Assembly: GCA_022825895.1 (NCBI GenBank)
Contig: JAJDVX010000005.1
Location: 1-64,000 of the forward strand
Direction: 5' to 3'
Length of the DNA: 64,000 nt
Origin: Chloroflexota bacterium
Lineage (GTDB): Bacteria; Chloroflexota; UBA11872
Part shown: piece after piece, positions 1 to 64,000 of the stretch
Position numbering within the stretch: position 1 is the stretch's first letter
Layout of the letters: each line of letters begins with the position of its first letter
Translations under genes and position numbers: made by a program
The notes under the pieces: model-generated
Told to the model about the DNA's origin: nothing
Databases searched by the model: none
The model's input: only the letters and a program-made list of their open reading frames with translations

Positions 1-2
1 CC

Positions 3-107
3 GGCAAGCCGGCCAAGGTGGCCCTCGTCGCCTGCATGCGCAAGCTGCTGGTGATCTGCAACGCCCTCTGCCGCGACCGCACCCTGTGGGACCCCACCAT
101 GGCCTAA
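3..107 (+). pseudogene. IS110-family transposase, C-terminal fragment
   Basis: The window opens inside a reading frame that ends with TAA at 105-107. The 34 visible residues contain KVALVACMRKLL followed by a short basic tail. This matches the extreme C-terminus of IS110/IS116/IS902 transposases, where a Lys-Val-Ala-Leu helix precedes a conserved Arg-Lys-Leu-Leu and an Asn-Ala-Leu segment close to the stop. The rest lies outside the window, so I cannot tell whether the copy is intact. No terminal repeat is visible on this side, as expected because IS110 elements usually lack clear ones. A mobile element here fits the repeat-rich accessory DNA that follows. Confidence 0.7.
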
Positions 108-194
108 CCCTTGACACCCAACACAGGTGCTCACTTCTCTCAGCTCACTCCTTCTTCAGCCGTCAGCCCACGTCGCGTCCTGCGTGAACCCCGA

Positions 195-383
195 TCAGCC
201 CCCCACGCCCCCCGCCAGAACCTGGTTCACCGCAATCGCCACGCCGGCCGCGGCCGCCGCACCGGCCACCACCAGCCCGGCAACCCACTTGATCAGCCGC
301 GCCTCCCGCGCGTGCAGTTCGGCCTTCAACTCGCCAAACTCAGCCCTCCACTCCGACCTTGTCATCCGAATGTCTGCCATCAC
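195..383 (-). CDS. Small coiled-coil/membrane protein, shortened paralogue
   Basis: A 62-residue protein with a short charged N-terminal helix, the segment FGELKAELHAREARLIKW, then one hydrophobic Ala/Val-rich membrane span of about 20 residues. It is a truncated relative of the 87-residue proteins at 1370-1633 and 2190-2453: the C-terminal 50 residues are almost identical, but the N-terminal coiled-coil third is replaced. GTG at 383 or ATG at 380 may start it; a GGAG 5 nt before the ATG favours 380. The function is unknown. The layout (amphipathic helix plus a C-terminal anchor) resembles small DUF1640-like coiled-coil proteins, which is inference only. Confidence 0.55.
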   Translation of the reverse strand: MMADIRMTRSEWRAEFGELKAELHAREARLIKWVAGLVVAGAAAAAGVAIAVNQVLAGGVGG

Positions 384-444
384 CGCTCCTGCGTCAAAGT
401 CTTCGAGTCGCCGCTTGGCGACCGCTCAGCCGTTCTTCCCGCCT

Positions 445-1047
445 TCAGCTAACCCAGGGTGGCGCAAAGGGCCGGTCGTACGGCCAGTCTCTGTCCTGCT
501 GAATCGTTCGAAACCACTCCTCATGACGCCACAACACTTGCCGCCAGTCGTCACGACGAGGTTCAACGTTGTGCTCCTGGATCAGGTGCCACACGATCTG
601 CTCCAGCGTGATTCGCCGGGTCGGGAGATGCAGGCGTGAAAACGGCCGCTCCTGCACATAGTCATTAGGCGCGGCGAACACGTGGAGGTGGCAGCGTGGA
701 TATGGGAACGGCGCGTTTCGGTCGTACTGGTACGTAAACAGCGGGCGCGGGTCGTCCAAGCCCTCGCCGGCCTGATAGGTGTACGAGGCGCGCGTGGTGG
801 CTAAACGCGGCGCAGTGGTGTCGTCGGCGGCCAGCGTCAGTTCAACGTTCAGGTACATGCCATTGCCGAGTGGAACCGGCCAACCATGCTGCGCGATGTG
901 AGAGACGCGGTGCCCGATCACCAATACGTCTCCGGCCAGCCACGCATGGCCAAGCTCCGCGTTTGCCACGAGCTTGTAGACCTCGCGGATGCGGCGCAGA
1001 AAGTCTCGAGCAGCCCGACGGCTGCTATAGGTCGTCCGGCTCGGCAA
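445..1047 (-). CDS. Hypothetical protein, second gene of an overlapping pair
   Basis: A 200-residue soluble protein with no signal peptide or membrane span. Visible features are an N-terminal basic helix, a beta-rich middle, a segment CHLHVFAAPNDY with two His, and a C-terminal Trp/Arg-rich part (residues about 150-195). I do not recognise the family. Its start overlaps the end of the upstream 78-residue gene by 23 nt in another frame, so the two are probably translationally coupled. A small acidic protein followed by a larger basic one, next to mobile DNA, is the layout of many toxin-antitoxin pairs, but no known toxin motif is visible. Confidence 0.6.
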   Translation of the reverse strand: MPSRTTYSSRRAARDFLRRIREVYKLVANAELGHAWLAGDVLVIGHRVSHIAQHGWPVPLGNGMYLNVELTLAADDTTAPRLATTRASYTYQAGEGLDDPRPLFTYQYDRNAPFPYPRCHLHVFAAPNDYVQERPFSRLHLPTRRITLEQIVWHLIQEHNVEPRRDDWRQVLWRHEEWFRTIQQDRDWPYDRPFAPPWVS

Positions 1048-1261
1048 TCAGATCGGCAACGTGGCACAGCGAGCGGAACCGCACGTCGCCGTGATATTGC
1101 TCGGGCGGGTTGCGGAAGATGCGCAGGAACTCATCGGCCGTAAGGCCAAACAGCCGCCGCGCGTCTCGGTCCAGCGCCTGCCACACTTCTTCGCGCGTGA
1201 CCTGCACGTGTTCGTATTCGTCCGGCAGCCACTCGGGCCGCGCGTCAACGGTTGTCGCCAT
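1025..1261 (-). CDS. Small acidic protein, possible antitoxin
   Basis: A 78-residue acidic protein. The middle reads VTREEVWQALDRDARRLFGL and continues with an Asp-Glu-Phe-Leu helix. This is the look of small antitoxin-like proteins carrying one helical segment ending in DEFL, although I cannot name the family. It is the first gene of a leftward pair, overlapping the 200-residue gene at 445-1047 by 23 nt. The ATG at 1261 is the first usable start. A regulatory or antitoxin role is inferred from size, charge and coupling alone. Confidence 0.6.
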   Translation of the reverse strand: MATTVDARPEWLPDEYEHVQVTREEVWQALDRDARRLFGLTADEFLRIFRNPPEQYHGDVRFRSLCHVADLIAEPDDL

Positions 1262-1369
1262 CGGGTATGCCTCGCTGCTCGTGGGTCAAGCATAGCCGGA
1301 GTCGTTGCCTCGGATAGCTCGTGGTAGGCGTGCGCCCGGAGTCCTTAACTCGAAGTCGCCTGGTCGCCA

Positions 1370-1633
1370 TCAGCCCCCGACCCCAGGACCGATAATCTGG
1401 TTCACGGCAATAGCCACCCCCGCCGCCGCCGCCGCCCCGGCCACCACCAGCCCGGCAACCCACTTGATCAGCCGCGCCTCCCGCGCGTGCAGTTCGGCCT
1501 TCAACTCGCCAAACTCAGCCTTCAACTCGGCTCCCAGCGAGTGAATGTCCGCTTTCGTCGCGAACGTCGGCAGCGTGGCCTCGATCGCCGTCAATCGTCG
1601 CTCGATGTCGAGCGCGGACAAATCGGCCGTCAT
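1370..1633 (-). CDS. Small coiled-coil/membrane protein, copy A1
   Basis: An 87-residue protein. Residues 1-60 form a charged helix with repeated Leu/Ala spacing (LERRLTAIEA-like, then ATKADIHSL, then ELKAEFGELKAELHAREA), and residues 61-82 are one Ala/Val-rich membrane span. A near-identical copy lies 820 bp downstream at 2190-2453, and a shortened copy at 195-383. The start sits in a leader (GGTAACCGATGAC) shared with the other copies and with the 65-residue genes beside them. Size and organisation resemble small DUF1640-type coiled-coil membrane proteins; the function is unknown. Confidence 0.6.
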   Translation of the reverse strand: MTADLSALDIERRLTAIEATLPTFATKADIHSLGAELKAEFGELKAELHAREARLIKWVAGLVVAGAAAAAGVAIAVNQIIGPGVGG

Positions 1634-1688
1634 CGGTTACCCCGCAAGAGACCTTTGCAAGACGCCACTCGACTATGGAACCGTGGCC

Positions 1689-1741
1689 GCTCTTGCTCCC
1701 TCGCCCTGTGGGAGAGGGTCGGGGTGAGGGTCTTCCGGGCA
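1689..1741. repeat. Dispersed palindromic repeat, copy 1
   Basis: The core CCCTCGCCCTGTGGGAGAGG pairs with itself as an imperfect hairpin and is followed by GGTCGGGGTGAGGG. The same sequence recurs at about 2519-2571. A second palindrome type (CTCTCCGAGGGGAGAGG) lies at about 1789-1806, 2609-2626 and, with one change, 2973-2990. Elements of this general look are widespread intergenic repeats in many bacterial phyla. Reading them as protein gives the spurious Arg/Pro-rich frames seen here. Confidence 0.65.
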
Positions 1742-1883
1742 CCCAACTCACCAGCGAGCACCTTCCAGCGGGATCGCTGTCTTGCACCCTCTCCGAGGGG
1801 AGAGGCAGAAGCCGTCCGCGGCATTCGGTGAGGGGTCTTCCGCGCACCCAACTCACCCGCGCGCACCCTCCTCCGCGGCCGCC

Positions 1884-2081
1884 TCAGCTCCACAGCCGAT
1901 CGACGGCCACCACAACACCCGTGGCAAGGCTCACCACCAGCATCAGCCGTACCGTCAACCGGGTTTCTAGGCTTCGGAGATCGCTCGTCAGTCGCAGCTC
2001 CAGGTCCTTCAGGTCCGCCTTCGTCGCCAGGTGATCGTAGGCGCCTTCCAACCGAGCCAGCCGCTCAGCGTCGGAGGTCAT
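1884..2081 (-). CDS. Small coiled-coil/membrane protein, copy B1
   Basis: A 65-residue protein. The first 44 residues form a charged helix containing YDHLATKADLKDLELRLTSD, followed by one hydrophobic span of about 18 residues ending in a short Asp/Arg/Trp tail. It is almost identical to the protein at 2710-2907 and related in layout to the 87-residue proteins that alternate with it (shared ATKAD motif). The ATG lies in the shared GGTAACCGATGAC leader. It is probably a small membrane-anchored helical oligomer. No function can be assigned. Confidence 0.55.
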   Translation of the reverse strand: MTSDAERLARLEGAYDHLATKADLKDLELRLTSDLRSLETRLTVRLMLVVSLATGVVVAVDRLWS

Positions 2082-2189
2082 CGGTTACCCCGAAAGCCGC
2101 TTCTTGGTCGGCTGTAGATCAAGCGTTGCAAGGGGGCGCCCCTTCGAAGCCGCGTCCATAGCCCATGTCGCGTCCTGCGAGGGCCTCGA

Positions 2190-2453
2190 TCAGCCCCCCA
2201 CGCCAGCCGCCAGAACCTGGTTCACCGCAATCGCCACCCCGGCCGCCGCAGCCGCCCCAGCCACCACCAGCCCCGCAATCCACTTGATCAGCCGCGCCTC
2301 CCGCGCGTGAAGTTCGGCCTTCAACTCGCCAAACTCAGCCTTCAACTCGGCTCGCAGCGAGTGAACGTCCGCTTTCGTCGCAAACGTCGGTAGCGCGGCC
2401 TCAATCGCCGTCAATCGTCGCTCAATGTCAAGCGCGGACAAATCGGCCGTCAT
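2190..2453 (-). CDS. Small coiled-coil/membrane protein, copy A2
   Basis: The second 87-residue copy. It differs from the 1370-1633 protein at only a handful of positions (for example RAELKAE for GAELKAE, and the C-terminal LAAGVGG for IGPGVGG). Both the coiled coil and the membrane span are intact, so both copies look functional. The preserved frame with only conservative changes suggests selection on the protein and not neutral repeat DNA, although a very recent duplication would look the same. Confidence 0.6.
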   Translation of the reverse strand: MTADLSALDIERRLTAIEAALPTFATKADVHSLRAELKAEFGELKAELHAREARLIKWIAGLVVAGAAAAAGVAIAVNQVLAAGVGG

Positions 2454-2929
2454 CGGTTACCCCGAACGAAACCTTTGCAAGACGCCACTCGACTATGGAG
2501 CCGCGGCCGCTCTTGCTCCCTCGCCCTGTGGGAGAGGGTCGGGGTGAGGGTCTTCCGGGCACCTAACTCACCAGCGAGCACCTTCCAGCGGGATCGCTGT
2601 CTTGCACCCTCTCCGAGGGGAGAGGCAGATTCGGGCGTCTTCGGCCGAAATCGGTGAGGGGTCTTCCGCGCACCCAACCCACCCGCGCGCACCCTCCTCC
2701 GCGGCCGCCTCAGCTCCACAGCCGATCGACGGCCACCACAACACCCGTGGCAAGGCTCACCACCAGCATCAGCCGCACCGTCAACCGGGTTTCCAGGCTT
2801 CGGAGATCGCTCGTCAGCCGCAACTCCAGGTCCTTCAGATCCGCCTTCGTCGCCAGGTGATCGTAGGCGCCTTCCAACCGCGCCAGCCGCTCAGGGTCGG
2901 AGGTCATCGGTTACCCCGAAAGCGACCCC
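2194..2929. repeat. Tandem duplication, unit 2
   Basis: This is the second unit of the A-B gene duplication (see 1374-2103). It includes the second copy of the CCCTCGCCCTGTGGGAGAGG palindrome near 2519 and of the CTCTCCGAGGGGAGAGG palindrome near 2609. A short region around 2628-2655 differs most between the units. Confidence 0.85.
2710..2907 (-). CDS. Small coiled-coil/membrane protein, copy B2
   Basis: The second 65-residue copy. It is nearly identical to the protein at 1884-2081: a Pro replaces an Ala near residue 5, and most other differences are silent. The same leader precedes the ATG, and the same single C-terminal membrane span is present. The function is unknown. Confidence 0.55.
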   Translation of the reverse strand: MTSDPERLARLEGAYDHLATKADLKDLELRLTSDLRSLETRLTVRLMLVVSLATGVVVAVDRLWS

Positions 2930-3573
2930 GGCAGACCGCCCCTCCACCTCGAAGGCGTCTCGATTCTTCACCCTCTCCAAGGGGAGAGGCAGACTCCGCC
3001 GTCCCCGTCCCGTCCCTTCCCCTCTCACCGCTCACTTCTCTCAGCTCTTTGCTCGCCTTCAGAGGGGTCCCCCGCGCAACCAGCGCCGGGTAGAACAACA
3101 GACTCGGAAGGCCGCTGCTTATTGGACTGTGAACTCGATGCTGCACGTGGGCGCCCCTTCGTACTGACGGCAATCTCGCCGACCGGATCTCAACCATCCC
3201 CGCTGCACGCACCGGGGCCGCCCCGTTGATACTGCCCCCATCCTACCCGCCACCCCCCGTCATCCCCGCGAAGAGCCTGCCCCGTACCCCGATCCGGGGC
3301 GGGGACCCAGCACCCCGATCAGTCCCAGCGCAACCCGCCACCCCGTCCACCCACCCATCCCGAGCGCACCTCCCCCTCCGACTCTCACTTCTCTCCCCTC
3401 TGACCTGTCCCCTTCCTCACTGGACCCCTCCCCCCTCTTCACTTCCCAACACCCGCCTTCGCAACCAGCCAATCCCGACGACCCACCATCCACCGCGCCA
3501 AAGCTCTTATCCTTGCCTGCATGAACGCCCTTGCAGCCGGCGACACCGAATCCCCACTGGCGGTCTAGAACCA
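2908..3573. other. Intergenic, repeat-derived, no gene seen
   Basis: A stretch of 666 bp of C-rich DNA without a convincing gene. It holds the end of the duplicated block, a third CTCTCCAAGGGGAGAGG palindrome near 2973-2990, and a GATCCGGGGCGGGG palindromic patch near 3290-3306. An open frame runs through 3226-3573 into the MNT gene, but its Pro/Ser-rich translation looks like low-complexity noise. The promoter of the MNT/HEPN pair is expected near the 3' end; I see no clear one. Confidence 0.5.
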
Positions 3574-3918
3574 ATGCCCGTCGTCGAAGACCCGCTCAAC
3601 CGAGAAACCATCCAGGCCATCACCCAGCTCATCGTCGAGCGTTTCCAGCCCGAGCAAGTCATCCTCTTCGGCAGCGTCGCCCGCGGCGAAGAAAACGAAC
3701 ACAGCGACCTGGACCTGATGGTCGTCCTGCGCCCCGGCGAGGAACCACCCCGCCGCGGCAACCCCATCCACGCGGCCATCGCCGACCACTTCGTCCTCCC
3801 CGTCGACCTCCTGATCCGTTCCTACGAAGCGTTCGCCAAATACCGCCCGAACCCCAACTCCATGCTCAGCCGCATGCTCGAAGACTCCGAAGTCCTCTAT
3901 GACCGACGCGCGGCCTGA
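3574..3918 (+). CDS. MNT-type nucleotidyltransferase, antitoxin of a HEPN/MNT pair
   Basis: A 114-residue minimal nucleotidyltransferase. The segment FGSVARGEENEHSDLDLMVV gives the full GS-x10-D-x-D active-site motif of the polymerase beta superfamily. In characterised HEPN/MNT pairs, the MNT protein silences the HEPN ribonuclease by adding AMP to it. I chose the ATG at 3574 over the longer frame from 3226, because the extra 116 residues are Pro-rich and unlike the family, whose usual length is 100-140. The stop overlaps the HEPN start by 20 nt, so translation is probably coupled. The order is MNT then HEPN. Confidence 0.8.
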   Translation: MPVVEDPLNRETIQAITQLIVERFQPEQVILFGSVARGEENEHSDLDLMVVLRPGEEPPRRGNPIHAAIADHFVLPVDLLIRSYEAFAKYRPNPNSMLSRMLEDSEVLYDRRAA

Positions 3919-4282
3919 ACTCGCCTGGTACGCCAAGGCCAGCGCCGACCTGGAAATGGCCCGGCGTGCGCTCGGGCCGGACCAGCCTTTCCCCGATATG
4001 GCCTGCTTCCACGCCCAGCAATGCGCCGAAAAGTACCTGAAGGGCTACCTGGTCGCGCACGACGTCCCGTTCCGATTCGTGCACGACCTCGGTTATCTCA
4101 TCAATCTCTGCAGCGGCCTGGATCCAGCCTTTGAAGACCTCAGACCGGCCGCCAGATTCCTCAACGCGTACATCGCGACATCCCGCTATCCAGTCGAAAC
4201 CGACCCGGAACCCAACATCCCCGCGGCGCAGGAGGCCATCCGGCGAGCCCAACAAATCGCCAACTTCGTCCTCCAAACCTAA
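3899..4282 (+). CDS. HEPN-domain protein, putative toxin partner
   Basis: A 127-residue helical HEPN-domain protein. The first helix carries WYAKASADLEMARRAL, and the signature CFHAQQCAEKYLKGYL lies at about residues 39-54. A HDLGYL segment follows, and then the C-terminal SRYPVE seen in this HEPN group. A clear R-x4-6-H ribonuclease motif is not obvious; R-F-V-H near residue 60 is the nearest match. Activity as an RNase toxin is therefore inferred from family and pairing. It overlaps the MNT gene by 20 nt. Such pairs often sit in accessory DNA, as here. Confidence 0.75.
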   Translation: MTDARPELAWYAKASADLEMARRALGPDQPFPDMACFHAQQCAEKYLKGYLVAHDVPFRFVHDLGYLINLCSGLDPAFEDLRPAARFLNAYIATSRYPVETDPEPNIPAAQEAIRRAQQIANFVLQT

Positions 4283-4451
4283 CCCTTCCTCGCCCACCCG
4301 TTCAAAGTAAGCCATCCCGTCATCCCGTCATCCGCGGATAGCCTGCCCTGAGCCTGTCGAAGGGAGAGAATTTCGCCTTCCTCCCGCCCCCGATCCCCAA
4401 CCTCCCACTCCGACTCTCACTTCTCTGCGCTCTCCCCTCTCCCCTTCCCCA

Positions 4452-4555
4452 CTGAACACATCGCCGGAAAAACTGAACACATTCGGCCATTTCCCGGCGA
4501 AAACTGAACACATCCAGCCTCAAAGTGAGCACATCGCCCGGCTCCGGGTGAACAC
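4452..4555. repeat. Cluster of degenerate ACTGAACACAT repeats
   Basis: Three copies of CTGAACACAT (4452, 4473 and 4504 onward) are followed by the variants GTGAGCACAT and GTGAACACC, spaced 20-31 bp apart. Arrays of a short terminal repeat like this occur at the ends of IS21-like and related elements. No intact transposase lies beside it, so it may be one end of a deleted element. The assignment to a family is a guess. Confidence 0.4.
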
Positions 4556-5027
4556 CTGCGAAAGCGGTACCAACGCCGGCCGCCCCCTCGCCGACCCGCG
4601 CCGCCCCTGCTGTCACTCCGAGGTCTCCCGAGGAGTCTGGCTTTCCGTCTTCACACCCGCTGGCACGAAGTAATCAGATAGTGTACAATCAGGTGTTTCG
4701 CTCTCCCGTCCCTGCAGGAATCCCTCGTGCCCGCGCTTCCGTCCCCCTCGCGTCCCTGGGCGCCCCACCCCTGGTCGATTTTCTTCCGTGCCTTGCTCAC
4801 CTGCTGGCTGAGCCTCACTCCCGTTGTTTTCAGCCTGATTCCTCGTCGCCCGGTTTCCCCACCAAGCCCCAGCCTGCCCGTCGTTAGCCGGTCCCGTCCG
4901 CGCCCCAGGGCCGCAATATCCTCGGCCCGCATCGCCGCCCTCCGCCTCGCTGTGCGGCGCCTGTCGGCTCTGTGGCGGTGCGCGCCGGGTTCTCAAAACC
5001 GCGTCAATCCCGCAAAAATCCGGCCAA

Positions 5028-5083
5028 AACTATCCCTCGCCAGCCCGCACCCCTTAAGGGGTGCGGGCTGGCGAGGGATAGTT
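5028..5083. repeat. Perfect 56-bp palindrome
   Basis: Two 28-bp arms meet without a spacer (centre CCCTTAAGGG, 5055/5056) and match at every position; pairing stops at 5027/5084. The arms read AACTATCCCTCGCCAGCCCG and onward. There is no T-run, so it is not a standard terminator, although it would form a very strong hairpin in RNA. It lies 87 bp upstream of the hydrolase start. It may be a recombination relic or a transposon-derived palindrome. Confidence 0.9.
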
Positions 5084-5169
5084 CCCCCTTTAATCCCCCA
5101 CTCGCGGCCCGTCGGCAAGCCGCTGCCCGTGCCTATCATGGGCGCACCTGCCCGCCGGGGACCCGTCGA

Positions 5170-6879
5170 GTGACCACCACCAGCGCCGTCCAGGTTCAGG
5201 TCAACCGCCGCGTGCGAATGCGCGACGGCGTCTATCTCTCAGCCGATGTCTATCTCCCTCGTGGCGCGGGCGAATCTCCGGACTCTCGCCTTCCCACTGT
5301 CCTGATCCGCACCCCGTACAACAACGCCTCCTACCAGAACATCCGCAAGGGCCGCGCCCTGGCCGACAACGGCTACGCCTGCGTAATCCAGGACGTCCGC
5401 GGACGCTGGGACTCCGACGGCACTTGGTCGCCTTTCGTCGCCGAGCCCGAGGACGGCTACGACACCCAGGCCTGGATTACCGAGCAACCCTGGAGCAACG
5501 GCCGCATCGGCATGTCCGGTCGCTCCTACCTGGGCTCGGTCCAGTGGCTCAGCGCCCCGCTGCAACACCCGGGCCTCACCTGCCTGGCGCCGCAGTCCAT
5601 CTGCATCGACTACCTCACCGGCCTCATTCGCCCCGGCGGCGCCTTTCAGCTTGGCGTGATGATCAACTGGGGTCTCCGCGTCGACGGCCGCACTGCCCAA
5701 TCCATCGACTTCGAGAACTGGACCGAAACCTGCCGCGTCCTTCCGCTCCAGGACATCCCCGGCCACGCCGGTCGCGATCTGGACTTCTGGAACGACTGGC
5801 TCCACCTGCCCGCCACCGATCCCTACTGGGCCTCCATCGACACCCGCCCGCACTGGAAGGACATCACCGTTCCCGCCTTCGTCATGGGCGGCTGGTACGA
5901 CCTCTACGCTCCCCAGGCCTTCGACCAGTTCAACGGCCTCCGCCTGCACGGTGGATCGGCGGCCGCCCGCCAGTCCCGCCTGATCATGGGCCCCTGGCCC
6001 CACCACCTGGGCAACGACCTCCCCGGCGCCCCGCGCTGCGGCGACATCGACTTCGGCGCCGGTTCCGTCGTCAACATCAATGGCCTCGAACGCGCCTGGT
6101 TCGACCGCTGGCTCAAGGGCAACGGCGAGTCTTCGACCCATGAAGCGCCCCTGCGCCTCTTCGTCATGGGAGTTAATCGCTGGCAAGACGAACACGAATG
6201 GCCCCTGGCCCGCACGGACTGGCAGCCCTGGCACCTGCATTCCGGCGGCGCGGCCAATTCCGCCCGCGGCGACGGCACACTCTCGCTCAAGCAGCCCGGC
6301 GACGAACCTGCCGACACCTTCGTCTACGACCCCGAGTTCCCCGTCCAGTCCCTCGGCGGCGCCAACTGCTGCACCCCCCATATCGAGCCCTGGGGCCCCT
6401 ACGACCAGCGCCCCGTCGAAGCCCGCCACGACGTCCTCTGCTACACCTCCGCCCCGCTGGAGCAGGACCTCCAGGTCATCGGCCCCATCAAGCTCATCCT
6501 GCACGCCGCCACCGATGGCCTCGACACCGACTGGACCGCCAAGCTCGTCGACGTCTCACCCACCGGCTACGCCATGAACCTCTGCGATGGCATCCTTCGC
6601 GCCCGCTACCGCAACGGGCAGGATCAGCCCGAACTGCTCACGCCCGGCGCGGTCGAGCAGTACGAGATCGAAGTCGGCGTCACCGCCAACGTCTTCAAGC
6701 GCGGCCACCGCATCCGCCTGGAAGTTTCCTCGTCCAACTTCCCCCGCTTCGACCGCAACCTCAACACCGGCGCCGACCTCGCCACCGACGCAGAGATCCG
6801 CGTCGCCCACCAAGCCGTCCTCCACAACCCCGCCCACCCCTCACACCTGCTCCTGCCGGTGATTCCCTCTGCCTCGTAG
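5170..6879 (+). CDS. CocE/NonD-family alpha/beta hydrolase (X-Pro dipeptidyl-peptidase S15 type)
   Basis: About 569 residues from GTG 5170. The N-terminus RRVRMRDGVYLSADVYLPRG and the following PTVLIRTPYNN are typical of the CocE/S15 family. Further on come RGRWDSDG and the nucleophile elbow GRSYLG (Ser catalytic). The family has an alpha/beta hydrolase domain, a helical cap and a C-terminal jelly-roll domain; the last 200 residues here look like that beta domain. Members cleave acyl esters or amides; the substrate cannot be told. The frame is open back to 4972, but that extra sequence crosses the palindrome and is not family-like. It stands alone, and its coding strand is strongly C-rich. 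Confidence 0.85.
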   Translation: MTTTSAVQVQVNRRVRMRDGVYLSADVYLPRGAGESPDSRLPTVLIRTPYNNASYQNIRKGRALADNGYACVIQDVRGRWDSDGTWSPFVAEPEDGYDTQAWITEQPWSNGRIGMSGRSYLGSVQWLSAPLQHPGLTCLAPQSICIDYLTGLIRPGGAFQLGVMINWGLRVDGRTAQSIDFENWTETCRVLPLQDIPGHAGRDLDFWNDWLHLPATDPYWASIDTRPHWKDITVPAFVMGGWYDLYAPQAFDQFNGLRLHGGSAAARQSRLIMGPWPHHLGNDLPGAPRCGDIDFGAGSVVNINGLERAWFDRWLKGNGESSTHEAPLRLFVMGVNRWQDEHEWPLARTDWQPWHLHSGGAANSARGDGTLSLKQPGDEPADTFVYDPEFPVQSLGGANCCTPHIEPWGPYDQRPVEARHDVLCYTSAPLEQDLQVIGPIKLILHAATDGLDTDWTAKLVDVSPTGYAMNLCDGILRARYRNGQDQPELLTPGAVEQYEIEVGVTANVFKRGHRIRLEVSSSNFPRFDRNLNTGADLATDAEIRVAHQAVLHNPAHPSHLLLPVIPSAS

Positions 6880-7056
6880 CAAGGGTCGGCCAGGAATGAA
6901 TCGTGAGTCCTCGACGTCTTCGAATAGCGCCCGCTACTCGAACTTTTGTCTTCCGCCCGGATCCGCGCCGATCCAAACCGCACCCGGCGTCGAGGTTTCC
7001 AACGTCAACGTTGGTCTGCCGCTCGCCTGGCCGCGCGAGGCACCGCCAGGCCCGAA

Positions 7057-8622
7057 CTAGCCCGCCGTCACCCGCGCGTGAATCGCTTCCACCGCTGCAT
7101 GCGCCGCCAGCGCGGCGCCCTCCTGCCAGCCGGGAAGCGCCGTTGCCTGGTCCCCGGCGAAGTAGATCGCGCCGTCGGGCTTCAACAGCGCTGGCGGCGC
7201 CTCGGAGTTTCGCGGCCAGCCTCCCTTCTGGAATGGGACATTCAGCCAGGCCCGGCTCACGCCCGACTCGATCTCGTCGGTGTAGCCGGGGTGGATTTGT
7301 TCGCCCTCGGCAATGGCCATGCGCAGGCGTTCCGGCGGCGTCATCCGGGTGAATCGCAGTCCCTGCCCGGGCTGGTCGTCCCAAATGTAGGCGCCCATGA
7401 TGACGCCTTTCGTCTGGTGATATCCGTTCGACGGATACCAGATCTGCGTGATGTCCTGGTCCGTCCACGAAATCCCGCCGTAGATGGCGTGATCCTCTTC
7501 CCAGAACCGCCGCCGCGCCTGGAGTCCGATCTTCACCGCGTGTACAAACTCGATCGACGCGATCGCGGCCTGCGTTTCCGCCGAAAAGTCGTTGGGAATG
7601 TCCCTCAGAACCGGCGCCGGAATCGTGCAAATGGCAAAGTCCGCCTCAATGGCCTCTTCTTGGTTGAGGCGTTGGTTGCGATAGACGATTCGTACGCCCT
7701 CCGGCCTCTTCAGAATCTCCTCGACTACGCTCTCAAACCGGATCAGGTGCCCAACGCGCGCCCGAAATGCCCTCGCAATGGCGTCCATCCCGCCCACCGG
7801 CTGAAACATCGTCGGGTTCTGGTTGAGGAAGTGGCCGAAGTGCAGCTTGTACTCCCAGAAGTCCGCCTTCAGCAACTGGCTGAAGTCCAGCCGGTCATTC
7901 AGGCTTCCCGGCGAAACTCCGGCATGGACCTGCTCGCCCTGGTAGCCGCTCCGACCTGAACCCGTGTACAGGTGGTCCGGGTCCAGGTCCCCAAACGACG
8001 TGAGCATCGCCAGGACCCGCTCCTTGTCGTCACCCGACAGCTCGTCGTCGAGCGCGTCGCGGCTGACCGCCTTCGCCAGCAGCTCGGCTATGTATCCGCG
8101 AAGGTCCGTCATCACCTGCCGGCCGGTGACCGGCGCTCCGCCAAAGGCCTCCGCGTTATGGAACAAGGCGCCTCGGTTGTCATTGGTGAAGACTTCCAGT
8201 TCCACCCCGAATTCCTTGCAATAGCCCAGGATGGCCCGGTGGTGATATGGAATGCGCGCCGGTCCCATGTTGGCGTAGAGATGGTCCTCCTGGTCGAAGT
8301 CGACCCACTGGCGGTTGTCGATTTCTCGAATGACGTCCCCGCCCCGCACCGTCAAGTTCCGACCGCCAGCGCGGTTCGTGGCTTCCAGGATCGTGCAGTG
8401 ATATCCGGCCTTCGAGAGCTCGTAGGCCGCCGTCATCCCGGAAATGCCGGCGCCCAGGATCACCACGCGCTTCCCGTAGCCAGAACCTAGCGGAAGCTCG
8501 GGCGCCGTCGCCTGCGCCATAGCCGGCCCAAGCAGGCCCAATGCGCTCATCGTGTGATATGCCGCGCCTACGCCGGCAACCGCTCCAATAGATCGCAGGA
8601 AGTCTCGCTTGGTCATCCCCAT
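7057..8622 (-). CDS. Tat-exported flavin amine oxidase family protein
   Basis: About 521 residues. The N-terminus KRDFLRSIGAVAGVGAAY is a twin-arginine-like (KR) signal with a hydrophobic stretch ending at AMA. The FAD dinucleotide-binding motif GKRVVILGAGISGMTAAYEL follows, with the distal acidic residue in TILEA and then the GG-doublet RAGGRN. The C-terminal FAD motif is in GAIYFAGDQATALPGWQEGA. These are the marks of the monoamine/L-amino-acid oxidase family. The start ATG at 8622 follows GAGAGAGGG at 7 nt; the frame extends 11 codons further without a better site. The substrate is probably an amine or amino acid. It lies at the end of a leftward gene run. Confidence 0.85.
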   Translation of the reverse strand: MGMTKRDFLRSIGAVAGVGAAYHTMSALGLLGPAMAQATAPELPLGSGYGKRVVILGAGISGMTAAYELSKAGYHCTILEATNRAGGRNLTVRGGDVIREIDNRQWVDFDQEDHLYANMGPARIPYHHRAILGYCKEFGVELEVFTNDNRGALFHNAEAFGGAPVTGRQVMTDLRGYIAELLAKAVSRDALDDELSGDDKERVLAMLTSFGDLDPDHLYTGSGRSGYQGEQVHAGVSPGSLNDRLDFSQLLKADFWEYKLHFGHFLNQNPTMFQPVGGMDAIARAFRARVGHLIRFESVVEEILKRPEGVRIVYRNQRLNQEEAIEADFAICTIPAPVLRDIPNDFSAETQAAIASIEFVHAVKIGLQARRRFWEEDHAIYGGISWTDQDITQIWYPSNGYHQTKGVIMGAYIWDDQPGQGLRFTRMTPPERLRMAIAEGEQIHPGYTDEIESGVSRAWLNVPFQKGGWPRNSEAPPALLKPDGAIYFAGDQATALPGWQEGAALAAHAAVEAIHARVTAG

Positions 8623-8719
8623 CGATGCGCCCTCTCTCGTCGGGTCTCTTAACATAATTCCTCAATCTTGCGCAGTCAGTACCAATCAGCCGGTTGTGTT
8701 TCGACGGATTACGGTCGGC

Positions 8720-9511
8720 TCATCGCTCGTTCGGCCGGGTTCCCGCGATGCTCAGCCCGCCGTCGACCACCAACTGCTGCCCCGTCACGTACGACGACTC
8801 GTCGCTCGCCAGGAACAGCACCGCGTTGGCAATGTCCTCGGCCTCACCGATTCTCTGCAGCGGAATGCGCGAGGCCGACTCGTCGATCAGGGCCTGAATG
8901 TCCGGCACCGCCGCAACCTCGGCCCGCCACATCGGGGTGTCGATTCCGCCCGGCAACACGGCGTTCACCCGGATGCCGTGGCACCCGTAGTCCACGGCCA
9001 TCTGCCGGGTCAGGCCGAGCATCCCTGCTTTTGCGGAGGCGTAGGCCGAGTACGTGTCGAAGCCCATGATTCCCTGCACCGAGGAGGTGTTGATGATCGA
9101 CCCGCCCCCCTGCGCCTGCATGATCGGCGCGGCCAGGTGACAGCCCCGGTAGACGCTCAGCAGGTTGATGTTCAGGCACTCCAGGAAGTGCTCCTCACTG
9201 GCCTCGCCGATCAGGGCGTGAAAGTTCACCCCTACGTTGTTGTGAAGCACGTCCAGTCGGTCCCACCGATCCGTCGCCGTCTCGATGGCCCGCCGCACGT
9301 CATTCATCTCACGCACGTCGGCGGTCACCCCAACGGCCTGTCCGCCGGCTTCCTCGATATCCGCCGCGTGTGCAGCCACGGCCTCGCCCATGTAGTCGGC
9401 CAGCACTACCCTGGCACCCTCACGCGCAAACAGCCGGGCCGTCGCCTCGCCGATTCCTCCGGCCGCTCCCGTAACCACCGCGACCTTGCCGGCCAGCCGT
9501 CCGCCGCTCAT
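8720..9511 (-). CDS. SDR-family NAD(P)-dependent oxidoreductase
   Basis: 263 residues, the normal size of a classical short-chain dehydrogenase. The cofactor motif VVTGAAGGIGEATAR is at residues 12-26, the LHNNVGV structural motif near 88, an active-site Ser in the SSVQG segment near 141, and the catalytic YSAYASAKAG near 154-163. The C-terminal VTGQQLVVDGG is typical. An acidic residue after the second strand (ADYMG) suggests NAD preference. ATG overlaps the amidohydrolase stop as ATGA (4 nt), so they are coupled. Both probably act on the same alcohol/lactone-type substrate. Confidence 0.9.
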   Translation of the reverse strand: MSGGRLAGKVAVVTGAAGGIGEATARLFAREGARVVLADYMGEAVAAHAADIEEAGGQAVGVTADVREMNDVRRAIETATDRWDRLDVLHNNVGVNFHALIGEASEEHFLECLNINLLSVYRGCHLAAPIMQAQGGGSIINTSSVQGIMGFDTYSAYASAKAGMLGLTRQMAVDYGCHGIRVNAVLPGGIDTPMWRAEVAAVPDIQALIDESASRIPLQRIGEAEDIANAVLFLASDESSYVTGQQLVVDGGLSIAGTRPNER

Positions 9512-10356
9512 GCCAGCGAGTAAAACTCTCGCGCGTTGCCGCCCAGCACCGCCGCGCGTTCGTCCGCGCTCAGTCGTTTCAGCGCCCCCGTGACCGTTTC
9601 GAACGTCTCCTCATACCCCGCCGCCAGCAGCGCCACGGGCCAATCACTGCCCCAGATCAGACGCTCAATCGGAAAGTTGTCCAGCACCGGGTCCACCGCC
9701 GCGCGAATCGTGTCCGTCGTTGGCGACGTCGGGCACTCCACCAGAAGCCCTGAAATCTTGATCCGCAGGTGCTCGTAGGGCGCCAATGCGAGGAACCGCT
9801 CTTGCCACACCGCCATGTCGGGCGTCTCGAACGGCGGCTTGGCCAGGTGGTCGACGATCAGCCGTGCGCCCTCGTTCTCGCGCGCGATCTGCGGCACGTG
9901 CGGCAAGTGCGGTGTCTTCACAAGCAGTTCCACCACGTGTCCGCGGCTCAGCACGGTGCCGATGCCGCGCCGAACGTCCTCGCGCGCCAGCCAGTCCGAG
10001 TCAGCCTGGTCCTCGGCTCCCGCCCGAATTCCCCGAAACCACGGACTCGTCGCCAACTGGTCGACCTTGTCTCCCACGTCCGGCGCCTCCAGGTCCACCC
10101 AGGCGATCACGCCGGTTACGTAGTCATACGTCTCCGCCATTTCCAGGTACGCCAGCTGGTCCTTCCACGCGTGCGACGCCTGCACGATCACCGACTGCGC
10201 CACCCCAACCGCGTCCATGTGCGGCTTCAGGTCCGGCGGCAGATAGTCCTTCCCCAGGATCGGATGCGTCGGATCGTCCAGCCAGTACAGGTCGTGGATC
10301 CCCACCTGCCAGTAGTGGTTGTGCGTGTCGATCACGGATGCTGTTTCGGGCGACAA
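9508..10356 (-). CDS. Amidohydrolase-2 family protein (lactonase-like)
   Basis: 282 residues. The metal-binding start VIDTHNHYWQVG lies at residues 8-19, the conserved VQASH near 60, and the late WGSDWPV segment (the metal-binding Asp) near 235. This is the COG3618/amidohydrolase-2 TIM-barrel type, whose members include L-fuconolactonase-like sugar lactonases and 2-pyrone-4,6-dicarboxylate lactonase. The start is TTG at 10356, and no ATG gives a family-like N-terminus. It overlaps the SDR gene by 4 nt. An SDR and a lactonase together suggest oxidation of a sugar to its lactone and then hydrolysis; this is inference. Confidence 0.85.
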   Translation of the reverse strand: MSPETASVIDTHNHYWQVGIHDLYWLDDPTHPILGKDYLPPDLKPHMDAVGVAQSVIVQASHAWKDQLAYLEMAETYDYVTGVIAWVDLEAPDVGDKVDQLATSPWFRGIRAGAEDQADSDWLAREDVRRGIGTVLSRGHVVELLVKTPHLPHVPQIARENEGARLIVDHLAKPPFETPDMAVWQERFLALAPYEHLRIKISGLLVECPTSPTTDTIRAAVDPVLDNFPIERLIWGSDWPVALLAAGYEETFETVTGALKRLSADERAAVLGGNAREFYSLA

Positions 10357-10407
10357 TTCATGCTTGAGGACTTCGCTGATCGCGAAAGGCTAGCAGGGCC
10401 GGATCGG

Positions 10408-11229
10408 TCACGTGCCCCCACCCACCTCGTCGTGGAACTCCTCGCCGCAATGTGGACAGACACGAGTCTCTGGATCCCCCGTCCGCCGACGGTCTAGCTC
10501 CTCCACAAACGCCGATCCCAGGATTCCCGCCGGTAACGCAAACAACCCAATTCCCAGTAGCGCTACCACGGCTCCCAACCCACGCCCCAGCGGTGTCACG
10601 GGGAACAGATCGCCGTAGCCCACCGTGGTCAGCGTCACCATTCCCCACCACATCGCCGCCGGGATGCTCGAAAACCCTTCGGGCTGCGCGTCCCGCTCCG
10701 CCAGGTACATCAGCCCGGAAGCAAAGAGCAAGAGCACCGAGCCCACGAACGTTGTGGAAATCAAGGCGTCGCGCCGGCTCTGCAACACGTCCCCAATGAT
10801 CGACATTGACTCGGAATAGCGTGTCAGCTTCAGCAGGCGCAACAGCCGCAATACTCGGGCGAAGCGCAAGTCGACCCCAACGATTACCGGTACGTAGAAC
10901 GGCACCACCGCAAGAAGGTCAGCAAGCATCAGCGGACGAAAGGCGTAACGTACGCGTCCCCAAACAGGGTGGGCGAAGTCGGGATTCTCGGTACATGTCC
11001 ATAGCCTCAGCACGTACTCGAGCGAGAAAATCGCGACCGTCACCACCTCAATCACGTTGAAGAATCCGCCGGCAAACTTCGCGATGGGAGCAATGGTCTC
11101 GAGCACGATGGCCAGAGAGGTAAGGGAAATGAGCGTATAGATCGTTTGATCGAAGACTCGGCTTGCTCGATCGCCTTCTTCCGGCGGTGTCACGATCTGA
11201 TGGGCGCGGCGCTTCAACCGGTGGTACAT
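10408..11229 (-). CDS. Voltage-gated potassium channel (Kv/KvAP type)
   Basis: 273 residues with six membrane spans. S1 is near 30, S2 near 58, and S3 holds LMLADLLAVVPFYV. S4 is the charged DLRFARVLRLLRLLKLTRYS, S5 is near 160-180, and the pore helix leads to the selectivity filter TLTTVGYGD near 200. S6 follows. The Arg/Lys every third residue in S4 marks voltage sensing. The tail holds a single CPHCGEEFH, which looks like half of a zinc ribbon. The ATG at 11229 follows GCGAGGTG at 4 nt; the frame runs further upstream inside the ubiX gene and is not real there. It starts 11 nt after ubiX, so it is probably in the same operon. Confidence 0.9.
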   Translation of the reverse strand: MYHRLKRRAHQIVTPPEEGDRASRVFDQTIYTLISLTSLAIVLETIAPIAKFAGGFFNVIEVVTVAIFSLEYVLRLWTCTENPDFAHPVWGRVRYAFRPLMLADLLAVVPFYVPVIVGVDLRFARVLRLLRLLKLTRYSESMSIIGDVLQSRRDALISTTFVGSVLLLFASGLMYLAERDAQPEGFSSIPAAMWWGMVTLTTVGYGDLFPVTPLGRGLGAVVALLGIGLFALPAGILGSAFVEELDRRRTGDPETRVCPHCGEEFHDEVGGGT

Positions 11230-11240
11230 CGGCACCTCGC

Positions 11241-11828
11241 TCAGTGGGTCCAGGTGTGAGCCGGGTCGACTCTCGGAGTCACGCCCGCCGCATGCAGGAT
11301 CCGCTCCGCCAGCGCGTCCACAATTGCCTCGACTGAGTCCGGACGCAGGTAAAACGCGGGATCCGGCGGCAGGATTACCGCTCCCGCCTCCGCCAGCGTT
11401 GCCAGGTTCCGCAGGTGAATCAAGGACAACGGCGTTTCCCGCGGCACCACCACCAATCGGCGCTTTTCCTTCAACGTGACGTCTGCGGCCCGGTGCAGCA
11501 GATTCTGGCCTGCACCTGAAGCAATCGCGCCCACCGTCGCCATGCTGCACGGCACGATCGCCATCCCGCGCGTCGGATACGACCCGCTGGAAATCGGCGC
11601 GGCCACGTCCTGCGGCCGATGCACCGTCACTCGACCCCGCTCCGTCCAGCGCGACACCGCGTCTGCAAACCGCTCATCCGTCTCCTGGTGCCACATCAGC
11701 GCGCCGTAGTCGCTGCACACGACGTCGAGCGCAACGTCCAGGTCCTGCAACCTGCGAACCGTCGCCTCGGTCAGCACCGCGCCGCTGGCTCCGGAAACGC
11801 CAAGCACCAGCCCCGGCGGATCAGCCAA
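11241..11828 (-). CDS. ubiX: Flavin prenyltransferase UbiX
   Basis: 195 residues. The FMN-binding LVLGVSGASGAVL opens the protein, IVPCSMATVGAIASG lies near 90-104, and the C-terminal VPRETPLSLIHLRNL and AGAVILPPDPAFYLRP are diagnostic of UbiX/Pad1. The enzyme attaches a dimethylallyl group to FMN to make the prenyl-FMN cofactor needed by UbiD decarboxylases, and a ubiD is four genes away in the same run. The start overlaps the ubiA stop by 8 nt. In futalosine-pathway organisms the same trio is used for menaquinone (MqnM). Confidence 0.92.
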   Translation of the reverse strand: MADPPGLVLGVSGASGAVLTEATVRRLQDLDVALDVVCSDYGALMWHQETDERFADAVSRWTERGRVTVHRPQDVAAPISSGSYPTRGMAIVPCSMATVGAIASGAGQNLLHRAADVTLKEKRRLVVVPRETPLSLIHLRNLATLAEAGAVILPPDPAFYLRPDSVEAIVDALAERILHAAGVTPRVDPAHTWTH

Positions 11829-12690
11829 GCCACACCCCCAGGATCGTGAACACCAGCGCCGCCACGGCCACGTACCCGTTGATGTTAAAGAACGCCAGGC
11901 TCAATCGGCTCAAGTCATCCGGCTTCAGCAACCTGTTCTCGTAAACCAGCAAAGCCGCGATCACGGCAACGCCGACCCAATACGGCCAGCCCATGGCAGC
12001 CACGAATCCCAGCGCCAGCAGCACGCCAATGGTCAATGCGTGCGAAGCCCGCGCCACCCACAGCGCCGCCGCCAGCCCAAAGCGCGCCGGCACCGAGTGC
12101 AGCCCCTCGGTCCGGTCAAAGTCCACGTCCTGCGTCGCGTACAGCACGTCAAATCCGCCGATCCAGAACGTCACCACCAGCGCTAGTAGCGCCGCCTCGG
12201 TCGAAAACTCGCCGGTCACCGCAATCCAACCGCCCACCGGCGCGATCCCATCGGCCAGCCCCAGGATCCAATGGCTCGACCAGGTAAACCGCTTCGTATA
12301 CGAGTAGAACGTCACGGCCACCATTGCCACCGGCGCCAGCGCCAGCGCAAGGCTGTTCAGTTGCCACGCCGCTACGTGCAACAGCGCGAATCCCACCAGC
12401 GCCAACCCAAGCATCTCCAGTCTTGACATAATCCCCATCGGGATCGCCCTTGAAGCTGTCCGCGGGTTCCGCGCGTCCATTTCGGCGTCGATCAGCCGGT
12501 TCGCCGCCATCGCCCCGGTCCGCGCGCCCGCCATTGCCAGCGTGGTCCAGATAAACACCGGCCATCCCGGCCATCCCCGGGCCGCCAGCACCATCCCCAG
12601 GTACGCAAACGGCAACGCGAAAATCGTGTGCTCGAACCGAATCGCGTCCAGGTAGACCCGGGCGCGCCTAACCGGCACCGCCAGACTCAT
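11821..12690 (-). CDS. ubiA: UbiA-family prenyltransferase
   Basis: 289 residues and about eight membrane spans. The first Asp-rich motif is NRLIDAEMDARNPRT and the second is DVLYATQDVDFDRTEG; together they bind magnesium-prenyl diphosphate. FEHTIFALPFAYLGM at the start is typical of the bacterial UbiA/MqnP group. It should prenylate an aromatic acid at the membrane. With ubiX and ubiD in the same operon, menaquinone synthesis (4-hydroxybenzoate-like or futalosine route, MqnP) is the likely role; I cannot tell which from this window alone. Confidence 0.9.
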   Translation of the reverse strand: MSLAVPVRRARVYLDAIRFEHTIFALPFAYLGMVLAARGWPGWPVFIWTTLAMAGARTGAMAANRLIDAEMDARNPRTASRAIPMGIMSRLEMLGLALVGFALLHVAAWQLNSLALALAPVAMVAVTFYSYTKRFTWSSHWILGLADGIAPVGGWIAVTGEFSTEAALLALVVTFWIGGFDVLYATQDVDFDRTEGLHSVPARFGLAAALWVARASHALTIGVLLALGFVAAMGWPYWVGVAVIAALLVYENRLLKPDDLSRLSLAFFNINGYVAVAALVFTILGVWLG

Positions 12691-12712
12691 AGAACTTGCC
12701 TGTGGCGCTCCA

Positions 12713-13195
12713 TCAGTCCAACCCGAACCAGGGCCCGCTATTCAGCAACCGGTCGAACAGCGCCCGCTCGTCCGCGTCCTCAATCGAATCTCCTGCCTGC
12801 CGCGCCGTTTCGCGCCGGTTCGCGGCGTCGGCAAGGCCGGCGCACGCGTGCGAGCGCGCCAGGCACTCCAGGGCGGCCGCCCGGTCGAACGCCGTTTGCT
12901 CATCACCGTTCGCGTCGCTCCACTTGATACATGCATCGGCGTGGTGCACCGCCAGCGAGGTTATTCCAAGAAAACACACCGCTGTCGCCACCAGGTGTTC
13001 GGCACGCTGTTTCTCCAGCGGCCCGCCAACTTCGAACCAGTGCCGGTGCGACGCATACGCCCTCGAGAGCAATTCCGAGGCATGCAAGTAGTCGGGGCTG
13101 CTCTCGATCAGCTCCCACGCCTGGTTGTTGTTCTCGACTGCAAGCCGGCGCTTAGCTCGCTGAGTGTCAATCCCCGCGTCCTTGTCAGATCCCAT
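12713..13195 (-). CDS. Hypothetical helical protein between ubiD and ubiA
   Basis: 160 residues, mostly alpha-helical and without a signal or membrane span. Pairs of helices with small residues (LLSRAYASHRHWF, LECLARSHACAGLADAANR) give a TPR-like look, but no clear repeat can be aligned. It overlaps the end of ubiD by 11 nt and ends 22 nt before ubiA. It is therefore certainly co-transcribed with the UbiD/UbiA/UbiX set. I do not recognise a family. A role in assembly of that enzyme set is only a guess from position. Confidence 0.7.
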   Translation of the reverse strand: MGSDKDAGIDTQRAKRRLAVENNNQAWELIESSPDYLHASELLSRAYASHRHWFEVGGPLEKQRAEHLVATAVCFLGITSLAVHHADACIKWSDANGDEQTAFDRAAALECLARSHACAGLADAANRRETARQAGDSIEDADERALFDRLLNSGPWFGLD

Positions 13196-14642
13196 AGCTC
13201 AACCACCGCTCGTCCACCAGCTTCACGATCTCGTCGTCCATCTTGATCTCCGGCGGCCATTCCCGCGGGAAACCCTCCTCCGGCAGCTTGCGCGTCGCGT
13301 CGATACCCAGCTTTCCGCCAAAGTGCTCCGTGGTCGTCGCGAACTCCAGGTGGTCCATCGGCCCGCGCGCCTGCTCCAGGTCCCGTGCCGGATCCGTGTT
13401 TGCGCCCACTCGCCACATCACTTCCTTGAGATTCTGCACGTCCACGTCGTGGTCCACCACGATGATGTACTTCGTGAACATCAGCTGACCCACGCCCCAG
13501 ATTCCGTGCATCACCTTCCGTGCCTGTCCGGGATAGCGCTTGTTGATCGACACGATGCAGAAGTTGTGGAACACCCCGTGCACCGGCAGGTTCATGTCCA
13601 CCAGTTCCGGCACGAACAGCCGCACCAGCGGCAGGAACAGCCGTTCCGTGGCCTTGCCGATCCAGGCGTCCTCCATAGGCGGCACGCCCACGATCGTCGA
13701 CACGAACACCGGATCCTGCCGCCGCGTCACCGCCGTCAGGTGAAACACCGGGAACGGTTCCGCCAGCGAGTAGTACCCGATGTGGTCGCCGAATGGTCCC
13801 TCCAGCCGCGACTCCGACGGATCGACCCATCCCTCCAGCACGATCTCCGCGTGGGCCGGAACTTTGATGTCGACTGTCATTGCTTGCACGGTCTCAACCG
13901 GCGCGCCCCGCAGAAAACCCGCGAACACCATCTCGTCGATATCCGGCGGCAGCGGGGCGCTTGCCGCGTACATGAGCGTTGGGTCCGCCCCAATCGCCAC
14001 TGCCACTTCCATCCGCCGACGTTCTTCCTTGCTCCGCCGCCAATGCTCCGCGCCGCCCTTGTGCCGTTGCCAGTGCATGCCCAGGGTGCGGTCGTCGTAT
14101 TTCTGCAGCCGGTAAAGCCCCACGTTGCGCTTGCCGGTCAGCGGGTCGTGCGTCAGGACGAGCGGAAAGGTGATGTAGGGACCGCCGTCCAGCGGCCAGC
14201 AGGTCGGAATCGGCAGGTCAGCCAGCGAAGGGTTCTCGGTATCGAACACCTCGTGCACCGGCGCGTTGCTCACCTCGCGCGGTCCGATCCGTCCGACCTT
14301 GATGATCTCGTTCAGCACTTGCAGCTTGCCCAGCAGGCTCTTTGGCGGCGGCCCCATCGCCATTGCGAGCAGATCGTCCAGCCGCCGTTCCAGCTCCGAC
14401 CATTCCTCCATGCCCAGCGCCCAGGCCATGCGCTGCGGCGATCCCAGCAGGTTGATGGCAAATGGGATGTCGCTGCCCTTGACGTTCTCGAACAGCAGCG
14501 CCGGCCCTCCGGCCTTCATCACGCGGTCCGCGATCTCGGTGATCTCCAGGTGCGGGTCCACCTCAACCCGGATCCGCCGCAGCTCGTCTCGCTCCTCCAG
14601 CAGATCCAGGAATTCACGCAGGTTCTTGAAGGCCATAGCCAT
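13185..14642 (-). CDS. ubiD: UbiD-family decarboxylase
   Basis: 485 residues, the usual UbiD length. The N-terminus LREFLDLLEERDELRRI is followed by GGPALLFENVKGSD, ITFPLVLTHDPLTGKRNVG near 173-191, and LEGPFGDHIGYYS near 290 with the catalytic Glu-Arg/Glu region. The enzyme removes CO2 from an aromatic or alpha,beta-unsaturated acid using the prenyl-FMN made by UbiX. ATG 14642 or 14636 may start it. It begins 6 nt after the HAD gene stop and overlaps the following gene by 11 nt. The context favours quinone biosynthesis over catabolic use. Confidence 0.92.
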   Translation of the reverse strand: MAMAFKNLREFLDLLEERDELRRIRVEVDPHLEITEIADRVMKAGGPALLFENVKGSDIPFAINLLGSPQRMAWALGMEEWSELERRLDDLLAMAMGPPPKSLLGKLQVLNEIIKVGRIGPREVSNAPVHEVFDTENPSLADLPIPTCWPLDGGPYITFPLVLTHDPLTGKRNVGLYRLQKYDDRTLGMHWQRHKGGAEHWRRSKEERRRMEVAVAIGADPTLMYAASAPLPPDIDEMVFAGFLRGAPVETVQAMTVDIKVPAHAEIVLEGWVDPSESRLEGPFGDHIGYYSLAEPFPVFHLTAVTRRQDPVFVSTIVGVPPMEDAWIGKATERLFLPLVRLFVPELVDMNLPVHGVFHNFCIVSINKRYPGQARKVMHGIWGVGQLMFTKYIIVVDHDVDVQNLKEVMWRVGANTDPARDLEQARGPMDHLEFATTTEHFGGKLGIDATRKLPEEGFPREWPPEIKMDDEIVKLVDERWLSYGI

Positions 14643-14648
14643 CCCCGC

Positions 14649-15524
14649 CTACGGCGCTAGCAGAAGGTCGTACGGAAGCTGATAGAGATTATCGATTACC
14701 AGGTCCGGCCGGAGCTCGCCTTCCGCCGCCTCCGCCGCCTTGCGCGAGGTACTTCCCGTCAACACCAGCACGCCCGTCGCCCCGATGGCGTTCGCGCCGG
14801 CGATGTCGGCATCCAGCAGGTCTCCAAGAATCACCAGATCTTCCGGCGGCACGCCGCTCCGCTCCGCCGCCAGGCTGAACAGGTGCGGCGATGGTTTCCC
14901 GACCACCAGCGGCTCGATCCCCGTAGCCGCCGTCAGCGCGCCCACGATGGCCCCCGCGCCCGGCATTGGCCCGTTCACCATTGGCAGCAACGAATCCTTG
15001 TTCACCGCAATGAACGCTGCATCGTGCATCACCAACCCCCGCGTCGCCCGCGACAGCCGGTCGTAGGTCAGCCCAAAGTCGCAGCCGGCCACCACCACGT
15101 CCACCGGCTCATCGTCGTCAAAGCTCCCTAATGTGAATCCCGCCGCCTCGATGTTCGCCGCCAATCCCACGCCGCCCAGCACCAACACCGATTCCGGACT
15201 TGGGTCCAGCCGGTTCAGGTACTCCACGGTCGCCACCACCGCCGAGATGATTTCCTCGGGACCGGCATCCACCCCCATCTGCTGCAGCTTCGCCGCCAGC
15301 TCAACCGGCGCCTCGCGCGAGTTGTTCGTGACAAAGAACAGCGGCAGACCAAGGTTGCGAACCGTCGCCACCGCCTCCGCGGCGCCGTCGATCAACTGCC
15401 CGCCCTGGTACATCACCCCGTCCATGTCAAACACGAACGCCCGGCGCCGTGCCGGAATCACGGCGGGCTCGCGGTCGGAGTGCTCGTGATGGTGGTGTGC
15501 GTTGCACACACCGCTGACGGTCAC
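14649..15524 (-). CDS. HAD-IIA family hydrolase (NagD-like)
   Basis: 291 residues. The nucleophile motif AFVFDMDGVMYQGG lies near residue 30, motif II with TNNSRE near 67, and motif IV in LGDLLDADIAGANAIG near 235. This is the NagD/4-nitrophenylphosphatase type with a C2 cap. The expected activity is dephosphorylation of a small sugar or nucleotide phosphate. The N-terminal 25 residues are unusual: HHHHEHSD precedes the domain. The ATG overlaps the stop of the upstream dehydrogenase by 4 nt, which supports this start but may leave the His-rich leader as a by-product of coupling. Confidence 0.88.
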   Translation of the reverse strand: MTVSGVCNAHHHHEHSDREPAVIPARRRAFVFDMDGVMYQGGQLIDGAAEAVATVRNLGLPLFFVTNNSREAPVELAAKLQQMGVDAGPEEIISAVVATVEYLNRLDPSPESVLVLGGVGLAANIEAAGFTLGSFDDDEPVDVVVAGCDFGLTYDRLSRATRGLVMHDAAFIAVNKDSLLPMVNGPMPGAGAIVGALTAATGIEPLVVGKPSPHLFSLAAERSGVPPEDLVILGDLLDADIAGANAIGATGVLVLTGSTSRKAAEAAEGELRPDLVIDNLYQLPYDLLLAP

Positions 15525-16498
15525 GCGGGATAGACCCCGTTCACCACCATCTCGCGGTCCCAGTCGCCGGCCAGCACGCCCACCACGTTCCGGGCGGCGC
15601 CAATGGCCATCCGCTCCACCGATTCGACAGCGACGCCCGCCATATGCGGCGTGGGCAGCACCTTTGGATGCGCGGCCAGGTCATCGCCTTCAGGCGGCGG
15701 CTCGCCGGTCCGCACGTCCAGTGCCGCGCCCGCCAGGTGTCCCGAGTCCAACGCCACCCGCAGCGCCGCTTCGTCCACCAGCCCGCCTCGGGCCGTATTG
15801 ACCAGGAACGATCCCTGCTGCATCAGCCCCAGCGTTCGTTCGTTCACGACGTCGCGCGTGTCGTCGTTCATCGGCGTGTGCAGCGAAACGAATCGGGAGC
15901 GACGGAACACTTCGTCGACATCCACCAGCTCCACTCCGTGCTCCGCTACGAAGTCCAAGTCTGGGTATGGCTCGGCCGCCACGACATCCACCTCGAATCC
16001 CTGCAGCCGCTGTACAACGGCACGACCAATCCGGCCAAGGCCAATCAAGCCAATGGTCTTGTCACGTAACTCGGTGGTCGGAGGACGAACCCAGCCGCCC
16101 GCCGACGTCGTCTCGAAATACTGGCCCAGGTCGCGCGCCAGCGCCAGCATTAGCGCCACCGCCGTCTCCGCCACCGTCGTGTCGTTTGTGCCCGCGGCGA
16201 TCATCACCGGAACTTCGTGGTCTTGCGCCGCCTCCAGGTCGATCGCGTCGTAGCCCACGCCCATCCGTGCGACGACCTGCAAGTCCGGGAACATCCGGAA
16301 GGTCTCGGCGGTGTACGGCTCGCTGCTGGCCATCGTGCCGGCGATCCCCGCCAGTTGCTCGTGCAGCTGCTCGCCGTTCAGGTAGGCGCCCGGCACCGAC
16401 GCAATCACCGGCTCGTGACCGGCTTCTCGAAGGACTTCCAGCGCTGCTTCCGCCGGGTTGGACGTGAAAATCCTGGTCGTTATCAGTACGCGCGCCAC
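15521..16498 (-). CDS. D-2-hydroxyacid dehydrogenase (phosphoglycerate dehydrogenase-like)
   Basis: 325 residues. The NAD motif TIGLIGLGRIGRAV lies near 148. The catalytic Arg is in NTARGGLVDE near 236, the Glu in RTGEPPPEGD near 265 and the His in LPTPHMAG near 284. That is the complete catalytic triad of the D-isomer-specific 2-hydroxyacid dehydrogenases. There is no ACT domain, so it is the short form and could be a hydroxypyruvate/glyoxylate reductase or a short SerA. It is the first gene of the leftward run, and no regulator-like site is obvious in the 94-bp gap to fabZ. Confidence 0.88.
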   Translation of the reverse strand: MARVLITTRIFTSNPAEAALEVLREAGHEPVIASVPGAYLNGEQLHEQLAGIAGTMASSEPYTAETFRMFPDLQVVARMGVGYDAIDLEAAQDHEVPVMIAAGTNDTTVAETAVALMLALARDLGQYFETTSAGGWVRPPTTELRDKTIGLIGLGRIGRAVVQRLQGFEVDVVAAEPYPDLDFVAEHGVELVDVDEVFRRSRFVSLHTPMNDDTRDVVNERTLGLMQQGSFLVNTARGGLVDEAALRVALDSGHLAGAALDVRTGEPPPEGDDLAAHPKVLPTPHMAGVAVESVERMAIGAARNVVGVLAGDWDREMVVNGVYPA

Positions 16499-16592
16499 GG
16501 AGGCTCCTTCTAACGGGTGGGTGAAACTGCGCGCATTCTAGCCGCGACGCGAGGTCGCAACGTGGCGAAGCCCTCGTCGAATCGGCGCTCCG

Positions 16593-17051
16593 CTACAAGC
16601 CCTCCGGCCGATCCACGATCGCGAAACTGATTTCCCCCGAGGCGCACAGCTTTCCGTCGATACTCGCCCGACCCGCCGCCCGGCCAAACCCGCGCCGGTA
16701 GCGGATCACCTCAGCCTCCAGCCGCAACTCGTCACCTGGACGCGCCGGATGCCGGAATTTCCACTTGTCCAGACCCGTCAACATGGCGATCTTTCCGCTG
16801 TTCTCCGGCATCCCCAGCGCCGCCACACCACCTACCTCGGCTACCGCCTCAGCGATGATCACGCCCGGCAACACCGGAAACCCGGGAAAGTGCCCTTTCA
16901 AAACGTGCTCGTGATGCGCCCCCACGTCGTCCATGATCCCCACCGCCCGCTGGCCGTACTCCAGCTCCACGATGCGGTCCACGAAGATGAACGGTTCCCG
17001 GTGCGGGATCAGTGCCTCGATCCCCTCGCGGTTCAACAACGCGTCGGACAT
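16593..17051 (-). CDS. fabZ: 3-hydroxyacyl-ACP dehydratase FabZ
   Basis: 152 residues, normal for FabZ. The hotdog-fold signature KGHFPGFPVLPGVIIAEAVA carries the catalytic His, and the Glu follows in IIAEA. IPHREPFIFVDRI near the start is also typical. It dehydrates 3-hydroxyacyl-ACP in fatty-acid elongation. ATG 17051 follows AGAGGTC at 6 nt; the frame extends upstream to 17183 without family-like sequence. It is divergent from a MarR-family gene, with a 9+9 bp inverted repeat in the shared intergenic region, so the two may be co-regulated. Confidence 0.9.
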   Translation of the reverse strand: MSDALLNREGIEALIPHREPFIFVDRIVELEYGQRAVGIMDDVGAHHEHVLKGHFPGFPVLPGVIIAEAVAEVGGVAALGMPENSGKIAMLTGLDKWKFRHPARPGDELRLEAEVIRYRRGFGRAAGRASIDGKLCASGEISFAIVDRPEGL

Positions 17052-17223
17052 GGGAGACCTCTCGGCGGGTGCGGTGGCGGCCAGCATGGCACAGGCGCTG
17101 CCTTGCCTTGCGCCGTGGGGAGGGCGCCACTTGGAAGAATTCCACAGGAAACTAGTTCCGGCACACATTTGCGCCGTTGCCACTTGCGCAAAACGATTCC
17201 AGACCGTATAACTGGATTACCGA

Positions 17224-17245
17224 GTTTGTGAATTCCTTCACAAAC
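17224..17245. promoter_or_regulatory. Candidate MarR operator between fabZ and marR
   Basis: GTTTGTGAA-TTCC-TTCACAAAC is a perfect inverted repeat with 9-bp arms and a 4-bp spacer. It is AT-rich against its surroundings. It lies 173 bp from fabZ and 35 bp before the earliest possible MarR-gene start, the usual place for an autoregulatory MarR site. Binding by the neighbouring regulator is inferred. Confidence 0.5.
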
Positions 17246-17279
17246 ACGCCATATTCCCAATCGGCCGATTTCGGCAAAC

Positions 17280-17798
17280 GTGCCACCGGCCCAATGTCTC
17301 AAGAGAGGTGTTCCGATAGCCGCGCATCGCAACGGGTCCGCCAACGGGGCGGCCAATGGTCATCACAGTCTTCAAGAGTCCACCATCCACCGCTTGCTGG
17401 TTGGATCACACCGCCTCGCCGGGCACCTCAATTCGGCTTGCGACGAAGCTGGTGTGTCATTGCCGCTGGCGCGGGCTCTTCAGTTCCTCGCCGGAGCCAC
17501 TGAACCAGTCACGCCCACACAACTCTCGCGTGAGCTCGGCCGCAGCCCCGCAGCTACGTCCGAACTGATTAAGCGTCTGGTGAAGACTGAGCAAATCACC
17601 GCCGACGTGGATCCGGACGACCGTCGCTCGTTCAAGCTCATGCTCACCGAGGCCGGCCACGCCAAGTGGAATGAGGTCCGCGGATCGCTGCAGCAAGCCG
17701 AGGCCGTGATCGAGAGTGGCTATGGCGGCCGACGCCTCGAAGCCCTCGCCGGCGAACTGGACGAGCTCGTCGTCGCCCTCGACAAAGTTCCCGCCTAA
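17280..17798 (+). CDS. MarR-family winged-helix regulator
   Basis: A frame of 172 residues from GTG 17280. The winged-helix core is clear: PVTPTQLSRELGRSPAATSE (recognition region), LIKRLVKTEQI, then the wing DVDPDDRRSFKLMLTEAGHA. This is the MarR signature D-x-R-(R/S)-x4-LT. Two starts are possible. GTG 17280 has no ribosome binding site. An in-frame ATA at 17316 has AAGAGAGG ending 7 nt before it, which would give about 160 residues. The gene is divergent from fabZ and preceded by an inverted repeat (17224-17245), so autoregulation is likely. The ligand is unknown. Confidence 0.82.
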   Translation: MPPAQCLKRGVPIAAHRNGSANGAANGHHSLQESTIHRLLVGSHRLAGHLNSACDEAGVSLPLARALQFLAGATEPVTPTQLSRELGRSPAATSELIKRLVKTEQITADVDPDDRRSFKLMLTEAGHAKWNEVRGSLQQAEAVIESGYGGRRLEALAGELDELVVALDKVPA

Positions 17799-17838
17799 CC
17801 CAAGCTGCCGCTGGCCCCGACAGCGGCGACCCCGCCCC

Positions 17839-17883
17839 TCCCCCAGGGCGAGTCCGAACGATGTTCCGGCTCGCTCTGGGGGA
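17839..17883 (+). terminator. Hairpin terminator after the MarR gene
   Basis: TCCCCCAGGGCGAG pairs with CTCGCTCTGGGGGA across a 17-nt loop with one mismatch and is followed by TTCTTCT. It begins 41 bp after the stop. Confidence 0.6.
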
Positions 17884-17987
17884 TTCTTCTGCCGCGCGAC
17901 AACTGGACCGACTCTGTGTTGTACGCAAGGGAGATTGTCCTCCGCAAGACTGCGGTCCGCGCCTCTCCGCGGAGCCCATCCCACGCC

Positions 17988-18944
17988 TCACCCCGAAGTC
18001 GCGCTCAAGATCCGAGCTCGGCGTTCGCCGTCCCGCGCCTCGTAGAACATCCGGAACCGTCCGTCGGGCAACTCCATCACACACGGCTCCGAAACCATGC
18101 CGCAGTCCAACGGAGCGTCCAGGTCCAGCAGCGGCGCGGGCGTCTTCGTCCACTCGATCCCATCGTCCGAAACCGCGGTAAAGATGCCGCCGTCAATCCC
18201 TTCGGCCCAGGCCGCGTAGAACATCCGGTAGCTGCCGTCGCCCAGCCGAATGACTTCCGGGGCGTATACGGCGTACGTCTCTCGCTCGGTCTCCTGTGCG
18301 ATGCGCACGCCTCGTTCGATCTCGAAGTTCAGACCGTCCACCGACACCGCGCTCACGATGTGGTTCTGCGCGTTCAGACCCGAAGCCATCGGAAACGAGT
18401 AGTGGTGAAAGTAAAGCCGGTAAACCAGCCCCCGATCGGTCGGAAAGTACACGCAGCGCGGCGACCCATACGACCACGCACCGTCGCCGATCCTGACCCC
18501 CTCTTCCAACTTCCAGTCCAGCCCGTCGGCTGAGGTCGCGCTCAGGATCACCGTCGGTGCATTCGGCCGGCGCGCCTCGTAGTACATCCGGTAGCCGCCG
18601 CTTGGCATCGGCACCACGTCCGGGCACAGCGTGCGCTGGCTCGCATGTGGACCATGCACGTCAACTCGCACGCCCTCATAGAGCGTCCAGGTCGACCCGT
18701 CAGGCGAGGAGGCACTCAGGATGTGGCCCAGCAGGTCGGCCTTCGTCATTGCGGGCGCAAAGCCGGTGTAGTACATCCGGTAACCGCCTCCGGGAAGGGC
18801 CACCACATTCGGAGTCAGCGCTCCGTTGCCGGGAACCACCGGGTTGCATTCAATCGCCGGCGCGGCGTCCTTCGTCCACGACGTCCCCGGATCGGCCTCG
18901 TGGAAGTGAACCGAAGTCAGTGGATCGAACCCGCCGTTAGTCAT
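17988..18944 (-). CDS. Beta-propeller glycosidase-like protein (GH43/GH32/GH130 type)
   Basis: 318 residues made of four to five related blades. GGYRMYY, GGYRMYYEARR, GSYRMFYAAW and GRFRMFYEARDG recur about every 55-70 residues, each followed by LSATSxDG with Trp or Phe. This is the pattern of five-bladed propellers of glycoside hydrolase and glycoside phosphorylase families. No signal peptide is seen, so it is probably cytoplasmic. Catalytic carboxylates cannot be placed with confidence, and the substrate is unknown. It lies alone between the MarR gene and pafA, and its ATG follows GGAGG very closely. Confidence 0.7.
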   Translation of the reverse strand: MTNGGFDPLTSVHFHEADPGTSWTKDAAPAIECNPVVPGNGALTPNVVALPGGGYRMYYTGFAPAMTKADLLGHILSASSPDGSTWTLYEGVRVDVHGPHASQRTLCPDVVPMPSGGYRMYYEARRPNAPTVILSATSADGLDWKLEEGVRIGDGAWSYGSPRCVYFPTDRGLVYRLYFHHYSFPMASGLNAQNHIVSAVSVDGLNFEIERGVRIAQETERETYAVYAPEVIRLGDGSYRMFYAAWAEGIDGGIFTAVSDDGIEWTKTPAPLLDLDAPLDCGMVSEPCVMELPDGRFRMFYEARDGERRARILSATSG

Positions 18945-19044
18945 GGCCTCCGCTTATCCAGCATGCCGTGCCCGTGCACCCAATTGCCGCTTCAATGCCC
19001 ACTGAAGTCGAAACTACAACCGAACCGTCGGATCGGTCGAAGGC

Positions 19045-20541
19045 CTAGCCGCCCAGGTACCTCTCCACCGCCCCCGCAAACTCCTCCGCTTCGTCCTCAT
19101 AGCTCTCAAATGGATCCGGCATCTCGAAAATCCGTCCCCGAACCCCAATCCCGTCCCAATCCACCAGGTACGGCACGAACGACCAGCCTCCAAACTCATC
19201 CAGTTCCCGCCAATGTTCGATGTATTGATAGACGAGATATAGCTGGTTTTCCCAGCTCGCCAGCGCGCCCAGGTTGTGCTGGATGTCCTTCCAGTCGATG
19301 TGCGAATCCGCCCGCGCCTCGGAAAGCGCCCGCACAATTCGACCGCGCGCACCGGCTCGCGTCCCCTCGGGAATGGCCAGCGGGTTCACCGGTCCCGATA
19401 CCAACCGGTACATCAGCCCCCGCCGCTGCAACTCGCTGAACAGGCTTACCGTTGGGTCCACGTGGTGATACGCAAGGTCCAGCTTCACCAGGTCCGGGTC
19501 CGCCCAGCCTTCCGGCGAGTCGTCTGCGTACTCACGCAGTTCCGCCAGCTTCGTCACCCAGTCGACCTTGCCAATCAGGCGTTCGGGATCTGACTCCAAC
19601 GCGTCCAGGCACTCGCTCCATTCCGCCAGCGTCCAGTCCGTATCGGCATCGCGGCCCGCAAACGCCGAAGTCGCGGCCGCCAGGTAGACCCGCTGCACGT
19701 CGATCGCCGAAATCGTCCGCCCGTCCACCAGTTCCACCGGCCACGGCCCGCCCGGATTCCGCGAAATCGACTTGATCGACCGAACCGCCTCGTCCAGGTA
19801 CAGCTCCGGATTCCACCCCGCCGCCAGCAGCTGCGCCACCAGCGCCGTGGTACCCACCTTCAGGGCCGTTGCGTACTGCGACTGGTTCGCGTCGCCAACC
19901 ACCACGTGCAGCCTACGCAGACCCGTGCGCTCGCTCAGCGGCTCGTCCCGCAAGTTGATGATCGGGCGTCCGCCAAACCGCACCCGGTGACTCACGTCCA
20001 CCGACACGAACGCCGCCCGCTGCGACATGTGAAACGGCAGCCGCCCGCCCGCCTCCTGGGGATTGAGCGTCATTCCCGCCCCGGCGTACAGTTGTCGCGT
20101 CGTCAAAAACGGCAGTAGCCCAAGCACCATTTCCCGGCTGCGCGGACTCGACACGATCGAGTAGTTCTCGTGGTACCCGAAGGTGTTTCCGAGGTGGTCG
20201 GTGTTGTTCTTTATGAAGAACAGCTTCCGGTTCATCTCCTGGCGTTCGACCGTGTCCAGCAGCACGGCTGAGGCCGCGTTCTCCTGCTCCACGATGTCGC
20301 GCAGCGCCCGGCACTCGGCCGAGGCGTACTCGATGTGGCCCGAGTCCAGATAGAGCCGCGCCCCGTTGAACAGGTGCCCGCCGTTTCCCGGTTCTTCGTC
20401 CCACTCCCGGGGCGCCGGGTCAATTAGCCCGAAGCGCCGATCCTGGAACAGGATCGACTTCACCAGCCGCGCCGCCTGCCCCGGCGGCAACGCCCCGGCC
20501 GACGCGAACTCGATTTCCGTTCCAAAGACGACGTCGTCCAT
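19045..20541 (-). CDS. pafA: Pup--protein ligase PafA
   Basis: 498 residues of the carboxylate-amine ligase (glutamine synthetase-like) superfamily. FGTEIEFASAG is the nucleotide-binding start. FNGARLYLDSGHIEYASAEC holds the catalytic Asp near 66 and the metal-binding Glu. KNNTDHLGNTFGYHENY near 112-128 and HVVVGDANQSQYATALKVG near 215-233 are hallmark segments of the PafA/Dop family. Assignment as ligase and not deamidase rests on the absence of the long Dop loop before the NGARLY motif. It should join the C-terminal Glu of Pup (after deamidation) to substrate lysines with ATP. It starts 9 nt after pup. Confidence 0.9.
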   Translation of the reverse strand: MDDVVFGTEIEFASAGALPPGQAARLVKSILFQDRRFGLIDPAPREWDEEPGNGGHLFNGARLYLDSGHIEYASAECRALRDIVEQENAASAVLLDTVERQEMNRKLFFIKNNTDHLGNTFGYHENYSIVSSPRSREMVLGLLPFLTTRQLYAGAGMTLNPQEAGGRLPFHMSQRAAFVSVDVSHRVRFGGRPIINLRDEPLSERTGLRRLHVVVGDANQSQYATALKVGTTALVAQLLAAGWNPELYLDEAVRSIKSISRNPGGPWPVELVDGRTISAIDVQRVYLAAATSAFAGRDADTDWTLAEWSECLDALESDPERLIGKVDWVTKLAELREYADDSPEGWADPDLVKLDLAYHHVDPTVSLFSELQRRGLMYRLVSGPVNPLAIPEGTRAGARGRIVRALSEARADSHIDWKDIQHNLGALASWENQLYLVYQYIEHWRELDEFGGWSFVPYLVDWDGIGVRGRIFEMPDPFESYEDEAEEFAGAVERYLGG

Positions 20542-20550
20542 GCGTGCTGG

Positions 20551-20727
20551 CTATTGCCCGCCGGGTTGAGGGGTCGGGTCGGGAATCTCCCGGATGATCC
20601 GCCGCCTGCGCTCCCGCAGGTCCTCTTCTTTCTCCGGCGCCGCCGGCTCCGTCGGCGCTTCCGCCGGCTTGGTCGGCGCCTCCGTCTCGCCGCGCCACGC
20701 CGGTACTACGCGTATCAATCGCTTCAT
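20551..20727 (-). CDS. pup: Divergent prokaryotic ubiquitin-like protein (Pup), ends in GGQ
   Basis: A 58-residue frame exactly filling the space between dop and pafA, too short for many gene finders. It begins MKRLIRVVPAW, continues with a Glu/Pro/Ala-rich disordered stretch, then the charged segment KEEDLRERRRRIIREIPD, and ends PQPGGQ. The C-terminal Gly-Gly-Gln is the defining end of Dop-requiring Pup. GGGAGG, overlapping the dop stop, lies about 9 nt before the ATG, and dop ends 5 nt away, so coupling is clear. It lacks Phe and Tyr, and lacks the usual FVxxYVQKGG helix. It is therefore highly divergent; a UBact-like relative is the alternative. Lys at 2, 20 and 33. Confidence 0.85.
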   Translation of the reverse strand: MKRLIRVVPAWRGETEAPTKPAEAPTEPAAPEKEEDLRERRRRIIREIPDPTPQPGGQ

Positions 20728-20732
20728 GTCAT

Positions 20733-22235
20733 TTACCTCCCGTCCGCGTCCAGCGCGGTCAGCAATCCCTCCAGTGTGTCCGCCTCCGCAACCATCCGTC
20801 CCAGCCGATCCACCTCTGGACCAGCAACGTCGTCGAATCGCAGCGTCACGTCATATCCATTTCGACGAAACACTACCCGGTCCCACTCCACCGCACTGAT
20901 GTCCTTGCCAAACCGCCGCAGCACGTCTCCGCGCACGGCAGCCCGTGTGCCCGTCGGCGGCGTCGTCATCGCCCGCTCGATATCCGCATTGTTCACGATC
21001 CGCCGCATTCGTCCTTCGTCCACCAGCATGTCGTACACGCACCAGTCCGGATCCAGCACGTGGTACCCCAGGTCGACCCGCCGTGCATCTCCGTCGTTCC
21101 ACTCCGGTCCAAAGTCCTCCCGCATCTCCTCCATCAGGCACTCTTTCGCCACCCAATCCACCCGATCCGCCGCCAGCGACCGGTTGCGTCCCAGGTCGTC
21201 CAGCACCGCCGACCACTCATCCAGCACCCACGTCGTCTCCGTGTCCCGCCCTCGATACCGCTGTGCCGCCTCGCAATACCACCGCTGCACATCCAAACCC
21301 GAAACCGGCCCTCCGCGCTCCAGGTCCACCACAGCGCCAAAGTCCAGGTCGTGCGAGACCCGCCGAACCGTCCGCACCGGGTTCGTCGGTCGGTCAGACG
21401 GCCGCCATCCCTCCATTGCCAGGTCTAACACCAGGGCGGTGGTGCCCACCTTCATTGCTGTCGCCCATTCGCTGCGGTTTGCGTCGCCGGCAATCACGTG
21501 CAGCCGCCGGTACTTCCCGGCGTCGGCGTGCGGCTCGTCCCGGGTGTTGAAGATCGGCCGTCGCGCCGTGGTGTTGATCCCGGTCACTTCCTCGAAGAAA
21601 TCCGCCCGCTGCGACATCTGCAACTGCAGCGGGTCGCCCCCCTCGATCCCAACCCGCCCGGCTCCCGCAAACGCCTGCCGCGTCGCCAGGAACGGCACCG
21701 TCACCCGGATCAGGTCGTCCGTCGGAATCCTCCGCGACGTCAGGTAATTCTCGTGGCAGCCGTAGCTGCGGCCGTGATAGTCCGTGTTGTTCTTCAGCAA
21801 ACGGATCTGCCCATAACCCAGCTTCGCGTTCCGCGCCGTCTCCGCCGCGAACATCACCCGCTCGCCCGCCTTGTCCTGGGCCACCAGGTCCTTGAGCGTC
21901 AGGCAGACGTCCGTGCAGTACTCGGGATGGTTGTGGTCGTTGTACAGCCGTGCCCCGTTGCGCAGCACGGTGTTCGAGAGCAGCTCGTCGCGCGACATCC
22001 CTCGGCTACGGTCCGTCGACCCCGTCAGATCCCGCGGGTCCCGCTCCAGCCGATTCGCTCGCCCGCCCCGCAAGTCACGGTACGGGTCCTCGCCCACGTA
22101 GTCCCAGCCGCGAAACGCGCCCTCAACCGGCGCCGCCTGGATCAGTCGGGCCGCCTCGTAGGCGAAATCGGGTTCGCCCGCAAAGCCCTCGCAGTTGAGC
22201 CCGTATTCGGTCTCGATGCCTGCGGGACGGTTCAT
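20733..22235 (-). CDS. dop: Pup deamidase/depupylase Dop
   Basis: 500 residues. GIETEYGLNCEG is the nucleotide site. The Dop-specific loop runs about residues 40-80 (GWDYVGEDPYRDLRGGRANR and onward). NGARLYNDHNHPEYCTD holds the catalytic Asp and the metal-binding His/Glu. KNNTDYHGRSYGCHENYL near 150 and HVIAGDANRSEWATAMKVG near 245 are shared with PafA. The enzyme converts the C-terminal Gln of Pup to Glu and also removes Pup from substrates. A GGQ-ending Pup directly downstream agrees with the need for deamidation. It is first in the dop-pup-pafA operon. No proteasome subunit or Mpa/ARC gene is in the window. Confidence 0.93.
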   Translation of the reverse strand: MNRPAGIETEYGLNCEGFAGEPDFAYEAARLIQAAPVEGAFRGWDYVGEDPYRDLRGGRANRLERDPRDLTGSTDRSRGMSRDELLSNTVLRNGARLYNDHNHPEYCTDVCLTLKDLVAQDKAGERVMFAAETARNAKLGYGQIRLLKNNTDYHGRSYGCHENYLTSRRIPTDDLIRVTVPFLATRQAFAGAGRVGIEGGDPLQLQMSQRADFFEEVTGINTTARRPIFNTRDEPHADAGKYRRLHVIAGDANRSEWATAMKVGTTALVLDLAMEGWRPSDRPTNPVRTVRRVSHDLDFGAVVDLERGGPVSGLDVQRWYCEAAQRYRGRDTETTWVLDEWSAVLDDLGRNRSLAADRVDWVAKECLMEEMREDFGPEWNDGDARRVDLGYHVLDPDWCVYDMLVDEGRMRRIVNNADIERAMTTPPTGTRAAVRGDVLRRFGKDISAVEWDRVVFRRNGYDVTLRFDDVAGPEVDRLGRMVAEADTLEGLLTALDADGR

Positions 22236-22281
22236 GCGCCGCTCGTGCCGGGAAGTGACTCAATACTAGCGCCGGCGCCGG

Positions 22282-23232
22282 CTAGGGAACTTGTCGGCCT
22301 CGTCCCGCGGCCTCCGCCCGTTCCACCACGGCCTGCGCCATCGCGATGTCCCACAGCGCGATTCCCTGTGACGCAAACAGCGTGATCTCGTCATCCGCCG
22401 TCCGCCCCGCCACCTTCCCGGCCACCACCTGCCCAAGCTCGATCACCTGTCCCCACTGCAACACCCCGGCGCGCTCCGCCGCCATCAAGTCCCCGCCCTC
22501 CACGTGCGCACCATCCAGGTCGTCCACGAACACCCGGTCCGCTCGCGCTACCGCGGCCGCATCCACTTCGCCATGCACCGGGTTGTTGCTGCCCATCGCC
22601 ACCACGTGCATTCCCGGCTCCAGGTCGTCCGCCATCAGCACCGGACTCGGGGCCGTGGTCGCGGTCACCACGATGTCCGCCCCCCGCACCGCCTCCGCGG
22701 CCGACCCGCAGGCGACCAACTCCGCGTCAACCCGCTCGCTCATCGTATTGACATAAGCCTCAACGTTCGCCGGGTTCCGCGAATACACCCGCGCCTGAGC
22801 CAGCTCATGCACCCCATTCAGCGCTTCAAGCTGCGTTCGCGCCTGTCGACCGCTCCCAATCAGCCCAACCACCCGGCTGTCCGATCGCGCCAGGTACTTA
22901 CTCGAAATTCCACTGGCCGCCCCCGTCCGTAGTTCACCCAGGCGCCCAGCCTCAAGCACGGCCCGCAGCAGTCCCGTCGCCACGTCAAACAGCACCACGA
23001 CAAACCGCGCGCCGCCGCCAAACGTCCCATAGATCTTCGCTCCCGCCGCACCCAGTTCCTCGTCGGCCCCGCCCATCACATTCAGCGACCCGGCCTGAAC
23101 CGAAGCCCGCCGTCGCCCAACGTTCCCGGCCACGCCGCGACCCTGCCGGTCAAACGCTCCCTCGACCGCCTCCAGCGCCAGCTCCATGTCCCCCAGCGCA
23201 TCCACATCCGCTTCAGTCAAGTAGAGGGGCAT
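22282..23232 (-). CDS. Ornithine cyclodeaminase/mu-crystallin family protein
   Basis: 316 residues from ATG 23232 (GGAGA 5 nt upstream); the frame extends six codons further. The Rossmann motif [18 protein letters not shown] lies near 125, with [17 protein letters not shown] before it and [12 protein letters not shown] near 205. These fit the ornithine cyclodeaminase, mu-crystallin, alanine dehydrogenase and ketimine reductase family. The exact reaction cannot be told: members use NAD(H) on imino acids. It lies 46 bp upstream of dop on the same strand and could be transcribed with it. Confidence 0.88.
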
Positions 23233-23380
23233 TTCGGTCTCCAGGCACACGCTGCGCAGGGCGGCTTCATTCTAGGCAGGCTCACCGTGTTTTCGGTCGC
23301 CGAATCATGGAACGACTCCCATCAATCCCGCGTATCTATCTGTGTGAACCCACCGTCCCAACTCAGCGAGGAGACCGTTA

Positions 23381-25546
23381 ATGACCGACAGAGAGGCGAT
23401 TCAGCGCAGCCAGCAAGGCGACCGTCTGGCCTTCCGTCACTTGGTCGACCGCTACCAGAACGACCTCTATGGCACCGCCGCCCTGATGACCGGAAGCCAT
23501 ACGCTGGCGGCGCAACAGGTCCGCGACGTTTTCCGCCTGACCTGGCGAGGCATCCACGGCTTCAGCAGTGACTGCCCGGCCAAGCCCTGGCTCATGCGAA
23601 TCCTGGTCCGCCAGAACGCTTCCCGGCGACGCCTGACGTCGTCTGCAACGGTCGCCTCGAGCAGTCGCTCGCAAACGCGGAAACACCCGGAATCCAACCG
23701 GCCCGGCCCCTCAGATTGCGAGCGCGGGACAGTTCGACAGGCATTCGCGGGACTCGACCCAGACCACCGCGACGTTCTGATCCTGCGCTACTTCACCGAC
23801 TTGCAGGGAACCCAGCTGGCACTGGCGCTGGGCGCCGCCGAGCACACGGTCGACTCGAGCCTGCAAGTGGCACTCGGCCAGTTTCGCGAACGACTCCACG
23901 ATCTCGGCGCTATAGAAACGTCCGACCAGGGTGCGCCGTGCTCCGATCAGAGACTTGCCGACTCGCTGCGGACCTACTTCCGCCAGGCCGCTTTCGCCGT
24001 GCACTGCCCTACGGACCTCGGGCCCTTCATCGAAAACCGTCTCCACGCCTCTTCCCGCCTCGCCGGGATTCGGCGCAAGCTGCTAGCCGCCGCCGGTCGG
24101 CTGTGGACCCCGGTGATGGCCAGTGGCGGAGCGGTCGCGGCCGCCTCGATCCTGGTCGGCGCGGCAACCGTCGCCTGCGGCGAGTCCGAGACTGTTGATC
24201 GGACGGCGGTCAGGGAGACTCCGGCCGCCGCGGCCGCCCCAGCGCCCGCCTTCACGGCAGCGGCGATTCCCGCCCCGGCGTCCGCCGCCGCTTCCGTCGC
24301 GATGGCCGACCCACCTGCCGCCCTGCCCCCTGCGCCCTCCCTAGCGGCTGTCGCGACCGCAGCCCCGGCTCCCGCCATGGAGACGGTGGTCAAAGAGGCG
24401 CCGGCGGAGAGGGCTGTCGTCCGGGAAGCCCCGGTCGAGAAGGTCGTAGCCAGGGAGGTTGTCGTCGAAAAGCTCATGACGGCCCCGCCGGCCGCTGCCA
24501 TCGAGGCTTCAGCCCCGCGGCGCGAGTATCAGCCTGTCGACCTCACCGCCGGCGAAGTCAACGACAACGAGAAGTGGACCGAGTACCTGAGCTACCGCGA
24601 CAACTATCGCGGCCCGCCGGTCCACGACGTTGACGTATCCGAGCGATTCACTATCACCGTGCTCGACTCACTCGAGCGACCGGTGCCAAACGCCGCGGTC
24701 TCCGTCACGGCCGGGGAATCCCTCATCTTTGAGGGCCGCACGTACGCCACCGGCCAGACCCTTTTCTTCCCGCGGGCCTTTCCCCTGGCGTCCAATGCCC
24801 GGACGTACCGCCTTGACGTGGAGAAAGACGGCATTCGTCAGTCGCTCACGGCGGAACGCGACGGAGAATCCGAGTGGTTCATCCAGTTGGACGTCGACCA
24901 ACCCTACGGCGACCGCGTTCCCCTCGACCTACTGTTCCTCCTGGACGCCACCGGCAGCATGGCCGACGAGATTGCCCAGATCAAAGCCACGCTCCTCTCG
25001 GTCTCGCAGCGCATCGGCGCCTTGCCCTCGCGACCCGACCTCCGCGTTGGGATGGTCACCTACCGCGATCGCGGCGACGACTTCGTCACCCGGCTCTACG
25101 ACTTTGAGGCCAACGTCCCGACCTTCTTAAACACAATTCAAGATGTGGTCGCCGACGGCGGCGACGACTATCCCGAGTCGCTAAACGAAGCCCTGCACGT
25201 TGCCGTCCACACACCGGCCTGGCGCCTCGACAACGCAATACGGCTTGTCATCCTCGTGGCCGACGCGCCGCCCCACCTGGACTACCCCCAGGACTACGAC
25301 TATGCCTCCGAGATGATGGAGGCCCACCGCCGGGGCCTGAAGATCTTCAGCATCGCCTCCAGTGGCCTGGATGAGCAGGGCGAATACATCTTCCGCCAGC
25401 TGGCCCAGCACACCATGGGGCGGTTCTTGTTCCTTCTCTATGGCGGCGAAACCTCCCACAGCGTCTCCGACTACTCGATCGAGCAACTCGACGATCTCGT
25501 CGTCCGCCTCGTCAAGGAGGAGCTCGACTACCTCAAGCCGCGCTAA
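23381..25546 (+). CDS. ECF-sigma-like domain fused through a membrane span to a von Willebrand A domain
   Basis: 721 residues in one uninterrupted frame. Residues 1-85 match sigma region 2 (AFRHLVDRYQNDLYGTA, then FRLTWRGIHGF and KPWLMRILV). Residues 120-175 match region 4 (LDPDHRDVLILRYFTDLQG and a helix-turn-helix). A membrane span lies near 245-265 (SGGAVAAASILVGAATVACG). An Ala/Pro-rich linker with Val-Glu-Lys repeats follows to about 386, then a beta-sandwich-like segment (420-510). A vWA domain begins near 520, with LLFLLDATGSMADEI giving a DxTxS form of the metal site. The topology would place sigma inside and vWA outside. It is probably a membrane-tethered regulator; no anti-sigma gene is adjacent. 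Confidence 0.8.
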   Translation: MTDREAIQRSQQGDRLAFRHLVDRYQNDLYGTAALMTGSHTLAAQQVRDVFRLTWRGIHGFSSDCPAKPWLMRILVRQNASRRRLTSSATVASSSRSQTRKHPESNRPGPSDCERGTVRQAFAGLDPDHRDVLILRYFTDLQGTQLALALGAAEHTVDSSLQVALGQFRERLHDLGAIETSDQGAPCSDQRLADSLRTYFRQAAFAVHCPTDLGPFIENRLHASSRLAGIRRKLLAAAGRLWTPVMASGGAVAAASILVGAATVACGESETVDRTAVRETPAAAAAPAPAFTAAAIPAPASAAASVAMADPPAALPPAPSLAAVATAAPAPAMETVVKEAPAERAVVREAPVEKVVAREVVVEKLMTAPPAAAIEASAPRREYQPVDLTAGEVNDNEKWTEYLSYRDNYRGPPVHDVDVSERFTITVLDSLERPVPNAAVSVTAGESLIFEGRTYATGQTLFFPRAFPLASNARTYRLDVEKDGIRQSLTAERDGESEWFIQLDVDQPYGDRVPLDLLFLLDATGSMADEIAQIKATLLSVSQRIGALPSRPDLRVGMVTYRDRGDDFVTRLYDFEANVPTFLNTIQDVVADGGDDYPESLNEALHVAVHTPAWRLDNAIRLVILVADAPPHLDYPQDYDYASEMMEAHRRGLKIFSIASSGLDEQGEYIFRQLAQHTMGRFLFLLYGGETSHSVSDYSIEQLDDLVVRLVKEELDYLKPR

Positions 25547-25554
25547 CCCCACCC

Positions 25555-25603
25555 TGCCCTCGGCGAGGCCGTCCACTCCCAACGCCTGCCTCGCCGAGGG
25601 CGG
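25555..25603 (+). terminator. Hairpin terminator after the sigma/vWA gene
   Basis: GCCCTCGGCGAGGC (25556-25569) pairs perfectly with GCCTCGCCGAGGGC (25588-25601) across an 18-nt loop, 9 bp after the stop. The following tract (GGGTACTTCC) is not U-rich, so termination may be inefficient. Confidence 0.55.
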
Positions 25604-25720
25604 GTACTTCCGTCCGGCCGGCATCCGCCCGAGACGACGGTTATCTACCGGCGTCCGCCCATTCGCCCGCCGCCCGCCAATTGCCAGCCCCGCTCCGCCC
25701 CCTGATCATGCGCCGTTGAA

Positions 25721-26593
25721 ATGGCCTTCCTCGCGCTCCACATCGTCTTCAACGTGGGCTTCGCGCTCAGCACGCGCGTGGCCCAGTTCCGGCGTTACGA
25801 CTACTTCCTCGTCGCCGCCGTCAACTACTGCCTGGCCGCCCTGATGGCCTCGGTCTGGGCCGTCATTCGCGGTCCCTTGGACTTCGACCCTCCCACCGTC
25901 GTCTTCGGCGCCGTCCAGGGTATTCAGTACGCCGGGACCATGATCGGCGTCTACCTGCTGCTCGTGCGCTCCGGCGTCGGAATTACCTTCATTTTCCTGC
26001 GGCTGTCTGTCGTCGTGCCCACGCTGGCCGCCATCGTGTTCTTTGCCGAACGACCCACCGGTCCCGCCATTGGCGGCCTGGTCCTCATGCTCATCTCCAT
26101 CCCGCTGCTTGTCGGTCCCAGGTCCGCCGTGCGCGGCCCACGGTCTGGCTGGTACTGGCCGCTGGTCGTGCTCATGATGGTTTTCACCGGCGCCGGCCTC
26201 ACCGCCTCCAAGGCCTTCAACGAACTCTCCACGCCCGACCGCGCTCCGGACTTCGTCATGGCCTCGTTCCTGGTCTCCGTCCCCGTAGCGCTCGCCATCT
26301 TCGCTATGCGCCGTCGCTTTCAGGCTCAAACGCCCCCGCTGCGCCAGAGCCTTGCCATGCCCGGTCCGCTGGCCACCGGCGCCGTTATGGGTCTTTGCAA
26401 CGTCATACAGCTCGCACTCTTGGTCGCCGCGCTAGAAATCATCCCCGGCACCATCGCCTTCCCAATCCAGACTTCTGCTTCAGTCCTCCTCACCACCGCC
26501 GCTGGCGTCATTGTCTGGCGAGAACGCCACGGCCCTATCGTCTGGCTCGGTGTGGCAGCCGCCCTTGCCGGCATGGTCATCGTCAACTTCTAG
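25721..26593 (+). CDS. DMT-superfamily (EamA-like) transporter
   Basis: 290 residues with about ten hydrophobic spans, arranged as two repeats of five. VFGAVQGIQYAGTMIGVYLL and later MGLCNVIQLALLVAALEIIP occupy equivalent places in the two halves, each followed by a hydrophobic ITFIFLRLS or IAFPIQTSA stretch typical of EamA modules. The substrate is unknown; family members export amino acids, nucleosides or other metabolites. ATG 25721 is the only good start. It is convergent with the APH-like gene, 111 bp apart. Confidence 0.8.
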   Translation: MAFLALHIVFNVGFALSTRVAQFRRYDYFLVAAVNYCLAALMASVWAVIRGPLDFDPPTVVFGAVQGIQYAGTMIGVYLLLVRSGVGITFIFLRLSVVVPTLAAIVFFAERPTGPAIGGLVLMLISIPLLVGPRSAVRGPRSGWYWPLVVLMMVFTGAGLTASKAFNELSTPDRAPDFVMASFLVSVPVALAIFAMRRRFQAQTPPLRQSLAMPGPLATGAVMGLCNVIQLALLVAALEIIPGTIAFPIQTSASVLLTTAAGVIVWRERHGPIVWLGVAAALAGMVIVNF

Positions 26594-26704
26594 GCCTTGG
26601 CCAAGGCGACGCGATCCACGAGGCTGTTTTCCAGGTTTCGCCAACTGGTGCGTCGCAACCGCGCAGACAGACTTGGCCTGAAGGCGTCAGGTCTGCCGCC
26701 GCCG

Positions 26705-27928
26705 TCAGTCCAAGAGCTCGTTGACCAGGCGCACACCCGTACTCAGGCGTTCCCGCCAATCTGCGCTGATATTTCGAACAATGCTGGTACAGATTCGAAA
26801 GAGGCACACGGCTTCTCGCAGATCCAGATCGGGAGCGTCCCAACTGCAGCGGTCCAGCGCGGCGCGTCGAAACGCAGCGCGGTAGGCACCAACGCCCGCA
26901 GCGACGCGCTCGCTTCCAAGCCCGGCCTGGACCCGCTGATGCGCCAGGAAATTCCCCACGTCCAGCATGGGATCGCCCGGACCTAGCTCCTCGAAGTCAA
27001 CCAACGCAATCCGACCATCCGGTAGCTCAAGCATCTGGTCGTCGTAAAAGTCGTTGTGCGCCATGCCCGCCGGCCGCCACGATGCAACAAACGGATCGAG
27101 CCGCAGGGTGGCGGCCCTCACCGCATCGCGCAGGTCAGCATGGCCGTTCGCAGCGTGGCGCAGGATGCGCTTCGCCTGCCGGTATCGCCGTCCCAGGTCG
27201 AAGGCGTGTCCGGTGTCCGACTCGCCGGACATTTCCCACAGGCTCGCCAGCCCATCCAGCAGCCGTTCGGGCTCTGGCTTCCCGCCGCGGCGAATGAACC
27301 GTCGCACATTCCGCCCGGGGATCTCCGAGAGCCAGACAACCCCACCTGCACTCCATTGTCCCGCCAGTCGAGGCGCAGCAAAATCCGAATGGACGATCCG
27401 ATCCGCCGCCGAAATCAGGGCGGACGCAGAAGCCGGCCGCACAACCCGAACGTAGAACGTCACCTTGCCAATCGTGTGCCGTAGCACGGCCCGGCTTCCC
27501 GGTCGGTAACGAACGGCCTCAACCTTGATTCGGCGAGCCGGAATCTTCAGGACGTGACGGTTGACGAGGCCGAGGGCCGTATTGGGACGCGCGGCGTTGG
27601 CCAGCCCCGGCAACGCGCGGTCGTCCGGATAGCGTGAGATCTCCGCCGGGCGCCCGCGAACAACACGCAGGCTGATGTCCTGGGGAGGCAGATAGGCATC
27701 GGGCGCCCAGTCGACGACATAGCCAATAGTCGCCCCCCGACCCGGTGTGTGATTGAACTGCCGTATCCGTAATGCCTGTGGACTGGCCGCTGGCTGCCCG
27801 AATTTCCGGCAGTACGCGTCCCAGACCCACCCGCCGTCAAACGCGCGCGGAAGCTCAGTCAGGCTGCTGTCTCCGGGGAATTCGACCTGGGGCTCCACCC
27901 GAATGGTGGCGTCCAGCCCGGCACTCAC
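26705..27928 (-). CDS. Aminoglycoside phosphotransferase (APH)-fold kinase
   Basis: 407 residues. The C-terminal kinase lobe carries the catalytic loop MAHNDFYDDQML near 290 and the metal motif ALVDFEELGPGDPMLDVGNF near 308. These are the HxD-x4-N/Q and DFE/DxxxGD elements of APH/choline-kinase-like enzymes. The N-lobe is long and divergent (RVVRGRPAEISRY near 85). Real antibiotic resistance is unlikely to be its main role; small-molecule or protein phosphorylation is possible. It ends 3 nt after the start of the repeat-protein stop region and may be co-transcribed with that gene. Confidence 0.75.
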   Translation of the reverse strand: MSAGLDATIRVEPQVEFPGDSSLTELPRAFDGGWVWDAYCRKFGQPAASPQALRIRQFNHTPGRGATIGYVVDWAPDAYLPPQDISLRVVRGRPAEISRYPDDRALPGLANAARPNTALGLVNRHVLKIPARRIKVEAVRYRPGSRAVLRHTIGKVTFYVRVVRPASASALISAADRIVHSDFAAPRLAGQWSAGGVVWLSEIPGRNVRRFIRRGGKPEPERLLDGLASLWEMSGESDTGHAFDLGRRYRQAKRILRHAANGHADLRDAVRAATLRLDPFVASWRPAGMAHNDFYDDQMLELPDGRIALVDFEELGPGDPMLDVGNFLAHQRVQAGLGSERVAAGVGAYRAAFRRAALDRCSWDAPDLDLREAVCLFRICTSIVRNISADWRERLSTGVRLVNELLD

Positions 27929-27931
27929 CGC

Positions 27932-29356
27932 CTAGTCGCTCTCGTCGGTGTCGTCGGTGTCGTCGGTTTCCGCTTCCTCGTTCCCAGTGGTGTCAAACCC
28001 GTCGTGGTCGGTATTGGCGGTGGTATCGAAGCCGTCGCGGTCGGTGTTGGCGGTGGTGTCGAAGCCGTCGCGATCAGTATCTCCGGTGGTATCGAAGCCA
28101 TCATTGTCCGTGTTGGCAGTGGTGTCGAAGCCGTCGTGGTCGGTGTTGGCGGTGGTGTCGAAGCCGTCGTGGTCGGTATTGGCCGTCGTGTCGAAACCGT
28201 CGCGATCAGTATCTCCGGTGGTATCGAAGCCATCGTGGTCGGTGTTGGCGGTGGTGTCGAAGCCGTCGTGGTCGGTATCGGCAGTGGTGTCGAAGCCGTC
28301 GTGGTCAGTATTGGCCGTCGTGTCGAAACCGTCGCGATCAGTATCTCCGGTGGTATCGAAGCCATCATTGTCCGTATTGGCGGTGGTGTCGTAGCCATCG
28401 TGGTCCGTGTTGGCGGTGGTGTCGAAGCCGTCGTGGTCGGTATTGGCCGTGGTGTCAAACCCGTCGTGGTCGGTGCCGGGCGGGTTGTCCGCAGCTTCTT
28501 GCTCGTCGTCCCTGCTGGCGTCGTCTTCGTCAGATCGACGGTACATCTGCTGAGGCTCGAAGGCACCCACCTGCCGCGGCGAAAGGGGGATTTCGGTCAC
28601 ATCGGGAACAATCACGTTTACCAGTTGCTTCACCTTGTCCGGCAGGTTTTGCAGCACCACCTTGCCAGCCGTCGTGCCGGGCGCCGAAACATTCCAGATG
28701 GCAAACACGGCACGTTGTGCGCGCAATAGCTGGAGCCCCTGGGGATTGCCGTTCACTTCCCGCTCCTCATAACGAATCGGCAGCCCGTACAGGTTTAACC
28801 AGTCGCGTTCTCCGAGGAACCGGGCCTTGATGGCGGGGTTGGCATCCAACAGCGCCAGGTGGTTTTGCTTGACCGTCTCAAAATCAGCCCCGGCGTCGGA
28901 CGCAAGCACCTGGTGCGCCGGCACGTTCGGCAGCTTGATGTTGGGGTAGTGATTCGCCAGGACGTCCAGCGTGTTGTAGAAGTTCATCCGCTGGTTGGCC
29001 GGGTCCCACTGCAGGATCACCTTCTGAAACGCTTGCAGCGTGAAGGGTCCCTCAAGCCAACGCTGGCTGATCGGATAGCCAATGGCTTCGGCGTCGAGCT
29101 CGCGCACGAAATCCCACATTGGCACCCCGCCGGCGTTGGTCACGGCAAACCCGTCGTTTGGATCGGACGTGTCGCTGCCCGTATTGGCGAACAGGCAGCC
29201 TCCGCTAAGCGGCGTGCCTACGCAGTCCAGCGCCCGCAGGGCGGTCAGCGGGCCCGCAAACGCCAGGCAGACCGCGGCGGCGGCAGCCAGGCACAAGCGC
29301 ACACGCTCCCAGCGTGTGAAGCCGCGCCTCATCGACATCACACCAGCGTTGGCCAT
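27932..29356 (-). CDS. Secreted acidic protein with 15 perfect-register 11-residue repeats
   Basis: 474 residues. A signal sequence (MRRGFTRWERVRLCLAAAAA, then a hydrophobic run) is followed by a globular domain (about residues 45-285) with FQKVILQWDP and FYNTLDVLANHYPNIKLPN. I know this kind of domain from uncharacterised Chloroflexota/actinobacterial secreted proteins. The C-terminus has 15 copies of an 11-residue unit of the type TDHDGFDTTAN, then a Glu/Asp tail. D-x-D-G-x-D spacing resembles thrombospondin type-3 or dockerin calcium loops, so Ca2+ binding is plausible. A surface or extracellular role is inferred. ATG 29356 follows AAGAGGAG at about 8 nt. Confidence 0.8.
   Translation of the reverse strand: MANAGVMSMRRGFTRWERVRLCLAAAAAVCLAFAGPLTALRALDCVGTPLSGGCLFANTGSDTSDPNDGFAVTNAGGVPMWDFVRELDAEAIGYPISQRWLEGPFTLQAFQKVILQWDPANQRMNFYNTLDVLANHYPNIKLPNVPAHQVLASDAGADFETVKQNHLALLDANPAIKARFLGERDWLNLYGLPIRYEEREVNGNPQGLQLLRAQRAVFAIWNVSAPGTTAGKVVLQNLPDKVKQLVNVIVPDVTEIPLSPRQVGAFEPQQMYRRSDEDDASRDDEQEAADNPPGTDHDGFDTTANTDHDGFDTTANTDHDGYDTTANTDNDGFDTTGDTDRDGFDTTANTDHDGFDTTADTDHDGFDTTANTDHDGFDTTGDTDRDGFDTTANTDHDGFDTTANTDHDGFDTTANTDNDGFDTTGDTDRDGFDTTANTDRDGFDTTANTDHDGFDTTGNEEAETDDTDDTDESD
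27980..28474. repeat. Fifteen 33-bp coding repeats with a 132-bp higher-order period
   Basis: These are 15 tandem 33-bp units encoding TD-H/N/R-DGFDTT-xx. The last two residues are mostly Ala-Asn but become Gly-Asp at units 4, 8 and 12. This means the array grew by duplication of a four-unit (132-bp) block. All units stay in frame. Confidence 0.92.
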
Positions 29357-29678
29357 TGCTTACGCTCCTCTTATCGCAGTCGGCCTGTCCGGGCCAGCGT
29401 CCTCGCAAGGTCTTCTTGAGCGTGTTAGCGACATCTAACGCTGCATCTCCATGACTCGTAATACGAATCCATAGGTCGATATAACGACGCCCCAGAGTAT
29501 CCACTTAGGAATCGTGTGATTTGCACGATGCTTGGTCGATCGACGCAGGGACACCGAGCCGTCACCGCAATAGTCCGCGTTCCGAGCCGAGGACTCCGTT
29601 TCGACCGTCCAGCTGCGGCAGTGGCCCGATCAGTGGAGAGCGATCCAGTTCTTTCGACAACGCACTTGGCATCGGCAT
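29357..29678. other. Intergenic region upstream of the repeat protein
   Basis: 322 bp, less GC-rich than its surroundings. It contains the TTAG-N6-CTAA motif at 29425-29438 and a short palindrome TCGTAATACGA at 29456-29466, both in the likely promoter zone of the leftward repeat-protein gene. The remainder, to the ferritin stop, shows no gene. Confidence 0.5.
29425..29438. promoter_or_regulatory. TTAG-N6-CTAA palindrome upstream of the repeat protein
   Basis: TTAGCGACATCTAA lies 69 bp before the ATG of the secreted repeat protein. The same TTAG-N6-CTAA architecture is found before ferritin (30244-30257). Shared sites suggest one regulator, possibly metal-responsive, but the spacing does not match the textbook IdeR/DtxR box. 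Confidence 0.4.
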
Positions 29679-30167
29679 CTAACGCTCCGCCAGTTCGCGG
29701 TTCAGGATCAGCAGCGCAGCCCCTTCGTTGCCCGCGATCTTCACGTGGCTCAATAGCGTGCGCAGCAGATCCTCTTCCTCGGTCTGCTCGTTCACAAACC
29801 AGTCCAATAGGGCCTTCGCCTGGTAGTCGCCGAACTCGACCGCCTGCGCCCAGAGCGCATTAAGCTTCTGCGTGGTCTCCTGCTCCAGCGCGAGACCTGC
29901 CGCCACAGCCGCGTTCACGCTGTCGTACTCGGTTTGAACCTTCTGCAGGTTGCCCAGGGTGATTGGCACGTCACGTTCCGACAGATGATCGAAGATGCGC
30001 ATGCCGTGGGCCCGCTCTTCATCGCTCTGCGCACGCATCCAGCTGGCAAACCCATTCAGATCCAGCGACTCGAAGTACGCGGAAATGCCCAGGTAGACAT
30101 ACGCGCCGCTGAATTCATGGTTGATCTGAGCGTTGAGCGCCGCCGCCAGGTCGCTTTGCATAGTCAT
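29679..30167 (-). CDS. ftnA: Ferritin (non-haem iron storage)
   Basis: 162 residues, the bacterial FtnA length. Ferroxidase-centre positions are visible: Glu in INHEFSGAYVYL near 17, Glu-x2-His in SDEERAHGMRIF near 50, Glu near 93 (ALEQETTQKL), and NEQTEEEDLL near 126. The subunits should form a 24-mer that oxidises Fe2+ and stores it as mineral. The ATG has GGAGGA upstream. A TTAG-N6-CTAA motif and a larger imperfect inverted repeat (30244-30280) lie 77-113 bp upstream and are likely control sites. Its neighbours are an ABC exporter and the secreted repeat protein. Confidence 0.92.
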   Translation of the reverse strand: MTMQSDLAAALNAQINHEFSGAYVYLGISAYFESLDLNGFASWMRAQSDEERAHGMRIFDHLSERDVPITLGNLQKVQTEYDSVNAAVAAGLALEQETTQKLNALWAQAVEFGDYQAKALLDWFVNEQTEEEDLLRTLLSHVKIAGNEGAALLILNRELAER

Positions 30168-30503
30168 CGCCGAATCCTCCCTCGTCGACTACGAGAGCCA
30201 ACATCGGCTCTCGAACTGTCAAAGCCTGATATACGAAGGCAAGTTAGTATGGTCTAAGAGTCCCATAAAGACCGTGCTAACATTGACCCGAGACGTCCAT
30301 TGAGCTTGTCTATGAATCATATGATTAGGTTTCTCTACGAGTCAACAGGCGTGATCAATTCGTTGCCGGGAGTCACTCGACGTAGGTTCTCTGGGTGTTC
30401 AGGTTCCTGACGAAGGGATTACCTCACCCGGAACTGCCGTTAGGCGTCCTTCCCTCTACACATACGGGCGACGTCGGTCCTTCGGGCGTGCGAGAACACC
30501 GGT
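30168..30503. other. Ferritin promoter region
   Basis: 336 bp, relatively AT-rich. It holds the TTAG-N6-CTAA motif, the enclosing inverted repeat 30244-30280, and a perfect 12-bp palindrome AATCATATGATT at 30315-30326. No gene is seen. The ABC permease gene ends at its far side without an obvious terminator. Confidence 0.55.
30244..30280. promoter_or_regulatory. Inverted repeat upstream of ferritin
   Basis: TTAGTATGGTCT (30244-30255) matches the reverse complement of AGACCGTGCTAA (30269-30280) at 10 of 12 positions. Its left half also contains TTAGTATGGTCTAA, the same TTAG-N6-CTAA pattern found at 29425. It is a candidate operator for iron or redox control of ferritin. Confidence 0.45.
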
Positions 30504-31766
30504 TCAGTCGAACCTGAAGCGCCAAACCCCGACCGCTGTAAACACCGCCGCGAAGATGAGCAGCACGCCCGATTCCAGCCAGATGCCGCCCAGGCCCTGA
30601 CCGCGCACCAGCACGTCCTGGTAGCCCTGGATGGCCCATGCCTGCGGCGTAATGTTCCCGATCTGTTGCATGGCCTCGGGCATGATGAAGCGGGGCACCA
30701 TAACTCCGCCCAGCGCCGACGTCGTCAGCACTACGATCACTGCCAGCCCTGTTCCCTGCGTTTCCGAACGAGCCACGCCCGCCAGGGCGATGCCCAGTCC
30801 CGTCGCCACGAGGGCCAGCGCTGCTGACACAACCACCAGCGCCGGGATGAACCCCAGGTCCAGGCCGAAGGCCAACCGCGCGATTGCGAACATGATCACG
30901 ATCTGGATCAGGTTCACCACGTAGAACGGCACGAGTTTGCTGATCAGGATTGGCGCCCGACCCACCGGCGCCGCCCGCAGCCGCCGCATCGCCCCACTCC
31001 GCCGCTCCACGAAAATCGACTCGATCATCACCGTCGCGATGAAGAACACGCCCATCACGGTATAGCCCGCCGCGTTTTGTTGGAACTGGTCCGGGAACTG
31101 CTCCCGCTCCACGCCCGGCGGAACCTGCCGTCGCGTGGTCACGGGCAACGCCCCGCCGTCCTGGCCGCCCTGCTGCATCGACGCCGCCAGCTGTTCGCGA
31201 ACCTCCGCCGGCAGGCCCACCGCGACCTGTTCGAACCACAGGGCAGCCCCCGCCTCGCCCAGCTTGCGTCCCACGACCTGCTGCAGCACCGCGTTGAGCG
31301 CCCCTTCCAGCGGACCCGTCACCTGCGCCGTCGTCGCCGGATCCACGATCACATCCACCTCCAGGGGCTGGACTTGCTCGCCCCTGAGGATGCGTGGATC
31401 TTCCAGCAGTGCCGTCAAGCCCTCGGGGAACACCACCCCCACCGGGTACTCACCGTCGGCGATCAGTTGAGCCACCGACTCGGCCGTCAGTGCCTGCCCG
31501 TCCTGCTCGCGGATGACCTCTAGCCCTTCCGTCCCGTCCAGCTGCTCCACCACTTGCTCGGCCACCTCGCCGGCGCCGCCGATCGCCACTGGCACCTCGA
31601 GCGTCCGCGCCGATCCGCGCGCGGCTCCCTCCTCGAACAGCCCGCCCAGTGCCAGGCTGAACACCACCATGAACATCACCGGCATCAGGAACAGCACGAA
31701 CAGCCCGCCCGGATCCCGCACCAGCACCTGGAATTCTTTGATCGTGAACGCCAACGTCGCCCGCAT
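30504..31766 (-). CDS. ABC-2 type transporter permease
   Basis: 420 residues. One N-terminal span (GGLFVLFLMPVMFMVVFSLA) is followed by an extracytoplasmic domain of about 190 residues. Five more spans lie in the C-terminal half, with the conserved ERRSGAMRRLRAAPVGRAPI segment. This is the NatB/YhiH-type ABC-2 exporter layout. With the ATPase 3 nt upstream it should form a drug, lipid or polymer exporter. No substrate can be named. ATG 31766 is a clear start. Confidence 0.87.
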   Translation of the reverse strand: MRATLAFTIKEFQVLVRDPGGLFVLFLMPVMFMVVFSLALGGLFEEGAARGSARTLEVPVAIGGAGEVAEQVVEQLDGTEGLEVIREQDGQALTAESVAQLIADGEYPVGVVFPEGLTALLEDPRILRGEQVQPLEVDVIVDPATTAQVTGPLEGALNAVLQQVVGRKLGEAGAALWFEQVAVGLPAEVREQLAASMQQGGQDGGALPVTTRRQVPPGVEREQFPDQFQQNAAGYTVMGVFFIATVMIESIFVERRSGAMRRLRAAPVGRAPILISKLVPFYVVNLIQIVIMFAIARLAFGLDLGFIPALVVVSAALALVATGLGIALAGVARSETQGTGLAVIVVLTTSALGGVMVPRFIMPEAMQQIGNITPQAWAIQGYQDVLVRGQGLGGIWLESGVLLIFAAVFTAVGVWRFRFD

Positions 31767-31769
31767 CGC

Positions 31770-32777
31770 TCAGTCTCTCAGGCTGCGACCCGTATAGCGC
31801 AGGAACACGCTCTCCAGGTTCGGCTCCAGGATTCGCACCGTTTCCACCTCCAGCGCCGCCGCGTTCATGGCCTGCATCACGTCCACCAGCGCGTGTCGGG
31901 CGCTCTCGGCCTCGATGTTCAGCAACCGCTCGTCGGGTCCCGGCCCCACGGCTTGCACCGACTCCAACGCCGCCAGGATCTCGGTGACCTGTTCCGCCTG
32001 ACCAGGATCGATTCCGATCTGGATTACGCCGCCGCCCAGCGACTCAATCAGCGCCCGCGGCGTATCCAGCGCCACGATCTTCCCGTGATCAATGATCGCC
32101 ACCCGGTCACACAGCCGCTCGGCCTCTTCCATGTAGTGGGTCGTGTAGACGATCGACACGCCCTGGTCGCGGTTCAGCCGCTCCACGTTGTCGAAGATGT
32201 GATTCCGGCTCTGCGGATCCACGCCAACCGTCGGCTCGTCCAGGATCAGCAGCTCCGGTTCATGCAGGAGCCCTGCTGCCAGGTTCAGCCGCCGCTGCAT
32301 GCCGCCCGAATAGGTTTCGGCCCGGTCATTCCCGCGATCGCTCAGCCCCACGACGTCCAGCACGGCTTCCACCCGCTCGCGCAGGCGGCGGCCGCCCAGG
32401 CCGTAGACCCGTCCGAAGAATCGCAGGTTCTGCCGGCCGCTCAACTTTTCGTACAGCGCAATGTCCTGCGGCACCACGCCGACCTGCCGCTTGGCCGCCC
32501 TTGACGTTGGCGACACCTGCCGGTCGCCTACGGTCACCTGCCCTGCCGTTGGCTCAAACATCCCGCTCCAAATCGATATCAACGTCGACTTGCCAGCCCC
32601 ATTCGGCCCCAGCAGCCCGAGCACCTCGCCCCGCCGAACCTCCAGCGAGACGTCATCGACCGCGGTCAGATCCCCATACCGATGCACAACCCCATCGGCT
32701 CGCAACAGCGTCCCGTTGTCCGCGCTACTCACGAGTGCTATCCCCACATGACCGCCGGCAGGCAAATCCCACCCCAC
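31770..32777 (-). CDS. ABC-2 transporter ATP-binding protein (DrrA/CcmA type)
   Basis: Up to 335 residues. The Walker A motif is in LLGPNGAGKSTLIS near 55, the Q-loop region in VGVVPQDIALYEKLSG, the signature in ETYSGGMQRRLNLA near 150, and Walker B in LLILDEPTVGVDPQSR near 172. The C-terminal 100 residues beyond the NBD are typical of DrrA-like exporters. The first start (GTG 32777) has no ribosome binding site; GTG 32747 or GTG 32732 is also possible, and the coding domain begins near 32715. It pairs with the permease downstream. Confidence 0.88.
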   Translation of the reverse strand: MGWDLPAGGHVGIALVSSADNGTLLRADGVVHRYGDLTAVDDVSLEVRRGEVLGLLGPNGAGKSTLISIWSGMFEPTAGQVTVGDRQVSPTSRAAKRQVGVVPQDIALYEKLSGRQNLRFFGRVYGLGGRRLRERVEAVLDVVGLSDRGNDRAETYSGGMQRRLNLAAGLLHEPELLILDEPTVGVDPQSRNHIFDNVERLNRDQGVSIVYTTHYMEEAERLCDRVAIIDHGKIVALDTPRALIESLGGGVIQIGIDPGQAEQVTEILAALESVQAVGPGPDERLLNIEAESARHALVDVMQAMNAAALEVETVRILEPNLESVFLRYTGRSLRD

Positions 32778-32810
32778 CTGTTGTTAGTTTGCATCGCAAA
32801 GTAGTTTGCG

Positions 32811-33923
32811 TCAATCATCATCGGCTGGCAAGCGGCCAATCCCAACATCTGTCGGCGCCGCCCATCGTCGAAGACTGTCCGAAGCCTCCAACCCCGCGTC
32901 CTGGCCGCTGGCGAACGCGCTCGCGATCAGGTTGCGCTCGCCCGCCACGATGTCGCCCGCCGCCCACATGCCCGGAATCGGCTCGCCCGACGAATCCAGC
33001 ACTTCGTGATCGTCGCTGCACCGAAGCAACCCATCGTCGGAGTGCGCCACGTCGAACCGGTGCAAAAACTCGTCGTTGGCCTTCAGCCCCTCGTCCACGA
33101 AGAACCCGTCGAAATACAGTTCCCTCCCGTCCGCCATCCGGAACCCCAGCAGGTTCAGCCCCTGCCCGATGTGCGCCTCGATCTGCCCTTCCTCCAGTGC
33201 AACTCCCCGCTCCCCCAGCGCCGCCCGCACGGGCGGTGACATTCCGTGCGGGCGCCCATTCGTCAACACCGTAATCCGGTCCGTAAAGTCCTGCGCCCCC
33301 TGCACCACGTCAAAGATGTAGTCGCCCGCCCCTACGATCGCCAGGTGCTCGTCCACGTGCAGGTGGCCGTCGCAGCGAATGCACAGGTGCCAGCCGCGAC
33401 TGTTTCCCGCGTACCTGTAGACCATCTGGTACTTGCGATACATGCGAGCCGCCGAGTTGTTCGTCTCAATATCTGGCCACCCGTCCTCGAATCCGCTGGC
33501 CACCACCACCGTCCGACCCAGCGCCGTCGTCGTCCCCACCTGGCGGTCCCGCGACAGCGGCTCGGTCGCGTACGTCAACTGGAATGACCCGTTGTCCAAC
33601 CGCTCCAGGTCCAACGCGAACCCGTCTGCCCGCCGGATACCGGCCACGCGTTCCTCGCCGCCGCGCTCGATCGAGCGTACCGGTTGCGCTTCCGTCCACT
33701 CCCGCAGCGCCTTCGCGAACTGCGCCCCGGTAATCCCTGCAAACACCGGCGCGTCTTCGATCTTCACCGTCTTCGACCAGAAGGCCCGTCCCCGCCGCCG
33801 GCTCACCTTGCTCGCGTCCAGCAGCAGCACGTGCCGCATCTGGTGCGCCGCGCTCACCGCCGCCTGCGTGCCCCCGGGACCGGCGCCAATCACGAGAACA
33901 TCAAACACCTCGCTCATCGCCAT
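32811..33923 (-). CDS. Thioredoxin reductase-like flavoprotein with a CIRC site
   Basis: 370 residues. The FAD motif FDVLVIGAGPGGTQAAVSA opens the protein. A redox CxxC (LCIRCDGH) lies near residue 180, at the position of the CATC of thioredoxin reductase. The NAD-binding GAGDYIFD and a C-terminal GMWAAGDIVAGERN follow. The order and spacing are those of class II TrxR, but the FAD domain has a longer insert, and the NAD motif departs from GGGDSAxE. It could be a TrxR acting on another small partner. No thioredoxin gene is adjacent. It lies 33 bp before the exporter ATPase. Confidence 0.8.
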   Translation of the reverse strand: MAMSEVFDVLVIGAGPGGTQAAVSAAHQMRHVLLLDASKVSRRRGRAFWSKTVKIEDAPVFAGITGAQFAKALREWTEAQPVRSIERGGEERVAGIRRADGFALDLERLDNGSFQLTYATEPLSRDRQVGTTTALGRTVVVASGFEDGWPDIETNNSAARMYRKYQMVYRYAGNSRGWHLCIRCDGHLHVDEHLAIVGAGDYIFDVVQGAQDFTDRITVLTNGRPHGMSPPVRAALGERGVALEEGQIEAHIGQGLNLLGFRMADGRELYFDGFFVDEGLKANDEFLHRFDVAHSDDGLLRCSDDHEVLDSSGEPIPGMWAAGDIVAGERNLIASAFASGQDAGLEASDSLRRWAAPTDVGIGRLPADDD

Positions 33924-33948
33924 CGTCCGTCTCGTGCAGCGCCTTGCT

Positions 33949-34947
33949 TCAGGTCGCTGGCTTGGGCGCCCACTCCTCAGCTCCCGTGATCTCGTCGATC
34001 ATTTTCATCGTACGCACGGCGTCGTCTAGCGTTGGTGCCGGAAACGACACAGGCTCGCCCGTCTGTACGGCTCGCAGAAAGGCCCTCGACTCGCCCGGAA
34101 ACCCCGGCTTCAGCCGCCGGTCGAGCCCCGTCAGATCAAACCGAACTGCCTCGCGTCCCCGCACTTCGAGGACGCACGAACTTAGTCCGCTGCGTGACGT
34201 CAGGACCGCATTTCTCGTGCGGGCCTCGTAGAAGTGGCCGGTGCCCTTCGGCCCAAACTGATCAGATACCGCCCGTCCCACCGCGCCCGACTCGTATTCG
34301 AGCAGCGCGCTGAAGCTATCGGGCTTCGGCAGTCCACGTTGCCGCACCAGCGAAGTAACGCTGGCCACGTCACCGCCGAGGTACCGCAGCAGGTCCAGGG
34401 CGTGAATGCTGTTCGCGTAGGCCCAACGTGCGGCGACTTCCGGTGGAAACTTCGAACCCTCCCAGTGAGGTGCGGTGACTTCGTCGGCGTGCACCGTCAC
34501 CGAGACAATGTCGCCCGTATTCAGCAGCGCTTCGCGACCTGCCTGCAGGCACGTATAGAAGCGACGATTGAGTCCCACCATCGCCGTCGTCCCGGTTTCA
34601 CGGACGGCAGCCGCCAGCCGTTCCGTATCGGAGGAATACAACCCTGGCGGCTTCTCCAGGAACGTCGGGATCCCTGCGCGGATAAAGCGTTCCGCCACTT
34701 CCGCCACCGCCAGCACGCTCACCAGCACGTACACCGCGTCAAACTCGCCCCAGGCCTGCAGGTCGTCCGCGCTCTTGAACGTCGGCTCAATGCCGAACCG
34801 TCGCGATGTCTCGTCCAGCGCCTGCGCATCGATATCGCACAGCGCGGCCACCTCCGCCTCCGGCAGCGCCTGCAACACCGGAAGATGCTGGCCTGCAATG
34901 TTCTTCGTACCGATCACGGCGCAACGAACGGGATTTGGCGCGGACAT
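33949..34947 (-). CDS. Gfo/Idh/MocA-family oxidoreductase
   Basis: 332 residues. The NAD(P)-binding start RCAVIGTKNIAGQHL and the catalytic region FLEKPPG near 96 (Glu-Lys-Pro) are the family signatures, followed by an alpha/beta substrate domain. Members oxidise or reduce sugars, inositols or sugar nucleotides. The glycine motif is atypical (GTKNIAG in place of GxGxxG). The ATG is preceded by GGAGGC. It lies 25 nt upstream of the TrxR-like gene on the same strand. Confidence 0.85.
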   Translation of the reverse strand: MSAPNPVRCAVIGTKNIAGQHLPVLQALPEAEVAALCDIDAQALDETSRRFGIEPTFKSADDLQAWGEFDAVYVLVSVLAVAEVAERFIRAGIPTFLEKPPGLYSSDTERLAAAVRETGTTAMVGLNRRFYTCLQAGREALLNTGDIVSVTVHADEVTAPHWEGSKFPPEVAARWAYANSIHALDLLRYLGGDVASVTSLVRQRGLPKPDSFSALLEYESGAVGRAVSDQFGPKGTGHFYEARTRNAVLTSRSGLSSCVLEVRGREAVRFDLTGLDRRLKPGFPGESRAFLRAVQTGEPVSFPAPTLDDAVRTMKMIDEITGAEEWAPKPAT

Positions 34948-35007
34948 GGCAGCCTCCTCAGAACCGGAGTCGTATCCTCGCAGGTCTTCAGTATCTAACG
35001 GTCACGC

Positions 35008-35859
35008 ATGGTCCTCAGCCGCGACCGACTCGCCGCCGACCTGCGCCGCCTCGGCGTGCAGGCTGGCGACCTCCTCATGATTCACAGTTCCCTCCGCAGC
35101 CTCGGCTTCGTCGTGGGTGGTGCAGCCACGGTCGTCGACGCCCTCCTCGACGTCCTGGGGCCCGCGGGCACCCTCGTCGGCCCGTCCTTCAACTTCGAAA
35201 CCGCTCTCGACCCCGACTTCGTCTTTGACCCGCTCAACACCCCGTCTGACATGGGAGCCATCGCCGACGAAATCCGCCGCCGCGCCGGCAATCAGCGCAG
35301 CCGTCACCTCACGCACAGCCTCAGCGCCATTGGTCCCCACGCCGAGACCATCGTCACCGCCGGCGGCCCTACCGCCTGGGCTGCCGATGATCCGCTCGGC
35401 ACGATCTTCAAGCTCAGCGGACGTTTCCTGCTGCTCGGCGTCACCTACCAGACATTTACCGCCTGCCACGTCCTCGAGGTGGCTTTCCGGCCCCATCGCC
35501 GCACGCTCGACACCCTGCGCCGCCGGCTCCGCCAGCCCAATGGCAGCCTCGTAGCCTTCGAGAACACCGTCTATTTGCGCGACGTCAACTATCCCGGCTA
35601 CGACTTCAACCGAGTCGGCCAGGCAATGGAAGACGCTGGCATCACCGCCGTCGGACCGGTCGGCAACGCCATCGCCCGACTCATCCCCGCCCAACCCTTG
35701 CGCGACTTCGCGGCCCCCCGCATCCGGCGCGATCCCGACTACCTCCTGCAGCAGGGCTCCGCGGTAACCTCGCTCAGCCGGGGCATCTCGGTCACCCTTC
35801 CCGGTGGCGTCCTCGCTGTCGTCGATCCAGAGGCGATCTATTGGCCCGCCCGCCGCTGA
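35008..35859 (+). CDS. AAC(3)-family N-acetyltransferase
   Basis: 283 residues. LLMIHSSLRSLGFVVGGAAT near 23-42 and RSRHLTHSLSAIGPHAE near 97-113 (with the catalytic His region) are the signatures of the aminoglycoside 3-N-acetyltransferase family, which uses acetyl-CoA. Many environmental members are not resistance enzymes, and YokD-like proteins share the fold. ATG 35008 gives a normal-length product. The gene is divergent from the Gfo/Idh/MocA gene, 60 bp apart. Confidence 0.85.
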   Translation: MVLSRDRLAADLRRLGVQAGDLLMIHSSLRSLGFVVGGAATVVDALLDVLGPAGTLVGPSFNFETALDPDFVFDPLNTPSDMGAIADEIRRRAGNQRSRHLTHSLSAIGPHAETIVTAGGPTAWAADDPLGTIFKLSGRFLLLGVTYQTFTACHVLEVAFRPHRRTLDTLRRRLRQPNGSLVAFENTVYLRDVNYPGYDFNRVGQAMEDAGITAVGPVGNAIARLIPAQPLRDFAAPRIRRDPDYLLQQGSAVTSLSRGISVTLPGGVLAVVDPEAIYWPARR

Positions 35860-35925
35860 CTCGCACGCCGCGGGTCGCCGTTTATGCTTAAGCGGTGAGA
35901 CGGCAGTTGCCATACGGAGTCCGAC

Positions 35926-36093
35926 ATGCGTAGTGACACGACGTTAAACCGTGCACGCACGCCGCGTCTCAACCGCCGCCGCCTTCTGTTGAGCGGAGTC
36001 GTGGCCGCCGCGGCCCTCAGCCTCGTGGCGGCCTGCGGCGATCAGGAAGTCGAGCACGGCAAATTCAAGCTCCGCAGCGGGGCCAGTTGGTAA
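35926..36093 (+). CDS. Micro-lipoprotein with a twin-arginine-like signal (type A)
   Basis: A 55-residue frame from ATG 35926, with GGAG 7 nt upstream. The N-terminus has NRRRLLLSGVV, a hydrophobic stretch, and the lipobox LVAAC (Cys 37). The mature peptide is only 19 residues and contains GKFKLRSGASW. The C-x(n)-F-K-x-x-S-G pattern recalls the four lipoproteins at 52-53 kb. It lies 260 bp before an orphan solute-binding protein on the same strand. I know no named family. Confidence 0.6.
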   Translation: MRSDTTLNRARTPRLNRRRLLLSGVVAAAALSLVAACGDQEVEHGKFKLRSGASW

Positions 36094-36353
36094 GCCGACC
36101 AGGCTGACCGTCCGTAGGGATGGTCCGTCGCCAAACGGTGGTGCATCGAAAGCCTGCGTAGCGATCGAGATCGGCTGATTGACCGTCATTGGTGTGGCCA
36201 CGTATTCAACGCGTCTCAGCTGCTCATCCGCCGGCTCGACGCAGCCTTGAGTTGAGGCCGAGCCAGTTCAAGGTTTCCGTAAGCTGCGCGCACGCGCTAA
36301 TATCTGGTTGGCTGAGCCGAGGGCCCGGGGTCCTACGGGACGCAGGAGGGGAT

Positions 36354-37823
36354 ATGCGAAATCTGACACGTCGAGAAATGCTTCGAGTTGGGAGCGCGGG
36401 CGCTCTTGGGGCCGCTGGCGTTGCGCTCCTGGCGGCCTGTGGCGAAGGCGAAGTCGTAGAAGTCGTCAAAGTCGTCACCCAGGTCAAGCAGGTCGAGAAG
36501 ATCGTTGAGAAGGAAGTCCCGGTCACCCGTGAGGAGATCGTTACGGTCGAGGCCCCTGCGCCTGCCGCCGGGCCGGTCAGCGTTCGCTTCGCCACGGACC
36601 ACACGTCCGGCCCGCGTGGCAACGCCATGAAGTGGGGCATGGAGCAGTTCTCGCGCCAGTACCCCAACATCCCGGTCAAGATCGACGTTATCGGTGGTGA
36701 CTACTTCGACTCGGTCAACCTCCAGTTGGCCGCCGGCAGCATGGCCGAGGCCATCCTCTTTGAAGGCAACCTCTTCCAGGCCCACTACGCCGCCGGTTTC
36801 TTCCCGGACATCACCGACCTTGTCGGCAAGCTCGGCTTCTCGTTGGACGACTACTGGGTTCTTCCCACCGGCTGGCTCCCGTGGGAGGGCGCCCTTTACC
36901 AGGCCAACGGCAGACTTCACGGCCTGCCCTTCCAGGGCGGCATGAACGGCATCGTCTACAACGTCGACCTGTTCGAGTCCAACGGTGTTGACCAGCCCGC
37001 CGAGGACTGGACGTGGGACGACGCCCTTGAGGCCTCGCGCGCGTTGACCGACACCGACGACGACCAGTACGGCATCTGGGCGCCAACCAGCGACCAGTTC
37101 GGCTGGGGCCCAATGGTCTGGTCCAACGGCGTCGAATACTGGTTCAACGAGCAAGGCGAGTCCCAGTTCGACTCAACCGGCGCTATTGAAGCCCTCAGCT
37201 GGGCCCACGGCACCATGCACACCGAAGGCGTGGCGTTTACCCAGGAGGTGCGGCAGCGCGTGGCCGGTGAGTTCGGCGACCCGTTCTCTGCTGGCAAGGT
37301 CGGCATCTGGCCCGGCGGCCGCGTGTACAGCACCGGCTTCGGCATCCCGCGCATCAAGGACCGCTTTACGTGGTCCGTTGGTCCGATGTACGTGTCGCCC
37401 AAGACTGGGCACACGCGCCATGGTTGGAACGACCAGCCGCACATCGTCACCATCGCGGCCGAGCGTCTGGGCAACCTTGAGCAGACCGTTCAGTTGGTCA
37501 CCTACCTCGCCGGTCCGGAATACCAGACCCGCGTCGGCATTGACCGCGGGCACTTCCCGGTCTTCAAGACCGTGGCCGATTCGCCCGAGCAGCTTGCGGC
37601 TCCGCCCGAGGGCATGCACTGGCTCAAGACCTACGCCACGACGCCTGAACCGCGCACGCCGGGCTACTTCCCCTACTGGGACGAGTTCCGCGGCGCGCAC
37701 GGTGTCTGGCAGTCCAAACTCTGGGTCAACGAGGTTGGCCCCGAGGAAGCGGCCGTCAACATGGCCAGGGACACCAACGCCGTCATTTCTTCGTACGGCG
37801 ACTGGAAGCCGGTCCCGGCCTAG
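36354..37823 (+). CDS. Tat lipoprotein extracellular solute-binding protein (orphan)
   Basis: 489 residues from ATG 36354, 4 nt after AGGAGGG. MRNLTRREMLRVGSAGALG is a Tat-type signal ending in the lipobox LLAAC (Cys 29). Residues 30-65 form a Val/Glu/Lys linker (EVVKVVTQVKQVEKIVEKEV), then the family-1 extracellular solute-binding fold (SVRFATDHTSGPRGNAM, GLPFQGGMNGIVYNVDLF, FSAGKVGIW-like segments). These bind sugars or polyols for ABC import. No permease or ATPase gene is adjacent, so it must rely on a transporter encoded elsewhere. A strong hairpin follows the stop. Confidence 0.9.
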   Translation: MRNLTRREMLRVGSAGALGAAGVALLAACGEGEVVEVVKVVTQVKQVEKIVEKEVPVTREEIVTVEAPAPAAGPVSVRFATDHTSGPRGNAMKWGMEQFSRQYPNIPVKIDVIGGDYFDSVNLQLAAGSMAEAILFEGNLFQAHYAAGFFPDITDLVGKLGFSLDDYWVLPTGWLPWEGALYQANGRLHGLPFQGGMNGIVYNVDLFESNGVDQPAEDWTWDDALEASRALTDTDDDQYGIWAPTSDQFGWGPMVWSNGVEYWFNEQGESQFDSTGAIEALSWAHGTMHTEGVAFTQEVRQRVAGEFGDPFSAGKVGIWPGGRVYSTGFGIPRIKDRFTWSVGPMYVSPKTGHTRHGWNDQPHIVTIAAERLGNLEQTVQLVTYLAGPEYQTRVGIDRGHFPVFKTVADSPEQLAAPPEGMHWLKTYATTPEPRTPGYFPYWDEFRGAHGVWQSKLWVNEVGPEEAAVNMARDTNAVISSYGDWKPVPA

Positions 37824-37841
37824 TCCACGACCGTTCGCCAC

Positions 37842-37874
37842 AACGGCCCGCCGCCCATGCGGCGGGCCGTTTGG
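37842..37874 (+). terminator. Terminator after the solute-binding protein
   Basis: AACGGCCCGCCGC and GCGGCGGGCCGTT pair perfectly over 13 bp with loop CCAT, 18 bp after the stop. Only a short T-run follows. Confidence 0.75.
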
Positions 37875-38081
37875 CATTCCTCGACCTGTCAGAGTCCTTT
37901 GGAGAGCTCGGTCACAGTCCGGTCTCTTGTCCGCAACCCTCCGGAGCACGACCGATGGTCGCCTAGCCTGCTCGAGGTGAGCCGGGTCGGAGACTTCCGA
38001 AGGCAGGTGTGAATCCCCCGAGCTTCAGCACCAACCCCTCGTCCTCATCTTTGTCTTCGGTCACTACGCACTCACTTCAAC

Positions 38082-39785
38082 TCACGGCGTCTTCAGGTCC
38101 ACCGCCCCCTCCGCCGCCAGCTCCGCAATCACCGACCCGACGATTGGCCGCAGCGCCGCCGCATCCGTGCGCACGCTGCCGCTGAACCGTTCCGCCATCG
38201 TCCGCGCCACCTGATCGCCGGTCCGCGTCCCGTCCATCAGGTTCAGTACCGACAACGTCGGCAGCGACATCAGGATTTCCCGCGTGTCCCCGTTCGCCCC
38301 TCCTGGAATCGCCACCCGCGTCACCGGCTGCAGCCCCGTCTCCGTCTCCTGCATCCACGCCCGCACATCCGTCCCCGCCACAAACGCCGGCCGCCCCGCC
38401 AGCGCCTGCTCCGCCGTTACCGCGCTCCCGCGTCGCGCTGCCGGGACAGTTGCACTCGCTACGTGATGTTCAGGAGCGCTGTCCGCCTCAAGCCCCAACG
38501 CCTCATACGTCACCGCCAACTGCCCCGGTGTGAATCCGCCCATATAGCGGATTGACTCCTCAGGCGTTTCCCGCGTCAGCCCCGACGAAATAAACACAAA
38601 CGCCTGCCGCAACGACAGATTCTGGCTCGGGTCCACCAGCCGGTGTGCCGTCCAGAACCACGACTCTTGTAGCCGCTGCCCGTGGTACCAGTGATTCGCC
38701 ATGTCCACGAAATCATTCGCCTGCTGCAGATACCCCTCCTGATACCAGTCCATCGATAGCCCGGTCAGATCCGGCGCCTCCAGCGTCGTCCGAATCGCCT
38801 TCGTCGCCCGCAGCACCCCTTGCAGCGCCAGCGCGATGCCCGATGCCAGGATCGGATCCACAAAACACGCCGCGTCTCCCACCAGCAGGTACCCCGGCCC
38901 GTGAAACTGCTTACAAATGAACGACCAGTCCGACACGATGTCGAAGTCCCCCGCCCACCGGCCGCCCTCCAGCAGTTCCTCGTATTCCTCGCACGACTCG
39001 ATCTGCCGCTGCCAGTACTTGCGCCGTTCCGTCCGCGTCATTCCCCGAATCCGTTCCGGATCCGTCACCAGCCCGATGCTGCGCAGCCCCCCGGCCAGCG
39101 GGATATGCCACAGCCACCCGTCGTCCACCGCGACCACATACACATTCCCGGCGTCCGTCGGCTCCATCTCGTCCAGGACGTCCGGCAGCGTCGTCGGCCC
39201 CCCGTGATAGTGACCGAATAGCGCCACGTGCCGCAGATGCTCGTTGTGCTCCCGCAGCCGGAACTGCCGCCCCAGCACCGACCACTGCCCCGAAGCATCC
39301 ACGCACATCCGTGCTCGAACCTCCCCTGACTCCCCCTCGTCATTCGTAAACGACAGCCCTGTTACCCGCCCGTCAGTCAGGTGCGCACGCGTCACTTGGT
39401 GGCCTTCCCGAACGTCCACCCTTTCGTCCCGCGCGTGATCCAGCAGCAGCTTGTCAAACACCTCGCGGTCGCACTGGAACGTGAACGTCCGGTCCTGCGG
39501 CACCTCGGAGAATCGAATCGTCCAGGGGTCCCGTCCGCGACCCCAGATGTACGTCGCCCCGTACTTCTTCGTAAACCCAGCCTTTTCTACCCGTTCCAGC
39601 GCCCCCGTCTTCCCCAGGGCAAACAGCACCCCCGGCAGCATCGACTCGCCCACGTGCGGACGCGGAAATCGTTCCCGTTCAAGCAACGTCACTGTGTATC
39701 CGCTTTGCCGCAGCAACGTCGCCAGCGAAGACCCTGCCGGCCCGCCGCCAACCACCGCCACATCAGACTCAACAGCCCGCATCAC
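38082..39785 (-). CDS. Flavin-dependent halogenase-like monooxygenase with a C-terminal PqqD-like domain
   Basis: 567 residues. The FAD site VAVVGGGPAGSSLATLLRQS lies near 10, followed by FPRPHVGESMLP. FTKKYGATYIWG near 72 includes the region of the conserved Lys. DDGWLWHIPL near 220 is the W-x-W-x-I-P motif that marks flavin-dependent halogenases. LVGDAACFVDPILASGI near 300 is the second FAD motif. About 90 extra C-terminal residues (LPTLSVLNLMDGTRTGDQVA and onward) look like a PqqD/RRE-type winged helix. Activity is unproven; geranylgeranyl-reductase-like enzymes are related. The gene stands alone. Confidence 0.78.
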   Translation of the reverse strand: MMRAVESDVAVVGGGPAGSSLATLLRQSGYTVTLLERERFPRPHVGESMLPGVLFALGKTGALERVEKAGFTKKYGATYIWGRGRDPWTIRFSEVPQDRTFTFQCDREVFDKLLLDHARDERVDVREGHQVTRAHLTDGRVTGLSFTNDEGESGEVRARMCVDASGQWSVLGRQFRLREHNEHLRHVALFGHYHGGPTTLPDVLDEMEPTDAGNVYVVAVDDGWLWHIPLAGGLRSIGLVTDPERIRGMTRTERRKYWQRQIESCEEYEELLEGGRWAGDFDIVSDWSFICKQFHGPGYLLVGDAACFVDPILASGIALALQGVLRATKAIRTTLEAPDLTGLSMDWYQEGYLQQANDFVDMANHWYHGQRLQESWFWTAHRLVDPSQNLSLRQAFVFISSGLTRETPEESIRYMGGFTPGQLAVTYEALGLEADSAPEHHVASATVPAARRGSAVTAEQALAGRPAFVAGTDVRAWMQETETGLQPVTRVAIPGGANGDTREILMSLPTLSVLNLMDGTRTGDQVARTMAERFSGSVRTDAAALRPIVGSVIAELAAEGAVDLKTP

Positions 39786-40276
39786 GCCACTCTCCCTGAC
39801 GAACTACCGCCAGTGTGTCAGATACCCCAACCATTCGTGGTGAGCCTGGCGACCGCGGCAGGACTCCATCAGCAGCAGACCGTGTCAAACCAGATCCCGG
39901 CTCCGCCACCCGGCCCAACTGGCGGTTTCCCGGTCAACGACGCGTCCGTCCCGGGCTTTCAAGTGCCTTGCCCCGTGTGCGGCAGACGTACTTCCGCCGC
40001 TCCCCGCGCTTTGTTGTAGCTGGAACCCGTCGAAGCCAGAGGTACCGCTTCATCCACCTCATACCGAGCACGCACGTCAGCCGGAGGCTTGAAGCGAATG
40101 AGCGGACAAAGATGCGCCCTTCGGTGAGCGACGCGCAGTCACATCGCCAACAGCTACTTTCCCACTCCCAGTCCCAGGAAGCGCCCTGCCGCGTCCGAAG
40201 ATGCTCTCAAGAATCCTGGTGCCCTCGCGGATCCCAAGCACGGTCCGTGCGCCGGTCCCCGCACCCACCCACTAGA
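39786..40276. other. Divergent intergenic region, no gene seen
   Basis: 491 bp between the leftward halogenase-like gene and the rightward threonine aldolase. An open frame crosses it in the aldolase frame, but it is Arg/Ser-rich and unlike any family. No repeat, RNA or convincing promoter could be picked out. Confidence 0.5.
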
Positions 40277-41371
40277 ATGGCCGTCATTCAGCTTTCATGG
40301 CCGGAGGCCGCCGTGCCGCCGTATCGCATCGAATTACGCAGCGACACTCAGACGACGCCCACCGAGGAGATGCGGGCGGCCATGGCCCAGGCCGTAGTCG
40401 GCGATGACCTGGGTGGTGAAGACCCCACCGTCCGCGATCTGGAAGACCTTGCTGCTGAGATCTTCCGCAAAGACGCCGCCTTGTTTGTCACGAGCGGCAC
40501 CATGGGCAACCTCGTCAGCCTCCTCACCCTCTCGCGCCGCGGCGACACGCTCCTGGTCGATCCCGAGTCGCACGTGACCCTCGCCGAGGCCGGCGGTTTC
40601 GCCGCTCTGGCCGGATGCAGCGTCATCCCGATTCAGAGCCCGGGCTGGCTCACTGCCGCGGACATCGAGCCCCACATCGGACCCGTCACCACTCACTCGC
40701 TCAACCCGGCCATCATCTGGACCGAGAACACCCATAACCGGCGCGGCGGCGTCGCCTGGGGCCCCGCGGTCATGCGCGAACTCGCCGACCTGGCGCAGCG
40801 CCACAATCTGCGCATCCACATCGACGGCGCTCGCATCTTCAACGCCGCCGCCGCCCTCGACGTCCCGGTAGCCGACCTGGCCGACGGCGCCGACACCGTC
40901 CAGTTCTGTCTCTCCAAGGGCCTCGGCGCGCCCTTCGGATCGATGATCGTCGGCTCCAGCGACCTGATCGAACGCGCCCGCCGAACCCGCCAACTCGTCG
41001 GCGGCGGCATGCGGCAGGCTGGCGTGATGGCCGCGGCGGGCCTTATTGCCCTTCGCGACAGCCCCGGACAGCTCGCGGATGATCACCGCCGAGCCAGGCA
41101 GCTCGGCGACGTGATCGACGACCTGCCCGGCTTGCGGCTCGTCTCGCCCGTCTACACCAACCTGATCTTCGTGACCTGGGATCCCGACGTGCTTGACCTG
41201 GACGTCTTCGTCGATGAGGCCGCCAAGCGCGGCGTCGGCGTCGGCGGGGCTCGCGGCGACATGTTTCGCCTGGTCACCCACCATCAAGTCACCGACGCGG
41301 ACATCAACGAGGCAACGGATGTGCTGGCGGCCGCGGCGGACGCTGCCTCGGTGGTCTCAGTTCAGACGTGA
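40277..41371 (+). CDS. ltaE: Low-specificity threonine aldolase
   Basis: 364 residues from ATG 40277. The start IELRSDTQTTPTEEMRAAMA, then GDDLGGEDPTVRDLE, EIFRKDAALFVTSGTMGNLV and the PLP-lysine segment FCLSKGLGAPFGSMIVG near 212 give the complete LtaE signature. It splits L-threonine and L-allo-threonine to glycine and acetaldehyde with PLP. The frame is open to 39815, but the family begins near this ATG. It is followed after about 110 bp by the liv-type binding protein; there is no sign of joint regulation. Confidence 0.92.
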   Translation: MAVIQLSWPEAAVPPYRIELRSDTQTTPTEEMRAAMAQAVVGDDLGGEDPTVRDLEDLAAEIFRKDAALFVTSGTMGNLVSLLTLSRRGDTLLVDPESHVTLAEAGGFAALAGCSVIPIQSPGWLTAADIEPHIGPVTTHSLNPAIIWTENTHNRRGGVAWGPAVMRELADLAQRHNLRIHIDGARIFNAAAALDVPVADLADGADTVQFCLSKGLGAPFGSMIVGSSDLIERARRTRQLVGGGMRQAGVMAAAGLIALRDSPGQLADDHRRARQLGDVIDDLPGLRLVSPVYTNLIFVTWDPDVLDLDVFVDEAAKRGVGVGGARGDMFRLVTHHQVTDADINEATDVLAAAADAASVVSVQT

Positions 41372-41481
41372 TGGTCAGGCACTTGACTTGACACGGCCTT
41401 GTACATTCAGCATGGCCGGATGTGAATGGACCTAGTGCATATTCGTTCATTCGAGAGAACCGGTCGCCGAAAGGGGAATCG

Positions 41482-42900
41482 ATGTTGAGGAATCTCAGGC
41501 TTGTATCCGGGCTGCTGATCGCGGCATTTGCCATTGTCCTGGTGGCATGCGGCGAGAGCGGCGGCGCCCCCAGCGAGGTCGTGAGGACCGTTGAAGTCGA
41601 GAAGGCCGTCACCGTTGAAGTGGAACGGGTAGTGACGGTCGAAGTCGAACGGCCGGTCGTCCAGGAAGTCGTCCGCGTTGTGGAGGTCGAAAAACCGGTC
41701 GAGGTTGTCCGGCAAGTAACCGTAGAGGTCATGCAGGAAGCCCAGACGCTTCCGCCGTTGATCATCGGGCACCTCAACGCCCTCACCGGTTCGTTGTCCT
41801 ACTTCGGCGTTTCGCATGGCAACGCCGCTGACCTCGCCGCCAGCCATGTCAACCGCGCTGGAGGGATTCAGGGCGGATCCGTCGTCATCATCAGCCGCGA
41901 CACCGGCGTCAATCCCGTGCAGGGCGTCGACGCGGCCCGTGCGCTGGTGGACGTGGAGAGCGTGGCGGCCATCGTCGGTGCATTGGCCAGCGGTGTCACC
42001 ATCCCGGTAGCCACCTCCGTAACGGCTCCAAACCAGACGCTCCAGATCTCGCACTCGTCCACGGCGCCCAGCATCACGGCGCTTGAAGACGACGATTTCC
42101 TCTTCCGAACAACCGTCTCGGACGCGGCGCAGGGCGTCGTCCTCGGCCGCTTGGCCTGGGAACAGGGCTACAAGAGCGCCGGAATCATGTACATCAACAA
42201 CGCCTACGGGCAGGGCCTGGCTGAACGATTCACCCAGACCTTTGCTGAACTGGGCGGAACGGTCACGGCCTCGGTACCGCACGAAGACAGCCAGCCGACG
42301 TTTACGTCTGAGCTGGAGAAGGCCACTGACGGCGACCCGGACGTACTCGTCACCGTCAGCTATCCGGGACAGGCGGAGATTTACCTTCGCGAAGCCCTGG
42401 AAGGCGACTACGCGGATACGTTCCTCTTCGTGGACGGCGTGAAGTCCGATGACATGGTGCAGGCCATCGGCGGCGGCAAGCTTGACGGAACCCTGGGCAC
42501 CGCGCCCGGAGCCCCCGACAGCCCCGATCGCCAGGCCTTCTACAACGCCTACACCCTGACCTTTGGCGTGGAAGCGCCCCAGGAGCCATACCTGGCCGAG
42601 ACCTACGACGCTGTCGTGCTAATCGCGCTCGCGGCCGCCAGAGCCGGTACTACGACCGACTCCGTGGCCATCCGCGACGCGCTTCGCGACGTGGCCAACC
42701 CTCCGGGCGAAGTTGTCGGTCCTGGCGCGGCCGGCATCCAGAAGGCCCTGGCCCTGATCGCCAGCGGTCAGGACATCAACTACGAGGGCGCCTCTGGCCC
42801 CGTGGACTTCGACGAGAACGGCGACGTGTCCGGTCCAATCGAGGTCTGGACGGTCGAAGGCGACGCCGTGACGTCCACCGGCAGGTTCGAACTACCCTAG
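41482..42900 (+). CDS. livJ: Branched-chain amino-acid-type ABC substrate-binding lipoprotein (LivJ-like)
   Basis: 472 residues from ATG 41482 (AAAGGGGA 4-5 nt upstream). A Sec-type lipoprotein signal ends in LVAC (Cys 23). An extended linker (VEVEKAVTVEVERVVTVEVE and further) runs to about residue 90. The periplasmic binding fold type I follows: IIGHLNALTGSLSYFG, a two-domain alternation, and YGQGLAERFTQTFAELGG. This is the Leu/Ile/Val or urea/amide class. The transporter genes livGFHM lie convergently from 46691 to 43045, so the components of one system face each other across a strong bidirectional terminator. Confidence 0.9.
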   Translation: MLRNLRLVSGLLIAAFAIVLVACGESGGAPSEVVRTVEVEKAVTVEVERVVTVEVERPVVQEVVRVVEVEKPVEVVRQVTVEVMQEAQTLPPLIIGHLNALTGSLSYFGVSHGNAADLAASHVNRAGGIQGGSVVIISRDTGVNPVQGVDAARALVDVESVAAIVGALASGVTIPVATSVTAPNQTLQISHSSTAPSITALEDDDFLFRTTVSDAAQGVVLGRLAWEQGYKSAGIMYINNAYGQGLAERFTQTFAELGGTVTASVPHEDSQPTFTSELEKATDGDPDVLVTVSYPGQAEIYLREALEGDYADTFLFVDGVKSDDMVQAIGGGKLDGTLGTAPGAPDSPDRQAFYNAYTLTFGVEAPQEPYLAETYDAVVLIALAAARAGTTTDSVAIRDALRDVANPPGEVVGPGAAGIQKALALIASGQDINYEGASGPVDFDENGDVSGPIEVWTVEGDAVTSTGRFELP

Positions 42901-42912
42901 TTCGCACCATTA

Positions 42913-42952
42913 CGGACACCCGGGGCGGCTCCACAGCCGCCCCGGGTGTCCG
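42913..42952. terminator. Bidirectional terminator between livJ and livM
   Basis: CGGACACCCGGGGCGGCT and AGCCGCCCCGGGTGTCCG are perfect 18-bp arms with loop CCAC, 12 bp after livJ. It is placed between two convergent transcription units. Confidence 0.85.
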
Positions 42953-43044
42953 TCTCTCATTCGAATCGCCAGAAGACTCCGGTGGAACTCGACCGCCCAG
43001 GCGTAGCTGAGGCGACTTCGTTGTTCCGGGCGTCTTGGTCCAGG

Positions 43045-44061
43045 CTAGTCTGCGCCGGTTGCGTCCCGGCCGGCCGCCGGGGCTGGGCGACGCGCAACGA
43101 TTCGCCGCCACTCGCCCAACAGCCCGCCCGGCCGCAACAGCATGATGGTGACAATCAGCACGCCGATCATGAGCAGGCGGAAACTCGGGTCGGAGAACAC
43201 GCCCGGGAGAAACTGCGTACCCGCCCAGACGCCCCAAACAACAAAGGCTCCCAGAACCGCGCCAAGATTGTTCCCTGAGCCGCCCACCATCAGCATTGCC
43301 CAGATGACGAAAGTGGCGAGTAGCGGATCGAAGGTCAGCGGCGAGAGGAAGCGGACGTGATGGGCAAACAGCGCGCCGCCGACCCCCATGATCATGGCGC
43401 CGAACACGAACGACTGAAGCTTGAAGTGAGAGACGTTCTTACCGCTCGCCGCCGTCGTCACTTCGTCTTCGCGAATCGCTCGGAGCACACGGCCCCAGGG
43501 TGACCGGGCCGCACGTTGCACAGCCACAAAGAGGATCAACAGGACGATCAGCACGACGACGATGTAAAGATAGTCGTAGTTCTCAGCCGGAATGAGATCG
43601 CCCAGGAATTTGGGAATTCGATAGAGCCCCTTGGAACCGTTCGCGGCCCACTTCTCGTTCAGGAAAAACAGTCGCACGCTCTCCGCAATCCCGAGCGTGG
43701 CTATGGACAGATAGTCGTCATTCAGCCGCAACGTGATGGAGCCAATGATCAGCGCGACGAGACCGCACACCGCGGCGGCAGCCGCGATTCCCAGGAAGAA
43801 CCACGCATCAATGCCCCAGGCGAGTACGTCGTGATGCGCGAGGTTGCCGCCAAAAACGAAGTCCTCGAACTGTTCCGGGTCTGGTGGTGGTGACGTCAGC
43901 AGCGCGGCGGTATAGGCGCCCAGCGCAAAGAACCCGGCAATACCGATATTGAAGAGACCCGTGAATCCCCAGTGGACATTTAGGCCCAATGTAAAGATTG
44001 CATAGATCATCGCCATAATCGCAAAGCCAACCAAGTAGTCGATTACTCCGCCAATATCCAT
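43045..44061 (-). CDS. livM: Branched-chain amino-acid-type ABC permease LivM
   Basis: 338 residues and about ten hydrophobic spans. LTLGLNVHWGFTGLFNIGIA lies near 25 (family LivM start), YLSIATLGIAESVRLFFLNE near 115, and the EAA-like cytoplasmic loop VLRAIREDEVTTAASGKNV near 190. The last part has GSGNNLGAVLGAFVVWGVW. The 'E...A..G' coupling loop identifies an ABC importer permease of the LivHM/UrtBC group. It follows livH by 12 nt. Confidence 0.9.
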   Translation of the reverse strand: MDIGGVIDYLVGFAIMAMIYAIFTLGLNVHWGFTGLFNIGIAGFFALGAYTAALLTSPPPDPEQFEDFVFGGNLAHHDVLAWGIDAWFFLGIAAAAAVCGLVALIIGSITLRLNDDYLSIATLGIAESVRLFFLNEKWAANGSKGLYRIPKFLGDLIPAENYDYLYIVVVLIVLLILFVAVQRAARSPWGRVLRAIREDEVTTAASGKNVSHFKLQSFVFGAMIMGVGGALFAHHVRFLSPLTFDPLLATFVIWAMLMVGGSGNNLGAVLGAFVVWGVWAGTQFLPGVFSDPSFRLLMIGVLIVTIMLLRPGGLLGEWRRIVARRPAPAAGRDATGAD

Positions 44062-44073
44062 GCTAGTTGTCCA

Positions 44074-45093
44074 CTATTGAGAGTCGCCGAAGATACCGTG
44101 AGGTCTGGCCAGCAGTACGCCGATCATGATGGCAAATGCTACAGCAGGCTTATAGCTGGGATTAATCCACTGTGTGGATACCTCCATGCTTACTCCGACA
44201 ACCAGGGCTCCAATCAAGGCGCCGTAGGGGTTGCCGATTCCGCCGAGAATCACCGCCGCAAACAGAGGTATCAGAAACTTCCAGCCCATGATGGGTAGCA
44301 GTTGTGCCTGTACGACGGCAAGAAGTACACCCGCGATGGCGGCGAGCGCACCGCCGATTCCCCACGTCCACCAGACGACGTGCTTTGTGTTGATTCCCGT
44401 GACCAGCGCCAGCGACGGATTGTCCGAGGTTGCTCGCATGGCTTTGCCTATTTTAGTGTAAGTTAGCAGCATGTAAACACCCGCCACCAGAATCACCGCC
44501 ACGATTGCGACGAATAGGCCGTCAGGCGGAATCCGAACATCCATTGGCAGGTGGTAGACCTGCCGAGACTCACGCGGATAGTGCTGGGTATCCCCTGACC
44601 AGATCAACTGGACCAGGCCACGAATGGCTATGGCCACGCCCAGCGAGGCCATCATGAGAATCGCCGTGCTGGCCCCTCTCTGGCGCAGCCTGCGGTAGAT
44701 CAAGAGATCCAGTGCAATAGCTCCGAGCGCTACGACGATCGCCGATAGCGGCAGCGCAATCAGTACGGGAAAACCGAACGTAAAGGGTCCAAGGCCGGCG
44801 CCTTCAATGCCAGCCCGGGGGAGGAGTCCGTCGACGATATAGAAAGCTACATAGGCTCCAAAGGCCATGTAGTCACCATGTGCAAAGTTCCCAAGCTTCA
44901 GGATTCCGTAGACCAACGTCAGACCTATTGCCCCTAATGCGATTACCGAGCCAAAGATGATTCCATTGGCAACAAGTCCCAGCTTGACGAAGGGCAAGAA
45001 TCCCATAGCCAGTATCGCGACTACGATTAACGCGACAAGACGGCTTGCTGATAATGTGAGTCCAGCTCGATGTCGGAAACGCAGTGCCATCAT
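44074..45093 (-). CDS. livH: Branched-chain amino-acid-type ABC permease LivH
   Basis: 339 residues from ATG 45093. GIIFGSVIALGAIGLTLVYG and NFAHGDYMAFGAYVAF are family hallmarks, and ATSDNPSLALVTGINTKHVV holds the coupling loop. The frame extends upstream to 45267 through the livF end without family-like sequence, and a gap of 46 nt remains to livF. Base composition here and in livF/livG is less GC-rich than around it, so the cluster may have been acquired. Confidence 0.9.
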   Translation of the reverse strand: MMALRFRHRAGLTLSASRLVALIVVAILAMGFLPFVKLGLVANGIIFGSVIALGAIGLTLVYGILKLGNFAHGDYMAFGAYVAFYIVDGLLPRAGIEGAGLGPFTFGFPVLIALPLSAIVVALGAIALDLLIYRRLRQRGASTAILMMASLGVAIAIRGLVQLIWSGDTQHYPRESRQVYHLPMDVRIPPDGLFVAIVAVILVAGVYMLLTYTKIGKAMRATSDNPSLALVTGINTKHVVWWTWGIGGALAAIAGVLLAVVQAQLLPIMGWKFLIPLFAAVILGGIGNPYGALIGALVVGVSMEVSTQWINPSYKPAVAFAIMIGVLLARPHGIFGDSQ

Positions 45094-45139
45094 CGCCGGG
45101 TCTTGCGATTGGGACCGAACATGGTGCAGGCGCTTTGTC

Positions 45140-45844
45140 CTATCCTCCGAGATACAGGCGGCCGACTTCGGGATTGTTGAGCAGAGCCGGTCCGCTGTCC
45201 TCGATTTGATTGTCGCCGCCCGATAGCACGTAGCCTCGGTCAGACATTCGCAGCGATTCCCGGGCATTCTGCTCCACCAGCAGGAGTGACACTCCGGTTT
45301 CGTTGATGCCGCGAATTCGTTCGAAGACTGTATGTATGAGCCCTGGCGCCAGCCCGGCGGACGGCTCGTCCAAGAGCAGTAGCACCGGATCCAGCATCAA
45401 TGCTCGGGCGATGGCGAGCATCTGACGCTGACCGCCGGAGAGCCTGCCAGCCTTCATTCGCGCACTGCGCTTCAGGTCGGGAAAGAGTTCGAACATCTCA
45501 TCGATTCGATGCCGAAAGTCGTCGCGCCGTACGAAGGCGCCCATCTCCAGGTTTTCTCGAGTCGTCATGGAGGGAAAAATGTTGTCCGACTGCGGCACGT
45601 AGCACAACCCGCTCCGCACGGTCTGTTCCGGTTCGAGCCTCGAGATGTCGACGCCGCGAAATCGCACGGCGCCGGTTCGAACTCGTACAAGACCGACAAT
45701 TGCCTTCATGAGTGTTGACTTGCCGCAGCCGTTGGGCCCAATGATCGTCACGATTTCGCCCTTGTTTACCGAGATTGAAACTCCGTGCAGGATCTCGGTC
45801 TCGCCATATCCGGCGACGACGTTTGATGCCTCAAGCAGGGCCAT
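45140..45844 (-). CDS. livF: ABC transporter ATP-binding protein LivF
   Basis: 234 residues. Walker A is in IIGPNGCGKSTLMKAI near 35, the signature in GRLSGGQRQMLAIARAL near 130, and Walker B in VLLLLDEPSAGLAPGL near 150. The short form and the start LLEASNVVAGYGETEILHGV are typical of LivF. It overlaps livG by 14 nt. It hydrolyses ATP for the LivHM permease. Confidence 0.92.
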   Translation of the reverse strand: MALLEASNVVAGYGETEILHGVSISVNKGEIVTIIGPNGCGKSTLMKAIVGLVRVRTGAVRFRGVDISRLEPEQTVRSGLCYVPQSDNIFPSMTTRENLEMGAFVRRDDFRHRIDEMFELFPDLKRSARMKAGRLSGGQRQMLAIARALMLDPVLLLLDEPSAGLAPGLIHTVFERIRGINETGVSLLLVEQNARESLRMSDRGYVLSGGDNQIEDSGPALLNNPEVGRLYLGG

Positions 45845-46691
45845 TGACGTATCCGCCCAGGTACGCCTCGAGGACTCTCGGATCTCGCTGGACCGTGGTG
45901 GGTGGACCTTCGGCTATTACTCCACCGTTGGCCATGACAATGACTGGATCGCACATGGCCATGACAAAGCGCATGTCGTGCTCAATGATGAAGAACGTCA
46001 CATCTCGCTCGACGCTGGCTCTCACAATGTTCGCGGAGAGATCTCGGAGGAGGGTTCGGTTGATCCCGGCTCCCGGCTCGTCGAGAAGCACCATCTTGGG
46101 TTGGGCCATCAGCGTCCGGGCCAATTCCAGAAGTTTCTTCTGGCCGCCTGAGAGATTGCCGGCCAACTCGTTTGCCAGGTGTGCGAGATTCACGAGTTCC
46201 AGGACGTCGATCGCCCGGGCCTGAATCTGGCGTTCCTGCCTCGCGACCTTCCACGGCGTCAGCCAGGTCAACCACAGGCGCTCGCCCGACTGGCGGGCAG
46301 GCACCAGCATCAGATTCTCCAGCACGGTCATCCGCCGCAGTTCCCTGGGTATTTGGAAGGTGCGCATCAGACCGCGCGCGAACGTCTGGTGCGGTCGCAG
46401 TCCACTGATGACCCTTCCGTCAAAGAGGATTTGCCCGCTGGTCGGGGACAGGTCGCCGGCCGCCAGATTAAAGAGCGTGGTCTTTCCGGCGCCGTTGGGT
46501 CCGATCAACCCGGTGATCGTGCCCGGCATCACGTCCAGCGTGCAGCGATCCACTGCTCGTACGCCGCCGAAGTCCTTGGTGACGTTACGCACCTGGAGGA
46601 TCGGCGACGAGTCAGTCAATTCGCTCGCGCTTTCATCCCGGACCGCACGTACCGCATGGTCCGGGAGTCGAGGTTCCGAACTCTGGTGCAC
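45831..46691 (-). CDS. livG: ABC transporter ATP-binding protein LivG
   Basis: 286 residues from GTG 46691. Walker A is in GLIGPNGAGKTTLFNL near 65. The GLRPHQTFARGLMRTFQIPR segment is characteristic of LivG. The signature is in AGNLSGGQKKLLELARTL near 170 and Walker B in MVLLDEPGAGI. The first 30 residues are Ser/Glu-rich and not conserved; a later start near residue 20 is possible. It is the first gene of livGFHM, and only 17 bp separate it from the divergent alpha/beta hydrolase. Confidence 0.9.
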   Translation of the reverse strand: MHQSSEPRLPDHAVRAVRDESASELTDSSPILQVRNVTKDFGGVRAVDRCTLDVMPGTITGLIGPNGAGKTTLFNLAAGDLSPTSGQILFDGRVISGLRPHQTFARGLMRTFQIPRELRRMTVLENLMLVPARQSGERLWLTWLTPWKVARQERQIQARAIDVLELVNLAHLANELAGNLSGGQKKLLELARTLMAQPKMVLLDEPGAGINRTLLRDLSANIVRASVERDVTFFIIEHDMRFVMAMCDPVIVMANGGVIAEGPPTTVQRDPRVLEAYLGGYVNGPA

Positions 46692-46708
46692 TCCGTACCA
46701 TATATCAG

Positions 46709-47497
46709 ATGCAGACGGTCAATCTCGGTCCACTCCGGGCGTTGCACTGGCCCACAAATGATCTCCGGGCGCCCCAAACGCTCCTCGCCATTCACGGAAT
46801 CTGGGTGGGCGCGCACGTCTGGAAGCAATTCGGCGCGTATCTGGCCGCCGAGGGCTATGAGACGTATGCGGTGTGGCTGAGGCACCACCAGCCAGGATCC
46901 GATCACCGGAATCTCGAAGGCCTGAGCCTCCAAGACTATGCGGAAGACGTGGCCGCGGCGACGCACGCGTTGGGCGCTCCGGTACTCATCGGGCAGAGCA
47001 TGGGCGGCCTGGTCGCGCAGATCGTCGCCACGATGGCCAATCCAGCTGGTCTCGCACTTCTGTCGAGCGCTCCGTCGTTCGGTATCCCCGTTATTCCCCG
47101 GCTCTCGCTTCTGATGACCGGTATCCGCAACTGCTTTGGTCGACCATTCAACTCAGACCCAATGCCTCCATTCGCTGATGATGCGTTCCTGGAGCGGCTT
47201 GATGATGAGCAGCGAGCCGCCGTGACCTCTCACCGTGTGCCCGAGCCGCGACGCCTTGCTCGGCAGCTGGCGTTTTGGCCACCAGTCGTCAGGGCCTCGC
47301 AGATCCGTTGTCCGGTCTTCGTCGGCGCTGGCGATGAGGATCCAGTAATCGTTCCGTGGGTCACGCGCCGAATCGCCGCGCGCTACCGCGTGATTCCGAC
47401 CTTTTACCAGGGACGCGGGCATATGTTGAACCTCGAACCCGGCTGGCAGTCCGTCGGCGATGATCTAATGCGTTGGATGGAACGATTTGTCGCCTGA
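46709..47497 (+). CDS. Alpha/beta hydrolase
   Basis: 262 residues. TLLAIHGIWVGAHVWKQFG holds the oxyanion region, the nucleophile elbow is GQSMGGLVAQ near 92, the Asp is in GAGDEDPVIV near 212 and the His in GRGHMLN near 240. The catalytic triad is complete. The substrate is unknown. It reads rightward with 17 bp to livG, and is followed after 18 bp by an aldo/keto reductase, so those two are probably an operon. Confidence 0.87.
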   Translation: MQTVNLGPLRALHWPTNDLRAPQTLLAIHGIWVGAHVWKQFGAYLAAEGYETYAVWLRHHQPGSDHRNLEGLSLQDYAEDVAAATHALGAPVLIGQSMGGLVAQIVATMANPAGLALLSSAPSFGIPVIPRLSLLMTGIRNCFGRPFNSDPMPPFADDAFLERLDDEQRAAVTSHRVPEPRRLARQLAFWPPVVRASQIRCPVFVGAGDEDPVIVPWVTRRIAARYRVIPTFYQGRGHMLNLEPGWQSVGDDLMRWMERFVA

Positions 47498-47515
47498 TTC
47501 GCCAAGGAGGCCGCT

Positions 47516-48451
47516 GTGAATAGCCGACCGCTCGGAACGACTGGGCTACAGGTCAGTGCTCTTACCATGGGATGCTGGGAAATCGGTGGGCTGGCGTGGG
47601 GACCTATGCCTGCGCCGGAGGCCGTGGACCTGGTGCGGGCCGTGGCGGACGCCGGCATTACCGCATTTGATACAGCCGAGGCCTATGGCAATGGCCGTAG
47701 CGAGGTGATCCTCGGCCACGCGCTGCGAGACCGGCGTGACGAAGTCACATTTATTACCAAGACTGGATACTTGCCAGGTGTCGATGGCGCCCAAATGCTG
47801 CTCGACGAGCAGCCGCGGGACTACCGGGCACCTTCGATCCGGCGAGCCTGCGAACTCTCGCGGCAACGGCTTCAGACCGACTACATCGACGTCTACCTGC
47901 TTCACGATCCGCCCATGGATGCCGTGATGCACGAGGAGCCGTTTGCCGAACTCCGCCGCCTTCAGGATCGAGGCGAAATCCGCGCCTGGGGAGTCTCGTC
48001 GAGCCCCGCGGTCGTTGCCGAGGCGGTCAGGCGCTGGGGTGCACAGGTCGTCGAGACGCCATTCAACGCGGCCAATCCGGAGGCCGCGACTGACCTCTTC
48101 GCGGTCGCGGCTGGGTCAGGCACCGGGGTCTTGGCCCGCAGCCCGTTCGCGAGCGGCAACCTGATCCTGACGCCGGAGCAACGCCAGGCCCTTTACGCGG
48201 GCGACTGGCGGCACTTTCATGACCCGGCACAGGTAGCTGCCGACGCAGCCGTGGCGGAACGGCTGGAGATTCTTGCCGACCTTCGCGACGAGCCGCCGAC
48301 CGATACGGCCATCAAGTACGTGCTCGGACATCCTGAGGTCTCGACTTGCATCGTGGGCATCTCTGCCGTGGCCGAAATTCAGCCAAACGTGCGCGCTGCC
48401 GGCGAGCCATACCTCGACGCGCAGAGCCGCCTGCGGCTGACACAGGCTTAG
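47516..48451 (+). CDS. Aldo/keto reductase
   Basis: 311 residues from GTG 47516, which follows AAGGAGG at 6 nt. The catalytic tetrad is visible: Asp and Tyr in ITAFDTAEAYGNGRSE, Lys in TFITKTGYLPG and His in YIDVYLLHDPP. The late STCIVGIS is the NADPH-binding end. It belongs to the YajO/YhdN-like branch, which reduces aldehydes or sugar carbonyls. It probably shares a transcript with the upstream hydrolase. Confidence 0.9.
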   Translation: MNSRPLGTTGLQVSALTMGCWEIGGLAWGPMPAPEAVDLVRAVADAGITAFDTAEAYGNGRSEVILGHALRDRRDEVTFITKTGYLPGVDGAQMLLDEQPRDYRAPSIRRACELSRQRLQTDYIDVYLLHDPPMDAVMHEEPFAELRRLQDRGEIRAWGVSSSPAVVAEAVRRWGAQVVETPFNAANPEAATDLFAVAAGSGTGVLARSPFASGNLILTPEQRQALYAGDWRHFHDPAQVAADAAVAERLEILADLRDEPPTDTAIKYVLGHPEVSTCIVGISAVAEIQPNVRAAGEPYLDAQSRLRLTQA

Positions 48452-48644
48452 CGATTTCCGACAGAGTCGCGGGTGGTGCTGTGCCAAGATGGGCTCGAAC
48501 GGTGTCCCACCTATATCTGGGGCCCGGGACTTGGCTTCGGTTCCTTTCCGCAGCGATGACGGTGGGCGGAAATGCGATGTTGGTATAGACTGCGCTGTTG
48601 ATCCCGCCTTGGCGGGTTGGCGCACCGAGGGAAGGATGAGGCAG

Positions 48645-50150
48645 ATGGCTCGAGATCTGACACGACGGCGATTTCTAAAGGCCAGTTCAGCGCTTGGTGT
48701 TGGCGTCGCCGGCGCAGCCACGCTGGCTGCCTGTGGTGAAACCCAGGTCGTCGAGAAGATCGTGACGCAGATTGTTGAAGAGGAAGTCATCAAGGAGGTG
48801 ACGAAGGAAGTCGAGGTTGTCGTTCAGAAAGTCGTCACGCAGGCGATGGCGGCACCTCAGCCCACCACGGTTGAGTTCGAGTTCGTCAGCGACCACGTGT
48901 CCGGCGTGCGCGGCAAGTCAACCACCTGGGCCCTGGCCAACTTCCAACAGGAACGGCCCGACATCAAGATCAAGTTCACGCCGCAGGGCGGGGGCTTTGA
49001 CGACTCGTTCGGCATTCGCATCGCGGCGGGCAGCGCCCCGGCCGCGGCATTGTTGAGTTGGGGGTTTTTTGGAGCCCATCAAGACTCATTCGTCCAGATC
49101 AACGACGTGCTGGACCGCCACCCCGACTTCGACGGGGCGGACCTGATTTACGAGCCGGACTCCTACACGATCAACTACGACACGACCTGGCCGTTCGTGG
49201 ACTCGTTCCAGGGGCACGCGTTCGGTCTGCCCTATCAGGGCAATGTGAGCGGCCACTACTACAACATTGATCTGTATGACCAGTACGGCGTGCCCGAGCC
49301 GTCGGCCGACTGGACCTACAGCAACGAGTGGCTGGACGCCGCCAAGCAGGCAACCGACCCGGACAACGAAATTTACGGAACCCGGATCGGTGGCGGTGGC
49401 GACATCCACTACTGGACACCCATTTCCTGGGGCTTCGGCGCGAAGCAGTTCATTTCGTCAGACGGCACGCACACGGAGCACTTTGACAACGGTGGGGACC
49501 AGGGCTTCCAGTTCGCGGTAGACCTCATCCACCGGCACGGCGTCTCGCCGGCGACGGACGCGCAGCGCGAGCTGGCGGGCGAGTTCGGCGACGCCTTCTC
49601 AGCCGGCAAGATCGGGGCCGAATTGCGACGTGGCGACGCCAAGGGCAACGCCGTGATCAGCATCGGCGACCGCTTCCGCTGGGCGCTGGCGCCGCAGCCG
49701 AAGGGTGACGTGACCGGCACCGTGGCCGTGCATCGCACGAACCAGGGACACTACGTCATCGACTCGGCGCGGCGACAAGGCGTAGTCGAGCCAGTCGTGG
49801 ACTTCCTGGTCTGGATGGCCGGGCCCAAGATGCAGGCGCGCGCGGCGACCGACCGCGGATTCCTGCCTTGCCGCTGGGACGCACTGGAGTCGCCGGAGAA
49901 TCTGGCGGCCCCGCCCGAGCGGCAGGACTTGCTTGTCTCGTTCGTTCGCGGCGAATTCCGCACCTGGCAGGGTTATCACCCGAACCAGCGCGAGTGGTTG
50001 GCCTGGCGCGGCCGAGCCCACTTGGCCATGACCGGAGAGGCATCGGTTGAAGAGGCCATCGAGAGCGCCGTGACCGAAGGTGACCGCATCCTTCGTCAGG
50101 ACGTGGACTTGCTGAACAAGCGCATCGAGCGCTGGGGCCGTACCGCCTAG
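48645..50150 (+). CDS. Tat lipoprotein solute-binding protein, duplicate copy 1
   Basis: 501 residues from ATG 48645; another ATG at 48636 is too close to the GAGGGAAGG site. The Tat signal ARDLTRRRFLKASSALG runs to lipobox TLAAC (Cys 30). The linker VVEKIVTQIVEEEVIKEVTK continues to residue 65. The binding fold follows with FEFVSDHVSGVRGKSTTWAL and LPYQGNVSGHYYNIDLYDQY. It should bind an unknown, probably carbohydrate-like ligand. No transporter gene is adjacent. It is the first of two copies 1678 bp apart, each with its own terminator. Confidence 0.9.
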   Translation: MARDLTRRRFLKASSALGVGVAGAATLAACGETQVVEKIVTQIVEEEVIKEVTKEVEVVVQKVVTQAMAAPQPTTVEFEFVSDHVSGVRGKSTTWALANFQQERPDIKIKFTPQGGGFDDSFGIRIAAGSAPAAALLSWGFFGAHQDSFVQINDVLDRHPDFDGADLIYEPDSYTINYDTTWPFVDSFQGHAFGLPYQGNVSGHYYNIDLYDQYGVPEPSADWTYSNEWLDAAKQATDPDNEIYGTRIGGGGDIHYWTPISWGFGAKQFISSDGTHTEHFDNGGDQGFQFAVDLIHRHGVSPATDAQRELAGEFGDAFSAGKIGAELRRGDAKGNAVISIGDRFRWALAPQPKGDVTGTVAVHRTNQGHYVIDSARRQGVVEPVVDFLVWMAGPKMQARAATDRGFLPCRWDALESPENLAAPPERQDLLVSFVRGEFRTWQGYHPNQREWLAWRGRAHLAMTGEASVEEAIESAVTEGDRILRQDVDLLNKRIERWGRTA

Positions 50151-50185
50151 TCGGTTAGCTCATTGGCGCTAGTACGGCGCACTGC

Positions 50186-50220
50186 CATTCGGGCGCGGTC
50201 CGCAAGACCGCGCCCGAATG
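50186..50220 (+). terminator. Terminator after solute-binding protein copy 1
   Basis: CATTCGGGCGCGGTC and GACCGCGCCCGAATG pair perfectly over 15 bp with loop CGCAA. Confidence 0.8.
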
Positions 50221-50322
50221 CTATGGCAGCGCAGTTACGCATGGCTCCCCTTCGAACCCTTATACTTCCGGTGCGAAGCGCTGCCGCGTTTGCGGACTGG
50301 CGCACACAGGGAGGGGAGCGCA

Positions 50323-51828
50323 ATGGTCCGCAATCTGACAAGACGGCGATTCCTGACGGCGACTTCGGCACTTGGAATCGGCGCCGCGGGCGCGGCCGCG
50401 CTGGCGGCGTGTGGCGAGACCGAGGCCGTCGAGACGAGCGACACGCAAGCAGCTCAACAGGAAGCTGCCAAGGAAGTGACCCAGGCAACCCCCGTCGCCG
50501 CTGAGAAGGTGGCGACGCAGGCGATGGCGGCGCCTCAGTCAGAGACCGTGGAGTTCGAGTTCATCAGCGACCACGTCTCGGGCGTGCGCGGCAAGTCCAC
50601 CACCTGGGCGCTCGCCAACTTCGCGAAGGCACGGCCCGACATCAGGATCAAGTTCACACCACAGGCCGACCTGTTCTACGACACGTTCGCGATTCGCATC
50701 GCGGCGGGGAGCGCCCCGGCCGCCGCCTTGCTTGAGTGGAGCTTCTTCGGCGCCCACCAGGATTCGTTTACCCAGATCAACGACGTGTTGGACCGCCACC
50801 CCACCTTTGATGGGGCCGAGCAGATCTTCGAGCCGGACTCCTACACGGTCAACTATGACCTTGACTACCCGTTCGTGGACACGTGGCAGGGTGCGGCCTT
50901 CGGCCTTCCCTACCAGGGCAACGTGAGCGGCCACTACTACAACATTGATCTGTATGACCAGTACGGCGTTCCGGAGCCGTCGGCCGATTGGACCTACAGC
51001 AACGAGTGGCTCGAGGCGGCCAAGCAGTCCACCGACCCGGACAACGGAATCTGGGGTACCCGGATCTCAGGTGGTGGCGACATCCACTTCTGGACGCCGA
51101 TTGCCTGGGGCTTCGGTGGCAAGCAGTTCATCTCGCCTGACGGCACGCACACCAGTCAATTTGATGATGGTGGCGATCAGGGCTTCAAGTTCGGGGTCGA
51201 CCTCATTCACAGGCACCAGGTCTCGGCGCCGACCGATGCGCAGCGCGAGTTGGCGGGTGAGTTTGGCGACCTCTTTACGGCCGGCAAGGTCGGGGCCGAG
51301 TTGCGCCGTGGTGACGCCAAGGGCAACGCCGTGATCGGCATCGGCGACCGCTTCCGCTGGTCGCTGGCGCCGCAGCCGAAGGGTGACGTGACCGGCACGG
51401 TGGCCGTACACCGAACCAACCAGGGGCACTACGTGCTCAACTCGGCGCAACGCCAGGGCGTGGTTGAGGCAGCCGTAGACTTCCTCGTCTGGATGGCGGG
51501 CCCCGAGATGCAGGCGCGGGCCGCGACTGACCGTGGTTTCCTGCCCTGCCGGTGGGACGCGCTGGAGTCGCCGGAGAACCTGGCGGCCCCGCCGGAGCGG
51601 CAGGACCTGCTGGTCTCGTTCGTGCGCGGCGAGTTCCGGACCTGGCAGGGCTACCATCCCAACCAGCTGGAGTGGTTGGCCTGGCGCGGGATTGCTCACA
51701 CGGCCATGACCGGCGACGCATCGGCGGAAGAGGCCATCGAGAACGCCGTAACCGAGGGTGACCGCATCCTGGCGCAGGACATCGACTTGCTGAACGAGCG
51801 TATCGAGCGCTGGGGGCGAACCGCCTAG
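50323..51828 (+). CDS. Tat lipoprotein solute-binding protein, duplicate copy 2
   Basis: 501 residues from ATG 50323 (GGGAGGGGAG 4-5 nt upstream). The Tat signal VRNLTRRRFLTATSALG runs to lipobox ALAAC (Cys 30). The linker has lost the regular Val-Glu-Lys pattern (QQEAAKEVTQATPVAAEKVA). The binding domain is highly similar to copy 1 from residue 65 to the end, including RHGVS/RHQVS and IERWGRTA. Ligand-facing differences are few, so the specificity may be close. Four micro-lipoprotein genes follow on the same strand. Confidence 0.9.
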   Translation: MVRNLTRRRFLTATSALGIGAAGAAALAACGETEAVETSDTQAAQQEAAKEVTQATPVAAEKVATQAMAAPQSETVEFEFISDHVSGVRGKSTTWALANFAKARPDIRIKFTPQADLFYDTFAIRIAAGSAPAAALLEWSFFGAHQDSFTQINDVLDRHPTFDGAEQIFEPDSYTVNYDLDYPFVDTWQGAAFGLPYQGNVSGHYYNIDLYDQYGVPEPSADWTYSNEWLEAAKQSTDPDNGIWGTRISGGGDIHFWTPIAWGFGGKQFISPDGTHTSQFDDGGDQGFKFGVDLIHRHQVSAPTDAQRELAGEFGDLFTAGKVGAELRRGDAKGNAVIGIGDRFRWSLAPQPKGDVTGTVAVHRTNQGHYVLNSAQRQGVVEAAVDFLVWMAGPEMQARAATDRGFLPCRWDALESPENLAAPPERQDLLVSFVRGEFRTWQGYHPNQLEWLAWRGIAHTAMTGDASAEEAIENAVTEGDRILAQDIDLLNERIERWGRTA

Positions 51829-51865
51829 TCAGCTGGGTCGTCCAGCGCCAATACGGCGCACAGGT

Positions 51866-51898
51866 ATTCGGGCACGGTCTGCCAGACTGCGCCCGAAT
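51866..51898 (+). terminator. Terminator after solute-binding protein copy 2
   Basis: ATTCGGGCACGGTCT pairs with AGACTGCGCCCGAAT over 15 bp (two mismatched or wobble positions) with loop GCC. It is the diverged copy of the hairpin at 50186. Confidence 0.7.
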
Positions 51899-51984
51899 GC
51901 TGTACCGTGATAGATGCCTTGCCGGGCCTGGAGCAGGTGTTGCTTCGAGCCGGAGCCGGAAGCCGTGAAGTGTAGGTTGGATTG

Positions 51985-52224
51985 ATGCTCGTCGGATCCT
52001 CCACGAAGCGACTGTGCGTTGCCATGACCGCTGCGCTGGCCGCTACGCTGCTGGCCGCATGTGGCGGAGATTTCGAATACAAGACGAGCGGTGACCGAAT
52101 CGACGGTGGTGACCGCGGCGGAATCGCCGACTGGGATGGAGCATCGACAACTTCCCACGAGAACTTGCTGAGTATCCAGGAGCAATACCAGGCCAAGGTC
52201 AAGGCCGAGAGCGGGCAGAAGTAG
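51985..52224 (+). CDS. Micro-lipoprotein B1
   Basis: 79 residues from ATG 51985. A short basic start and a hydrophobic stretch end in the lipobox TLLAAC (Cys 26). The mature end begins CGGDFEYKTSGDR, followed by a Gly/Asp-rich spacer and the helical tail NLLSIQEQYQAKVKAESGQ. It is the first of four tandem relatives (to 53079), all with CGGDF-x-[YF]-K-x-SGDR and the LQEQYQAK-type tail. The family is unknown to me. Membrane or cell-wall anchoring is inferred from the lipobox. Confidence 0.72.
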   Translation: MLVGSSTKRLCVAMTAALAATLLAACGGDFEYKTSGDRIDGGDRGGIADWDGASTTSHENLLSIQEQYQAKVKAESGQK

Positions 52225-52246
52225 GTTGGAAAGAGGCCCTTGGACA

Positions 52247-52522
52247 GTGCGCGAGCCAAACGTTTCGCATCGAGTCCGGCGCTGGCTCCGCTGCGTGCCG
52301 CTCCTGGCGTTGCTGGGTGCCTCGTTGCTGGTGAGTTGCGGCGGAGATTTTGAATTCAAGACCAGCGGCGACCGGACGAGCGAGGACAAGGTTGGTCCCA
52401 GCGAATTCAACAACCCGGACGCAGCTGGCCTGGGCGGAGCATCCACGGCGTCGGACGAGAAAATGAAGAGCATCCAGGAGCAGTACCAGGCCAAACTGAA
52501 GGCCGAGAGCGGGCAGCGGTAG
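52247..52522 (+). CDS. Micro-lipoprotein B2
   Basis: 91 residues if GTG 52247 is used (AAAGAGG about 11 nt upstream); TTG 52226 is the other choice. Lipobox LLVSC is at Cys 31. The mature part starts CGGDFEFKTSGDR, has a slightly longer spacer than B1 (GPSEFNNPDAAG), and ends with MKSIQEQYQAKLKAESGQR. It lies 22 nt after B1, so they are co-transcribed. Confidence 0.7.
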   Translation: MREPNVSHRVRRWLRCVPLLALLGASLLVSCGGDFEFKTSGDRTSEDKVGPSEFNNPDAAGLGGASTASDEKMKSIQEQYQAKLKAESGQR

Positions 52523-52539
52523 GAGGAAGGGAGGCCATT

Positions 52540-52800
52540 GTGACGATGCACCAGTTGCAGATGCACCTCCGTTGCAAACTTCAGGGGGTTGGGGCGTTGC
52601 TTGCGGCAGTCGTGATTGCCTCGCTTGTCGCGAGTTGCGGAGGAGACTTCGATTTCAAGACCAGCGGCGACCGCCCTCAGGGAGAGACGCGCGGCAATAC
52701 GGGCGAATTCTATGGCGCATCGACGGCGTCGCACGAGAACCTGATGAGCATCCAGGAGCAATACAAGGCTAAACTTGAGGCGGAGGCTGGCAAGAAGTAG
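52540..52800 (+). CDS. Micro-lipoprotein B3
   Basis: 86 residues from GTG 52540, which follows GGGAGG at 6 nt. Lipobox LVASC is at Cys 33. The mature part starts CGGDFDFKTSGDRPQG and ends with MSIQEQYKAKLEAEAGKK. It is closest to B1 and B2 (ASTASHEN or similar before the tail). The gap to B2 is 17 nt. Confidence 0.72.
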   Translation: MTMHQLQMHLRCKLQGVGALLAAVVIASLVASCGGDFDFKTSGDRPQGETRGNTGEFYGASTASHENLMSIQEQYKAKLEAEAGKK

Positions 52801-52821
52801 GGCGATTGGGGGCAAGCGGCC

Positions 52822-53079
52822 ATGTCAGGCAAGAGCAAGCCAAGCCGCAGTGGCGCCCTGATTGGACGTGTATCGCTTCTGGCCGCGCTGGTCGGTTCGC
52901 TGCTCGCGGGCTGCGGCGGTGACTTTGACTACAAGATCAGCGGCGACCGGGCGATCAATGAAGTGCGGGGCGCAAGGGCCGGCGGCGGTGGCAAGACCGC
53001 CACGCACGAAGACTTGATGAAACTTCAGGAGCAGTATCAGGCCAAGGTTGCCAACGAGGAAGCCGGCGCCAAGAAGTAA
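52822..53079 (+). CDS. Micro-lipoprotein B4
   Basis: 85 residues. Lipobox LLAGC is at Cys 31. The mature part starts CGGDFDYKISGDR, has a Gly-rich spacer (RAGGGGKTATHED) and ends with LMKLQEQYQAKVANEEAG. It is the most divergent of the four and the last before the sulfatase-like gene, 66 bp downstream. Its Ala/Gly-rich signal lacks twin Arg, so export is by Sec. Confidence 0.72.
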   Translation: MSGKSKPSRSGALIGRVSLLAALVGSLLAGCGGDFDYKISGDRAINEVRGARAGGGGKTATHEDLMKLQEQYQAKVANEEAGAKK

Positions 53080-53145
53080 GCGCTTGGTCTACCTGCAATT
53101 CACTGCGCGCCACGCGGCCGTGCGCGGCCAGGAGGAGAGGTCGCT

Positions 53146-54819
53146 ATGAACGTGATCACGATCATGAACGACACGTTTCGACGCGACCACGTCGGGGCCT
53201 ACGGGCTGGAGGTGCCGTGGTACAACCCGGGAACCGGCCACGGGCGCATTCACACGCCGAATCTGGATGATCTCGCCCGCCAGTCGGTGCGATTTGATCG
53301 GTTCTATGCCGGCTCCTACCCAACGATCCCGACTCGTTACGACCTGTGGACCGGCAGATTTGGCTTTCCCACGCGTCCCTGGCAGCCGCTCGAGCCAGGG
53401 GACATCACCTTGGCCGAAACTCTCAGCAACGCCGGACACCCGACCATGCTGATTCACGATACGCCGGGCCTGACAGCCGCCGGCTACAACTTCCAGCGAG
53501 GTTTCATGGGCTGGGAGCGGGTGCGCGGTCAGCATGGCGATAGTTGGCGCACCGATCCCGGGCAACTCTGGCGACCGTGCGCTCCGCATAAACACAAGAA
53601 CCACCGCGGCGTGCGCGCCTATCTGCGGAACGTGCTGGACCGGCGTCACGAGGCCGAATGGATGGCCGGCAAGTCGATTCTGGAGTCCATGGACTGGCTG
53701 GAACGCAACGCGGCGCACCAGGACTTCTACCTCTACATCGACATGTGGGACCCGCACGAGCCGTTCGACGCGCCGCCCGCCGACCAGGCGCGCTACGAGT
53801 CGCCGGACTTCGACGGCGACTGGCTGATCTACCCGGCCTATGGGCGTGGAACGTATATGACGGACGACGAACGAGCGCACGTTCGCGCGTCCTACGCCGC
53901 GCTCTGCACCTACACCGACCGCTGGCTCGGCCACCTGTTCGAGAAGCTGGATGCACTAGGCCTCTCCGACGACACGCTGGTGGTCTGGCTTACGGATCAC
54001 GGACACGGGCTCGGCGATCACGATCTGCAAGGTAAGCCGGGCAGCCAACTTGGACGACTCTATGACCAGAACGTGCGCTGCCCGATGTTCATCCGGCACC
54101 CGGGAGGCATTGGCGCCGGTTCGAGCCGTGGCGAGGTGTGTCAGCACGTGGACATCTTTGCGACGGTGCTCGACGCCTTCGGCATGGAACCGCCAAGCGG
54201 AATCGACGGCGAGTCACTGCTGCCGCTCATCACGGGCGAATCCGCCTGGTCTCGCGTTACGGCCTTCAGCGGACGGTTTCCGCCCGGATTACTGACCAGC
54301 GGCGTGATTGGCGGCGCCGATCATGATGGCTTCGTGGGTCGGGAAGACCTGCCCGAACCGCTGACCGTTTCAAATGCGCAATGGCAGCTGATCGCATCGC
54401 CGCGAGGCCACGTATCCGAGCTTTATGACCTGGAGAATGATCCGGACCAGCAGCGAAACGTCGTGGACGAGCATCCGGATGTGGCCAGCCGACTTCAGCA
54501 TCAACTGCTCGACTTTCTGGAGGCGCACCACGCGCCGCCAGAACTTGCTCAGGCGTTCGAGGATCAGCCGACGGCGAATCCCACGACGTCGCCGCCGCTC
54601 ATCGCCGGGCCGGATGCCGTGCTCTATGCCTTCACGGACGCGAACGGCAAGACGATCGCAGTTGAGAACGAAGCACAAGCCATCGAATTCGCGCACGGCA
54701 GCCCCGGCGCCAGCGGTGTGCGACGGGTGAGGCTGCGAGAGCTGGCTCCGGAGGGTCGCAAGGCCCACATCGGCGCCCACGGCCAGTACTACTGGCCGGA
54801 GGACTTGCTGATCGGCTAG
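53146..54819 (+). CDS. Sulfatase-superfamily hydrolase with Thr at the formylglycine position
   Basis: 557 residues, the usual sulfatase size. NVITIMNDTFRRDHVGAYG is the first metal-binding segment, and VWLTDHGHGLGDHDLQGKPG near 280 gives the second Asp-His and the Lys. The nucleophile motif reads AGSYPTIPTRYDLWTGR: Thr 60 stands where sulfatases have Cys or Ser (C/S-x-P-x-R). Thr cannot become formylglycine. Thr nucleophiles are normal in phosphodiesterase/NPP and phosphonoacetate-hydrolase relatives, so it may cleave phosphoesters. No signal peptide is seen. The stop overlaps the convergent dehydrogenase stop. GGAGGAGAGG precedes the ATG. Confidence 0.85.
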   Translation: MNVITIMNDTFRRDHVGAYGLEVPWYNPGTGHGRIHTPNLDDLARQSVRFDRFYAGSYPTIPTRYDLWTGRFGFPTRPWQPLEPGDITLAETLSNAGHPTMLIHDTPGLTAAGYNFQRGFMGWERVRGQHGDSWRTDPGQLWRPCAPHKHKNHRGVRAYLRNVLDRRHEAEWMAGKSILESMDWLERNAAHQDFYLYIDMWDPHEPFDAPPADQARYESPDFDGDWLIYPAYGRGTYMTDDERAHVRASYAALCTYTDRWLGHLFEKLDALGLSDDTLVVWLTDHGHGLGDHDLQGKPGSQLGRLYDQNVRCPMFIRHPGGIGAGSSRGEVCQHVDIFATVLDAFGMEPPSGIDGESLLPLITGESAWSRVTAFSGRFPPGLLTSGVIGGADHDGFVGREDLPEPLTVSNAQWQLIASPRGHVSELYDLENDPDQQRNVVDEHPDVASRLQHQLLDFLEAHHAPPELAQAFEDQPTANPTTSPPLIAGPDAVLYAFTDANGKTIAVENEAQAIEFAHGSPGASGVRRVRLRELAPEGRKAHIGAHGQYYWPEDLLIG

Positions 54820-55835
54820 TAGCCCTTGTCGCGAGTCACAACGTTCAACAGCGGCTCGCCGGCGAGGTAGCGCTTGAGGTTCTCGATGAAGAGGTCCTGG
54901 GCGCGCCGCATGTAGGCCGCGTTTCGATTGCCGGACACGTGCGGCGTGATGAATACGTTTTCCAGATCCCAGAGCGGGTTCTCGGGGGGCAATGGATTCG
55001 GGTCCGTGTGCAGAACGTCAAGGCAGGCGCCGCGGATTTCTCCGCTCTGCAGGGCCCAAATCAGGGCGTCGTGATCGACGACTCCACCACGGCTGACGTT
55101 GATGAAGTAGGCGTCGCGCCGCATGGCCCGGAAGGCTGATTCGCCGAACAAGCCGGCAGTCTCGGACGTAAGCGGTACCGTGGAAACGATGAAGTCGGCC
55201 TCTGCCAGGAGCTCCGGCAAGCCATCCGGTCCCACGATCTTCTCCGGGAGCGCGGCCGTCGGGTCGCCGACGTTCGGGAAGTCCATCCCGCTCACCTGGC
55301 GCACGTCGGGATTGCGCTTGCTGGCCAGGACTCGCATGTTGAACGCCTGCGACAGGCGGGCCACGTGCCGACCAATCTGCCCGTAACCCACAATGCCTAC
55401 GGTCAGTCCGGTGAGATCGGTAAGTGTGCTGTGTCCGCGGTTGCGGACCTTCTGCTGCTGGTCGCGGTAGAAGCCCAGCAAGCCGCGTGCCAGCAGGCCC
55501 ATGGCGAAGATGCAGTATTCGCCGATCGGCACAGCGTGGCAGCCGGCGGCGCTGGTTACCGTGACACCGTTTGCCGGATCGAAGACCGGATTCGAGATCT
55601 TGTTATCGACGCCGGTCGAGGTCATCTGCAGCCAGCGGAGGCTGGCGTCAGGTTCGAGTTGAGTGGGAAACCAGTGGGTGTAGAGGATCTCGGCATCGCC
55701 GAGCAGCTCAGTGAGTTCCGGGTTCGAGCGACAGGTCCGCTGTTCGATCTCAAGGTCGGGCGAGACACTGCGGATCTCCTCGATCGCGTCAGACGAGCCT
55801 TCGAGTTCGGGAACGGTTACCAGGATCTTGGTCAT
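54816..55835 (-). CDS. D-isomer-specific 2-hydroxyacid dehydrogenase
   Basis: 339 residues from ATG 55835 (AGAAGGG 8 nt upstream); the frame extends to 55982 without family sequence. The NAD motif TVGIVGYGQIGRHVARLSQ lies near 150, the Arg in INVSRGGVVDHDAL near 245, and the His in FITPHVSGN near 305. The Glu position is in the DVLHTDPNPLPPEN segment, where Asp appears in place of the usual Glu. The late NAD-binding region is normal. It lies 34 bp downstream of the dehydratase gene and probably acts in the same sugar-acid pathway. Confidence 0.87.
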   Translation of the reverse strand: MTKILVTVPELEGSSDAIEEIRSVSPDLEIEQRTCRSNPELTELLGDAEILYTHWFPTQLEPDASLRWLQMTSTGVDNKISNPVFDPANGVTVTSAAGCHAVPIGEYCIFAMGLLARGLLGFYRDQQQKVRNRGHSTLTDLTGLTVGIVGYGQIGRHVARLSQAFNMRVLASKRNPDVRQVSGMDFPNVGDPTAALPEKIVGPDGLPELLAEADFIVSTVPLTSETAGLFGESAFRAMRRDAYFINVSRGGVVDHDALIWALQSGEIRGACLDVLHTDPNPLPPENPLWDLENVFITPHVSGNRNAAYMRRAQDLFIENLKRYLAGEPLLNVVTRDKGY

Positions 55836-55869
55836 CTGAGAAGCCCTTCTGGTGTTTCCGGTTGACCGC

Positions 55870-57084
55870 TCACCATGACGCGATGTCCAGGTTCGAGGGG
55901 CTCCACTTCGGATCGGTGGGACGCGGGAACGGCGACCGGGCGTGCGAAATGCCGCTATTGGGGACGAAGGGATATTCCTCAATCAGGTCATCGGGAATGT
56001 CGATGCCCAGTCCCGGCGCACCCGTGGGCTTGATGTAGCCATCCTCGAACTCAAAGGCCCGGCCGATCAGTGCCTTGCCGAACGGATTGTCTTTTTCGGG
56101 ATACCGAACCATGAAGCAGTTCCGGTTGGCAAAGCCTACGTGGTAGTTGGCGGCCAGACCGACGGCCGAGCTGAAGCTGTGGGTCACGATTCGCATATCG
56201 TGGGCGTCGGCTGCGGCCATGATCTTCATGTCTTCGGCGATGCCGCCGCACCAAGTGGCGTCCGGTTGCACGATGTCGATGGCGCGCTTCTCGAAAAACG
56301 GCTTGTAGCCGTGAAGCAGGGTCTCGTTCTCGCCAGCGGCCAGCGGGGTCTCGCAGAGCTCGCGAATCCGAACGTAGTCATCGACGTTCGTCTGGAGCAC
56401 GGGCTGCTCCATCCAGAGCAACTGGTACTCGTCGAGGGCTCGTACCACGCGCAGCGCAGTGTCGGCCAGCCAGGGCTTGCGGTTGAAGGGCATGCCCGGG
56501 TCCAGGATCAGGTCCACGCTATCGCCCAGGACCTCGCGCATGGCCTCGACCTTGGCGCGCTCCTGCGAAATCAGATCGGGGATGCTGATGTGGCGTTCCT
56601 GGAGCATCTCGCCGACATGAGCCACCTTCAGGGCTGAGTAGCCTTCGTCAACCAGGCGCTGAGCCTGGGGCTTGTTCGCGTTGGCGATGCTGGTGTAGCA
56701 GCGCAGTTCGTCGTGAGCCTTGCCGCCGAGCAGCTGGTAGACGGGTGCGTCGAGGGCTTTACCCAAGATGTCCCACAGCGCGATTTCGACTCCGCCGAGC
56801 GCTGAAATGGACGGGCCTACCGGCGCCCAGCGCAGAGCCTTGACCTGCATCTTTCGCCAGAGCGCGTGGATGTCGAACGGGTCTTCGCCCTCGATTACGG
56901 GGCCAAAGTGCTCGACCAGGGCGCGGAAAACTTCCGGCGCGTACCAGGAGATGTAGGACTCGCCCCAGCCGGTGATTCCCGCATCCGTGTCGACGCGGAT
57001 AAAGCCCGACGTCGACGGTCGGATACCGTGCTGCCAGGGTTCGGGGACGGTGACAAGAACCGGCTGGACGTCAGTGATTTTGAT
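55870..57084 (-). CDS. Mandelate racemase/muconate lactonising enzyme family dehydratase; ATC start
   Basis: 404 residues if translation begins at ATC 57084. The N-terminus I-KITDVQPVLVTVPEPW and the capping domain GESYISWYAPEVFRALVEHF are the expected family start. The barrel has KVAHVGEM (catalytic Lys region), LILDPGMPFN, WMEQPVLQ, AAGENETLL and THSFSSAVG. Members dehydrate sugar acids. No ATG, GTG or TTG lies in frame upstream of 56850, and that ATG would remove 78 conserved residues. AAGGAG sits 7 nt before the ATC, as for a normal start. It is next to a 2-hydroxyacid dehydrogenase. Confidence 0.85.
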   Translation of the reverse strand: MKITDVQPVLVTVPEPWQHGIRPSTSGFIRVDTDAGITGWGESYISWYAPEVFRALVEHFGPVIEGEDPFDIHALWRKMQVKALRWAPVGPSISALGGVEIALWDILGKALDAPVYQLLGGKAHDELRCYTSIANANKPQAQRLVDEGYSALKVAHVGEMLQERHISIPDLISQERAKVEAMREVLGDSVDLILDPGMPFNRKPWLADTALRVVRALDEYQLLWMEQPVLQTNVDDYVRIRELCETPLAAGENETLLHGYKPFFEKRAIDIVQPDATWCGGIAEDMKIMAAADAHDMRIVTHSFSSAVGLAANYHVGFANRNCFMVRYPEKDNPFGKALIGRAFEFEDGYIKPTGAPGLGIDIPDDLIEEYPFVPNSGISHARSPFPRPTDPKWSPSNLDIASW

Positions 57085-57171
57085 CTGACGACTCCTTATG
57101 CGATGCCGGCGTAGATGCTCGGGCCGGAGTTGCTGTCTTGGTGAGAGGCACTGACAGGGGGAGTGGAGCCG

Positions 57172-58788
57172 TCACGCGGCGTCGAACCCGTAGGCGTAGA
57201 GCCGGGCGGCGCCGTAGAGCCAAAAGCGAAGCTTGAAGCGGCTGGCCGGAATGTCGCCGATGCCGCCGCCACGCCACCTCACTGGCTCGCGCCAACCGTC
57301 GGTGCAGAGATCGACGCAGTCGCCGCGGGCGAAACCATCGAATGGCTGCTCGGTTGTCGTGTCCAGAATCTCAACTTCAACCCAACTGCGATTCTGCCGA
57401 ACGTCGCTGAGATTGACCGTGAGTTTCGTAGGGGAATCGACTCGTTCGATGGTCTGGGTGATAGCGAATCCGGGAACCTCGCGGTCCGGAGTCTCCAGGC
57501 AGGTGAAGCCGTCTTCGCGCAAGGACGCGACTCCGAGTCGCGACAGGCGCACCTGTCCCGTGCTGGCGAATGGATATTCGTCGGGCGTGTTCTCGCCGGG
57601 CCAGCTGGTCCACTCTTCACCGTTTCCGCCGTAGAAGAGGTGGACGGTTCCGTCCTTGATGGCTGGCTTGTCGGCGATGACCAGCAAGCCGCCGTCCCAC
57701 TCGTCGTTGCGGCCGCGCGGAATGACGGGCTGCGGCACGTCGAGTCGGTCGAACCGCAGGCCGTCGCGGCTGACGGCCAGTCGAATGTCGGCGCAGTAGG
57801 AGCCGTAAATCCCGTAGCCGTTGGGGACATACCAGCCGTACTCGTAGGCCATCACCCAGGCGCCGCCGTAGGGGGCATACAGGACGTGATGGTTCTCGTA
57901 CTCGAATCCGTCATCGGGATCGAGTAGGGGGTTTTCGTCGGCGTTGCGGATGTTCACCATGTCCGGGCCGTAGCAGAGAAGCTTGGCTCGGCCCCAGGGC
58001 TTGTCGGGTCGGCTCAAGGGGGTGCGGGCTTGCCAGATCAGCTTGAAGCGGCGTGATGGGTCGGGGTCCTGGTCGTCGCGAATCAGGTTTCCGCAGTCCG
58101 GGCTGCGACCCTCCCACTCCGGGATGTCGATCTTCGGTCCCTCGGTCCAGTGGATGCCGTCAGGAGAGTAGTTGGCCCGAGATCCCTTGTAGTCGGGTAC
58201 CGGTGCGGTTATTGCGTCATCGGTACGCAGGCGAGGACCACGCTTGAACATCTTGTAGCGCTTGGCCGGGTCGGGCTCGGCGTTGTCCTTGAGCACTGGG
58301 CCATAGCCGAGGGCGACGATGTTGTTGGCGGAAGATCCCCGCCAATCAAAGAGATGCAGGTGCGGTTTCTCCCAGGTAACCCCGTCCTGGCTGGTGGCGT
58401 AGCCCATGGCCGTCCACTTTTCCGGGGCCGCGTCGGATCCGGAGTACCAGGCCTTGAAGACGCGATCTTCGTCGTCCCAGATGACGGTTGGCGAGGACCA
58501 GGGGCGGGCCTGGGTGGCGTCCCATTCGTGCAGGTCGCCGAGCGGCAGCACCGGATTGTTGGGGTGCTTGGTCGCTTCGCAGACCCGGTGCGAGATGTGG
58601 TAGGTCGATTCGATGCCGTCGAGGATCAGGAAGCCGTCGCGCTGGCCAGTTGACGTGTTGATATCAGGCCTTTCGAGTAGTGGCGCCTTGTATTGGCGCG
58701 CATGGTACCGACTCACCGAAACAAGTAGGAGCGCGTCGACTCTCTCGCAGCGATGGGTACGATGCGCTGAGTACGCGCTGGCTGGCAT
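57172..58788 (-). CDS. Beta-propeller glycosidase-like protein (large)
   Basis: Up to 538 residues. The core starts near residue 45 (GQRDGFLILDGIES) and has propeller-type blades: PTVIWDDEDRVFKAWYSG, GYATSQDGVTWEKPHLHLF, ANYSPDGIHWTEGP, and later DGLRFDRLDVPQPVIP with LFYGGNGEEW. A C-terminal beta-sandwich tail (LTVNLSDVRQNRSWVEVEIL) is shared with the protein at 58806-60176. It resembles GH32/GH43/DUF-type sugar hydrolases. The first 42 residues are not family-like, and an in-frame ATC at 58662 with GAAAGG 6 nt before it may be the real start. The substrate is unknown. Confidence 0.72.
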   Translation of the reverse strand: MPASAYSAHRTHRCERVDALLLVSVSRYHARQYKAPLLERPDINTSTGQRDGFLILDGIESTYHISHRVCEATKHPNNPVLPLGDLHEWDATQARPWSSPTVIWDDEDRVFKAWYSGSDAAPEKWTAMGYATSQDGVTWEKPHLHLFDWRGSSANNIVALGYGPVLKDNAEPDPAKRYKMFKRGPRLRTDDAITAPVPDYKGSRANYSPDGIHWTEGPKIDIPEWEGRSPDCGNLIRDDQDPDPSRRFKLIWQARTPLSRPDKPWGRAKLLCYGPDMVNIRNADENPLLDPDDGFEYENHHVLYAPYGGAWVMAYEYGWYVPNGYGIYGSYCADIRLAVSRDGLRFDRLDVPQPVIPRGRNDEWDGGLLVIADKPAIKDGTVHLFYGGNGEEWTSWPGENTPDEYPFASTGQVRLSRLGVASLREDGFTCLETPDREVPGFAITQTIERVDSPTKLTVNLSDVRQNRSWVEVEILDTTTEQPFDGFARGDCVDLCTDGWREPVRWRGGGIGDIPASRFKLRFWLYGAARLYAYGFDAA

Positions 58789-58805
58789 GAGTAAAGGCGG
58801 CTCCG

Positions 58806-60176
58806 GTGATTCCTGACCTCGTTGACGACGACCTGCACCTGTTTATTGACGATGCGGAAGTTCTGGCGCGGGAAGGGATTGGGCGGCGAGTCAATACGCT
58901 GCGGCGCGAGTCCGAGCCGGTGCTGATTGGCGACCGGCCGTGGGAGTCGGCCTGGCAGGGCGGGTGGATCTCGGTCGTGCACGACGACGCGGCCGGCCAC
59001 TACAAGATGTTGTACGTGGCGCATCCGGCGGGTTCGAGGTTTCACGGCGTCTGTGTTGCGACGTCGTCGGACGGCGTGGAGTGGGAGAAGCCGGAACTCG
59101 ATGTCTACGCGCTGCCCGACGGCACGCGGACGAACGTGGTGTTGCCGTGGGAGCGGGGCTCCACGCAGACGCTGTTGACGTTGCTGGACCGCGTTCCCGG
59201 ACCTCGTTACCAGGCCATGACCTACCAGGTGCGGCGAGATTCGGACGGCACGCCGACTGGTCGAGGGATGTTCCGAGGTGTTTCCGACGATGGTTTGCAT
59301 TGGTCGGTGGACGACGAGCCGACGCTTCCGGGTCAGGGGGACCGGATGCAACTGGCCTGGGATCCGCGCCGACAGACGTGCATGTTGCTGACGCGTCACC
59401 GGCACCTGAGCGTTCAGCGGCAGGCCGGTGTGCAGGGGCTGAAGCGTGACATGGATCTCTGGGAAAGCCCGGATCTGCTGACCTGGGCGCATCGCGGGCG
59501 GATGCTCTGGCCGGACGATGACGACCCGGCCGGCACGGAGTTCTACAGCATGTTCCCGGCGGCGTACGGGCCGGGGTACCTGGGCTTTATCGAGGTCTAT
59601 CACACGGCCGACGAGACGTTGGACGTGCAGCTGGCCTGGAGCGACGACGCGCGCCGATGGACGCGTGTGGCCGGGCGACAGCCGGTGATGCCGCTAGGCG
59701 GCGAGGGTGCCTGGGATTCGCACTGGATCATGCTGGCCAGCACGCCGCCTGAACCGCTGGGCGATCGACTGCGCTTTTGGTATGCGGGCACATGCACGCA
59801 CCACGGGGCCGCGGATCGTCACCGGCGGGCATTTGGGATCGCGACGATTCGGCGGGATGGGTTCGTGTCAATGGAAGGCGAGATGTTTGGCGGGTCGCTG
59901 GTGTGCGGGCCGCTGGATGCGCGGGAGGCGCGGCGGTTGACGATGAATCTGCGCGCCGAGTCCGGTTCGGCTTCGGTGGAAGTGCTGTCGGTTCGCGGTG
60001 AGCCGATCGAGGGATTTACGGCCAACGACTGTCGGTTTTCCGCGCAAGACTCGGTTGAGGTCGAGGTGAGCTGGCGGGGAGGGGCGGTGGTTCCGCCGCA
60101 GGCGGATGGAGAAGTGCTGCTGCGAGTGAACCTGCAGAGCGCCAGCCTGTACAGCTATCGCTGGTTGCCCGCGTGA
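58806..60176 (+). CDS. Beta-propeller glycosidase-like protein (paralogue, divergent)
   Basis: 456 residues from GTG 58806 (AAAGGCGG 6 nt upstream). Blades include DDAAGHYKMLYVAHPAG, VATSSDGVEWEKPELDVY, GVSDDGLHWSVDDEP and LRFWYAGTCTHHG. The C-terminal LTMNLRAESGSASVEVLS tail aligns with the neighbour's LTVNL tail, so the two divergent genes are paralogues. Related proteins act on sucrose-like, fructan or arabinan sugars, but catalytic carboxylates are unclear. No signal peptide is seen. It is probably part of the same sugar-acid utilisation region. Confidence 0.72.
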   Translation: MIPDLVDDDLHLFIDDAEVLAREGIGRRVNTLRRESEPVLIGDRPWESAWQGGWISVVHDDAAGHYKMLYVAHPAGSRFHGVCVATSSDGVEWEKPELDVYALPDGTRTNVVLPWERGSTQTLLTLLDRVPGPRYQAMTYQVRRDSDGTPTGRGMFRGVSDDGLHWSVDDEPTLPGQGDRMQLAWDPRRQTCMLLTRHRHLSVQRQAGVQGLKRDMDLWESPDLLTWAHRGRMLWPDDDDPAGTEFYSMFPAAYGPGYLGFIEVYHTADETLDVQLAWSDDARRWTRVAGRQPVMPLGGEGAWDSHWIMLASTPPEPLGDRLRFWYAGTCTHHGAADRHRRAFGIATIRRDGFVSMEGEMFGGSLVCGPLDAREARRLTMNLRAESGSASVEVLSVRGEPIEGFTANDCRFSAQDSVEVEVSWRGGAVVPPQADGEVLLRVNLQSASLYSYRWLPA

Positions 60177-60329
60177 AATGAGGCTGAACCGGAGCCCGCT
60201 CGGCTTGTTTGACGCGTCCTGGCGGCGTGCTGCCGCCGACCCGGTCCCGCAGCGGTTACCGTCTGCGACGTTTTATCATTGCGCAAGGTTTGATGGGTGT
60301 AATTTCGTGCTCGCGGAGGAGCGAAGCTT

Positions 60330-60560
60330 GTGAGTGCCTTGGTTGCCCGGCGGCGCGTTTTAGGTGCACTTGCGGCTGGATTGGTGACCCTCACGATGGT
60401 TGGATGCGGCAGTCGTCCCGCCCTTGAAAAGGAAGGGCTAGCCGGCGGATACAAGTTTCCTGGCGCACGTCCCAGCGATTCCGGGTACATCTCTGACGAA
60501 GAACGCGCGAAGCTACAGGCGCAATTCCAAGATGCGGAGGCAAAGACTCCGCCGCCGTGA
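60330..60560 (+). CDS. Micro-lipoprotein (type C)
   Basis: 76 residues from GTG 60330, with GCGGAGGAG about 8 nt upstream. VARRRVLGALAAGLVTLTMVGC has an Arg-rich start, a hydrophobic stretch and a lipobox at Cys 26. The mature part has EGLAGGYKFPGARPSDSGYI and a charged tail DEERAKLQAQFQDAEAK like the QEQYQAK tails of B1-B4. It is convergent with an orphan solute-binding protein at 60680. The role is unknown. Confidence 0.65.
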   Translation: MSALVARRRVLGALAAGLVTLTMVGCGSRPALEKEGLAGGYKFPGARPSDSGYISDEERAKLQAQFQDAEAKTPPP

Positions 60561-60625
60561 TGTCGGGGGTGACGACGCGTCCGGCAAACGTTGAGCGTTG
60601 TCACTAGTTCAACCGGCCAATCGCA

Positions 60626-60656
60626 ACGGCGCGGGCGCCGATGGCGCCCGCGCCGT
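60626..60656 (-). terminator. Terminator of the convergent solute-binding protein
   Basis: ACGGCGCGGGCGCC and GGCGCCCGCGCCGT pair over 14 bp with loop GAT, 24 bp beyond the stop at 60680. Confidence 0.7.
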
Positions 60657-60679
60657 CGATATGGCCGAAAGAGCTTGAA

Positions 60680-62332
60680 CTAGCCCGTTGGGCCTCCGAA
60701 ATAGTCGGACACACGCTGGAAGCCTTCAAGGCCTGCTTCCAAGACGCCGTCTCCGTGCGCCACGGCGTTGGCCGCGGATTCCTCGGGCGTTTCGTCACCG
60801 AGGAAGCACGGGTGAACCATGCCGCGGAAGGCCAGCCACTCGAGGAACGAGGGGTGGTACTTCGGCCAGCGTCGTGTGTCGTAGTTGCGCAGCGCGTGTT
60901 CCAGCCACTCCATCCCCAGGGGCGGTGGAGCCGTGGCGGCGGGAGTGCTCATTGCTTCCCAGTTCACTGGGGCGAACCCGCGGTCAACGGCGACACGAGC
61001 CTGGACTTCCGGACCGGACATGTAGACGAGGAAGTCGACTACCGCCTCTTCCGTCCCACGCTTGAACGCCGCATCGGTAATGAGATGCGGCTGGTCCTGA
61101 CGGTGGTTGGCCGATGTCCCGGTGACGTCGCCCTTCGGCTGCGGGCCGAGCGACCAGCGGAAGCGGTCCTTGATTGAGGCCACCATGTAGCCGGTACCGT
61201 CGGCGCGGCGCGGCCACATGCCGGCCTTGCCGGCCTGGAAGAGATTGCCGAACTCGCCGGCGAGCTCACGCGCTGCCTCGATTGGCGGCGAAACCTCATC
61301 CTGCAAGACTAGGTCGACGGCCAACTGGAGGCCGTCAATCCCACCGTCATCGAAGATGGATGTGTGGGTGGCTTCAGGGTTGATCAGCTGCTTGGCGCCC
61401 ATCCCGTAGGCCATCGGCGTCCAGATGTGGATGTCGCCGCCGCCGAGTACCAACGTTCCGAAGTTCCCTGTGTCGGGGTCCGTCAGGCGCTTGGCGGTTT
61501 CACGAAACTCCCCGCCGTACGTCCAGCTGTCCTGGGGTTCCTCGATGCCGGCAGCCTCGAACATGTCGATGTTCCAGGCCATGCCGCCAGCCACGTGCTG
61601 GTACGGCATGCCGAAGATCGGCGTGCTGGTGTCCCACTCGGTCCGGTAGGGCCAGGTGAGGTCGAGGTCGGCCGTGAACTGGTCGGTCAGATAGACGTAG
61701 TTCGCCGGGTCGAAGTCCGGGTGCTTCGCCAGAATGTCGTTGATCGGTCGAAACACGCCATCGGGTCCGAAGAGGAAGATGAAGGACCCGTCCAGCAGGG
61801 CCGACTCGGACATGGTGCCGGCGGCGATCCGGATGGGGATCGTGTCGCCGATGTTGCCCGAGTTGGGCGTGAATACGACGGTGACGTGCGGTGCGACCTG
61901 GGCGTAGCGCTCAAGCGCCCATTGCATGGACTGAGCACGCGGGCCGGAGGTGTGGTCGCTGATGTGCTCGAAGGCGACCGGCACGGCCTGCGGCGCGGCC
62001 TCGACCTCAACAATCTTCTCGACCTCGACGACCTTCTCGACCTCAACAACCTGGGTGACAACCTTCTCAACCTGGACTTCCTGAACCTGGGTCTGAGTCA
62101 CGACTTCCTGGACGACCTGCGTTACAACGCGCTCGACCGGGACTTCCTTGACCTCGGTCTCCTTGACGATCTTCTCGACGACCTGGGTGACGATCTTCTC
62201 GACCTCAACCGGGACTTCCTTGGTGACGACCTGCGTCTCGCCGCAGGCTGCCAGGGCGGCAACTCCAGCGACTCCCACGGCGCCGACGGCCGAGGCCCTG
62301 ACGAAACTGCGGCGGCTCACTGCTTTCGGCAT
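60680..62332 (-). CDS. Tat lipoprotein solute-binding protein with a long Val-Glu-Lys linker (orphan)
   Basis: 550 residues from ATG 62332, with GGGGAG 6 nt upstream. The Tat signal KAVSRRSFVRASAVG leads to lipobox ALAAC (Cys 30). About 85 residues of regular Val-Glu-Lys sequence (VEKIVTQVVEKIVKETEVKE and similar) follow, the longest in the window, then the solute-binding fold (FEHISDHTSGPRAQSMQWAL, MPYQHVAGGMAWNIDMFEAA). It is a diverged relative of the 48645/50323 pair. No transporter gene is adjacent. A carbohydrate-related ligand is inferred from the neighbouring propeller proteins. Confidence 0.9.
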   Translation of the reverse strand: MPKAVSRRSFVRASAVGAVGVAGVAALAACGETQVVTKEVPVEVEKIVTQVVEKIVKETEVKEVPVERVVTQVVQEVVTQTQVQEVQVEKVVTQVVEVEKVVEVEKIVEVEAAPQAVPVAFEHISDHTSGPRAQSMQWALERYAQVAPHVTVVFTPNSGNIGDTIPIRIAAGTMSESALLDGSFIFLFGPDGVFRPINDILAKHPDFDPANYVYLTDQFTADLDLTWPYRTEWDTSTPIFGMPYQHVAGGMAWNIDMFEAAGIEEPQDSWTYGGEFRETAKRLTDPDTGNFGTLVLGGGDIHIWTPMAYGMGAKQLINPEATHTSIFDDGGIDGLQLAVDLVLQDEVSPPIEAARELAGEFGNLFQAGKAGMWPRRADGTGYMVASIKDRFRWSLGPQPKGDVTGTSANHRQDQPHLITDAAFKRGTEEAVVDFLVYMSGPEVQARVAVDRGFAPVNWEAMSTPAATAPPPLGMEWLEHALRNYDTRRWPKYHPSFLEWLAFRGMVHPCFLGDETPEESAANAVAHGDGVLEAGLEGFQRVSDYFGGPTG

Positions 62333-62502
62333 GCGCACTCCCCTGTGAAATCTTGCGGGCCGCAGCATTCGTTGGCGGCGACTTCCCCGCAAGTACGACG
62401 GCAAACACCGACGGGCAGTATTCCAAAAATCGTGCCAATCTGGCTAACCGGCGTTGGGGTACCGTGTGACGTGCGTCTGGGTCTCGGTGGCGGGGGTGCG
62501 AT

Positions 62503-63768
62503 ATGCGTCGACGAGTGGTGTTGGCGGGGTGTGGGGGCATGGGACGGCGGCACATGCGCGCCTATCGGACGCTGGAGGACTTTGAGCCGGGGCGGCTGGA
62601 GTTGGCCGCGGTGGTGGATCGGGAGATTGAGCGGGCTGAATTCCTGGCGGGGGAGGCGGAGGAGATCCTCGGAACCAGACCCGCGTGCTTCACGTCGATT
62701 GACGACGCGATCGCGGCGACGCCGGATCTGGACGTGGTCGACGTGGTGGTGGCTGCCGCGGCGCATCACGTGGTGGTGGAGTCGGCGACGGCGGCAGGGT
62801 TGCACGTGTTGTGCGAGAAGCCAATGGCGCCGGGCGTGCGGGCCTGCCGGGCCATGCAACGCGCGGCGGAGCGGAACGGACGGGTGCTGTCGATCGCGGA
62901 GAACTACCGGCGGGATCCGATTGCGCGGTTGTTGCGGGCGGTACTGGATGCCGGCGGGATCGGTGAGCTGCGGACGATGGTGGATTACGCGGCCGGGGAA
63001 GGTCGCGCGGCCAGTGCCGGGGGGTGGCAGTTCAAGCGAGTGCAGGGTGGATCGCTGCTGGAGGCGGGGGTGCATAACGCGGACCTGCAGTTGTACTTCG
63101 GCGGCGACATAGACCGGGTGCATGGGCAGGTGCGGTTGCGAGAGCCGCTGCGGTATTTCCGAGGCGAGAAGGTGAAGCCGTTTCATGAGCATTACTCGGC
63201 GGAGTATCCGGAGAGCCAAGAGGCCGACGCGCCGGATGTGCTGATGGCGACGTACGAGTACGCCAATGGAGCGCTGGGGCAGTGGTTGTACGAGCGGGCG
63301 GCGCAGGGGCCGGGGTTTGACCGGTTCACGTTCTGGGGCAGCGAGGGGCAGGTGGATATGCCGGGGGTGCGGCAGGGGTTGCCGCTGCAGGTGTTCCAGG
63401 GCCGGTCGAAGGAGGCGTTGCCGGACGAGGAAGTGCTGGCGCTGGCGCCGGACTTTGGGTTGGACGACCGGACGGCGCGGTTCTTCGGCGGGGAGCGGCT
63501 GGCCCGGTACGACAACGATCACAGCGACGTGGGGAGCGGCGCGGATCTGAAGCTGATTGCGATTGAGATGGCGGAAGTGCTGGATGCGATCGAGGGCGAT
63601 GGGACGGTGGAGGTTGACGCGGAGGTTGGGCTGGCGGCGGTGGCGCTGGTGATGGCGGCGCATGAGTCGTCGGAGGCGGGGCGGCCGGTGACGATGGAGG
63701 AAGTGGTGAATGGCTCGCTGAGCGCGTATCAGGACGTGGCGGATCGGGAGCTGGGGTTGCTGGGGTAG
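62503..63768 (+). CDS. Gfo/Idh/MocA-family oxidoreductase
   Basis: 421 residues. The NAD motif RVVLAGCGGMGRRHMRAY opens the protein. The catalytic region LCEKPMAPG lies near 104, and SIAENYRRDPIARLLRAVLD near 130 leads into the substrate domain with EAGVHNADLQLYFGGD. It probably oxidises or reduces a sugar or inositol-type ring. The coding strand is extremely G-rich, unlike the C-rich genes of the left half. The gene is divergent from the solute-binding protein and may serve the same substrate. Confidence 0.88.
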   Translation: MRRRVVLAGCGGMGRRHMRAYRTLEDFEPGRLELAAVVDREIERAEFLAGEAEEILGTRPACFTSIDDAIAATPDLDVVDVVVAAAAHHVVVESATAAGLHVLCEKPMAPGVRACRAMQRAAERNGRVLSIAENYRRDPIARLLRAVLDAGGIGELRTMVDYAAGEGRAASAGGWQFKRVQGGSLLEAGVHNADLQLYFGGDIDRVHGQVRLREPLRYFRGEKVKPFHEHYSAEYPESQEADAPDVLMATYEYANGALGQWLYERAAQGPGFDRFTFWGSEGQVDMPGVRQGLPLQVFQGRSKEALPDEEVLALAPDFGLDDRTARFFGGERLARYDNDHSDVGSGADLKLIAIEMAEVLDAIEGDGTVEVDAEVGLAAVALVMAAHESSEAGRPVTMEEVVNGSLSAYQDVADRELGLLG

Positions 63769-63804
63769 AGCCGGAGGGGTTGGAAGTGGCGCCTCGCGCG
63801 CAGT

Positions 63805-63828
63805 AAGAGTTTTTTCCAAAAAACTCTT
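63805..63828. terminator. Inverted repeat downstream of the oxidoreductase
   Basis: AAGAGTTTTTT-CC-AAAAAACTCTT has perfect 11-bp arms, 36 bp after the stop. It is the most AT-rich feature of the right end and may act as a terminator. The remaining 172 bp to the window end are G-rich, and I see no gene in them. Confidence 0.5.
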
Positions 63829-64000
63829 GAGGCGGCGCGGGGTGCATTTTGGCGGGGTTTCGGCGGCGAGCGGGGGAGGGATGGAAGGCCGAATTCGAGG
63901 GTTTGGCGGATGGCGGGTCGGCGTGATTTGGGGGGTGGATTTCGTCGGTTGGGGCGACTGGCAGGCGGGGTGACCGAGCGGATTGCAGCGTGTCAGGGCG

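Follow-up and report, generated by a model that had tools for sequence, protein, structure and literature searches.

A window of 64,000 nucleotides from a Chloroflexota bacterium, the whole stretch of DNA analyzed here, contains a short open reading frame ending in Gly-Gly-Gln between two genes whose products both belong to the Pup_ligase family (PF03136; 480 bits for the upstream dop and 345 bits for the downstream pafA). According to the available text of PMC3511204 and PMC2588565, the modifier Pup ends in Glu, or in a Gln that Dop deamidates. The locus raises the question of whether the short frame encodes a modifier of the same kind, to which family such a modifier would belong, and what would read it in the cell. 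Our main reading, held with a probability of about 0.87, is that the 58-residue protein serves as the modifier in a tagging system of the pupylation type; PafA would ligate it to its targets and Dop would remove it.

Table 1. Features of the dop-pafA cassette, in window coordinates.
Feature	Coordinates	Strand	Description
dop, deamidase/depupylase homologue	20733..22235	minus	500 aa
small gene, putative Pup-like modifier	20551..20727	minus	58 aa, C-terminus RIIREIPDPTPQPGGQ
pafA, Pup-ligase homologue	19045..20541	minus	498 aa, without Dop-loop
Shine-Dalgarno-like GGGAGG	20736..20741	minus	directly before the dop stop, ahead of the small-gene ATG; read from the sequence

The small gene and its distribution

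The dop stop codon TAA ends at 20733 and the ATG of the small gene lies at 20727, leaving a gap of 5 nt; the stop codon of the small gene ends at 20551, and 9 nt separate it from the pafA ATG at 20541. These gaps, together with the GGGAGG abutting the dop stop (Table 1), agree with the coupling to both neighbors proposed in a preliminary description of this DNA, and the coordinates and translation likewise bear out the 58-residue GGQ frame that it placed between dop and pafA. The translation ends in Pro-Gly-Gly-Gln, and the window copy comprises 10 Pro and 9 Arg and, as had been claimed, neither Phe nor Tyr. Elsewhere in the window, a 721-aa frame (23381-25546, plus strand) resembles by eye a fusion of an ECF sigma factor with a von Willebrand A-type domain, and a 474-aa frame (27932-29356, minus strand) contains many tandem Asp-rich units such as DHDGFDTTANT, which look by eye like calcium-binding repeats.

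Of the 400 Chloroflexota genomes drawn, 39 have PF03136, and every one of them falls among the 41 genomes of a single class of uncultured bacteria. The available text of PMC10608941 treats UBA2235/UBA11872 as a class-level lineage and reports UBA11872 metagenome-assembled genomes (MAGs) from corals and sponges only. A profile built from 17 tag sequences, which does not require the tail motif, returns one match each in 38 of the 41 class genomes, and the conserved small frame that the preliminary description expected in relatives is thus found, at the dop-pafA position. Among the 39 class genomes bearing PF03136, the only one devoid of a recognizable small gene is G012, in which the tag site is a run of Ns. 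The two others, G003 (76% complete) and G021 (93% complete), have neither PF03136 nor the small gene, the whole cassette being absent. At the level of individual loci, the small gene lies between the two enzyme genes in 37 of the 38 relative loci fetched, as well as in the window.

The window's own locus and 37 of the 38 relative loci contain the motif R[IV][IV]RExPxPTPQPGG[EQ], followed directly by the stop codon. The sole miss is the G012 locus (L037), which was left out of the tail count. Among the 15 residues that precede the last one (RIIREIPDPTPQPGG), 12 are identical in 38/38 sequences, the collecting motif itself fixing most of the letters called invariant, GG[EQ] included; no intact locus failed this motif, and the profile search recovered the same 38 genomes. 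Over the same 38 sequences, the Pro, Thr, Pro, Gln, Pro, Gly, and Gly preceding the terminal residue show 2-4 synonymous codons at each position. The small frame is a genuine gene, because 38 of 41 genomes encode the tag and because the tail stays the same in spite of synonymous codon variation, and a chance open frame is rejected on the same grounds. The N-terminal part of the tag varies in sequence and in length (proteins of 57 to 108 aa). The tag alignment comprises 17 of the 33 available sequences (the window and 32 loci), several of them cut at the N-terminus by the limits of the match.

The last residue is Glu in 24 and Gln in 14 of the 38 sequences, and is preceded by Gly-Gly in all of them. 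In a tree of concatenated Dop and PafA sequences from 20 genomes, well-supported branches force at least three changes between Glu and Gln, one of the three resting on a Gln row (genus g3) that forms a long branch. The trees include one to three loci per genus.

When genome contigs are scanned with the tag alignment, 32 of the 272 pattern matches prove to encode a relative; by title, 30 of these records are Chloroflexi or Chloroflexota and 2 are Thermoflexus. In viral contigs, 21 stretches fit a tag pattern and none is confirmed, and a query with a single PafA, which reaches close relatives only, returns no match. Two plasmid records match, both actinobacterial. The only match from the phage collection is MT835496.1 (L130:8001-11110), an unverified bacteriophage record from human stool that carries an actinobacterial-type dop-pup-pafA cassette. 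This cassette, probably host DNA, was used as a reference for the actinobacterial type.

The flanking enzymes and the predicted chemistry

The dop product scores 415 bits with the Dop model TIGR03688 against 341 bits with the PafA model TIGR03686, the former value lying below the equivalog cut-off of 492 bits. Its best solved relatives are the Dops 4b0r/5lrt (residues 1-466, E 3e-103). All 24 aligned class Dops (out of 33 available sequences, a broken dop at L118 being excluded) have W44, R96, Y98, D100, and T222, which align to W47, R90, Y92, D94, and T217 of the A. cellulolyticus Dop. The class homologues keep the Dop-loop, an Asp at the D94 position (D100 here), which we take to be the catalytic Asp, and the alpha-loop Thr that holds the last residue of Pup. 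In the available text of PMC8599861, on the Dop-Pup structure, W47, R90, and Y92 belong to the Dop-loop of the A. cellulolyticus enzyme and T217 to its alpha-loop. The upstream gene is assigned as Dop by best match.

Regarding the downstream gene, its product scores 281 bits with TIGR03686 against 251 bits with TIGR03688 and does not reach the equivalog cut-off of 551 bits. Alignment with two actinobacterial-type PafAs indicates that the Dop-loop is absent and that the YLDxGHxEYA[ST]xEC region of PafA is kept. D66 and R192 are invariant in the 25 class PafA sequences aligned, out of 33 available; they align to D64 of the solved PafA, the active-site Asp position, and to its R201, the Arg that meets the end of Pup. 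Two further features of the class enzyme are absent from the two actinobacterial-type PafAs compared: a class-specific stretch at residues 42-55, PxPREWxExPGNGG, and an extension by ~45 residues at the C-terminus. Its predicted model (mean pLDDT 77, pTM 0.85, residues 43-51 below 50) returns as top Foldseek match the PafA-Pup structure 4bjr_B, tied with the Dop 5lrt (E 8e-27 and TM 0.76 for each). In a tree whose references are five actinobacterial-type enzymes, with no Nitrospirae or Planctomycetes among them, the branch leading to the class PafAs is long, and mapping the PafA label takes two changes, or possibly one. The assignment as a ligase rests on the missing Dop-loop, the motif, and the gene position rather than on a settled orthology to the actinobacterial PafA. 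A third Pup_ligase-family protein (479 aa, PF03136 211 bits) is encoded in genome G040 (contig C77, L155:7653-9092). No frame of at least 40 aa ending in G[E/Q] occurs in the 10.3 kb around this orphan PafA-like enzyme.

With these two enzymes, Dop would deamidate the C-terminal Gln of the modifier to Glu, a step that would not be needed in the class members whose gene already encodes a terminal Glu. PafA would then use ATP to activate the side chain of this Glu and join the modifier to lysines of target proteins, and Dop could take the tag off again. The predicted structure of the tag is a coil with one helix at residues 34-43 (mean pLDDT 67). The modifier may therefore be mostly disordered with a short helix, its Pro-rich tail leading the terminal Glu to the pocket of the enzyme; this predicted disorder is in line with the disordered Pup. 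The residues before the end are frozen while the last one switches between Glu and Gln, as Pup chemistry predicts, which argues that the protein is a substrate of Dop and PafA. To our knowledge, no other reading predicts a switching of this kind. A small protein that stays unconjugated and regulates Dop or PafA, for instance as a pseudo-substrate inhibitor, could also be conserved in just the part expected to go into the pocket of the enzyme. Such a regulator is very improbable, as it fails to explain at least three Glu/Gln switches beside fixed preceding residues and leaves the real modifier unaccounted for, since no Pup or UBact lies over cut-off in the 41 class genomes.

Relationship to Pup and UBact

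If the small protein is a modifier, its sequence matches neither of the two families modeled so far. None of the 17 members matches the Pup models PF05639 or TIGR03687 at E up to 1, and none matches the UBact models PF20513 or NF033388, although the controls do: one actinobacterial-type Pup matches PF05639 (E 4e-18), two match TIGR03687 (9e-21 and 2e-20), and a UBact-like control sequence matches PF20513 and NF033388 (8e-19 and 9e-21). One of the small proteins returns weak matches with unrelated Pfam families (FtsA_C, E 0.04; HTH_32, E 0.11). Therefore, judged by its sequence, the protein reads as a third type of Pup-like modifier, within a cassette devoid of the usual readers. The preliminary description had left the choice between an extreme Pup and a UBact-like third form, and these searches settle on the third form as far as sequence type is concerned.

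The two Pfam models were also applied to the 41 class genomes. Canonical Pup (PF05639) is over cut-off in none of them, with weaker matches in 14 (best E 0.007), and the window's genome, which is 94% complete, does not return even a sub-cut-off match. UBact (PF20513) is likewise over cut-off in 0/41, the weak matches in 35 genomes also occurring in 6 control genomes. A canonical Pup or UBact encoded elsewhere in the class genomes is thus rejected, and the normal Pup that, according to the preliminary description, would have spoken against its reading if present in the same genome is not found over cut-off.

The class system shares with that of Actinobacteria (PF05639/TIGR03687) the dop-pup-pafA order, both enzyme families, and the Gly-Gly-[Glu/Gln] end of a tag that is likewise small, predicted to be disordered, and variable between species in its terminal Glu or Gln. 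This gene order is observed with a canonical GGQ Pup in an actinobacterial-type cassette. In contrast, the class tag has no match with the Pup models and lacks the FVxxYVQKGG-type second helix, its tail being IPDPTPQPGG instead; the class PafA has its own stretch and C-terminal extension, and no over-cut-off Mpa or 20S pair accompanies the enzymes.

These resemblances bear on the origin of the tag, which may be a member of the Pup family, homologous to canonical Pup and diverged past detection. This origin is compatible with the modifier reading, and we consider the chances for and against it to be balanced. It would account for the same gene slot, the same G-G-[E/Q] end, and a Gln shared five residues from the end, and it fits with a Dop homologue that matches solved Dops along its length. 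When the sequences are anchored at their C-terminus, the hydrophobic pairs I/L, L/I, A/I, and F/I coincide with the class consensus, with shuffle P values down to 0.002. However, these values range up to 0.32 over 10 non-independent pairs, one of the five tails being a consensus and not a natural sequence, and the anchored comparison is weak as a whole. The comparison of the tag profile with two canonical Pups by hhalign, itself a weak test, is not significant (probability 0.6-1%), all 17 members fail to match PF05639 or TIGR03687, and IPDPTP stands in place of the FVRSYV-type second helix.

UBact, the other bacterial tag family known so far, occurs in Nitrospirae and other Gram-negative phyla; it is served by Dop/PafA-type enzymes and ends in RQRSG[E/Q]. 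The class tag resembles it in being small and rich in Pro and Arg, in lacking Phe and Tyr in the window copy, and in its G-[E/Q] end. That the small protein is itself a UBact is nevertheless very unlikely: the two UBact models match the UBact-like control and none of the 17 members, PF20513 is over cut-off in no class genome, and the class end PQPGG[E/Q] differs from RQRSG[E/Q].

Candidate readers and the meaning of the tag

In the class, the Mpa/ARC model TIGR03689 is over cut-off in 0/41 genomes. Sub-cut-off AAA matches with this model (123-221 bits) occur in 40 of the 41 and are rejected as Mpa, all being far below cut-off; at that level, 14/14 control genomes match, one of them over cut-off. 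The Mpa domain PF16450 is marginally over cut-off in two class genomes, G020 and G023 (23.1 against 23 bits, in 447-aa frames). The best sub-cut-off match of the Mpa model in the class, with 221 bits, is a 719-aa protein of genome G040 (contig C396, L156:6641-8800), which contains two AAA matches and is Cdc48-like by layout.

Regarding the proteasome core, a PF00227 search of the 41 class genomes returns no pair of 20S alpha and beta subunits. The proteasome fold is found in three of them, with one match each, and the window's genome is among the three. Its match is a 246-aa proteasome-beta-like Ntn hydrolase (contig C10 of G000, L073:1243-1983; PF00227 42 bits), which stays below the cut-offs of the four proteasome and HslV equivalogs that it matches, and whose gene lies, by eye, near NADH dehydrogenase subunit-like genes. 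As a 20S core, this match is rejected, being a single protein that is otherwise present in only two class relatives. The claim of the preliminary description that neither a proteasome core nor Mpa is visible stands for Mpa over cut-off and for the 20S pair, and has to be qualified by this proteasome-beta-like protein in the window's genome.

Loss of an existing proteasome and Mpa from metagenome assemblies would also leave such a picture, given that all 32 titled tag records are MAGs and that the completeness of the 41 genomes ranges from 69 to 98%. We regard this explanation as barely credible: completeness reaches 90% or more, with contamination of 5% or less, in 24 class genomes, Mpa stays below cut-off throughout the 41, and G002, a single contig of 3.0 Mb, has no PF00227 match.

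Pupylation genes are found without proteasome subunit genes in corynebacteria, which keep the proteasomal ATPase (available text of PMC3511204); for the C. glutamicum ATPase ARC, a role in iron release from ferritin has been proposed (available text of PMC8223512). The class shares with corynebacteria the missing 20S and differs from them by its noncanonical tag and by the lack of any over-cut-off Mpa/ARC match. The suggestion that pupylation works here without a proteasome, as in corynebacteria, therefore holds for the 20S pair, while the parallel is incomplete because corynebacteria keep ARC, for which this class has no over-cut-off match. Plesiocystis and Rhodopirellula, compared here by description, offer another likeness: according to the available text of PMC2588565, a gene of the PafA type occurs there together with Pup, proteasome genes are absent from the neighborhood, and their tags are listed among the Pup orthologues of other phyla. 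Like the class, they combine PafA and a tag without linked proteasome genes.

Since searches of the class returned neither Mpa/ARC nor a 20S pair, the action of the tag most likely involves no dedicated Pup-proteasome, the tag being either a regulatory mark that is reversible or a handle offered to a general AAA+ protein. The second option, in which a general AAA+ protease (FtsH, ClpC, Lon, or a Cdc48-like protein), and not Mpa and 20S, would recognize the tag as a signal for degradation, is compatible with the modifier reading and is one that we hold as possible, at clearly less than even odds. General AAA+ proteins could still unfold tagged proteins, because sub-cut-off AAA matches exist in 40 of 41 genomes, and in three order-level genera (g3, g4, and g6) a ClpC-like ORF, identified by eye, is located ~5-6 kb upstream of dop. 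Against this option, no tag-binding domain was identified, and no AAA or protease gene was found as a class-wide neighbor of the cassette among the clusters listed for the 16 loci compared (out of 38 relative loci). In this comparison (ORFs of at least 70 aa), the genes beside the cassette, beyond the three, recur in at most 5 of the 16 loci among the first 25 clusters listed.

Taken together, the modifier reading can be extended to a more specific proposal: a third class of modifier with a rigid Pro-rich tail, confined among the genomes searched to one Chloroflexota class, joined to its targets by a refitted ligase (PxPREWxExPGNGG and the C-terminal extension) and serving as a reversible mark without proteasome or Mpa. 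We hold this full proposal tentatively, at slightly short of even odds. Both the chemistry and the enzymes belong to a known kind; what is new, within the material searched, is the sequence of the tag, the class that hosts it, and the lack of the readers.

No report of pupylation in Chloroflexota was found in the open-licence literature, which was the scope of the search. PMC7947786 gives a list of phyla that have Dop/PafA; its main text, as available, does not contain the word Chloroflexi, and neither does that of PMC2588565. In its available text, a 2024 review (PMC10991733) states that pupylation is absent outside Actinobacteria, a statement that the older PMC2588565, in the part available, already contradicts. 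The unusual tail of the tag would leave a diagnostic tryptic remnant on lysine, with a computed mass of +1217.56 Da in the case of EIPDPTPQPGGE and +1203.54 Da in that of the EVP form, compared with +243.09 Da for GGE, and existing sponge-symbiont metaproteomes are therefore searchable for it. If the modifier reading is true, pupylation would extend to a phylum for which no report was found, with a third tag family overlooked by Pfam and NCBIfam, and tagging without a proteasome or ATPase would make the role of Pup beyond degradation directly testable.
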